Source: a virus. Taken from it: 33,572 nucleotides of DNA. Of this stretch, positions 1-33,572 are shown piece after piece. Every line of letters starts with the position of its first letter. Position 1 is the first letter of the stretch. The notes beneath the pieces are model-generated. The model did not search any database. It was not told the DNA's origin and saw only the letters and a list, made by a program, of their open reading frames with translations. The stretch spans positions 1-33,572 of IMG/VR virus record IMGVR_UViG_3300042312_000122. The stretch is one strand, 5' to 3'. The position numbers were made by a program, and so were the translations under genes.

Positions 1-176
1 GAAGGTATTCGGAAACGAATCCAAATAAACCGGGGCCGTCGGGCCGTAAACGAATCACCGGGTTTTGGCCAACCGTAAAGGCCGACCGGGGAACCGACCC
101 AAATTCGGAATGATTGCCATCACGGCGGCCATTGCGCGTTTGGGTTTTGTGTTATCACACCCCAACAAAATCAAAC
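1..176. repeat. Terminal direct repeat, copy 1 (circular closure)
   Basis: These 176 bases are repeated at 33397-33572. The only difference I find is at position 128 (G here, A at 33524). The repeat covers the last codons of the scaffold gene and most of the untranslated leader of the capsid operon. The simplest reading is a circular assembly, or a terminally redundant or permuted molecule, with overlapping ends. A true short direct terminal repeat is possible but not shown by sequence alone. Confidence 0.9.
29..112. repeat. Degenerate 28-bp tandem repeats in the capsid-operon leader
   Basis: The hexamer ACCGGG occurs at 29, 57 and 85, exactly 28 bases apart. The heptamer CCGTAAA occurs at 44 and 73. 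The block is GC-rich against an A-rich background and lies between the scaffold stop and the capsid start in the circular map. It could be a structured 5' leader, an operator array or a packaging/cleavage site. I infer no specific function. No TAnnTTTG promoter element is visible here. Confidence 0.6.
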
Positions 177-204
177 AAAAAAAACCTTTTTAAAAATTAA
201 AAAA

Positions 205-1230
205 ATGGCATTTACTCAAGGACTTTGTCAAAAATTGCAAACGGATTTAAATTCCGTTGCCGGAATGAACGCGCCGGCGCTGAAGCGCGACCGCGTGGGT
301 TATTTGGACGCCCTAATGTCCGAAGAAAACCGAATGGGATTTGAAGCGATTCCAATTCCAACCAACGGCAAAAACCGCGCGGTTCAAGTTAATTACATCC
401 AACGCGGAACGGCGGATTCGGTGAATTTAACATGTACGGCGTCATGCGACACCGACCAGGAAATTTCACCATTGGAGGCGATTGTTCAAATTACTGAATG
501 TATCGAAACCAAAGGAATGTTGTTCAGCGAAGACCAAATGCGTAAACTTTGCGAAGCGGACGCGGTTTATGTTTCCAACGTTATCATGGCGCAAATGAAC
601 GCCATCAACACGGCGTTGAATTCTCAATTGCTTGCAGAACAAAGTACAAATTTTGGAAATTTCAGCGATGGAACAACCCAAAAGGACATCCAATTGTTTG
701 AAGCAACATCGAACGCGCCTCGTGCAATTGCGGCGGCCCAAATCCGTCACGAATACGATTTGACCGGAGCATCCGGAGCGCCAATGATTATTGGCGGCGG
801 AAACTTTGATTTGTACGCAAAGACACAACAAATCGCGTGTTGTAATTCATCAACGGGCATGGATTTGAGCCGTTGGACCGATTACCGTTATTACAATGAC
901 CGTTTCGTTGATAGCGTAATTGGCGCGAATGAATTCGTTGTTTTGGCCCCTGGAGCCGTTCAACTTTTGACATGGAACAAATACGTTGGTGATTACGCGA
1001 AGCGCAATGACGTGTTTGAACATGGCACAATCACCGACCCATTCACCGGTCTGACATATGACTTAAAAGTTCATTATGACGATTGCGCGGATTCATGGTC
1101 AATCAAACTCCAATTGAATTGGGGACTGTTTTTCATTCCGGCCAACGCATTCGGAACGGGCGATTTGAACGAAGGTGTGAACTACACATTCCATTTTGCG
1201 GATTGTTCAACAATCGTTGGTTGCGACTAA
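205..1230 (+). CDS. Major capsid protein
   Basis: This 341-residue protein is the best major capsid candidate. It starts with MAFTQGLCQKLQTD and lies directly downstream, across the circular junction, of the scaffold-like protein, with portal and MuF genes before that. The length suits an HK97-fold shell protein. The middle is acidic and alanine-rich, and the C-terminal half is beta-rich with a WGLFFIPANAF segment typical of virion proteins. It carries many cysteines, including CC near residue 213 and a Cys-containing C-terminus. The start is preceded by an A-rich stretch instead of a Shine-Dalgarno sequence, as usual in Bacteroidota. No protease gene was seen, so maturation by cleavage is not supported. 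The assignment rests mainly on gene order. Confidence 0.75.
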   Translation: MAFTQGLCQKLQTDLNSVAGMNAPALKRDRVGYLDALMSEENRMGFEAIPIPTNGKNRAVQVNYIQRGTADSVNLTCTASCDTDQEISPLEAIVQITECIETKGMLFSEDQMRKLCEADAVYVSNVIMAQMNAINTALNSQLLAEQSTNFGNFSDGTTQKDIQLFEATSNAPRAIAAAQIRHEYDLTGASGAPMIIGGGNFDLYAKTQQIACCNSSTGMDLSRWTDYRYYNDRFVDSVIGANEFVVLAPGAVQLLTWNKYVGDYAKRNDVFEHGTITDPFTGLTYDLKVHYDDCADSWSIKLQLNWGLFFIPANAFGTGDLNEGVNYTFHFADCSTIVGCD

Positions 1231-1265
1231 TTCAAATTTTTCTAACTTAAAAAAACGAAAATAAA

Positions 1266-1808
1266 ATGGCATTATGTACGTCTGCATGTGCGCCCGCTTT
1301 GCCGCCGGCGCCGTCCGCCGGTTGTGGTATTTCAACCAGAAACGGTGGTATTTCTAAATTAGCATTCATCAAATGTGATTACACGTTTGACGATGTATCC
1401 GACCGCGACGAATGGATTGCGGCCATCGCGTCCGGTGATGTTGTGTTGACCGGTTTATTGTTGGGCCAAAAGGCAAAAGGAACGTTTACAAAAAAGCGCG
1501 TTTCTTCATGTTCGCCCGAATCAATTGTTGGTGGTGAAAAGTCTGTGACTTTTCAAGATTACAACGCCGACCCGGACGATTGTACCGATATCAATTTTTA
1601 CAATGAAATTCAATTGAAAGCGCCATTGTATCAATTCGGATATTACACATGTGATGGATATTTTTATGGTCCAATCACATCGTTCACAATGGAGGTTGAC
1701 CAGGTTATTGAAGACAACAACACCGGTTCCATATACTTTGATGGAACCGTGAGTTGGAACGCCGTGACAATGCCGTGTGGCGTTGCCGTGAATTTGGATG
1801 GTTTGTAA
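1266..1808 (+). CDS. Virion protein, probable major tail-tube or capsid decoration protein
   Basis: The gene encodes 180 residues and begins 35 bases after the capsid stop, with an A-rich leader. The N-terminus is rich in Cys, Ala and Pro (MALCTSACAPALPPAPSAGC). The remainder looks beta-rich, with a C-terminal part that alternates hydrophobic and polar residues and ends with SIYFDGTVSWNAV, a pattern I associate with tail-tube or decoration proteins. The strong terminator at 1829-1868 follows it, so it and the capsid gene end one transcript. This position fits a highly expressed structural protein. I cannot tell a tail tube from a decoration protein by sequence alone. Confidence 0.5.
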   Translation: MALCTSACAPALPPAPSAGCGISTRNGGISKLAFIKCDYTFDDVSDRDEWIAAIASGDVVLTGLLLGQKAKGTFTKKRVSSCSPESIVGGEKSVTFQDYNADPDDCTDINFYNEIQLKAPLYQFGYYTCDGYFYGPITSFTMEVDQVIEDNNTGSIYFDGTVSWNAVTMPCGVAVNLDGL

Positions 1809-1828
1809 TCAGTCCAATGTTGAGTCAT

Positions 1829-1868
1829 AAAAAAACCCGGTTGACGTTCGTTGACCGGGTTTTTTTTC
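1829..1868 (+). terminator. Rho-independent terminator after the capsid operon
   Basis: A-rich left flank, stem AACCCGGT/ACCGGGTT with a 12-base loop, then a run of eight T. Because the A run mirrors the T run, it could work in both directions. It sits 20 bases after the stop at 1808. Confidence 0.9.
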
Positions 1869-1876
1869 TAAATTTG
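1869..1876 (+). promoter_or_regulatory. Possible -7 promoter element TAAATTTG
   Basis: TAAATTTG fits the Bacteroidota -7 consensus TAnnTTTG. It lies directly after the terminator and 17 bases before the next start codon. I see no TTTG-type -33 element at the correct distance, so this may be chance or a weak promoter that restarts transcription for the next operon. Confidence 0.35.
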
Positions 1877-1892
1877 AAACAAAAGAAAAGCA

Positions 1893-2753
1893 ATGCAATT
1901 GACATTCAATAATTGTTTTATTCAATCCGGTAGCGGCACGAATTACGCGTTTGCCAATTGTTGTTGTACATTCAATTGTTCATTTACAAATGACCAGGAA
2001 AACGAATTAGGCCAGGTTGTTCCAATTGATGTGGATGACATCGCGTTTGCTTGGCAATTGGGAAATTTTGGATTGAATAATTCAACAATAACCGTTGGCG
2101 GAAATCCGGTTTCGGCCCCGTTTGTATTAGGCCCAAACGAAACATTGGATTTTGCAATTGAATTTTGCTCCGGTGAACTTGGCGTTTCAGATGTTTGGAC
2201 CTTTGAATTGACATTGGATGGAACAACGGTTCAAATTGTTAGTGGTGATTTTGAGGCCATTAATTTGTCCGGAATTTCAAGTCCATCAACGATAAATTTT
2301 GGAACCATTTTGGTTAATTCAACCGAAACCGTCGAATTGACAATCACCAATCCTTCCATTTGTTGTGACTTTTTTTCATTGACAACCGATTGTCCGGATT
2401 TAATAATTGACCCCGAACGTCCATTTGAATTGTGTACAAGTGATAGCGGAACCTTTTATTTAAGTTGGACGCCAACAACCATTGGCCCAATCAACTGCAA
2501 TGTCACATTAATTGAAGATTGCTCAGGACTTGAATTGACAATTCCCGTTTTGGGAAACGCCGTTGAAACATTGCCATCCGGCGGAAATGATGTTTCGGGC
2601 AAAAGAACCGTTGTTGATTGTCCAACCGGCGATTGTCGATTGTTCAATCCACAACCAGGATTTGCCCAAACAACAAAAAACGCAATGAATCAAATTTCCC
2701 GTGTGACGCGGCCAAAAGGCGGCGCCGGACGCGGGACAAATTTTAGAAAATGA
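1893..2753 (+). CDS. Ig-like domain virion protein, Cys-rich
   Basis: This 286-residue protein appears to have two beta-sandwich domains. The first (about residues 5-125) contains a CCC triplet. The second (about 128-230) has STINFGTILVNSTETVELTI, which resembles ASH/choice-of-anchor-D Ig-like repeats, and ends with YLSWTPTTIGPINCN and a closing VLGNAV strand. The last 55 residues are basic and Gly-rich, perhaps disordered or nucleic-acid facing. The same two-domain unit, including the WTPT motif, begins the 1062-residue tail protein at 24442-27630. This suggests a virion surface or tail attachment role. It starts an operon after the terminator and overlaps the next gene by 4 bases. Confidence 0.55.
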   Translation: MQLTFNNCFIQSGSGTNYAFANCCCTFNCSFTNDQENELGQVVPIDVDDIAFAWQLGNFGLNNSTITVGGNPVSAPFVLGPNETLDFAIEFCSGELGVSDVWTFELTLDGTTVQIVSGDFEAINLSGISSPSTINFGTILVNSTETVELTITNPSICCDFFSLTTDCPDLIIDPERPFELCTSDSGTFYLSWTPTTIGPINCNVTLIEDCSGLELTIPVLGNAVETLPSGGNDVSGKRTVVDCPTGDCRLFNPQPGFAQTTKNAMNQISRVTRPKGGAGRGTNFRK

Positions 2754-3172
2754 TATATCACAGGGAAAAATTAGACACGGCCCCGGACATGATTGAATCC
2801 GCCGTAGTCACATTATATAAAAACATTTATCCACACGACGTTTTCATTGTTGCAACAAGTGATTTTCATGTGGAACGAATGAAGCGCATGGAATCGGTCG
2901 CAAAATGCCAATTTTCAAAACCGTCATGGATTAAGAGCGTAAACAAAAATGAAGGTGTGATTTTCACAATTACAAGCGGAATGTTTCGCAGAAAAAATGA
3001 CGCGCGAATCATGGAGGCCGTTGAACACGTCAAAAATCTTCATGATGGATTGACTTTTGATTTGATTGAAAACAACAAATTTGCCATTTATCATTTCGGA
3101 GTGAAAGTCAAAAAGACAAAAGACACCGAAGAATCCGAACCCGTTGAAGCCGAACCAAATATTGAATCATGA
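2750..3172 (+). CDS. Hypothetical protein between virion and lysis genes
   Basis: The gene encodes 140 residues and starts within an ATGA overlap with the preceding Ig-domain gene. I do not recognise the family. The protein is mixed alpha/beta with a basic central region (MFRRKNDARIMEAVEHVK) and an acidic C-terminal tail rich in Glu and Pro. No signal peptide or membrane segment is visible. It overlaps the endolysin gene by 4 bases, so it is probably co-translated with it. A head-completion or neck role is possible from position only. Confidence 0.6.
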   Translation: MIYHREKLDTAPDMIESAVVTLYKNIYPHDVFIVATSDFHVERMKRMESVAKCQFSKPSWIKSVNKNEGVIFTITSGMFRRKNDARIMEAVEHVKNLHDGLTFDLIENNKFAIYHFGVKVKKTKDTEESEPVEAEPNIES

Positions 3173-3678
3173 AACAACCATTCAAATATTTGGTCATCCA
3201 TTGCACGGCAACCAGGGACGGACAACATGTGACGCCGGATGACATTGTCCGTTGGCATACATCACCGCCACCACATGGTCGCGGATGGAAAAAAGTCGGT
3301 TATTCGGACATTATTTTATTGGATGGAACCCGACGTTCTTTTGTAAAACATAACGGTGACAAATGGATTGATGACGCGGAAATCACAAATGGCGTCAAAG
3401 GCATCAACGCAATTTCGCGACATGTCGTATACGTTGGCGGATTGTCAAAGGATGGAAAACGAGTTCAAAACACGTTGAATCATTTACAATCTCAAACACT
3501 TGCAGAAATATTAAAGGAAGTTTTGTTGTATCAACCCGACGTTTTAATTGCCGGCCACAACCAATTTGACAACAAAGCATGTCCATCATTTTGGGTTCCA
3601 TCTTATTTGGAATCTTTGTGGATACCGGAAAAAAACATTTACAAAAAAGACCCTTTTGGATATGGCTTCATGCTTTGA
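3169..3678 (+). CDS. Endolysin, N-acetylmuramoyl-L-alanine amidase (Amidase_2/T7 lysozyme type)
   Basis: The 169-residue protein should cut the amide bond between N-acetylmuramic acid and L-alanine in peptidoglycan. It aligns by eye with T7 lysozyme-like amidases: LVIHCTAT gives zinc ligand H11, GYSDI supplies Tyr45, and AGHNQFDNKACPSF supplies H130, Lys136 and Cys138, matching the T7 lysozyme H17/H122/C130 ligands and catalytic Lys128. The length is usual for a single-domain enzyme with no cell-wall binding domain. There is no signal peptide, so release through a holin is expected, and the holin candidate lies about 1.1 kb downstream. It is translationally coupled to its neighbours by short overlaps on both sides. 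Confidence 0.92.
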   Translation: MKQPFKYLVIHCTATRDGQHVTPDDIVRWHTSPPPHGRGWKKVGYSDIILLDGTRRSFVKHNGDKWIDDAEITNGVKGINAISRHVVYVGGLSKDGKRVQNTLNHLQSQTLAEILKEVLLYQPDVLIAGHNQFDNKACPSFWVPSYLESLWIPEKNIYKKDPFGYGFML

Positions 3679-4603
3679 CAATTTTATTGGAATTCGTTGT
3701 GTTTCACAAACGGCCCCCAAATCCGGATTGTACATTGACGATTTGGAGGGAATCAATATTCGACGCGCGGCCGACATGGCGGATTCCGGATTTTCATCCG
3801 GCGTTCAATTGCTCGAATCGAAAATCAATTTCGCCACCCAATTGATTTTGGACGAAATGGCCCGGTTCGCGATGCCTTATTTTCGAATGAATTCATTGGT
3901 TGATGAATTGAAGGTTGGCGAATGGGACAACGCGTGGAACACACCGGCGGCATTGGACCGGGGCGTCCGTATCAACACCCGTGATTCGCGGATGTTGCGC
4001 GTCCGCGTCCAATCGGTCAAAATCAAAATCCAACAAACAGGGTATTCCGGAAACGTTGACATCACCGACGGATTGAACACTAAATCGTTTCCATTCACAA
4101 CCAATGCAAACGGTGACGCCGAAATTTTCCCGAATTATTTATCCGAAACGGACGAAATATTCGTGACCATGGACAATACGGCCATTGACACCAACAAAAC
4201 CAAAGTCAAAGGAGGTTGTAAGTGTTCTACAAAAAAAAGCGAATTTTTGATTGCCAATGGTTGGTCCGGAACCACAACAACCGGAACATCATTTGGATTG
4301 ATTGTCGGCGCCGCCGCAGAATGTAGCGTTGACGAAATCGGGTGTGTGATTGCTCAAAAATTACGTTTTCCGATATTGTATCGGGCCGGAATGGAAATCG
4401 CAAAAGAAGCATTGACAACCGACCGGTTGAATTCAATCACACTTTTGGATTCCGACACATGGAATTTTTGCCTGGAGAATTGGAGCGCCCAATATGACGC
4501 GCAAATGAAAACCGCAATCCAACAATTGCCGGAGTTGTTCAACCGAATGGATGACATTTGCATCATTTGTAATCAATCGCGATATATCCAGGGTATTCCG
4601 TAA
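3662..4603 (+). CDS. Virion-associated protein, possible head-tail adaptor
   Basis: I place the start at the ATG at 3662, giving 313 residues beginning MASCFDNFIGIR and a 17-base overlap with the endolysin. Upstream in-frame starts would bury the gene deep inside the endolysin. The segment SGLYIDDLEGINIRRAADMA, followed by a helical region (about residues 40-75) and a beta-rich remainder with several Cys residues including CKC and a C-terminal CIIC, resembles structural proteins of Bacteroidota siphophages. Context between capsid and neck genes suggests an adaptor or tail attachment role. I cannot name the family with certainty. Confidence 0.6.
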   Translation: MASCFDNFIGIRCVSQTAPKSGLYIDDLEGINIRRAADMADSGFSSGVQLLESKINFATQLILDEMARFAMPYFRMNSLVDELKVGEWDNAWNTPAALDRGVRINTRDSRMLRVRVQSVKIKIQQTGYSGNVDITDGLNTKSFPFTTNANGDAEIFPNYLSETDEIFVTMDNTAIDTNKTKVKGGCKCSTKKSEFLIANGWSGTTTTGTSFGLIVGAAAECSVDEIGCVIAQKLRFPILYRAGMEIAKEALTTDRLNSITLLDSDTWNFCLENWSAQYDAQMKTAIQQLPELFNRMDDICIICNQSRYIQGIP

Positions 4604-4621
4604 ACCTAAAAAACGAAAAAC

Positions 4622-4705
4622 ATGAAATGTAATTGCAACAAACCATCGCGACCATCGCGCCCTGTTAGCAGGCCGACGACATCGCGTCCGCGTCCGAAAT
4701 ATTGA
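4622..4705 (+). CDS. Possible 27-residue Arg/Pro-rich peptide
   Basis: A short reading frame starts at 4622 after an A-rich leader typical of this genome. It encodes MKCNCNKPSRPSRPVSRPTT followed by SRPRPKY. The repeated Ser/Arg/Pro units and the CNC motif echo the small Cys-containing proteins nearby. Its small size and low complexity mean it could be chance. It is the only gene-like content in the 166-base gap between 4603 and 4770. Confidence 0.4.
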   Translation: MKCNCNKPSRPSRPVSRPTTSRPRPKY

Positions 4706-4769
4706 TGTAAGTCATCGAAACCATTTTCGTTTCATTGCGTATCCGAAACACCACCCGGACATACTTAAA

Positions 4770-5198
4770 ATGAAACACAAAATGGTCATTTCTACGATTT
4801 TGGGCGGATTCGCCGCCGGGACAATATCCGCATTCATAAATGATTGGATTTTTGACCCGTCAATTTCTTATTTCACCCTGGTTGGATTGATTGCGACGGA
4901 CCATTTGTCCGCGACTTATTTGGCATTCAAACACAATCGATTTGACACCCGGATTGCGCTCCGGATATTTTGGACCCTGTTATCACACACGGCATTGTTG
5001 ATGTTTTCAACCAATTTGTCGAAAGGAGCCGACGTTCTTTTTTGGCTGAATGAAGCCGTTTTCGTTCCAATTGTTGTGGTGAATTTGATGTCATTAATCA
5101 AAAATTTGGCGTTGTTGGGTTGGATAAAACGCGGATTCGCTCGAATGATTACCGACAAAATTGACAATTACAAAAACGAATATTTGGAATCCAAATGA
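4770..5198 (+). CDS. Holin (Phage_holin_4-like), four membrane segments
   Basis: The 142-residue protein has four hydrophobic segments (about residues 5-23, 34-53, 63-80 and 87-118) and a charged C-terminus. TM2 contains IATDHLSATYLAFKHNRFDT, which resembles the conserved D-x-x-[TS]-G/A segment of Phage_holin_4/toxin-secretion holins. It should form inner-membrane lesions that release the amidase and time lysis. Its gene overlaps the following lipoprotein gene by 4 bases, and the amidase is upstream, so the genes together form a loose lysis cassette. A second start at 4782 is possible, as for dual-start holins, but I have no evidence for its use. Confidence 0.75.
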   Translation: MKHKMVISTILGGFAAGTISAFINDWIFDPSISYFTLVGLIATDHLSATYLAFKHNRFDTRIALRIFWTLLSHTALLMFSTNLSKGADVLFWLNEAVFVPIVVVNLMSLIKNLALLGWIKRGFARMITDKIDNYKNEYLESK

Positions 5199-5611
5199 AA
5201 AAATCAATTTTTTTTCTTGCAGTCATCGCAATGATGGCGACATCGTGCCAACGTCACGTTTCAAAATATCCATGTTATATTGAAAAGGAATGGACGACAA
5301 CAATGGTCAAAGACACAATTGTTCACATAAACGGCGCCCGAATGGATACCATCGTCGCGTTTGATGGCCGTGATACCGTGTTCATCCGGGACCATGAAAC
5401 CAGGATTGAAACCATGATTCAATGGTTGCCGGGCGATTCAATATTTGTGGAAACCACATGTCCATCGGATACCGTTCGTGTGGAGAATTACCACACCGAA
5501 ACGGTCCGAACGATTGTAATGAATGACGAAACGAAAAAATGGTTGTGGTTGATACCGGCCATTTTTTGCCTTATATTAGCCATGTACGCCATCCACAAAC
5601 TTTTCAAATGA
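5195..5611 (+). CDS. Candidate unimolecular spanin: lipoprotein with C-terminal membrane anchor
   Basis: The 138-residue product begins with a lipoprotein signal (basic MKK, hydrophobic stretch, lipobox ATSC with Cys18) and ends with a transmembrane segment (WLWLIPAIFCLILAMYAI, about residues 116-134) plus a short basic tail. Between them lies a hydrophilic, beta-prone domain. This two-anchor design, with a lipid in the outer membrane and a helix in the inner membrane, is that of u-spanins such as T1 gp11, which fuse the two membranes in the last step of lysis. The position directly after the holin supports this. The identification is by architecture, not by sequence similarity. Confidence 0.7.
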   Translation: MKKSIFFLAVIAMMATSCQRHVSKYPCYIEKEWTTTMVKDTIVHINGARMDTIVAFDGRDTVFIRDHETRIETMIQWLPGDSIFVETTCPSDTVRVENYHTETVRTIVMNDETKKWLWLIPAIFCLILAMYAIHKLFK

Positions 5612-6048
5612 CGCCACAAGAATTCACCCGAAAAATCCAAACAACGGTCGCCAATGTCGAACGTGATGTTCCAAACCTTTTGTTGTTGGGCGGAAAATTG
5701 TTGGAAGGTGAAATGAAACAACGCATTTTCAACCAGGGCGGCGACGCCAATGGCGGCAAAATTGGAAAATACAAATCCAAATCATGGATTAAAAAAAGAA
5801 GCGAAAATGGACGCCAAACCGGATTGGTTGATTTGGAATATACGGGTTCATTGCGCGATTCAATTCAAGTTGTCAAAAGCGGCAATGAAGTGTTTTTGGC
5901 CATCACCAATTCGACCGATTACGTCAAAGCAAAAGGACAGGAGTCACGCCGCAAAAAACCAATCTTCATTCCAACCAATGGAGAACGACAGGACGTCGAA
6001 AATTATTTGTCCGATTTGATATCGGAGCGGGTGTTGTCTTATTTTTGA
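5608..6048 (+). CDS. Neck/tail-completion protein (HK97 gp10/Mu gpG-like)
   Basis: I choose the ATG at 5608, which overlaps the spanin stop as ATGA and gives 146 residues. The order of features fits virion-morphogenesis proteins: an N-terminal helix, a basic patch (KIGKYKSKSWIKKR), LEYTGSLRDSIQV, a strand pair with DYVKAKGQE, and a C-terminal IPTNGERQDVENYLSDLI helix. Such proteins close the head-tail interface or neck. The next gene fits a tail terminator, and the pairing is common in siphophages. Confidence is moderate because similarity is by motif pattern only. Confidence 0.65.
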   Translation: MTPQEFTRKIQTTVANVERDVPNLLLLGGKLLEGEMKQRIFNQGGDANGGKIGKYKSKSWIKKRSENGRQTGLVDLEYTGSLRDSIQVVKSGNEVFLAITNSTDYVKAKGQESRRKKPIFIPTNGERQDVENYLSDLISERVLSYF

Positions 6049-6051
6049 TAC

Positions 6052-6618
6052 ATGGAACATTTGATTTGCAAGATTGCCGAATCCATCCATTCGGCGATTC
6101 CATCATTGACCAAATCGGTTTATTTGGCCAAAATCGACGATGACGGCCGGGTGTTGATTCGTGACGCCAATTCGAACGAATATCAGTTCGCCGGAATCCA
6201 TGACCAGGATTCCGCATGGTTTTATATTCGTTTCCGGAATGGAGGGAAAATCGAATATCAATCGCCATCGACCACAAAGAAATTCGCCGGAATCCAATCG
6301 TTTTTCCAAATCCGATATCAATTACGAGTTGTTGCATGTCTGCGAGGGGCCGAACCATGGATGTTTGAAGAACAATTGCGCGGCGCCGTTGTGAACGCCA
6401 ATTTGCCATCGACCGCCACATTTGCCAACGTTTCCATCATTCCGGTTGAATCAACCATTGACCCGGTGACCGTGGCCATCGAAGAATCTCCGCAGAAAAA
6501 AGGCCGCCCATTCGACAAACATTTGACGTTTGTGGCGTTTGATTTCGATTTGGTTGGCGACCGCGACATGGCGTTGGAAAATTATTGTGACAATCCATGT
6601 GATGGTCCCGCGTGTTGA
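6052..6618 (+). CDS. Putative tail terminator/head-tail joining protein
   Basis: The gene encodes 188 residues and starts 3 bases after the preceding stop. The protein is mixed alpha/beta. It begins with a helix (MEHLICKIAESIHSAI), has a central FQIRYQLRVVACL strand, and a late LTFVAFDFDLVGD strand, after which comes a short Cys-rich tail. This layout and its place after the gp10-like gene suggest a tail terminator, which caps the tail tube and joins it to the head. I do not recognise a diagnostic motif. Confidence 0.45.
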   Translation: MEHLICKIAESIHSAIPSLTKSVYLAKIDDDGRVLIRDANSNEYQFAGIHDQDSAWFYIRFRNGGKIEYQSPSTTKKFAGIQSFFQIRYQLRVVACLRGAEPWMFEEQLRGAVVNANLPSTATFANVSIIPVESTIDPVTVAIEESPQKKGRPFDKHLTFVAFDFDLVGDRDMALENYCDNPCDGPAC

Positions 6619-6619
6619 T

Positions 6620-6627
6620 TATCTTTG
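6620..6627 (+). promoter_or_regulatory. Possible -7 element TATCTTTG
   Basis: TATCTTTG matches TAnnTTTG and lies 16 bases before the next start codon. No convincing -33 TTTG is seen 19 bases upstream, so this is a weak call. Confidence 0.25.
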
Positions 6628-6643
6628 ATGAAAATTGATTCAA

Positions 6644-6952
6644 ATGAATTGCGGATGTTCAAAACACATTGGTTGTTTCGCACCAAATCAAACCATTGAT
6701 TTCGGATTCACGGCGCCATGTCAAGACGATTATGTTTTTGAAATATGGGGCGCCAATGGAACATATACCGAAATCATTCAGCAAATCAACGCGGATGACC
6801 CGGTGACGTTACCAATGACGTTCAACGAAAATGCAACAACCACAATCAAAATTCGAATTCCGAATGGTTGTGGCGTTTCCGGCGCTTATTATTTCACCAC
6901 ACCGGATGGTGCATGTTCATGGACTGTCGATGGAATCATTCCCGTTTGTTGA
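6644..6952 (+). CDS. Small Cys-rich virion-like protein
   Basis: The ATG at 6644 gives 102 residues beginning MNCGCSKHIGCFAP. A TTG three codons upstream is possible but less likely. The product looks like a single beta-sandwich domain (DFGFTAPCQDDYVFEIWGA, later TTIKIRIPNGCGVSG) with six or more cysteines. Cys-rich beta proteins of this style recur among the virion genes of this phage, so I infer a structural or surface role. Its stop overlaps the next start (TGATG). Confidence 0.5.
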   Translation: MNCGCSKHIGCFAPNQTIDFGFTAPCQDDYVFEIWGANGTYTEIIQQINADDPVTLPMTFNENATTTIKIRIPNGCGVSGAYYFTTPDGACSWTVDGIIPVC

Positions 6953-7371
6953 TGGAGAAAATTCGCAAAATATTAAACGAGTTCACCGGTTATGGTTTAG
7001 GAATCATGACCGGTTTGGGTTTGGCGATATTCACCGAACATGGCGACATGTTCAAATCGGTGATGTTGGCCGGCCTGGTTGGCATTGGCGCCGGAGCCAT
7101 GACAATATTCATTGATTTCATCATTCAGCCGGGCCAAATCTTCGGATTTTGGACATGGTTTTTGGAACGTGTTGTCAATCACCCAAAAAATCCATTGAAG
7201 TTTTTGTATAAACCAATGGGTGGTTGTTTGTATTGCATGAACACATGGGTTGCATTTGCCATTTACGCGTTGGCAGTTTACCACACCGGATTGACGTTGT
7301 GGTTGATATTGCCATCCGCCGCCATCGCACATGTGGCTGTTTCGATATTCGAACCGATTGTGAATGGATAG
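6952..7371 (+). CDS. Membrane protein with GGCLYCMNTW motif
   Basis: Starting at the ATG that overlaps the previous stop, the protein has 139 residues with about four hydrophobic segments (roughly 11-28, 36-60, 96-112 and 116-134). Between the second and third lies a basic stretch, after which comes GGCLYCMNTW with Cys92 and Cys95. A similar C-x-x-C-x-x-x-W pattern before a membrane helix is found in DUF1360-like small membrane proteins, whose function is not established. It is the last gene before a terminator. A role as an accessory holin or superinfection factor is possible but unproven. Confidence 0.6.
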   Translation: MEKIRKILNEFTGYGLGIMTGLGLAIFTEHGDMFKSVMLAGLVGIGAGAMTIFIDFIIQPGQIFGFWTWFLERVVNHPKNPLKFLYKPMGGCLYCMNTWVAFAIYALAVYHTGLTLWLILPSAAIAHVAVSIFEPIVNG

Positions 7372-7425
7372 TTTTAGTGTGGTTTTGTAGATTAATAGTT
7401 TTGTTTTGGTTAAGGTTAAACCGAC

Positions 7426-7456
7426 AAAAAAGACCCGGAAACGTCCGGGTTTTTTC
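7426..7456 (+). terminator. Rho-independent terminator after the late operon
   Basis: Stem ACCCGGA/TCCGGGT with an AACG loop, flanked by an A run on the left and a T run on the right. It closes the left-hand late operon and insulates it from the accessory promoter about 30 bases downstream. Confidence 0.9.
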
Positions 7457-7484
7457 TTGCGTCAAAAAAATATTTTCAAAAATA

Positions 7485-7515
7485 TTTGTTGAAACCAAAA
7501 GTTCATGTATATTTG
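7485..7515 (+). promoter_or_regulatory. Bacteroidota-type promoter P1
   Basis: A TTTG at 7485-7488 is followed after exactly 19 bases by TATATTTG at 7508-7515, matching the Bacteroidota -33/-7 consensus. The surrounding 43 bases are closely copied at P2 (8200-8242), including TTTTCAAAAATATTTG. It sits between a terminator and a CAA-rich leader, so the start of the next gene is the ATG at 7547 and not one upstream. Confidence 0.85.
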
Positions 7516-7546
7516 TGCCATCAAACAACAACAAAAATTCAAAACC

Positions 7547-7762
7547 ATGTCAAACACAACATCAACAACAATCGAAATTTTCGGACATTCAATTGAGGCA
7601 TTCACAACATTAGACGCCGCATGGAACGCATCGGTTCCAAACGGATTTTGGGGAACCGGTTCATATTTGAGCAACGGTCCATTGTGGATTGTAATGTCAG
7701 AAAATCACCCGGTTTATTTGCAGATTTTAGAGGCAAAAAATGAATGGAAATTGGTTTTATAA
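7547..7762 (+). CDS. Small accessory protein, unknown function
   Basis: This is the first gene of the accessory region. The start at 7547 is chosen because promoter P1 lies at 7485-7515, so an earlier in-frame ATG would precede the transcript. The product has 71 residues: a Thr/Ser-rich N-terminus, then IEIFGHSIEAFTTLDAAW and FWGTGSYLSNGPLWIVM. It has no signal peptide or membrane segment. I do not recognise it. The layout (own strong promoter, small protein, no structural neighbours) suggests an early gene that acts on the host, but this is inference. Confidence 0.6.
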   Translation: MSNTTSTTIEIFGHSIEAFTTLDAAWNASVPNGFWGTGSYLSNGPLWIVMSENHPVYLQILEAKNEWKLVL

Positions 7763-7768
7763 ATAATT

Positions 7769-7801
7769 CAACCGGGGGCGCGACCGGTCAACGCGCATTC
7801 A
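7769..7801. repeat. Intergenic hairpin repeat element, copy 1
   Basis: This 33-base element matches 8469-8501 at 30 positions. The core is GCGCG, nine bases, CGCGC, which can form a stem-loop, followed by ATTCA. It lies seven bases after a stop codon and about 40 before the next start, and is followed by an A/C-rich leader. No T run follows, so it is not a simple terminator. It may be an RNA processing, stability or attenuation element. Confidence 0.75.
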
Positions 7802-7843
7802 TTACAACATCAACCAGGCAAACGCCACAAAAACAACAACCAC

Positions 7844-8140
7844 ATGAAAAACACAATCAACCACAACGGAATCGAAGTCATCAACCTGGAATCAATCCGT
7901 TCGTCAAAGTATGAAGACACCGTCGAACGTTTGGGCGAACATTCCGACACATGTTTCGTTTGCGGAAAACGAACCGCCCAAAAAACTTTCGTTCATTACA
8001 CGGTCGAAGGGTATTTGATTCCGGCCGACATCGACGAAACGGAATTGCAATTTCGAAACCTGGAATCACAGGGTTGTTTTCCGATTGGTTCGGAATGTGC
8101 GAAGAAAGTTGGCAGACAATTTTTGATTGAAGAAAAATAA
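7844..8140 (+). CDS. Small Cys-rich, possibly zinc-binding protein
   Basis: The gene encodes 98 residues. CFVCGKRT in the middle and CFPIGSECAKK near the C-terminus supply four cysteines in a C-x-x-C ... C ... C layout suited to a zinc knuckle. Small proteins ending in a GSECAKK-like segment are frequent in Bacteroidota phages, to my knowledge without assigned function. The gene follows hairpin element copy 1 and ends just before a terminator, so the unit P1, gene, hairpin, gene, terminator is complete. Confidence 0.65.
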   Translation: MKNTINHNGIEVINLESIRSSKYEDTVERLGEHSDTCFVCGKRTAQKTFVHYTVEGYLIPADIDETELQFRNLESQGCFPIGSECAKKVGRQFLIEEK

Positions 8141-8146
8141 AAATCA

Positions 8147-8172
8147 ACCGGGCGATGGCCCGGTTTTTTTTT
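8147..8172 (+). terminator. Rho-independent terminator between accessory units
   Basis: Perfect 7-bp stem ACCGGGC/GCCCGGT with a GATG loop, followed by nine T. It begins six bases after the stop of the preceding gene and separates the two accessory units. Confidence 0.92.
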
Positions 8173-8211
8173 GCCCAACACACCCATGTTGAAAAACTTT
8201 TTTCAAAAATA

Positions 8212-8242
8212 TTTGTGGAAACGAAAAACGCGTGTATATTTG
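8212..8242 (+). promoter_or_regulatory. Bacteroidota-type promoter P2
   Basis: TTTG at 8212-8215, a 19-base spacer, then TATATTTG at 8235-8242. The upstream TTTTCAAAAATATTTG is identical to that of P1, indicating a duplicated promoter or shared regulation. The inverted CAAA/TTTG around the -33 element is a candidate operator. Confidence 0.85.
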
Positions 8243-8274
8243 CCAACACAAAACAACAACAAATTTTTTTTCCC

Positions 8275-8466
8275 ATGGAAATGAACACAACCCAATTGAT
8301 TGAAAAGGCCGCAGAATTGGCCAACAATCCATCTTCGATTTTTTGCGCCAATCAGGCAAAGCAAATTTCCTCAATTGAGAGAAGCGCCAAAATGTGGGCG
8401 TTGAAATCAATTGCCCATTCAGTTGGGATTTTTCATCCAATATATGTTTCCAACGATTGGAAATAA
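8275..8466 (+). CDS. Small accessory protein, unknown function
   Basis: The start at 8275 lies downstream of promoter P2. The next in-frame ATG at 8281 is an alternative. The protein has 63 residues, mostly helical (TTQLIEKAAELANN, then QAKQISSIERSAKMWALKSI), with a short C-terminal tail. No recognised domain. It takes the same position in its unit as the 71-residue protein at 7547, and is likewise followed by the GCGCG hairpin element, but the two proteins are not similar. Confidence 0.55.
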   Translation: MEMNTTQLIEKAAELANNPSSIFCANQAKQISSIERSAKMWALKSIAHSVGIFHPIYVSNDWK

Positions 8467-8468
8467 AC

Positions 8469-8501
8469 CAACCAGGGGCGCGACCTGTTAACGCGCATTC
8501 A
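8469..8501. repeat. Intergenic hairpin repeat element, copy 2
   Basis: This is the second copy of the 33-base element at 7769-7801, with three substitutions that leave the GCGCG/CGCGC stem intact. It starts just after the stop at 8466 and leads into a CAACAACAACAA leader and the start at 8531. Preservation of the stem with changes mostly in the loop supports selection for RNA structure. Confidence 0.75.
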
Positions 8502-8530
8502 CAACAACAACAATCAAAAATCAAAATCAA

Positions 8531-9031
8531 ATGTTCAAAATCACAATTTACAACATGAAGAATGGCGGCGGATTCCGCACATTGGAATTCAGCGAACCCA
8601 AAACCGCCATGTCGCATTTCCGCGAACACATGGACGCCCACAACATCAATGATTGTCATTTTTACGATGACGGATTCAATTTGTGGTTGGCAGACGAAAA
8701 CGCCACCGGTGAATTCATGGTCATGGCCGCCGGAAATATTTTGGACGATGTCCGAATTGAGTTGACCGCCGAAAAAACGTTTTCCCGGATTCAGGAAAAC
8801 GATATCGCCAACATCGACCGCGTCAAAGGGAAATTGTATCAATTGGGCGCTCGCCTGGTTGCCATCAATGATGACGTTCACATGGAGTTTTGGCAATTTG
8901 AAAACCGAATGTTCATCATTCAAAGGACCGGAGAACAATTCCAATTGTATTGTTCAATGGAATTCAATTCGATGGATTCAGCATTCCGCCAAATCGAAAA
9001 CCTTTGTCGAATTCAAACATTCATGGCATGA
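8531..9031 (+). CDS. Hypothetical protein of the accessory operon
   Basis: This 166-residue protein opens with a strand-helix unit (MFKITIYNMKNGGGFRTLEF, then TAMSHFREHMDAHN). Two similar alpha/beta halves may be present, the second around FENRMFIIQRTGEQFQLYCS and ending in a helix. I do not recognise the family. It lies downstream of hairpin element copy 2 and shares an ATGA overlap with the next gene, so translation is probably coupled. It is likely transcribed from P2. Confidence 0.6.
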   Translation: MFKITIYNMKNGGGFRTLEFSEPKTAMSHFREHMDAHNINDCHFYDDGFNLWLADENATGEFMVMAAGNILDDVRIELTAEKTFSRIQENDIANIDRVKGKLYQLGARLVAINDDVHMEFWQFENRMFIIQRTGEQFQLYCSMEFNSMDSAFRQIENLCRIQTFMA

Positions 9032-9363
9032 AAAACATTCAGAAAACAAACGCCGGGGCGAATGGCCCCGGCGAAGTATCAAAATGTCCAAACCACTATG
9101 GACAACAACAACGGTCCAAAGATACAACGGAATTGATGTTGTTTGGTTCATTTGTGGATTGTTTGACCGATTTTGAATTGAAATTTTTGGTTCATCATTA
9201 CAATCATGGTTTGCCATTGGGCCGAACCATTACGATGGCAGACATCAAAATGTTTCCGATTTCCGAAATCATTCCATTCATCAAATCAATCAACGTCGGT
9301 TCAATTGGCCAATCCGTTGTTGATTGTATAAGCGCAAAAATGGCCGCCAAAAACATCATTTAA
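9028..9363 (+). CDS. Hypothetical protein with a hairpin in its first codons
   Basis: The start at 9028 overlaps the preceding stop (ATGA) and gives 111 residues. The first 20 codons contain a very stable stem (9051-9073) encoding NAGANGPGE. The body is helical and hydrophobic in places (LFGSFVDCLTDFELKFLVHH). The next in-frame ATG, at 9136, would skip the hairpin, so the real start is uncertain. I recognise no domain. The gene lies just ahead of the recombination genes. Confidence 0.5.
   Translation: MKNIQKTNAGANGPGEVSKCPNHYGQQQRSKDTTELMLFGSFVDCLTDFELKFLVHHYNHGLPLGRTITMADIKMFPISEIIPFIKSINVGSIGQSVVDCISAKMAAKNII
9051..9073 (+). promoter_or_regulatory. Strong GC hairpin at the 5' end of a gene
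   Basis: CGCCGGGGC, five bases, GCCCCGGCG forms a perfect 9-bp stem, 23 bases after the start codon at 9028. No T run follows. Placed there, it could slow ribosomes, or lie in the leader of a product starting at 9136. Confidence 0.6.
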
Positions 9364-9375
9364 AAAATCAACGTC

Positions 9376-9876
9376 ATGAACAATATTGAAAACAACACCA
9401 ACACCTTTTTGGCTGAAGTGAACGCCGAAGAAAATTTGACCAAAACAAAGGCCGCAGAATTCGCCGCCAAACTGATTCAATTGAACACCGATGGTCATGT
9501 GGACACATTGACCGCGTTGGCCCGGTTGGAATTTTTGTCCCAAATCATTGACCAGGTCAAAACCAACTATCGAACCGCCGCAGTCGATGAACTCGAATTG
9601 TACGGTCCGGAGGCCAAAACCGGAGTCACCCGTTTTGGCGTGACGTTCAAACAAAAGGAAACCGCCGTCAAATACGATTTCAGTCAAACGCCAATGTGGA
9701 ATCAAATGGAGGCGGAAATTGAATCCGTCAAAACCGCTCAAAAGGCATTAGAAAGCCAATTGAAAGGATTGACCAAACCAATGTCCATGTTGGATGAATC
9801 AACCGGTGAAATCAATGTCATGAATCCGGCCATCAAAAGTTCAAAAACAACCGTTGAAATTACATTGGGAAAATAA
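9376..9876 (+). CDS. Protein associated with the RecT operon, unknown function
   Basis: This 166-residue protein precedes the annealing protein gene. It has a long N-terminal helical region (about 1-65), then LYGPEAKTGVTRFGVTFKQ, a helical segment (NQMEAEIESVKTAQKALES) that may be coiled coil, and a short tail. Similar helical proteins sit beside recT in Bacteroidota phages. An accessory role in recombination is inferred from position. No exonuclease motif is visible. The promoter for recT lies across its final codons. Confidence 0.6.
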   Translation: MNNIENNTNTFLAEVNAEENLTKTKAAEFAAKLIQLNTDGHVDTLTALARLEFLSQIIDQVKTNYRTAAVDELELYGPEAKTGVTRFGVTFKQKETAVKYDFSQTPMWNQMEAEIESVKTAQKALESQLKGLTKPMSMLDESTGEINVMNPAIKSSKTTVEITLGK

Positions 9877-9894
9877 GTTTTCAATGTATATTTG
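9864..9894 (+). promoter_or_regulatory. Bacteroidota-type promoter P3 for the recombination/replication operon
   Basis: ATTG at 9864-9867, a 19-base spacer and TATATTTG at 9887-9894. The -33 element lies within the last codons of the preceding gene. The transcript would have a short CAACAACAACA leader ahead of the start at 9918. Confidence 0.75.
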
Positions 9895-9917
9895 CGGAAA
9901 TCAAAAACAACAACAAC

Positions 9918-10832
9918 ATGAACGAAATCGCAAAAAATCGCGTCCACACAATTGATGTGGCCAAACTGCAAACGTATTTGAACGCCATGGGTATGGCGAA
10001 CAATTTGACCAAAGGTGAATTTGAACAATTCGTTGAAATCGCTCAAGGGTTCGGACTGAATCCGTTCAAACGGGAAATTTACGCCAACAAATACGGCGAC
10101 AAATTTTCGGTGATTGTCGGATATGAAACTTACATCAAACGCGCGGAACGTTCGGGGCTTTTGGCCGGATGGTCCGTTGTGACAACCGGGGCCGTGAATT
10201 ACGAAAAACCAAAACAATCAACGCTGGTTGCAACAATTACAATTCACCGGAAGGATTTCCAATTTCCGTTTGTCCATGAAGTTCATTTTTCTGAATACTT
10301 TGGAACGCGTCGCGATGGAACGTTGACCGATTTTTGGAAAAACAAACCGGTGACAATGACCAAAAAAGTGGCCATGGCCCAAGGTTTCCGACTTTGTTTT
10401 TCGGATGAATTGGGCGGAATGCCATACACGGCCGAAGAATTGAACGCCATGGAGGCCGAAACCATTCAGACAACAAAACAACCATTGGAACAAAAACCCG
10501 TCATCAATGTGGACGTGTTGATTGCCCAAATTGAGGCCGCGAAATCGAAATCCGATTTGATTGACATTTGGAAATCCAATTCAGAACATCACGGAAATCC
10601 CGTGTTCAAAACTGCAATGACGGAACGGAAAAAAGCATTGGAGGCGCCCACACCAGGCGCCCCAACACCGTCCGATACCGAATCATTGATTGACCAAATA
10701 ATGGCCGCAGAATCAACCGAAGCCATTTTGGAATTGACGGTTGACCAAACGGACCCCGACATCATGGACGCCGCCATGACCAGGTTGGAAAAATTGAACG
10801 GCGCAATTCAAACAGATATATTCGAACCATGA
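9918..10832 (+). CDS. recT: RecT/Bet-family single-strand annealing protein
   Basis: The 304-residue product anneals complementary single strands during phage recombination and replication. The N-terminal two thirds match the Bet/RecT family strongly: FGLNPFKREIYANKYGDKFS, VIVGYETYIKRAERSGLLAGW, and MTKKVAMAQGFRLCFSDELGG followed by MPYTAEEL. The usual family length is about 250-270 residues. Here residues 195 onward form an extended acidic, Pro-containing region with two short helical units (VDVLIAQIEAAKSKSDLI and SLIDQIMAAESTEAI), perhaps for partner binding. It is transcribed from P3 and overlaps the next small gene by 4 bases. I see no RecE/lambda-exo partner. Confidence 0.93.
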   Translation: MNEIAKNRVHTIDVAKLQTYLNAMGMANNLTKGEFEQFVEIAQGFGLNPFKREIYANKYGDKFSVIVGYETYIKRAERSGLLAGWSVVTTGAVNYEKPKQSTLVATITIHRKDFQFPFVHEVHFSEYFGTRRDGTLTDFWKNKPVTMTKKVAMAQGFRLCFSDELGGMPYTAEELNAMEAETIQTTKQPLEQKPVINVDVLIAQIEAAKSKSDLIDIWKSNSEHHGNPVFKTAMTERKKALEAPTPGAPTPSDTESLIDQIMAAESTEAILELTVDQTDPDIMDAAMTRLEKLNGAIQTDIFEP

Positions 10833-10951
10833 TTGTAATCGCCATTTTTTTGGTCGCCATCGGATTGATTGGGACCATTGACGCCATTATTCAAACAAAC
10901 CGTTATAAAAACAAATACGACCGAAACGATGACACAGAACCAATGGATTGA
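10829..10951 (+). CDS. 40-residue single-span membrane protein
   Basis: A short gene starts in an ATGA overlap with recT and overlaps the following gene by 23 bases. The product begins with a hydrophobic segment (MIVIAIFLVAIGLIGTIDAI) and ends in a charged tail (RYKNKYDRNDDTEPMD), so a one-span inner-membrane protein with a cytoplasmic tail is likely. The function is unknown. Coupling between recT and DNA-binding genes makes a chance frame less likely. Confidence 0.6.
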   Translation: MIVIAIFLVAIGLIGTIDAIIQTNRYKNKYDRNDDTEPMD

Positions 10952-11330
10952 CCCTTTAGATGTCCAAACCGCCATCAAACGAAAATTCCGCACAATCCGC
11001 AATTTTTGCGATTCATCAGGAATTAAATATCACGTTATGACCAACGCCATCACCGGGCGTTTGTCATCACCCCGTTCACAGGATGTGTTGAACAAAGCCA
11101 AAAAACAAATCGCTGAATGTGAGTTGTTGCCATGTGTTTGGTGTATTGACAACGAACAACGGTCATTTGTGAAAAAAGCCGTGAAAAACAGGTTTGGAAC
11201 CTTGCAAAACTTTTGCAAAAGCCATCCGGAATTCACGTTGACTTTTGTCCACAACGTCATTGCCGGAAAACGCAAAAGATTTGACGACCGGGTGTTGGCA
11301 TTGATTGACGTATTGAACCAAACCACATGA
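10929..11330 (+). CDS. DNA-binding-like protein with two tandem repeat domains
   Basis: The start at 10929 gives 133 residues. Two similar units are visible: about 13-61 (IKRKFRTIRNFCDSSGIKYH, then VMTNAITGRLSS) and 81-130 (VKNRFGTLQNFCKSHPEFTL, then FVHNVIAGKRKR). Each has a basic helix, an NFC motif, a helix and a G-[RK]-x-[RS] turn, followed by a closing helix. This pattern fits a lambda-repressor-like or Cro-like helix-turn-helix. A linker with CVWCIDNE joins them. A regulator or origin-binding role is inferred. It overlaps the initiator gene by 4 bases. Confidence 0.6.
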   Translation: MTQNQWIDPLDVQTAIKRKFRTIRNFCDSSGIKYHVMTNAITGRLSSPRSQDVLNKAKKQIAECELLPCVWCIDNEQRSFVKKAVKNRFGTLQNFCKSHPEFTLTFVHNVIAGKRKRFDDRVLALIDVLNQTT

Positions 11331-12130
11331 AAAAACCAGGACACAACAACAAACGTTCAAACGGCCGTGACCGGTCGCCATCTTTCCAATTTTACCCTGG
11401 AGATTGGTTGACCGACCCAAAATTGAATCTTTGTTCACCGCAGACAAAAGGCGTTTGGGTTGACCTACTTTGCCACATGTTTTTGTCGGATGAACCCGGA
11501 TATTTGGTTTTTGGTGACATCGTTTTGGACGCCAATGGAATCCAAAAGTTGTCCAAAATTAGTCCAAAAGTGTTCCAAAAAGTGTTCGTTGAACTGACCA
11601 CATTTGGAATCATTCAGCGTGATGAATTGGGGCGATATTTTTCCAAAAGAATGGTGAACGATGAACGCGCACGTCAACAATGGCGTGACATTGGCAAATT
11701 GGGCGGAAATCCAAAATTGAAAAAAAAGGATAACCCAAAGGATAACCCAAAGGATAACACCCCCGAAAACCGATTTTCAACCTCTTCTTCTTCTTCTTCT
11801 TCTTCATATATAAATACACCCTCTATCGAGTGTGTATTTGCACACCCGGTCACAATCGAAATTAAAAAAAATTTTCCATCCGTTGCAAAAATGAAATCGC
11901 CGTTGACCGATGACCAGGCCGAAAAACTTTTGGCCGAACATTCGATGGCGGAAATCACAACCATTTTGGAGGCGATGGAAAACGTTCCGACATTGGCCAC
12001 CAAATACAAATCAACTTTTCTAACCATCAAAAATTGGATTAAACATCGAAAATCAAATGACAACAACAACCAACCAAACCGGAATCGAAATCAGAAACCC
12101 GATTTCGACCATGCAATTTCGAAGTTTTAA
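11327..12130 (+). CDS. Replication initiator (lambda O-like/DUF1376-type)
   Basis: This 267-residue protein should bind the origin and recruit the replisome loader. Residues about 17-115 resemble winged-helix replication proteins of the DUF1376 type: FQFYPGDWLTDPKLN, TKGVWVDLLCHMFL, a second winged-helix-like part, and RYFSKRMVNDERARQQWRDI, ending IGKLGGNPK. The linker (about 133-165) is low complexity, with three KDNP-type repeats and eight serines. A C-terminal domain (about 170-250) contains MAEITTILEAMENVP and LTIKNWIKHRK, as in proteins that bind helicase loaders. The linker DNA carries three 12-base iterons and an AT-rich palindromic stretch, as in lambda ori inside gene O. It overlaps the next gene by 74 bases. 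Confidence 0.8.
   Translation: MKKPGHNNKRSNGRDRSPSFQFYPGDWLTDPKLNLCSPQTKGVWVDLLCHMFLSDEPGYLVFGDIVLDANGIQKLSKISPKVFQKVFVELTTFGIIQRDELGRYFSKRMVNDERARQQWRDIGKLGGNPKLKKKDNPKDNPKDNTPENRFSTSSSSSSSSYINTPSIECVFAHPVTIEIKKNFPSVAKMKSPLTDDQAEKLLAEHSMAEITTILEAMENVPTLATKYKSTFLTIKNWIKHRKSNDNNNQPNRNRNQKPDFDHAISKF
11725..11760. repeat. Three tandem 12-bp iterons in the initiator gene
   Basis: AAAGGATAACCC begins at 11725 and 11737, and AAAGGATAACAC at 11749. They encode the KDNPKDNPKDN linker. Direct repeats inside the middle of an O-like initiator gene, next to an AT-rich palindrome, are characteristic of lambdoid origins, so I interpret them as initiator binding sites. Confidence 0.75.
11725..11839. other. 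Putative replication origin
   Basis: The stretch combines three 12-bp iterons (11725-11760), a pyrimidine run of TCT triplets (about 11783-11805), an AT-rich segment (ATATATAAATA) and an inverted repeat AAATACAC/GTGTATTT (11812-11819 and 11832-11839) with an inner CTC/GAG pairing. The arrangement matches oriλ: iterons, then AT-rich DNA, within the linker codons of the initiator. No other iteron cluster was found in the window. Confidence 0.65.
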
Positions 12131-12941
12131 CGGACGCGAGATTGTCGAAGCGTCACGAGATACCCAAATTCGCAATTTAACGGACCATGAATCAATCAAA
12201 ATGTCTTTGAGGTACATTTTCACGTTGGTTGGTCTTAAGAGCGAAAATTTGCCCTCTGAATTGCAAAAAATGGTTTTGATGGAATTCATCCAATCGGAAT
12301 TCGGTTGGATGACCCCGGACGAAATGAAATTGGCGTTTCGGATGGCAGTCGCCGGAAAATTGGATGTCGAAATCAACCATTTTCAAAACTTTTCACCCGT
12401 TTATTTTGCCGCAGTCGCCAACGCCTACAAAGAAAAACGCGGCGCCGCATTAACCGAATACAATTCAAAAATGTTGGAAATGACAACCAAACCGGACCCG
12501 TCCGATGACGAAAAAAAATTCATGTTTTGGGGATTCGTTGAAGAATGTTTGTTGAAACGTTGGGACCAATTCGCCGCCGGAAAACCAATCCATTGGCCAT
12601 CGGTTCCGGGCGTTGAACACATTTTTCGGACAATGGAACAATTGGGTTTTGTACTGGAGAATGACGACAAATCCAAAATCTTTGAAGTCGCCAAAAAACA
12701 AATCACAACCCAAATCAACACCGAAGAACCCGAAACCCGTGACCGGGCGAAAGAAATTCGGACATTGCGCGAATCGCTCGAATCTGGTGAATTGGCATTC
12801 AAAAAAAACCAAAATTTGGCAGACATCACACGTCGCCGTTGTTATGAATTGACCATGGACCATTTTTTCCAAACGTTCAAACGCCAAAACACGGATTTTC
12901 GTTCCATAGTGGAAAACATTAAAAATCAACAATATGAATAA
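12057..12941 (+). CDS. Replication-associated protein, helicase-loader-like
   Basis: The gene encodes 294 residues from 12057, overlapping the initiator by 74 bases. A second in-frame ATG at 12111 would shorten the overlap to 20. The region LPSELQKMVLMEFIQSEFGW, followed by MTPDEMKLAFRMAVAGKLD and NFSPVYFAAVANAYKEKR, is a pattern found in Bacteroidota phage replication operons next to the initiator. I infer a loader or primosome adaptor. No Walker A motif is visible, so it is unlike DnaC-type AAA+ loaders. The C-terminal half is charged and helical. Confidence 0.55.
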   Translation: MTTTTNQTGIEIRNPISTMQFRSFNGREIVEASRDTQIRNLTDHESIKMSLRYIFTLVGLKSENLPSELQKMVLMEFIQSEFGWMTPDEMKLAFRMAVAGKLDVEINHFQNFSPVYFAAVANAYKEKRGAALTEYNSKMLEMTTKPDPSDDEKKFMFWGFVEECLLKRWDQFAAGKPIHWPSVPGVEHIFRTMEQLGFVLENDDKSKIFEVAKKQITTQINTEEPETRDRAKEIRTLRESLESGELAFKKNQNLADITRRRCYELTMDHFFQTFKRQNTDFRSIVENIKNQQYE

Positions 12942-13161
12942 ACCAATCAACCCCGGAACCGCCATTTTGTTTTTGCTCAAAAGAGAATACATCCGCGAAT
13001 GTTCCATTGAATCAACCACAAACGACCAGGGCGAAAAATCCGAACGCGCCATCCATCCATTGGATTGGTCATTTGAACAATGGTTGACCGAAAACAAAAT
13101 GATTGTTCAACCACAATCCATCATTCAAACAGAAACCCCAAAAATTCAGTTAATTAAATGA
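12934..13161 (+). CDS. Small hypothetical protein before SSB
   Basis: The 75-residue product is encoded between the loader-like gene (8-base overlap) and the SSB gene (4-base overlap). It has a short N-terminal hydrophobic helix (GTAILFLLKREYI) and a polar remainder containing HPLDWSFEQWLTENK. I recognise no family. Tight coupling on both sides suggests a role in replication. Confidence 0.6.
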   Translation: MNKPINPGTAILFLLKREYIRECSIESTTNDQGEKSERAIHPLDWSFEQWLTENKMIVQPQSIIQTETPKIQLIK

Positions 13162-13601
13162 ACAAAATGTTTTTGATTGGCCATGTTGGCCAACAACCCA
13201 AGCGAACAACCAACGGAACCGGAATCAATTATTCGTTGGCAGTCAAAGAACGAACGCGCGTCGATGGCGAATGGACCGACCGGACGATGTGGATTGATGT
13301 GGTCCATTGGGGGCAAAACGCGGATTTTGCCGAAAAATGGATTCACAAAGGAACCAAAATCATGATTGAAGGCCGGTTGAACATCACAGAGAAAACCGAC
13401 CAGGACGGAAATAAAAAACGATTTACCAACGTCGTCGCCGAACATGTTGAATTGTTGTCCAAATCCGATGGCCAATCAAATGACGGTCAAACAACCGGAG
13501 CCAATACAGGCGCGGCCAATGAATCATTCGCGTCATCCAATGTCGGTTCCCAATCAAATAAGATTTCAAAACCCGAAGGCGACGACGATTTGCCATTTTA
13601 A
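13158..13601 (+). CDS. ssb: Single-stranded DNA-binding protein
   Basis: This 147-residue protein has the SSB layout: an N-terminal OB fold (MFLIGHVGQQPKRT, INYSLAVKER, MWIDVVHWGQNADFAEKWIH, GTKIMIEGRL, then a VVAEHVELL strand), a flexible Gln/Ser/Asn-rich linker (about 113-140) and the acidic DDDLPF tip that binds partner proteins. It coats ssDNA during replication and recombination and probably cooperates with RecT. The length is slightly below bacterial SSBs, with a shortened linker. It is the last gene in the replication operon. Confidence 0.95.
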   Translation: MNKMFLIGHVGQQPKRTTNGTGINYSLAVKERTRVDGEWTDRTMWIDVVHWGQNADFAEKWIHKGTKIMIEGRLNITEKTDQDGNKKRFTNVVAEHVELLSKSDGQSNDGQTTGANTGAANESFASSNVGSQSNKISKPEGDDDLPF

Positions 13602-13628
13602 AAATTAATTGTTGAAAACAATACAAAA

Positions 13629-13658
13629 AAACCAACGTCCATTCCGGGGCGTTGGTTC
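13629..13658. promoter_or_regulatory. Intergenic inverted repeat with a promoter-like flank
   Basis: ACCAACG at 13631-13637 pairs with CGTTGGT at 13650-13656, with an inner CC/GG. An A run precedes it, so as a terminator it would work on the minus strand. A CATATTTG (one mismatch to TAnnTTTG) begins at 13658 and a CAACAACACA leader follows. It separates the replication operon from the small-gene operon. Confidence 0.5.
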
Positions 13659-13681
13659 ATATTTGCAAAAACAACAACACA

Positions 13682-14152
13682 ATGACCATTTCCAAAAAAT
13701 ATCAATGGCGAATTGAAATTGAAGAATTTTTGCCATCATTCAAAATTGACAACCGATTTGAAAACCGAATCGTTGGAGAAAATCACCAACCGCGTTTTGT
13801 TTCCATGACCTTAGAGTTGACCGAATCCGAATTGGATGAATTCATGGCCACAATCAACACCGGATTCGAATGTCGATTGATATCAGTCACCAATATGTCC
13901 GAAGTCATGGTTTTTGCATTACGTCAAACATCGGATGTCATCAAATTGAATTTGTTGGATGGCAGTCGTCGCCAATTGTGGACGCCATTACAGGTTTTCA
14001 CATCGATTTTGAAATCTGACAACGACGTTCGCAGAATGAACGCCAATTTTGACCGTGATGAACCATTTCGAGCCTGGATTGACCAATCAGATTGGAACCA
14101 ATTGTTGGAGCATGAAGCCGCAGACCGTTTGAAATATACATTTGCCGAATGA
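13682..14152 (+). CDS. Hypothetical protein, start of small-gene operon
   Basis: The start at 13682 follows a CAA-rich leader, as at the other promoters. An earlier in-frame ATG lies inside the inverted repeat region. The protein has 156 residues. The N-terminal part looks like beta strands (YQWRIEIEEFLPSF, RFVSMTLELTESELDEFMAT), the middle has MSEVMVFALRQTSDVIKLN, and the C-terminal part is helical. I recognise no domain. It shares an ATGA overlap with the next gene. Confidence 0.6.
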   Translation: MTISKKYQWRIEIEEFLPSFKIDNRFENRIVGENHQPRFVSMTLELTESELDEFMATINTGFECRLISVTNMSEVMVFALRQTSDVIKLNLLDGSRRQLWTPLQVFTSILKSDNDVRRMNANFDRDEPFRAWIDQSDWNQLLEHEAADRLKYTFAE

Positions 14153-14394
14153 AAAATCCAAACCCAAACCATGTTCCCAACGTCGGGAAAATAGTCAAAC
14201 AAACGCCAATGCAAACCGTTTTTGAACGGTTTCAATTCCATGACGATTTCGCCAAATGGATGGCTGAAAACAAAGCCGAATTGATAAACTCCGAACGGAA
14301 ATTATTGGCGCAATTTTGCCAATGGTTTTGTGAAAGTCAAACCAATTTGGAACAATCCGTTGACCTATTTTTGAAGGAATATGAAAACAATTGA
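14149..14394 (+). CDS. Small helical hypothetical protein
   Basis: The 81-residue protein follows by ATGA overlap. After a Pro/Asn-rich N-terminus it is largely helical and charged (FHDDFAKWMAENKAELINSE, LLAQFCQWFCES). The final codons overlap the next gene by 14 bases. Nothing in it indicates an enzymatic activity. Confidence 0.55.
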   Translation: MKNPNPNHVPNVGKIVKQTPMQTVFERFQFHDDFAKWMAENKAELINSERKLLAQFCQWFCESQTNLEQSVDLFLKEYENN

Positions 14395-14629
14395 GAAAAT
14401 CGCCATCATTTGGGTGGCCCCGTTATTTTTGGCCGGAATCATTGCCATCGGAATCATTTCAACCATTATTTATTTGCTCAAAATGGTTTGGGTTTATTCC
14501 GGAACCGCCGGAGCGTCCATCATGTTGGTTCGCGAAATCCGAAAAAATTTCAATAAGGCCAAATGGAAAAGCCTACAAAAAACTGATTCATTGATTGCAG
14601 AAATCGACCGAAAAGTCAAAAACAACTAA
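14381..14629 (+). CDS. Small membrane protein
   Basis: The 82-residue protein has a long hydrophobic region (about residues 7-38, WVAPLFLAGIIAIGIISTII onward), enough for one long or two short spans, followed by a basic helical tail (REIRKNFNKAKWKSLQK). Lack of a lipobox or cleavage site suggests an inner-membrane protein with a cytoplasmic tail. Function unknown. Confidence 0.6.
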   Translation: MKTIEKIAIIWVAPLFLAGIIAIGIISTIIYLLKMVWVYSGTAGASIMLVREIRKNFNKAKWKSLQKTDSLIAEIDRKVKNN

Positions 14630-14646
14630 TATCAAAACCAAACCAC

Positions 14647-15048
14647 ATGATTAAAAATTTCGAAGAATTTACCATTGATTTGACACCAACCGAACACCGG
14701 TTGATTCCAATGATGGTTGACCGGTTCAAAATGAAACGCGGAATCGCTCACATCGTAACCGCCGAAACCATGATTTCAAAAATCAATGAATCATTCGGTG
14801 TGAAACTCAAAGACACCCGAATTCGGAAAATGATTCAATTCATCCGGGTGAACAACCTGGTCCCCGGATTGATTGCAACGTCGCGCGGATATTACACGGC
14901 CGAAACAATCGACGAAATCAACGAATGGATTGAATCATTGAAGGCCCGTGAATTCGCCATTCGCCAAATCCGCGAAGTCGCCGAACATCATGTCCATTTG
15001 CTTCAAACAAAGGCCCAACAAACCATTTTTGAAAAATGCGATATTTGA
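14647..15048 (+). CDS. Putative winged-helix DNA-binding protein
   Basis: This 133-residue protein resembles small regulators common in Bacteroidota phages: LTPTEHRLIPMMVDRF, then TAETMISKINESFGVKLKDT, RIRKMIQFIRVNNLVPGLIA, a TSRGYYTA wing, and a C-terminal helix (IESLKAREFAIRQI). The helix-helix-wing order suggests DNA binding. It could regulate late genes or assist replication. No experimental function is known to me. It overlaps the next gene by 13 bases. Confidence 0.6.
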   Translation: MIKNFEEFTIDLTPTEHRLIPMMVDRFKMKRGIAHIVTAETMISKINESFGVKLKDTRIRKMIQFIRVNNLVPGLIATSRGYYTAETIDEINEWIESLKAREFAIRQIREVAEHHVHLLQTKAQQTIFEKCDI

Positions 15049-15272
15049 TTTTTGAATCCGGAAAAATTAAAAAAATACCCATGGAACACATCGACATCCA
15101 AACATTTTGGAAACTCAAGTCAGGCGACCGCGTAATGACTGCAAGCGGACCGGCGACCGTACTCAAAGGACCAACAATTGGCCATTCATATGTTGAATTG
15201 AAGGTTGACAAACCACAATGGTTGTCGCCGTATTTTTACAATTATGAAATCAAATCCGTCATCCAATCATGA
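15036..15272 (+). CDS. Small hypothetical beta-rich protein
   Basis: The 78-residue product starts at 15036, or possibly at 15081 (MEHIDIQTFWKL). It contains LKSGDRVMTASGPATVLKGP and IGHSYVELKVDKPQW, which resembles a small SH3-like barrel. Function unknown. ATGA overlap with the next short gene. Confidence 0.5.
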   Translation: MRYLIFESGKIKKIPMEHIDIQTFWKLKSGDRVMTASGPATVLKGPTIGHSYVELKVDKPQWLSPYFYNYEIKSVIQS

Positions 15273-15409
15273 CCATTGAACAATTGAAACAACGGATTGT
15301 CAACGGCGGCCAATTTTATTTCCACAAAGACCAGGTCATTGACCTGTTAGATAAAATTGACGCGGAAAAAAAACCCAAATCGAACGTTTTAACCCTATTC
15401 GAGCAATGA
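15269..15409 (+). CDS. 46-residue hypothetical protein
   Basis: A short frame linked by ATGA overlaps at both ends encodes MTIEQLKQRIVNGGQFYFHK, then a helix (DQVIDLLDKIDAEKK) and a polar tail. Coupling to both neighbours supports expression. No recognised domain. Confidence 0.55.
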   Translation: MTIEQLKQRIVNGGQFYFHKDQVIDLLDKIDAEKKPKSNVLTLFEQ

Positions 15410-15591
15410 CAAAATTTGAACGCCAACAATCCATCATTGAAATTCATCAAAACGCCATCGCCCAATTGGTCGATGACGAAACAACCGGAATCGACATGTT
15501 CATTGTCCGGGTTGATTGCCTGGATGAAATGTTGACCGGGGCCATGGCCATGATTGAAATGATGTATTATTTCAACGACGATTTGCCATAA
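15406..15591 (+). CDS. 61-residue hypothetical helical protein
   Basis: This acidic, Met-rich helical protein (FERQQSIIEIHQNAIAQLVD, LDEMLTGAMAMIEMMYY) begins in an ATGA overlap. It could form a small helical hairpin or oligomer. No function assigned. Confidence 0.55.
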   Translation: MTKFERQQSIIEIHQNAIAQLVDDETTGIDMFIVRVDCLDEMLTGAMAMIEMMYYFNDDLP

Positions 15592-15599
15592 ATTTGAAC

Positions 15600-15854
15600 A
15601 TGAATCGACAAATTCGACGCGCCGCCGGACGTGAACAATCAAAAATCCATCATGAATTTTGGACGGTTGTCAACACGTTCCACAAATACACCGACACGGC
15701 CGAAACTGAATCGTATTTGGCCAAACGTTTCAACGCCATTTGGATTCAGTTTTGCGACCATTGGGAAAAATCGCCACATTTGATGAAACCGGACCGCCGG
15801 GCGTTCATCAATTACGTGACCGGCAAATCGGAACCGGTGATTCAGGCAGAATAA
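15600..15854 (+). CDS. Small hypothetical protein upstream of terminase
   Basis: The ATG at 15600 gives 84 residues starting MNRQIRRAAGREQ, a basic N-terminus frequent among small Bacteroidota phage proteins. The rest is helical and aromatic (FWTVVNTFHKYTD, FNAIWIQFCDHW). It may form part of the packaging operon. No domain recognised. Confidence 0.55.
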   Translation: MNRQIRRAAGREQSKIHHEFWTVVNTFHKYTDTAETESYLAKRFNAIWIQFCDHWEKSPHLMKPDRRAFINYVTGKSEPVIQAE

Positions 15855-15915
15855 ACCACAAACCACATCGCCAACAACAACACCGGGCCGAACCAATGGC
15901 CGAAAAATTGGCGAC
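15855..15915. promoter_or_regulatory. Intergenic leader of the terminase operon with a CCAAT/ATTGG stem
   Basis: The 61 bases between genes contain CAACAACAACA followed by a GC-rich stretch with CCAAT paired to ATTGG around nine bases. Terminase recognition sites are often near the small-subunit gene, so this is a candidate cos/pac or translational element. There is no direct proof. Confidence 0.3.
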
Positions 15916-16476
15916 ATGAAAAAAACAAAAAGTGGTTCGCCATCGTACCAAAAACCGATGGCAGACAAAAAGAAAAAACCGACACCCCGAAAACCCAGCG
16001 CCGCCGAACGGACGATTGCAGAAAAACGGGAATTGTGCGAACAAATATGTTTGGCATATGAATCCGCCAACGTGACGTTGGAATCGTGTTGTGGCGAACA
16101 TGGAATCGCAATCCGGACATTCCGGAATTGGGTTGACCTGGATGCCCAAATTGCCGCCCGTTACAAAACCGCCAAACAAACCCATTCCAAAAACGGCAAA
16201 GAACGATTGAGAGAAAAGGCCGTTGACGCGTTGGAACGTTTGGTTGTTGGGTTTTACGTCGAAGAAATGGAAACGGTTGAATTGTACGGCAAAACGGGCG
16301 ATTTGGCCGGACGCCAGGTGAAAACCAAAAAACGATATGTGGCCCCGTCATCGACCGCCGTCATTTTCACTTTGAAGAATGCAGACCCGGCGAATTGGAA
16401 TGAAAACATTCAAGTTGAAATGACCGGTGAACCACAAGTGTTCAAAATCGGAAACCAAACCATTGAATTCACATGA
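15916..16476 (+). CDS. terS: Terminase small subunit
   Basis: The 186-residue protein should recognise phage DNA and present it to the large subunit. It has a basic N-terminus (KKKKPTPRKPSAAER), a helix-turn-helix (ICLAYESANVTLESCCGEHG then IAIRTFRNWVDLD), a helical central part (LREKAVDALERLV) and a C-terminal VIFTLKNADPANW segment that is widely shared by terminase small subunits. A second start at 15958 (MADKKKK) would drop the first 14 residues. Its last bases overlap the next gene, and the large subunit lies 520 bases downstream. Confidence 0.85.
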   Translation: MKKTKSGSPSYQKPMADKKKKPTPRKPSAAERTIAEKRELCEQICLAYESANVTLESCCGEHGIAIRTFRNWVDLDAQIAARYKTAKQTHSKNGKERLREKAVDALERLVVGFYVEEMETVELYGKTGDLAGRQVKTKKRYVAPSSTAVIFTLKNADPANWNENIQVEMTGEPQVFKIGNQTIEFT

Positions 16477-16757
16477 GCCAACAACAACCGCAAAAACAAT
16501 TCGTTGTTCAATTGAGCGAACAGGAAATCCAAATGGTCATCCAATCCATCATTGACGATTTGGGCGACGTTCGTTCCGCGCACCGTTGGGTTCGGAACAA
16601 ATTACATTCAGTCAACCACCAAATATTGACCGAAGGATTCACGCAACAATCCGTTCAATCGCGCGACGAATGGGCAATCATTGACCGATATTTCGAGCGC
16701 AATTCAAACGCCATCGAACGTTGGCAGAAAACAACCCAAAAAATGAATCCGTCATGA
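16473..16757 (+). CDS. Hypothetical protein between terminase subunits
   Basis: The 94-residue product is helical: VVQLSEQEIQMVIQSIIDDL and RSAHRWVRNKLHSVNHQIL. It overlaps the small subunit gene and the next gene by 4 bases each. Function unknown. Its position between the terminase subunits suggests a role in packaging or simply insertion of an accessory gene. Confidence 0.6.
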   Translation: MSQQQPQKQFVVQLSEQEIQMVIQSIIDDLGDVRSAHRWVRNKLHSVNHQILTEGFTQQSVQSRDEWAIIDRYFERNSNAIERWQKTTQKMNPS

Positions 16758-17008
16758 TGCGATTGGTTGGGCGATTTGTATTCGCCAATGGTTTTTTCCA
16801 AATCAATGACGCCGTTGATTATGAATCCATTGGAATTGACCGGCCAACGGAATCCGTTCCCGTACGGTTTGACATTGATACCGTGTTCGCCTGGAATGAA
16901 GATGAACCCGGAACAACATATGTTCGATTGATTACCGGGCAAAATTTCCATTTGGATGTTGCAATCGACGTGTTTGATGAATTCATGGTCGCCAATGGTA
17001 GTGTTTGA
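16754..17008 (+). CDS. Small beta-rich hypothetical protein before terminase large subunit
   Basis: From the ATG at 16754 the product has 84 residues. It looks like an all-beta protein (MMRLVGRFVFANGFFQINDA, VPVRFDIDTVFAWNE, TYVRLITGQNFHLDV). The gene overlaps terL by 14 bases. No recognised family. Confidence 0.55.
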   Translation: MMRLVGRFVFANGFFQINDAVDYESIGIDRPTESVPVRFDIDTVFAWNEDEPGTTYVRLITGQNFHLDVAIDVFDEFMVANGSV

Positions 17009-18263
17009 ACCACATCAAAAACAATTTGAATTCATGGAGGCCGTGTTTTCCGGCCAATATGAATATTTATTGTATGGAGGGGCCGCCGGGGGCGGAAAAT
17101 CTTATGTTTCATTGGCCACATTGATATTGTTGGCCAAAATTTTTCCGAATTCCAAATCACACGTCATCCGGGAATCATTGCCGACATTGAAGCGGACAAC
17201 CATTCCAACATTTTTCAAACTTTGCCCCAAACCATTCATCCGGTCATATCACCAAACCGACCACATCGTCACGTTCACCAATGGTTCGACCCTGGAGTTT
17301 TTCCCGGAAAACTTTGTGATGGATAAAAATTTGACCCGGTTCGATGGATTGGAAACGAATTTTTTTCTGTTAGAAGAAGCGCAAGAACTACAAAAAAAGA
17401 CATTTGAAAAATGCAAATTGCGCGTTGGCCGCCACATCATTCCAAACCAACCGCCGCGTTTGATTATGGCCACATGCAACCCGTCGCAGACATGGACCAA
17501 AACCACATTCCATGAACCGGCCATGAACGGCCAATTGCCGGATGGATATTTTTACAAACGCGCCCTAATGATTGACAATCCATCATTGCCGCCCGAATAT
17601 TTGGCCGCCATGGATTCATTGGACGAATTGACCAGGGCCGTATTTGTGAACGGCGATTGGGACGTTTCCGACGTTGAACGTCCGTTTGCCTACGCGTTCA
17701 ACAAATTCAAAACCGTGAAAACCGGTGTGGCCATCCATCCGAATGAACCAATCATTTTGTCATTCGATTTCAACGTTGACCCAATCACATGTATTGCCGG
17801 ACAATCGTATGGCGACAAAATCCGAATCATTCGGGAATTCAGGTTGAAGAATTCGGACATTTTCAGATTGTGCGAATCCATCCGGGTTGAATTCGGCGAC
17901 CGGTTGTTCATCGTCACCGGTGACGCATCCGGGGCGAACCGTTCGGCCATGACGCGCGGCGCCGTCAATTACTACACAATTATTCGCGACGAATTGCAAT
18001 TGCCAAAATCCGCGTTCAAAGTCCCAAGCGTGAACCCGTCAATCAAAAATTCGCGCGTTTTGCTCAATTCCATTTTGGAAAAACATCCGGACATTCAGAT
18101 TGACGCCGGTTGTCAATGGTTGATTCATGATTTGCAGAATGTGGAAACCACATCGACCGGCGACATCGAAAAAACAAAGGATTCCAATTTGTCACACTTG
18201 TTGGATTGTTTCCGATATTATTTGTGGACATTCCACAACGAATTCGTCAAATATCGAAATTGA
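16995..18263 (+). CDS. terL: Terminase large subunit
   Basis: The 422-residue protein (from the ATG at 16995) is the ATP-driven packaging motor and DNA-cutting nuclease. Visible motifs: Walker A GGAAGGGKS (28-36), adenine-side Q near the N-terminus, Walker B FFLLEEAQ (123-130, catalytic Glu127/128), coupling motif ATCNPS (about 159-164), and RNase H-like nuclease acidic residues in LSFDFNVDP (D258), VTGDASG (D310) and HLLDCFRYY (D404). Order and spacing match phage terminases of the Terminase_6/3 type, and the length is typical for siphophages. The 14-base overlap upstream indicates coupling. A promoter-like site follows the stop. Confidence 0.96.
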   Translation: MVVFEPHQKQFEFMEAVFSGQYEYLLYGGAAGGGKSYVSLATLILLAKIFPNSKSHVIRESLPTLKRTTIPTFFKLCPKPFIRSYHQTDHIVTFTNGSTLEFFPENFVMDKNLTRFDGLETNFFLLEEAQELQKKTFEKCKLRVGRHIIPNQPPRLIMATCNPSQTWTKTTFHEPAMNGQLPDGYFYKRALMIDNPSLPPEYLAAMDSLDELTRAVFVNGDWDVSDVERPFAYAFNKFKTVKTGVAIHPNEPIILSFDFNVDPITCIAGQSYGDKIRIIREFRLKNSDIFRLCESIRVEFGDRLFIVTGDASGANRSAMTRGAVNYYTIIRDELQLPKSAFKVPSVNPSIKNSRVLLNSILEKHPDIQIDAGCQWLIHDLQNVETTSTGDIEKTKDSNLSHLLDCFRYYLWTFHNEFVKYRN

Positions 18264-18272
18264 TTTTTTCGC

Positions 18273-18280
18273 TACCTTTG
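18273..18280 (+). promoter_or_regulatory. Possible promoter -7 element for the tail operon
   Basis: TACCTTTG matches TAnnTTTG and lies 10 bases after the terminase stop and 22 before the next start. No clear TTTG is present at the -33 distance. The gap between terL and the tail genes is a sensible promoter site. Confidence 0.45.
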
Positions 18281-18302
18281 AGCGAACAAAAAATCAAAGG
18301 AC

Positions 18303-18431
18303 ATGCCCAAAAAATTGGAACGTTGTGTGGCGGATGTTATGCGGACCGGGAAATCGGAATCCGCCGCGTACGCCATTTGTCAATCGTCAATCAACAAAAC
18401 CAAAAAGGCAAACCCCAAACCCAAACGATGA
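18303..18431 (+). CDS. Small basic protein of the 'KSESAAYAIC' type
   Basis: This 42-residue protein reads MPKKLERCVADVMRTGKSES followed by AAYAICQSSINKTKK. Short proteins with a K-S-E-S-x-A-Y-A-I-C segment occur in many phages and environmental genomes, as far as I know without assigned function. An AAAGGA stretch precedes the start. ATGA overlap with the tail chaperone supports translation. Confidence 0.7.
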   Translation: MPKKLERCVADVMRTGKSESAAYAICQSSINKTKKANPKPKR

Positions 18432-19066
18432 ATTTTTTCAAACGACAACAACCCAAACCAAACCCGGTGATGGCAGAATCCAAACACGTCACCGGTTCGG
18501 TCATTCCATTAACAAAGATTTTTACCGATTCCGACGGCGACGATTGGTTTGAATACACAAACCCGTTGACAATGCCATCGAAACGAACCATCGCCGCCGA
18601 AGTGGCGACCAGGTTCGCGGAAATGAACATGACCAAAGACCAATTGAAAACCATGGTTGAAGCCATGAAGAAATCCGCCAATTCCGGAAACATTGTTGAA
18701 ATGTTCCATTTGTTGGCCGAAATCGAATGGAGATTGGAATTCATTGGCGAAGAACAAACGTTGATTGAATTGGCCGCGTGTTATTACGTCCTAAATGGCG
18801 AAGATGAACGCGAATTCAATGATGTGTTTAAACAACGCCGGATTGACAAATTGAACAACAATCCATTGGTCCGCGATTTTTTTGTCCAAAGGGCGTTGAC
18901 GTCCACAATCAAATTTTCCGAACTATCGTCCAACGATATCCAAGAATTTTTGAAAGTCAGCGCCCAGGAAAACGAAAGGTTTTACCGAATTCTGCAATCG
19001 CTCAAATCGGGAAATACATTGACGACATCAATTTCACGAACCAAATCATTTGTGAAAACAAAGTGA
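18428..19066 (+). CDS. Tail assembly chaperone, short (G-type) product
   Basis: From the ATG at 18428 the product has 212 residues. A start at 18470 would trim the basic N-terminus. The helical body contains TIAAEVATRFAEMNMTKDQL and a hydrophobic LLAEIEWRLEFIG, followed by LIELAACYYVLNGEDER, as in chaperones that bind the tape measure during tail assembly. The gene ends 113 bases before the tape measure gene. A GGGAAAT heptamer in frame (19009-19015) lets ribosomes shift by -1 into a second open frame ending at 19170, as in lambda G/GT. The unshifted product ends with SRTKSFVKTK. Confidence 0.7.
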   Translation: MNFFKRQQPKPNPVMAESKHVTGSVIPLTKIFTDSDGDDWFEYTNPLTMPSKRTIAAEVATRFAEMNMTKDQLKTMVEAMKKSANSGNIVEMFHLLAEIEWRLEFIGEEQTLIELAACYYVLNGEDEREFNDVFKQRRIDKLNNNPLVRDFFVQRALTSTIKFSELSSNDIQEFLKVSAQENERFYRILQSLKSGNTLTTSISRTKSFVKTK

Positions 19067-19170
19067 CCGAAATGAAGGCTTTGGAATCATTGTCGGTCGA
19101 TGAATACTATCAAACAATTTCGACTTTTTTCCGAATTGCGGATGAACGGAACGAACAAAACGAAAAATAA
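18428..19170 (+). CDS. Tail assembly chaperone, -1 frameshift (GT-type) product
   Basis: A -1 shift at GGGAAAT (19009-19015) joins the G-type body to 51 further residues beginning YIDDINFTNQIICENK and containing MKALESLSVDEYYQTIS, ending at the TAA at 19168-19170. The -1 frame is open across at least 18901-19170, more than expected for a spare frame. In lambda the slippery site is GGGAAAG and the GT fusion recruits the tail tube to the tape measure. The same role is inferred here. The alternative is a separate 32-residue gene starting at the ATG at 19072. Confidence 0.7.
19009..19015 (+). promoter_or_regulatory. Programmed -1 ribosomal frameshift site GGGAAAT
   Basis: The heptamer is read TCG GGA AAT in the zero frame, so it has the X XXY YYZ form with both tRNAs able to re-pair as GGG AAA. 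It lies 57 bases before the zero-frame stop codon in the gene just before the tape measure, the usual place in siphophages. No strong downstream hairpin was obvious. Confidence 0.75.
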
Positions 19171-19178
19171 AAAAAGAC

Positions 19179-22100
19179 ATGGCGACAGAAGTCAATAACA
19201 TATTGTTTAAACTGCAAGCGGACACCGCCCAACTGCGGAGCGAATTCGCGAAGTTGAACACGGGAATCGAAAGCATTCAAAAGAACACAAAGACCGCCGA
19301 ATCCGGATTGAAGGGTTTGAAAACAACCATCGCCGGAGCGGCCGCCGCGTTTGGCGGATTATCGATTGCCGGGGCGTCCGTTGATTTCGCGAGAGGCGCC
19401 ATAAAAGCCGTAGCGGATTACGAAGCCGTGAACATTTCACTTGAAACGTTTTTGGGTTCGGCCACAGCCGCCAAAGATTTGTTCGCAGAATTGGAACAAT
19501 TCAGCATCAAAACACCGTTCACACCGGAACAAGTGAACAACGCCGCCAAATCACTTTTGGCATTCGGTGAACCGGTCGAAGGGTTGCAAACCACATTGGG
19601 ACGGATTGGGGACGTCGCATCCGCCACCGGAAAAGATTTCAACGAATTGTCGGTCATTTACGGCAAAGCGCGCGTCCAAGGAACGTTGTTCGCCGAAGAT
19701 ATCAACCAATTGACGGAAGCCGGTGTACCGGTCATTCAATTGTTCGCGGACCAATTGGGTGTTTCCGCCGGAGAGGTGAAAAAATTGGGTTCCGAAGGGA
19801 AAATATCATTTGCCAATTTGGAACAAGCGTTCACAACATTGACGTCCGAAGGTGGACGATTTTTTGGGTTGACTGATAAATTGAGTCAATCAACATCCGG
19901 TCGATTGTCCACCCTGGAAGGCAATTGGGCGGAATTACAACGAACCGTTGGCGAAGGTGTGTTGCCAATATTTGAAACATTGACCGACGCCGCGTTTGCC
20001 GTCATTGCCGGACTGCAAGCGCTCCCAGGCATCATTGAAGAAAACAGAAAAACATTTCTTTTATTGGCCGGCGCCGTTGGCGTGTATTTGACGGTTCAAA
20101 ACGCCGCGTTGATTTCGCAATTGCGATATGAAATCGGATTCAAAAAACTTTTGATTCAAGAAAATTTGTCCATTGGTTTGAAGAAACTCCAAACATTTTG
20201 GACAACGGCAGTCACAACCGCGACCAATTTATTCACGGGCGCAACAACCGCGTCCGCCGTTGCATCACGGGCCGCCGCAATTGCCACACAAGCATTCAAC
20301 GCGGCCATCAAATCCAATCCAATTGGATTGGTGATTGGAGCATTGACCGCGTTGTTGGTGATTTTTTCGGATTATATTTTTGGAGTTGATGACGCCGTTG
20401 AAGCCACACAAGAATTGACCGCCGCGCAAAAAGCCGTTGCAGACGTCAACGCAATCGCCAATGAACAAATCGCAAAAGAAACCGGAGAATTGGACGCCTT
20501 GTTTGGCGCTCTCAAGAAAACCAACGAGGGTTCCGAAGAACGCCGAAAATTGATTGATGAAATCAATGGAAAATATGGAACCACATTGACCAACATCAAA
20601 AACGAAAAGGAATTCATTGAACAATTGGATTTGGCATATCAAAATTTGATAAAACAAATTAAAAACAAAGCACAAGCCGAAGCCAAACAACAAGTCCTAA
20701 CAGACCTTTATACAAAACAAGCCAGGGCGCAACAAATCGCAGCAAACTCTTATGTTGATTTGGCCAATGCCATTTCAGCCGGAAACGCGACCGCACAACA
20801 AGTTTATGCGACATTGGTTCCATCGCAAAAGAAAATTGTAGATGACCTATTAAAGCAAAATGAAGACGTTCGGAATCAATTAGCGGACGCACCGTTGCAA
20901 GTTAGCGAAGCCGGATTGCAAGCGGCCCAAAATTTCGCCACATTGGGAACCGCATTGGACGGAGCAATTGCCAACAATCCATTTGCCCAATTAAGTGAGG
21001 CGGAACAAAAGTCATTAGACGAGTTAAATGCCAATTCTGAAGTCGCCGTTTCCGGTTTTGAATTCTTTTTGGACCAATACGCGGAAACCGCCCAACAAAT
21101 CGACGCAATCAACAAAGAATTCGTGATTGACCCGTTCGCCGAAACAACCACAGGAAATTTAAAAAAATCCGGTGACAAGGCCGCAGACAATTTGAAAAAA
21201 GCCATTTCCGATTTATCAAATAATTTGTCAAAGGAAATTGCCCGTCAACGAATTGATTTGAGATTTCAACCGGAGTTGTTAGATGACCCGAAGACATTCC
21301 GCGAAAGATTAAACCGCATTGAATCCGAAACCGCCAAAACAATTGAACTTTTCAACCTGGAGATGGACCAACGCGAACAACAATCAAAGGCGGACGGAAC
21401 ATATACGGCCAACGCGCTGAAGTTTGCAGAAATTCGCAAAAATGGAATTTTGTTGATTCAAGGCGAAACACAACAAGCCATCACACAATTGACCGTTGAG
21501 GCCGAAAACGAACGAAACAAATTCATCGAAGAGCGCGACAAAATAATGATGGATTTGAAAATTCAACGCGAATTGGACGCCACCCGTGAATTGGAATCGG
21601 AGCGTTCAAAGTTGATTGACCGTTTGTCAAAGGCCCGAAACGCTGAAGAACGAAACACAATTCGCATTCAATTGAATTCAAATTTGCAATCCATAAGAGA
21701 TGCAAACCGCCGCGCGGAACGTTTGGAATTGGACGCAATTGACAAAAAAAGCAAAGCCGAAATAAAAGCGGCCGGAGAAAATGCGGAACAAATTGAAGCC
21801 ATCAACGCCCAAACGGCGTTGGATGTTTACAACATACAAAAAAAGTATTCCGACCAACGATTAAACCTGGACAATGAAGTCACACAAAGCGAAGTTGAAA
21901 ACCAGGAGAAAAGAGTCAAAGAAATACAGGACGCGACTAATCAATTGATTGACGCGACATTGAACGCAACAAAACAATTCATTGACGCGCAAATCGCACA
22001 GGCGGACGCCGCCATTGACGCCCAACAACGCCGTGTTGACGCGGCCCGTGATATTGCAGAAAACGGAAACGCCGAATTGTTACAATTGGAACAAAAGCGT

Positions 22101-22643
22101 TTGGATGATTTGACCAAACAACGTCAACGATATGTACAGGCCCAACAAGCATTGACATTGATTGAAATCGCCGCCAATTCCGCGTTGGCAGTCGCAAAGG
22201 CCGCCGCCGCCGGGAATGGAATCGCCACCGCGTTGACCGTCGCCGCCGCCGTTGTGGCATTGGCCGCCGGATTTGCCCAAGCCAGGGCGCAAGCGCAAGC
22301 GGCCGCATCATTCGCGACGGGTGGTTATACGGGCGACGGCGGAAAATTCGAACCGGCCGGTATTGTTCACCGGGGCGAATTCGTTGTGACAAAAGAGAAA
22401 ACCCAAAAATTCCGTCCGATATTGGAAGCCATACACACCGGACGAAATCCAATGTTAGTCAAAGGTTTTTCCGATGGTGTGATGGCTACCAACACAAAGA
22501 ACATGGAAACCAAATTGGAACGTATTGAAAAAGCCATTCGAGGCCAACGCGGATTGGAATTGTCAATCGATGAACGCGGAATCAATGGAATCGTTTCACG
22601 TCTGCAATACAAACAAAACCGCATCAAAAACGCCGCGCGATGA
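19179..22643 (+). CDS. Tape measure protein
   Basis: At 1154 residues this is the longest product. It scaffolds the tail tube, sets its length and is ejected ahead of DNA. The N-terminal part has heptad-like helices and a TMP domain (about 80-260) with FTPEQVNNAAKSLLAFGEP and FAEDINQLTEAGVPVIQLFA. Hydrophobic segments lie at about 290-312, 375-400 and 1000-1050. A long charged coiled coil spans about 660-960, rich in Glu, Arg, Lys and Gln. The C-terminal ATGGYTGDGGKFEPAGIVHR followed by GEFVV is typical of tape measures. Length predicts a tail of about 170 nm. It overlaps the next gene by 4 bases. Confidence 0.95.
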   Translation: MATEVNNILFKLQADTAQLRSEFAKLNTGIESIQKNTKTAESGLKGLKTTIAGAAAAFGGLSIAGASVDFARGAIKAVADYEAVNISLETFLGSATAAKDLFAELEQFSIKTPFTPEQVNNAAKSLLAFGEPVEGLQTTLGRIGDVASATGKDFNELSVIYGKARVQGTLFAEDINQLTEAGVPVIQLFADQLGVSAGEVKKLGSEGKISFANLEQAFTTLTSEGGRFFGLTDKLSQSTSGRLSTLEGNWAELQRTVGEGVLPIFETLTDAAFAVIAGLQALPGIIEENRKTFLLLAGAVGVYLTVQNAALISQLRYEIGFKKLLIQENLSIGLKKLQTFWTTAVTTATNLFTGATTASAVASRAAAIATQAFNAAIKSNPIGLVIGALTALLVIFSDYIFGVDDAVEATQELTAAQKAVADVNAIANEQIAKETGELDALFGALKKTNEGSEERRKLIDEINGKYGTTLTNIKNEKEFIEQLDLAYQNLIKQIKNKAQAEAKQQVLTDLYTKQARAQQIAANSYVDLANAISAGNATAQQVYATLVPSQKKIVDDLLKQNEDVRNQLADAPLQVSEAGLQAAQNFATLGTALDGAIANNPFAQLSEAEQKSLDELNANSEVAVSGFEFFLDQYAETAQQIDAINKEFVIDPFAETTTGNLKKSGDKAADNLKKAISDLSNNLSKEIARQRIDLRFQPELLDDPKTFRERLNRIESETAKTIELFNLEMDQREQQSKADGTYTANALKFAEIRKNGILLIQGETQQAITQLTVEAENERNKFIEERDKIMMDLKIQRELDATRELESERSKLIDRLSKARNAEERNTIRIQLNSNLQSIRDANRRAERLELDAIDKKSKAEIKAAGENAEQIEAINAQTALDVYNIQKKYSDQRLNLDNEVTQSEVENQEKRVKEIQDATNQLIDATLNATKQFIDAQIAQADAAIDAQQRRVDAARDIAENGNAELLQLEQKRLDDLTKQRQRYVQAQQALTLIEIAANSALAVAKAAAAGNGIATALTVAAAVVALAAGFAQARAQAQAAASFATGGYTGDGGKFEPAGIVHRGEFVVTKEKTQKFRPILEAIHTGRNPMLVKGFSDGVMATNTKNMETKLERIEKAIRGQRGLELSIDERGINGIVSRLQYKQNRIKNAAR

Positions 22644-24430
22644 AATCACCCATTGTCATCAAATTAAACGGAACCGTCATCACCGGTCGAATTGATGGCG
22701 TTGAACAATTCAACGTCACATGGCGTGAAAACGATGACGACGGCGGATTGGCGAAATCTTATTCGTCCGAATTGCGATTTTACGATGACGGTTATTCGAT
22801 ATTGAAACCAATATTGATTGACAACATAAATGGATTCATAAACACGGTTGATGTCCAAATTTTCGATGAATGTTGTGGACGTTTAGTTTTCGATGGCGTC
22901 ATTCGAGGCGATGGAATTGATTGGTGTGAACCGGACTGTTGGATTTCTGCCAACGTAGTTGAACGAAAGTCCGCGTTGAATTGTGTGAAATCAACATTGT
23001 TGACAGACAACCACAACGGTTTCATGAACCAACAACAAAAAAAGGTTCGATATTGTGTGGACATCCGCCCGGATTTCATTTTGCCTGTTTTGCTTTTGAT
23101 TTTTGCAGTTTTGAATACGGTGATTTACACCGTGTTGATTCCATTGTCCGCCGTTGTTGTTGTTATTCAATCAATCGCGTTTGTGGTTTGCGTTGTGGTT
23201 TGTGCCGTTTCGCCTGGTTGCACATTGGCGGATTGCCAGGGCGGAACATGGACAAATCCAACCGGGGCGTTTTCAGAAATCACCGGATGGTTTACCGATT
23301 TGCGAAATCGTTTAATTCAATGCCAATGGTATCACCCGACCGCATTGGTTCGCGATTATGTTCAAAATGTCTGCGAGAAATGCGGATTGACATTTCAATC
23401 GTCCATTCTGAATGACCCGGCATCACCTTATTTCAACCTGTTATTGTTTTCGGCGCCAATCCGCAAAGGATACAAGCCATCGGAAACAAACGGACTTTTG
23501 ATGTCAGAAAACACACCAATTGAAACATTGGACACATTGATGACCAACCATTTGAATCCAATTTTCAACGCTAAATATTGGATTGTGGGCAACACATTGG
23601 TTTTTGAACGAAAGGATTTCTTCAATGGAACATCGATATGGATTGACGCCGAACAAATGTTGTTGGATGGCAGAATCATTGAAAATCAAATTTGTTTGTC
23701 ATATATTGACCGTGAACGTCCGGCGTTTGCAGAATATAAATATTCACCGGATGGTTCGGATTTGATTGGCAATGAAGCGGCCGAACGATATGAAGATATT
23801 GTGGAATGGAATTCACCGCCATCGGACGCACAATCCGGTTCGCTCGATTTGTTGTTATTGTCTTCAATGGCCCGTTTTCGTGACGATGGCGCCGGTCCTG
23901 ACCCATTGGGACAATACAACACCGGATTGTTCAACGCCCTGTTTGGAAATGCCATCGCCAATTCGCGTGATTTGTTAATGATGAACCAACACACGGCGTT
24001 CAATTACAAATTCATGATTTGGGACGCGACATCCGGTTTGGACAATGCAAGAATCAAACGCGATTATTCGAGCGGATTCACGGGCGGAAATGTCATTGGA
24101 ACATATTTTCAACCAATCACAGGCGGAAACACCTGGTTTGAAAATGTTCCGTTGTCGCCAACAAAATTGTTCAATTATCCAATGTTTTTCAATGAAAACA
24201 ACGCAAATAATCTTTATACGTTGTTTCATTTTATTGACAATCCGCGTTTGGCCGGAAATAAGATGTTCAATTTCAATTTTACGTTTGGTTTTGACTGCGG
24301 CGAATTTGATGACATTGATTTTTCAAAATCAATTCGTCTGCGAGTTGGAAACAATATTAAATTTGGAGAAATCAAAGAATTGCAAATTGATTTCGTGAAA
24401 CGGACCATTGGCGTTTCGGGAATCGTTTAA
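22640..24430 (+). CDS. Distal tail/baseplate protein with an internal hydrophobic hairpin
   Basis: The 596-residue protein directly follows the tape measure, where distal tail and hub proteins lie. The N-terminal 110 residues are beta-rich (IVIKLNGTVITGRIDGVEQF), as in baseplate hub domains. Residues about 146-192 are almost entirely hydrophobic (FILPVLLLIFAVLNTVIYTV, then IPLSAVVVVIQSIAF), bounded by Cys residues, unusual for a soluble tail protein. The remainder is a large beta-rich domain. Roles as hub or membrane-penetrating tail component are inferred from position and from the hydrophobic insert. I recognise no lysozyme motif. Confidence 0.65.
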   Translation: MKSPIVIKLNGTVITGRIDGVEQFNVTWRENDDDGGLAKSYSSELRFYDDGYSILKPILIDNINGFINTVDVQIFDECCGRLVFDGVIRGDGIDWCEPDCWISANVVERKSALNCVKSTLLTDNHNGFMNQQQKKVRYCVDIRPDFILPVLLLIFAVLNTVIYTVLIPLSAVVVVIQSIAFVVCVVVCAVSPGCTLADCQGGTWTNPTGAFSEITGWFTDLRNRLIQCQWYHPTALVRDYVQNVCEKCGLTFQSSILNDPASPYFNLLLFSAPIRKGYKPSETNGLLMSENTPIETLDTLMTNHLNPIFNAKYWIVGNTLVFERKDFFNGTSIWIDAEQMLLDGRIIENQICLSYIDRERPAFAEYKYSPDGSDLIGNEAAERYEDIVEWNSPPSDAQSGSLDLLLLSSMARFRDDGAGPDPLGQYNTGLFNALFGNAIANSRDLLMMNQHTAFNYKFMIWDATSGLDNARIKRDYSSGFTGGNVIGTYFQPITGGNTWFENVPLSPTKLFNYPMFFNENNANNLYTLFHFIDNPRLAGNKMFNFNFTFGFDCGEFDDIDFSKSIRLRVGNNIKFGEIKELQIDFVKRTIGVSGIV

Positions 24431-24441
24431 AAATATAAAGA

Positions 24442-27400
24442 ATGGCAATCCATAGAATTGATATTGTTTCCGGATTGTTTCCGGATTCAATCGCGACAAA
24501 TCGTTTGTTATGTTGTGAAGGTTGTCAAACCGCAATTGTGACATTTGAAAATGTTCACAATTCCGATTTAAACATCACAAATTTTGTAATCAATGACGCC
24601 GGAACGGGAACCGCCTGGACAATTACATCCATAAATGGTTCGCCGCCATCATTCCCGTTTTTCATTGCGGAAGGCGACACCTTTACAATGGACATTGAAA
24701 TTTGCTATGACGGCGTCACCGACCCGTTGGGAACACCAACCGCCTATTTTGTCACGGTAGAACACGGAAATGATGCGTCATGGTTGTTTGAGATAGGATG
24801 CAATGACTTAAATCCATTTATCAACGATTTTGTTTTCACGTTTACCGACATTCCCGTTGGAACAACATCAGTACAATATATTGGATTTAATAATTACACC
24901 ATTGGCGCCATATCATTAAAAGTTGAAGTTTCGGGTTGTGGCTCAACATTGCCAATTTCCAATTCAATCACAATTCCGGCATTTTCGACGGGTTTGATTC
25001 CTTTGGAATGGACCCCAACGAGCGCTTCCGACACTTTGAGTTGTACAACTTACATTTATTCGGACAATTGCTCAAGTGATTCGGTGATTGAAATAATTGG
25101 AAACGCGATTGCCGCCGATTGTGAATGTCTTTGTTGTTTGAACATTGAAATTCAAACAGACCAAAATTATTTGAATGCGGATGGCGGATTTTGTATTCCT
25201 GACAATGTTTATTCAAAGTCCGCATTTTTGGACAAAAAAACCGTTGTGTTTTCAATGAAATATGACCCCGGATTGGTCACGGGTTTTCGCTTGCAGTTCA
25301 ACCCGGCGTTGTTCGGACTTGAATGTATTTCGCCGTTCGAAGGAAACAATACTTTGCCCGTTGGATATTTTATTCAATACTTATCAGGGGCGCACCCCGA
25401 CGGAACGCCGCAACCAATGGTTTTGAATGGAGCCGGTTCAAATGCTTTGAATCTTAAAAATTGGGAGGTGTTTTTTCGTCCAACGGATGCAATCGCCGGA
25501 GAATTCAATGTTGAATTCACCTTTTACATGACTCAAGATTTCGAACAATTTTTGACCAATATCACATTCGACAATGACCCCAAATTAAAACGAAATACAT
25601 TTTCATCACCAACAAATTGGGACAACACATTTCCATCGGTTTATAATTCAATAAAATCTTTACAGGCGGCGTTTCATGTAACTGACCCGGCCACCCTGGT
25701 TGGCGATTCACCCTTTCGATGTGGAATTTTGACATGTTCATCATTCACCGGACGATTTTACAATTTAGGATTGAACAATGGTCCGTCCGAATTCACGAAT
25801 CCTGTTTTCGCATTAACCCGAACCAATGGAACCGTGACCAACTTTTCGACCATCGAAACAACCGAAGTCAAATTTTCGATTGATGTTCCGGTCATTTATG
25901 GCGCCGCACGTCCAACGATTGTTTTCCATTTGTTTGATATTAACGCCACCAACAACACGGTTGATTTTTTGGCCGCGTCGGATTCTTCAAGATTTACAAC
26001 CGCAGTTTTGCCGGGGACCGGTGTTTTGGACAATCATTTGGTTCGCCCTGGAACATTGGGAACGGTTGGCGGCGATTGGGCCGCGTCGTTGCATGTCGGA
26101 ACAACCGTAAATCCGTCGACAACTTATCGAATGGCCGCCATCGTTTATGGTTCCGCCGGCGAAATGGTCAACACGTTTTTGTCGGAGCCAATCACGGTGA
26201 CGACATTACCGGACATGGATTGTGATTGTCATCCGGAAATCACATCTACATTCAATCAGTATTGGCAGAAAACAAGCGCGGATTGTTTTCGTCCGGTTGG
26301 CAAAGAACGAATCGGACATCAATTGATTTTGGACCCCGGCGATTTTGACGATTGTTTGTCAAATTGGGGTTTTGAAATTGACGATTGGAGAAGCGTTTTG
26401 GCCAACGTCCGATTGAACATATACAAAAGAACCGAAGATTTCCCAAATCCGGGCAAAACAACGTTTTTTCAATACGAATCACATTTGTCCGTTCGCAACA
26501 ACGCGTTTTTGGGAAATTACCAAAATTTTGGTGATTTGATTGTGGCAGAATCCGGACCAACTCAAATTGTGACATTCATCAACAATCGCCGCGTCCGCTT
26601 TGACAACACGTTGTTTTCGGGCGGCCAAATATTAACGGCCAATACATCAACATATATGAACCGTGTTCCGGCCGGACCAATTGGCGGAATCTACGTTTCG
26701 ACATTGAATGTTTTGGACACCTGGATAAATAATGACATATTTTTTGAATATGTTTTGACATTTGATTTGACCGCTTATGTTGGCCAACCCTTTTTGTGGA
26801 ATGTAGTGAAAGCGTTCAAAGTAAACGCGATTGATTTTGAACCAATCAATTCCGGATTCGAACAAATGTTGTTTGATGTGACGTTTGAAGGTTTGGACCC
26901 TGTGACGGGTGTTTATGTTACAATTGAAGAACCAATTTGTTTTTCCGATTGGTCCGCAGTTCGTTTGACATATCAATCCGACCGCGAAGGCAATTTCTTA
27001 TTTTTCATTGAACCGGAACCGTTTGGTTTGCCGGTTCTGCAAGAAAACGACGAAATGGTTGGAGCCAATCAAATGACACAATTGTCATCGCCATTGGTGT
27101 TGTCAATGGACACATCGTTTGACCCCGTTACATTTCAAGCGTCCGTAATTTTGGACGCGCCACAATTTGAGAACAAAACATATCGTTTTTGCGGATATAT
27201 TTCAACGCCTGAAGAACCGGCCATTTGCGAATATTTTGTTTTCCATGCAAAAACCGCAGGTTCGCCAACCATCATTGTTCCAACGCCACAAGTTGGAAAT
27301 ACATACACCGGAACATTCAATTCGACGCCATTTGCCGCGTCGTTGACAATGAGAACCTCAAACGGTACAACACTTTATCCATTGCCTGGAGAAACATATG

Positions 27401-27630
27401 TTTTTGAATATTCATTCAGCGTGGCCACAACTCAAGTTTTGGATTTTAGAATGGGAACACTTTCAACGAGTGGACCGGTGACATTTTCAATTCCCGTTGG
27501 TTCAACAACGGGTTCCGTTTCTTTTGTTTGGGGTGCGGATACATCCGGATTTTACACAATGCGGACGGGTTTGGGAACCGTATCAACGGGAACATTTGCG
27601 TTCAAAATTGGCAATTCATTATGTCCGTAA
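24442..27630 (+). CDS. Large tail fibre/receptor-binding protein with Ig-like N-terminal domains
   Basis: This 1062-residue protein lies after the hub gene. The N-terminus (about 15-230) has two Cys-containing beta-sandwich domains related to the virion protein at 1893-2753. Shared marks are a CC pair near residue 24, a WTPT motif (LEWTPTSASDTLSC) and a closing IIGNAI strand. The middle and C-terminal parts are beta-rich and Gly/Thr/Asn-rich, with a terminal domain starting around VPTPQVGNTYTGTFNS and the C-terminus LCP. The lower GC and large size fit host-range genes. The receptor is unknown. It is followed by a second Cys-rich tail protein. Confidence 0.65.
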   Translation: MAIHRIDIVSGLFPDSIATNRLLCCEGCQTAIVTFENVHNSDLNITNFVINDAGTGTAWTITSINGSPPSFPFFIAEGDTFTMDIEICYDGVTDPLGTPTAYFVTVEHGNDASWLFEIGCNDLNPFINDFVFTFTDIPVGTTSVQYIGFNNYTIGAISLKVEVSGCGSTLPISNSITIPAFSTGLIPLEWTPTSASDTLSCTTYIYSDNCSSDSVIEIIGNAIAADCECLCCLNIEIQTDQNYLNADGGFCIPDNVYSKSAFLDKKTVVFSMKYDPGLVTGFRLQFNPALFGLECISPFEGNNTLPVGYFIQYLSGAHPDGTPQPMVLNGAGSNALNLKNWEVFFRPTDAIAGEFNVEFTFYMTQDFEQFLTNITFDNDPKLKRNTFSSPTNWDNTFPSVYNSIKSLQAAFHVTDPATLVGDSPFRCGILTCSSFTGRFYNLGLNNGPSEFTNPVFALTRTNGTVTNFSTIETTEVKFSIDVPVIYGAARPTIVFHLFDINATNNTVDFLAASDSSRFTTAVLPGTGVLDNHLVRPGTLGTVGGDWAASLHVGTTVNPSTTYRMAAIVYGSAGEMVNTFLSEPITVTTLPDMDCDCHPEITSTFNQYWQKTSADCFRPVGKERIGHQLILDPGDFDDCLSNWGFEIDDWRSVLANVRLNIYKRTEDFPNPGKTTFFQYESHLSVRNNAFLGNYQNFGDLIVAESGPTQIVTFINNRRVRFDNTLFSGGQILTANTSTYMNRVPAGPIGGIYVSTLNVLDTWINNDIFFEYVLTFDLTAYVGQPFLWNVVKAFKVNAIDFEPINSGFEQMLFDVTFEGLDPVTGVYVTIEEPICFSDWSAVRLTYQSDREGNFLFFIEPEPFGLPVLQENDEMVGANQMTQLSSPLVLSMDTSFDPVTFQASVILDAPQFENKTYRFCGYISTPEEPAICEYFVFHAKTAGSPTIIVPTPQVGNTYTGTFNSTPFAASLTMRTSNGTTLYPLPGETYVFEYSFSVATTQVLDFRMGTLSTSGPVTFSIPVGSTTGSVSFVWGADTSGFYTMRTGLGTVSTGTFAFKIGNSLCP

Positions 27631-27648
27631 TTTGATTAAATTTGAAAA

Positions 27649-28716
27649 ATGGAATTATTCGATTCATATACCTTAGGCCGCGTTATAAATTGCGACATCA
27701 CCGAATCGTGTGAATATCCGGACCCTAATTCACGAATTCTTTGTTATGATTTACGAAATTCGTGTGGTAAGGATTGCACAAAATTGATAGCAGAAAATGG
27801 ATTGGTGTTGTGTGATTGCGGCGATTCTTGGAATTGCAATTTGTGTTTGAATGATGTTCCATTTTGGATTCCATTTGAAGCCGGTGACACAATTGATTTT
27901 CAATTTCAACAACCCGACGAAATCGGAAACGTTGATTGTGAAAACGGATGGTTGCCAACCGACTTGTTGACGCCTGGAGTGACAACATTTGCAACATTTG
28001 AAATTCGTTCATGTTGTGACGATGAAGTTTTGGAAATTACTGAAGAAATGTTCGATGTAATTGCGCCAAATCATTATGTTGGTGAATACACGTCAACGGA
28101 TTACGCCGGCAATCAATCGACCAATCCAATCCAAATGATTCGTTTCAATTTGGGAGCCATTCAAACATATATGATTGGAGCCGGATTGGACCCGTGTTTT
28201 TATTTTATTTTTGAATTTACCACATCGCGTTTTTGCCTTGGAGTTAGTGAAGCGAGCGCTGAATTTTGTTCGGAGCCATTCAAAATGGCGCCATGTGACA
28301 ACAAACAACAAACACAATTGATTGAATCCGTATTTCCGCGAACGGATTGTTTTGGATTCTACTATGGAACCAATTTCACCGTCGGAAATGGAACCCCGTT
28401 TCAATATTCAAATCGGATTCGAATTCCGGGTTCATTTGAACGAACAAATTTCACAATTACAAAAGAAACCATCGGAGCGACATTGAAAACAACGGCCGCC
28501 CAATATTGCGAAACCTGGTTGTTGCGAACACCGCATTTGCCGGAACGATTTGTGAAATTGTTGGTGAATATTTTCACCGGCCGTGATGTTTACGTCAACG
28601 GAACCGAATATCAAATTCAAGGCGAAGTGGCGAAGAACAATGACATTGGTTCACAATGGTTTTTGGAAACCACATTCGAAAGATGTGAATGTGACAAATC
28701 TCTTACATGCGAATGA
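27649..28716 (+). CDS. Cys-rich tail/baseplate protein
   Basis: The 355-residue protein carries over 20 cysteines, concentrated in the first 100 residues (LRNSCGKDCTKLIAENGLVL, then CDCGDSWNCNLCLND). The C-terminal third looks beta-rich, with TTAAQYCETWLLRTPHLPER and a short FTGRDVYVNGTEYQIQG stretch, and ends CDKSLTCE. Position between the receptor-binding candidate and portal suggests a tail tip or fibre accessory protein. Clustered Cys pairs could form disulfides outside the cell or bind metal. It overlaps the portal gene by a few bases. Confidence 0.5.
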   Translation: MELFDSYTLGRVINCDITESCEYPDPNSRILCYDLRNSCGKDCTKLIAENGLVLCDCGDSWNCNLCLNDVPFWIPFEAGDTIDFQFQQPDEIGNVDCENGWLPTDLLTPGVTTFATFEIRSCCDDEVLEITEEMFDVIAPNHYVGEYTSTDYAGNQSTNPIQMIRFNLGAIQTYMIGAGLDPCFYFIFEFTTSRFCLGVSEASAEFCSEPFKMAPCDNKQQTQLIESVFPRTDCFGFYYGTNFTVGNGTPFQYSNRIRIPGSFERTNFTITKETIGATLKTTAAQYCETWLLRTPHLPERFVKLLVNIFTGRDVYVNGTEYQIQGEVAKNNDIGSQWFLETTFERCECDKSLTCE

Positions 28717-30398
28717 TGACAATTGAAAACATATCGACCGCGTTGTCAAATGACCAATATCACCCAAAGAATTGGGAACATTGGAACCGTGTTCGGACAA
28801 CCATGTTCATCCACACACGCGGAAAAAACCCCGGAGAAATATTGACGTCACGTCGTCCGAATGAAGACCCGGACGTTCAAAAATATCGTTTGTCCATTTA
28901 TGAACCAATCACAAAAGGTTCGATGAACCGGGCGATTGATAAGTTGTTCCGGATATTCCAAAACGCCAATTTTTCCATTTCTGTTTCGGACGAATTGAAT
29001 ACATATTTGACGGAACGAAAGTTTGACGGACAATATTTTTATTCGTACATTCAAAAATTCGTTGTTCGCAGAATGATTGAAGACCCGAACGGATGGTTGG
29101 TGTGGATTCCGGTGGGCGAAGGGTTGACCAATCCGGCCGTGAAAGTTGACGCCGAACCGGTGTTGATTATGTCGGACCAAATCAAAGTTTTAGAACGCGG
29201 ACTTTTGACATGGCAATCGATGGACGAACATTCGCCCGTGATGTCAAACGGGAAATCACAAATGACGGGTTTGGTTTATTACTCGTTGACCGACACCCAA
29301 TTTTTGAAACACACCCAGGTTGGCCAGGCCATTGACAAACGATTTGAAACCGTTGTCATTTATCAACATGACATGGGCGCCATTCCGGGCGTGATATTGG
29401 GCGGCGATTTGACGGACGAACATTTTTTCGATTCGTATTTTTCGGCCTTTGTTCCGTTCGCCAATGAAGCCATTCGCCAATATTCCGATTGGACCGCAGT
29501 CATGACAACATCCGCGTTTCCGTATCGCGAAGAAATCGCCGAAACATGTAACGCAAAAGGATGTCGCGATGGAATCGTTTTCAACCATGAAACCGACGAA
29601 CATGACACATGTGGCGTTTGCAAAGGAACGGGACGTGTGATTTCACGTTCGCCATTCGGCGTGTTTTTGCGCGAAAAATCAAATCCGGCGTTGGGTGTTG
29701 ATGGCGACGTCAACGGGCCAATGATTCGTTTCATTTCGCCGGATGTTTCCATCATTGAATATTCGGGCCAGGCATGGCAGACCCTACTCAAAAAGGCCGA
29801 AGAATCATTGCATTTGAATGTAATTGACGAAAGCCAATCCGGAGTGGCCAAAATGATTGACCGCGAAGATTCGTTTTCGCAGTTGACCAAAATATCCAAC
29901 AACATATTTGACGAAATCATTTTCAAATCTTTATTGTTCATTGAAAAATATCGGAACGTAATTGAACCAATGAATCCGGTCATCACCAAACCGATTTCAT
30001 TCAGCATGAAGACCGAAGACGATTTGATTGATGAATTGAACAAATTGACGGACAAAAACGCGCCAATTGCATTTCTCGTTGAATCGACCAAAGATTTGGC
30101 GCGCAAACGTTTTTCAGGCAACAAATCCGTTTCGCGGATGGTCGAAGTGTTGGTTTCCTATGACCCAATTTTCCATTTGAACACAAAGGACAAACAAATG
30201 TTGTTGGCGGCGGGTTCCATCAAACGTGACGATTTGATTCGTTCGTTGTTTGCCTACAAAACATTGATTGGAGTGACCGCAGAATTCGGAACCGAATTTT
30301 TGGAAAAACCATTGGGCGAAATATTCGCAGAATTGGACCGCAGAATCCAACCAACGATTGATTCGTATATCACGGCCCAATTGATTCAAACCGCGTAA
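28713..30398 (+). CDS. Portal protein with zinc-finger-like insert
   Basis: The product (561 residues from the ATG at 28713; ATGs at 28707 and 28716 are alternatives) forms the ring through which DNA is packaged. Evidence is its place before the MuF gene, its length, and features such as YEPITKGSMNRAIDKLFRIF, a long mixed alpha/beta body and SRSPFGVFLREKSNPALGV before the C-terminal helices (VIDESQSGVAKMIDREDSFS). Around residues 280-310, CNAKGCRDGIV and TCGVCKGTGRV place four Cys in a C-x4-C ... C-x2-C pattern resembling a DnaJ-type zinc ribbon, an unusual insertion in a portal. The function of the finger is unknown. Confidence 0.8.
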   Translation: MMTIENISTALSNDQYHPKNWEHWNRVRTTMFIHTRGKNPGEILTSRRPNEDPDVQKYRLSIYEPITKGSMNRAIDKLFRIFQNANFSISVSDELNTYLTERKFDGQYFYSYIQKFVVRRMIEDPNGWLVWIPVGEGLTNPAVKVDAEPVLIMSDQIKVLERGLLTWQSMDEHSPVMSNGKSQMTGLVYYSLTDTQFLKHTQVGQAIDKRFETVVIYQHDMGAIPGVILGGDLTDEHFFDSYFSAFVPFANEAIRQYSDWTAVMTTSAFPYREEIAETCNAKGCRDGIVFNHETDEHDTCGVCKGTGRVISRSPFGVFLREKSNPALGVDGDVNGPMIRFISPDVSIIEYSGQAWQTLLKKAEESLHLNVIDESQSGVAKMIDREDSFSQLTKISNNIFDEIIFKSLLFIEKYRNVIEPMNPVITKPISFSMKTEDDLIDELNKLTDKNAPIAFLVESTKDLARKRFSGNKSVSRMVEVLVSYDPIFHLNTKDKQMLLAAGSIKRDDLIRSLFAYKTLIGVTAEFGTEFLEKPLGEIFAELDRRIQPTIDSYITAQLIQTA

Positions 30399-30407
30399 AC
30401 CAACCAC

Positions 30408-32042
30408 ATGGAATTCGATGACAACGTCATTGCCATAATCCGAAAACAAGACCGGACCGTTTCGGCGGCCAATCAATCGTTTTTCGATTCATTGCCGGCC
30501 ACCGAACAACGCGTTTTTGCGGCGTTGTCCAAACACGTCCAAAAGTTTTCGAGCGATGGCGAACGATTTGTTTTTGATGACGGAAATGTTTTGTTGACCA
30601 ACCAGGTTGAACGAATCATTTTGGAGGCCATTCAGGGTTCGACATATCCAAAGGACGTGAACGGGTTTTTGCGGAATTTTGAAACGTTGAAACAATTCAA
30701 TTTCGACATCCATCGCGACATTAATGATTTGTCGCCGGACGAATTGGGCGAATTGATTAATCCAATCCAACGGGCGACGGTTGAACAAACCTTGCAGTCA
30801 TTGACCGGTTCGGGCGTTTCATCCAATTTCATTGAACCGGTTCGGACGGGCATTTACCAAAATATTGTGGCCGGTTCCACAAAGGCGGATTTGGAGGCAT
30901 ATTTACGGCGCTACATTTTAGGAACGCCGGAGGTTGACGGATTGTTTTCCCGTTACGTCAAACAAGTGAGCCGGGACGCCCTGAATCAATTCGATGGCCA
31001 GGTGAACGCGAAGATTGCGAACGAATTCGGATTGGATGCCTATCGATACGTTGGTTCATTGATTGAAGATTCACGGCCACAATGTCGCCGTTGGGTTGCA
31101 ATGGGTGTGATTCAATCAAAGGATTTGCCGGCGGAAATTGCATGGATGAACGCCAATGGAACCGGAGCGATTCCGGGGACATCGCCCGAAACGTTTTCCA
31201 TTTACCGGGGCGGATACAATTGTCGCCATTCGGCCATTCCATTCAAGTTGACCAAATCACAACGGGAAAAATTGAATTTGCCCGAAGAACAACAAAAGAT
31301 TGAAAAAAAGGCCACCGAAGCCAACGCCAATTTGGAGGCGCCACCGGCCGCGTCCGATTTCAAAGATTTTTACAATTACAAATCGGATTTGACGCCGGAG
31401 CCATTGCGCGACAACCCAAAAATTCCACAACAATTGTTTGATTTGTCCGAAAATGGCGAATACAAAAGGAACAACAAACCAGGTAGTGACGGGGCATGGT
31501 ATGACACATGGGAAAAAGCCGTTGTCATTGGAAATGGTAAGCGTTGGGACAATCAAAATAATTTGGCCAAAGTTGTTGTCCATGAATACGGTCATCGCGC
31601 ACATTTTCAAAAAAAATATTTTTATTCGGATAACTTGAAAACAAACAATCAAGAACATGAAAAATCATTTTTGGATTCTGAAGAAATTTTCAAGAAAAAA
31701 TTGAAAAGTGGATTCAATAATGATTGGCAAAAAATCAGAGAAAAATATTATGAGGAACTAAAGAATGATTATTCACGCGCAGAAATAACCGAATTGATTG
31801 GAGCGTATGCCGACACAATTCAATCGATTTCAAAAGCCAAATACGGTTGGGGCCATTCATCAACCTACATGAAAAATTTATCAAATCGCAGAATGGAATG
31901 GTTCGCTCATGCGTCAGAAAATTATTGGTTAGGCAATCCTGTTTTCAAAAATGAATTTCCGGAATTACATGACCAAATGTTGGAATATTATCGCGAATTA
32001 GTCATCAAACCCAATTTCCCAAAAGAAACATTGAATTTTTAA
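30408..32042 (+). CDS. MuF-like minor head protein fused to a zinc-metallopeptidase-like domain
   Basis: The protein has 544 residues. A helical N-terminal region leads to a MuF (Mu gpF-like) head morphogenesis domain at about 185-285: YVKQVSRDALNQFDGQV, YRYVGSLIEDSRPQCRRW and YRGGYNCRHSAIPF. After a charged linker (about 290-320) a second domain has HEYGH (residues 392-396), the HExxH zinc signature, and MEWFAHASENYW with Glu497 well placed as third ligand. GC falls from about 58% at 30961-31020 to about 27% at 31621-31800, as if the C-terminal module were acquired. MuF domains in other phages carry toxin domains delivered with DNA. Alternatively it may process virion or host proteins. Confidence 0.8.
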   Translation: MEFDDNVIAIIRKQDRTVSAANQSFFDSLPATEQRVFAALSKHVQKFSSDGERFVFDDGNVLLTNQVERIILEAIQGSTYPKDVNGFLRNFETLKQFNFDIHRDINDLSPDELGELINPIQRATVEQTLQSLTGSGVSSNFIEPVRTGIYQNIVAGSTKADLEAYLRRYILGTPEVDGLFSRYVKQVSRDALNQFDGQVNAKIANEFGLDAYRYVGSLIEDSRPQCRRWVAMGVIQSKDLPAEIAWMNANGTGAIPGTSPETFSIYRGGYNCRHSAIPFKLTKSQREKLNLPEEQQKIEKKATEANANLEAPPAASDFKDFYNYKSDLTPEPLRDNPKIPQQLFDLSENGEYKRNNKPGSDGAWYDTWEKAVVIGNGKRWDNQNNLAKVVVHEYGHRAHFQKKYFYSDNLKTNNQEHEKSFLDSEEIFKKKLKSGFNNDWQKIREKYYEELKNDYSRAEITELIGAYADTIQSISKAKYGWGHSSTYMKNLSNRRMEWFAHASENYWLGNPVFKNEFPELHDQMLEYYRELVIKPNFPKETLNF

Positions 32043-32043
32043 C

Positions 32044-32265
32044 ATGGCACAAATTTTCGATTTATTAGACAAATACAATCAATTGTTTCCAAACGCAGAA
32101 ACGCCATTGAACATGATGGTTCCATTTGGTGAAGACCAGGTGATTGAATTCATTAAACAAAGTATTGAAGCCGGCGAACCTTTGGAGTTTGAAGACATTG
32201 AAAATAACGGTGAAATTGTTTTGGATGGAATGATTGTCCGGATTGGTGATAAAATTGTTTCTTAG
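32044..32265 (+). CDS. Small acidic protein directly after the MuF-peptidase gene (immunity-like position)
   Basis: This 73-residue protein starts one base after the preceding stop. It is strongly acidic (EAGEPLEFEDIENNGEIVLD) and has low GC and TTA leucine codons, like the peptidase domain next to it and unlike the TTG-rich genes around. Small acidic proteins after MuF toxin genes are often immunity proteins, so protection of the host or phage against the peptidase is the leading hypothesis. It could instead be an assembly chaperone. No recognised family. Confidence 0.6.
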   Translation: MAQIFDLLDKYNQLFPNAETPLNMMVPFGEDQVIEFIKQSIEAGEPLEFEDIENNGEIVLDGMIVRIGDKIVS

Positions 32266-32273
32266 TATATTTG
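32242..32273 (+). promoter_or_regulatory. Probable promoter P4 for the head-assembly genes
   Basis: ATTG at 32242-32245, a 20-base spacer and TATATTTG at 32266-32273. It overlaps the stop of the preceding gene. It would drive the 32289 gene, the scaffold and, across the junction, the capsid genes as far as the terminator at 1829. Confidence 0.65.
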
Positions 32274-32288
32274 ACAAAACATTCAGAC

Positions 32289-32579
32289 ATGAACAAAATT
32301 CGCATTCAGAACGTCAAAACCGGGAAAATTTCCGAGGTGACACAATTCGCATGGAACACGCTGAAGAAAGGCGGCAAATCAAAGTTTTACGAAATATTGA
32401 ACAAACCGTCGGAGCCGGTGAAATTCAGCGCCCCAACGGTCACCAAACCGGTGATTGAGGAACCAACGATTGCCGAACCGGAAGTTGAAGACAACGACCA
32501 GGATGACGCCATTGACGAAATCCAATCCAATGGCGTTGAATCCAAACCCGTGAAAAAAGGCCGCAAACCCAAAAATTGA
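32289..32579 (+). CDS. Small head-region protein with Lys-rich and acidic tail
   Basis: The ATG at 32289 follows promoter P4. An upstream TTG start would lie in the promoter itself. The product has 96 residues: a short N-terminal domain (IRIQNVKTGKISEVTQFAWN) with a basic helix, then a Pro/Glu/Asp-rich region (about 45-80) and a basic tip (KKGRKPKN). Small proteins with this layout are encoded beside scaffold or capsid genes in Bacteroidota phages and may act in head assembly. Function unproven. Confidence 0.6.
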   Translation: MNKIRIQNVKTGKISEVTQFAWNTLKKGGKSKFYEILNKPSEPVKFSAPTVTKPVIEEPTIAEPEVEDNDQDDAIDEIQSNGVESKPVKKGRKPKN

Positions 32580-32584
32580 AATAC

Positions 32585-33424
32585 ATGACCAACATTGAAA
32601 AGTTTTTGAAGAAAATTGGCGTTCCATCCGATGCCATTACAAAATTGAATGGCGATGACCAGGAATTGAATGTCGATGACATCGCCAACGATTTCCAAAG
32701 CATCCAACGCGACGTTTTGAAAAATAACCCGGATTTTATTTCGTCCATTCGCGGCGAAGTCAAAGGAACCGAATTGTCGAAGATTGAACAAAAAATCAAA
32801 AAGACATTCGGTTTGTCTGCTGAAGATGTGAAGGATAAAAAATTCGACGACATCATTTCCGTTGCGTTCGAAAAGATGAACAAAACGGCCGGGGCCGGCG
32901 CTGAAGAATTGCAAAAACGATTGATTGAATTGACCAACGAAAACAAACACCTGGTTGAAGAAATCATTCCGGCAAAGGAAAACGAGGCCAAACAGGCCAT
33001 CAAAACATTCAAACGCGAATCGTTCATCCAATCCGCCATCGCCAAACGTTCGTTGATTATTTCGCCCGACGTTGTGAAACCGGCCGTCCAAACTTATTTG
33101 GATTCCAATTTCAACATCGACGTTGATGACAACGGCGAAATCATGGTCAAAACGAAAAACAATTTGAACCCATTGAACAATGATGGAACGAAAATCGTTA
33201 CTTTTGACGAAATATTGGATGGCCATTTGACGACATTGGGTGTGATTAAACAATCCAATGGCGGACAACAAACGCCACCCAAACCAACCAATGGAGCGCC
33301 GCAGACGCCGCCATCCGGAAACGGAGCCGAACCGCCAAAATATCAATTGGCCGGAATGGCAAAGGCCCAAGCCAACGCCGCATCATTGCAGACAATGAAG
33401 GTATTCGGAAACGAATCCAAATAA
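32585..33424 (+). CDS. Capsid scaffolding protein
   Basis: The ATG at 32585 gives 279 residues. The sequence is highly charged and helical: a helix-rich N-terminus (MTNIEKFLKKIGVPSDAITK), a central coiled coil (AGAEELQKRLIELTNENKHL) and a Pro/Gln/Gly-rich C-terminal tail. Such layout is typical of GP20-like or other scaffold proteins, which guide capsid assembly and are lost later. Its position just upstream of the major capsid gene in the circular map is the decisive evidence. The last 28 bases form part of the terminal repeat. Confidence 0.75.
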   Translation: MTNIEKFLKKIGVPSDAITKLNGDDQELNVDDIANDFQSIQRDVLKNNPDFISSIRGEVKGTELSKIEQKIKKTFGLSAEDVKDKKFDDIISVAFEKMNKTAGAGAEELQKRLIELTNENKHLVEEIIPAKENEAKQAIKTFKRESFIQSAIAKRSLIISPDVVKPAVQTYLDSNFNIDVDDNGEIMVKTKNNLNPLNNDGTKIVTFDEILDGHLTTLGVIKQSNGGQQTPPKPTNGAPQTPPSGNGAEPPKYQLAGMAKAQANAASLQTMKVFGNESK

Positions 33425-33572
33425 ACCGGGGCCGTCGGGCCGTAAACGAATCACCGGGTTTTGGCCAACCGTAAAGGCCGACCGGGGAACCGACCCAAAT
33501 TCGGAATGATTGCCATCACGGCGACCATTGCGCGTTTGGGTTTTGTGTTATCACACCCCAACAAAATCAAAC
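33397..33572. repeat. Terminal direct repeat, copy 2 (circular closure)
   Basis: This is the second copy of the 176-base end repeat, matching positions 1-176 except for A at 33524 in place of G at 128. It begins inside the 3' end of the scaffold gene (stop at 33422-33424) and ends in the leader of the major capsid gene. The map can therefore be joined at this point. Confidence 0.9.

Follow-up and report, generated by a model that had tools for sequence, protein, structure and literature searches.

A compact predicted RNA pseudoknot that follows exchangeable early or accessory genes of phages, with a putative role in message protection

Why would a phage genome carry, one behind the other, two cassettes built from the same regulatory parts around two small genes that have nothing in common? 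The question is raised by a viral record of 33,572 nucleotides (IMG/VR record IMGVR_UViG_3300042312_000122; this whole stretch of 33.6 kb is called here the window), in which genes for a tape-measure protein (TMP_3) and for RecT are present and the promoters are of the Bacteroidota type. A preliminary description of this DNA had claimed that the two promoters share one upstream block and its spacing, that each of the two unrelated small genes is followed by a nearly identical 33-base element and, in consequence, that the region is a modular slot in which regulatory parts are kept and coding parts are not. These claims are borne out: both promoters contain the same 16 bases, TTTTCAAAAATATTTG (7473-7488 and 8200-8215), with the same spacing, the elements at 7769-7801 and 8469-8501 agree in 30 of their 33 bases, and the proteins of 71 and 63 residues, compared directly, bear no relation to each other. 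For neither of the two, which the preliminary description supposed to be early proteins that act on the host, was a homolog found in Pfam, PHROG or the phage collection. The region is organized as follows.

7433..7459, + strand: intrinsic-terminator-like hairpin (ACCCGGA/TCCGGGT) with a T-run, 5' of P1, read directly in the sequence
7473..7515, + strand: predicted promoter P1, with the 16-base block TTTTCAAAAATATTTG at 7473-7488, TTTG at 7485 and TATATTTG at 7508
7547..7762, + strand: slot 1 gene, 71 aa
7772..7796, + strand: predicted pseudoknot 1, 9 nt past the stop of the slot 1 gene
7797..7843, + strand: A/C-rich leader of ORF B, unstructured as judged from its sequence
7844..8140, + strand: ORF B, 98 aa
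8147..8172, + strand: intrinsic-terminator-like hairpin (ACCGGGC/GCCCGGT) with T9, between the two cassettes, recognized by eye
8200..8242, + strand: predicted promoter P2, of the same type and spacing as P1, with the 16-base block at 8200-8215
8275..8466, + strand: slot 2 gene, 63 aa
8473..8496, + strand: predicted pseudoknot 2, 6 nt past the stop of the slot 2 gene
8497..8530, + strand: A-rich leader of ORF D, kept in all relatives
8531..9031, + strand: ORF D, 166 aa, the gene that stays constant and marks the slot in relatives

Both promoters contain TTTG-N19-TATATTTG, an exact fit to the sigma-ABfr consensus of Bacteroidota, TTTG/TAnnTTTG, in which TTTG lies at about -33 and TAnnTTTG at -7 (PMC7366714). 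The consensus by itself is not above chance (3 matches for 1.4 expected); the full promoter blocks, 7465-7515 and 8192-8242, are 84% identical over 51 nt, and the P2 block is conserved at 92-99% across five relatives. P1 and P2 are predicted to be sigma-ABfr promoters, and from their type we infer a Bacteroidota host for this phage. The terminator-like hairpins have counterparts as well, since an equivalent of the one upstream of P1 is kept 5' of the P2-type promoters in four relatives (L556-L559) and the one between the cassettes is conserved in another, L030. A third TATATTTG -7 box, with no clear TTTG -33 box, lies at 9887-9894 ahead of the RecT gene (9918) and is followed by the same CAACAACAAC leader.

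How exchangeable are the contents of the slots? L030 shares about 84% overall identity with the window and has other small genes in both slots, with an unrelated 63-aa gene where slot 1 of the window has its 71-aa gene. Identity is 98.8% over the 503 bp that follow the slot 1 gene (pseudoknot 1, ORF B and P2) and 96.8% beyond the slot 2 gene, pseudoknot 2 included. For slot 2, five relatives were picked by the ORF D protein alone and the window was added; in these six genomes (five of them at 97-99% identity) five different small genes are found between P2 and ORF D, belonging to five unrelated kinds of 50-82 aa. The layout of the cassettes is thus conserved among relatives for slot 2, and for slot 1 in the window and L030 only. 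The element itself is not the fixed part of the cassette that it was supposed to be: in L557 and L558 the slot gene has been swapped and no element follows it, so the element is not essential. The ending varies along with the small gene: the element closes slot 2 as CAGG/CCTG in the window and in L030 (the latter with two G in the first loop) and as TCAG/CTGA in L559; in L556 the same place (2942-2975) is taken by the GC-rich CGGGGGCCGTCGCATCCATAACGCGG, which is not a canonical pseudoknot and is perhaps another type of ending. In short, slot genes often end in the pseudoknot but can do without it.

Is the element then the hairpin for which it was first taken? Its core, of about 25 nt, is predicted to form an H-type pseudoknot, a known fold, and not a simple hairpin, with the consensus [NNRG]-GG-[GYGCG]-A-[CYNN]-NYAA-[CGCRC], in which two stems (S1 and S2) are connected by three loops (L1 to L3). 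The two copies of the window are read as follows.

7772-7775/7784-7787, + strand: S1 of pseudoknot 1 (CCGG/CCGG), with L1 GG at 7776-7777
7778-7782/7792-7796, + strand: S2 of pseudoknot 1 (GCGCG/CGCGC), with L2 A at 7783 and L3 TCAA at 7788-7791
8473-8476/8484-8487, + strand: S1 of pseudoknot 2 (CAGG/CCTG), with L1 G at 8477
8478-8482/8492-8496, + strand: S2 of pseudoknot 2, with L2 A at 8483 and L3 TTAA at 8488-8491

At up to 3 mismatches, the core is matched twice in the window and in none of 100 shuffles. Folding into single (nested) hairpins returns only the second stem, with no unusual stability, which is what is expected of a pseudoknot. In an alignment of core matches made by eye, S1 changes on both sides together, and two scans left the S1 positions free, one of them freeing also the second S2 pair. 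Among the matches listed in the S1-unconstrained scan, at least three of the four S1 pairs are formed in 77 of 80 sequences, and the fully paired ones comprise 12 different S1 sequences; among those listed for the freed S2 pair (110 further sequences), it is T-A in 101 and A-T in 4, where the other sequences have C-G. The pairing at S1-1, S1-2 and S2-2 lies beyond all 2000 shuffles and at S1-3 beyond all or nearly all of them (0-4 of 2000), and a fifth S1 pair is at chance level, which sets S1 at exactly 4 bp. S1 varies even inside one homologous slot, as the TCAG/CTGA of L559 against CAGG/CCTG illustrates. Since a scan with an altered central S2 pair gave no convincing copies, this pair looks invariant, and the constancy of the first and last two S2 pairs and of the GG, A and AA loops was set by the search patterns. 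As a control, S1 pairing is absent in 118 of the 120 core matches listed from bacterial genomes; these are GC-rich chance matches, and among the matches listed an element of host genomes was rejected as an explanation, although rare host copies may exist. Two knotted stems, both with compensatory changes, would place the element in the H-type pseudoknot fold class, and it is almost certainly a real and conserved pseudoknot family. Its RNA nature is suggested by orientation, position and covariation together; a count of wobble pairs by strand, 15 G-U and 10 A-C (p=0.42), does not single out the sense RNA as the strand that folds.

The element is private neither to the two cassettes nor to this phage group, and copies are found in many unrelated phages. 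More than 200 distinct copies come from IMG/VR and from cultured phages whose hosts are Mycobacterium, Corynebacterium and E. coli, with Fishburne, Godines, PSonyx and phi92 among the carriers: a search of IMG/VR with the core led to 46 contigs of very different GC content, and BLAST with a 35-mer led to 148 records of cultured phages, mostly mycobacteriophages together with some Corynebacterium and Escherichia phages. These counts are of the matches listed, the IMG/VR copies were mostly fetched by pattern, and the sequences are not independent. In many loci, a second covarying H-type pseudoknot lies just 5' of the first, at up to 130 nt (L007, L008, L289, L366 and L588, among others), as in CGCC-C-GGATGG-GGCG-AATA-CCATCC or with other stems such as GGCC/GGCC plus GGGTGG/CCACCC and ACGG/CCGT plus GGGTGA/TCACCC. 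Neither the element nor this tandem partner, which shows no Rfam relation, belongs to a family of Rfam 15, as no covariance-model match was obtained for the window region and 19 loci. A search of open-access papers with the strings of the element returned only unrelated primer-type strings, and a search by topic, also in open-access papers, found no description of the element, its variants or its tandem partner. No named RNA family or system that we know of combines such a sequence with such a position and range, and we regard the element as a new class of RNA in phages, with a putative function.

Where does the element stand with respect to genes? Of 197 copies, 176 have the end of an ORF (20 aa or longer) in the 40 nt on their 5' side, and about 10% have no clear ORF end just upstream. 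The gap from the stop codon to S1 has a median of 8 nt and is usually of 5-12 nt, with an abrupt onset at 5 nt (46 of 197 copies at 5 nt and 40 at 6, as opposed to 2 at 4 nt, with a background of about 9). Downstream, the usual feature is a start codon after an A/C-rich leader of 15-40 nt, although other neighbours exist: the next feature is a tRNA-Asn gene in L334, the element lies between tRNA-Thr and tRNA-Arg in L269, a tRNA follows at about 85 nt in L442, the end of the tRNA cluster of phage phi92 carries a copy (L550), and the gene downstream is convergent in L443, L450 and L463. With such neighbours, the element is not tied to a downstream protein gene, nor is it tied to one gene family, since there are 128 protein clusters among 185 upstream genes and 90 among 181 downstream genes. 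The upstream genes are mostly unknowns, with SSB, RusA and HNH among the few named (one SSB-like gene has the element in 8 of 8 homologs, all of them close relatives), and the downstream ones include Lar restriction-alleviation, methyltransferase, Acb2/Tad1-like, WhiB, Erf, RecT and HNH genes. With Lar, methyltransferase, Acb2/Tad1-like, Erf and RecT genes among those downstream, this is plausibly the region of early or accessory functions in phage genomes and not the structural one. When loci are compared in pairs, S1 goes with the upstream gene at 0.67 and with the downstream gene at 0.52, a small difference. As far as can be read from the sequences, the element is an undescribed RNA, widespread in phages, which marks where exchangeable early or accessory genes end.

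From what the sequences display (a pseudoknot with compensatory changes in both stems, its placement after the stop codon and the replacement of the genes), we infer a mechanism. The reading we favour, to which we give a probability of roughly 0.4, is that the pseudoknot ends small early or accessory genes that are exchanged among phages and is a stable junction protecting the 3' ends of their messages. Inside a polycistronic message, the fold would halt 3'-to-5' exonucleases (or decay of other kinds, or read-in) where the upstream gene ends, so that each small gene would have a protected 3' end of its own without a full transcription terminator, and the A/C-rich leader past the pseudoknot would stay open for the next start codon. 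The minimum clearance would correspond to the few free bases that the ribosome needs to finish at the stop codon, and a newly acquired gene with a pseudoknot ending would bring its own message stability to any operon. A block to decay or read-in explains the fixed fold, the clearance from the stop, the indifference to what lies downstream, the portability with small genes and the tandem copies, which, as back-ups, fit a mechanical block. A narrower version is possible, albeit doubtful: that these are minimal exoribonuclease-blocking pseudoknots, a shared set, often in tandem, of portable 3' ends for phage accessory genes and tRNAs across several host phyla. They might then be the counterpart of the xrRNAs of flavi- and plant viruses, whose compact pseudoknots lie in 3' regions and frequently stand one behind the other; the element is likewise compact, 3' of genes and found in tandem, and differs in its bacterial hosts, with no relation in sequence expected.

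The distance to the stop codon also lends itself to a reading on the translation side, in which the pseudoknot, sitting at the mRNA entry channel when a ribosome terminates, would block scanning or read-in or slow release and thereby uncouple the translation of the small gene from that of the next gene. The 5-12 nt resemble the 6-9 nt that separate the H-type frameshift and readthrough pseudoknots of RNA viruses from the decoding site (PMC3835772). Moreover, when the homologs of one downstream gene were chosen by protein alone, the element was present in 45 of 79 and absent in 34, and in the latter the next start often overlaps or adjoins the upstream stop. Nevertheless, there is no downstream translation to insulate between the tRNAs of L269 or before the convergent neighbours of L443, L450 and L463, and the translation of a neighbouring ORF cannot be the purpose of copies that lie next to or between phage tRNA genes; this reading is rather improbable.

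A role on the transcription side has a similarly low probability. The nascent pseudoknot would act on RNA polymerase or on Rho, either by antitermination or by shielding the C/A-rich stretch past the stop; in actinophages the stretch after the element is indeed C/A-rich and G-poor, as Rho sites are, and both RNA polymerase and Rho are conserved enough to account for a range across phyla. However, copies lie inside operons, often several in a row, unlike the known antitermination RNAs, such as HK022 put, which are larger and promoter-proximal. An intrinsic terminator was discarded because in the copies read the element is followed by an A/C- or A/T-rich leader and by no direct T-run that would code for a U-run.

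Less probable than these is an operator to which a phage protein would bind, spreading over the leader and repressing the next gene. The model for it is the gene 32 mRNA of T4, T2 and RB69, whose gp32 operator is also a short H-type pseudoknot in a phage message followed by an unstructured A-rich stretch, and the order of pseudoknot, A-rich leader and start codon is the same as in T4, where the pseudoknot sits 67 nt upstream of one gene (PMC3014915). SSB, Erf or RecT genes are, in addition, among the adjacent genes. The element, in contrast, is found 5-12 nt past the stop codons of numerous unrelated genes, its phages have hosts from several phyla, and a tRNA can come after it; no protein common to all carriers was found. 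With 90 downstream clusters and with tRNA or convergent genes downstream, there is no common downstream gene, and the location does not match that of an operator of the gene 32 type.

On a par with the operator in its low probability is a site acting at the DNA level, that is, a single-stranded DNA fold for recombination, either attC-like or an annealing anchor of the RecT type. The attC sites of integrons are structured, lie just 3' of the stop of small exchangeable genes and keep structure over sequence; the element also stands just 3' of the stop of exchanged genes, conserves S1 in pairing and not in sequence and, in the window, has a RecT gene 1.4 kb away. Homology breaks at 85% of the element junctions and at 55% of other junctions of the same loci, with mostly the upstream side replaced, although the compared pairs were chosen by the element and depend on one another, and a conserved element would in part be expected to coincide with such breaks. 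That homology is more often kept downstream than upstream would also fit a role as a 5' leader, as would the small difference in the linkage of S1, and both count against a protection of 3' ends. Against a DNA site, the slot genes of L557 and L558 were swapped without the element, a homology anchor would keep sequence and not pairing and, unlike in integrons, there is a pseudoknotted second stem and no integrase among the window proteins scanned.

A ligand-binding riboswitch aptamer is very improbable: small H-type pseudoknots can be aptamers, as in SAM-V, preQ1 and guanidine-III, but the element is 3' of genes with no common downstream pathway and no expression platform seen. A stop-codon readthrough signal, for which the spacing of retroviral readthrough pseudoknots (PMC3835772) and the in-frame next ORF of slot 1 would speak, has a negligible probability and was rejected, as the downstream frame is random (36/37/41), a further stop occurs in 17 of 36 in-frame cases, the stops are TAA in 102 of 142 and the next ORF of slot 2 is out of frame, so that the readthrough frame and the stop-codon signature of recoding pseudoknots are both missing.

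What would such an element mean for phage biology? A 25-nt fold that is absent from Rfam 15 and is kept by phages of actinobacteria, of E. coli and (by promoter type) of Bacteroidota suggests a general, undescribed step in phage gene expression. As it marks the 3' ends of small exchanged genes, it could serve as a finder for accessory and counter-defence genes in unannotated viral DNA. Should the exonuclease block be true, the element would be a minimal natural RNA stabilizer; as a portable 3' end, it would explain how such genes can function in any new location; and as a recombination site, it would explain the precise gene swapping in phage mosaics.

The element is accompanied by related forms. 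IMG/VR contigs contain the variant GG [GAGCG] CA ... NYAA [CGCTC], and Corynebacterium phage PSonyx contains a variant with longer loops; in the stretch 40001-80277 of this phage (L648), on the minus strand at about 21.0-23.8 kb of the locus, a pseudoknot of the canonical or the GAGCG type is found at several successive junctions of accessory genes. In L007, L008 and L024, the tandem pseudoknots are preceded on their 5' side by a hairpin, CTACAGAAAAACAGTTTTCTCTGTAG, and by more structured sequence, with no ORF end nearby, and this region is possibly a non-coding RNA. In PSonyx, strings resembling the 3' half of a tRNA (GGGGGTTCGATTCCCCC...CAGGCAC) follow the coding sequences 24157-24546 and 10866-11141 (L648, minus strand) and are possibly tRNA remnants or attachment sites.
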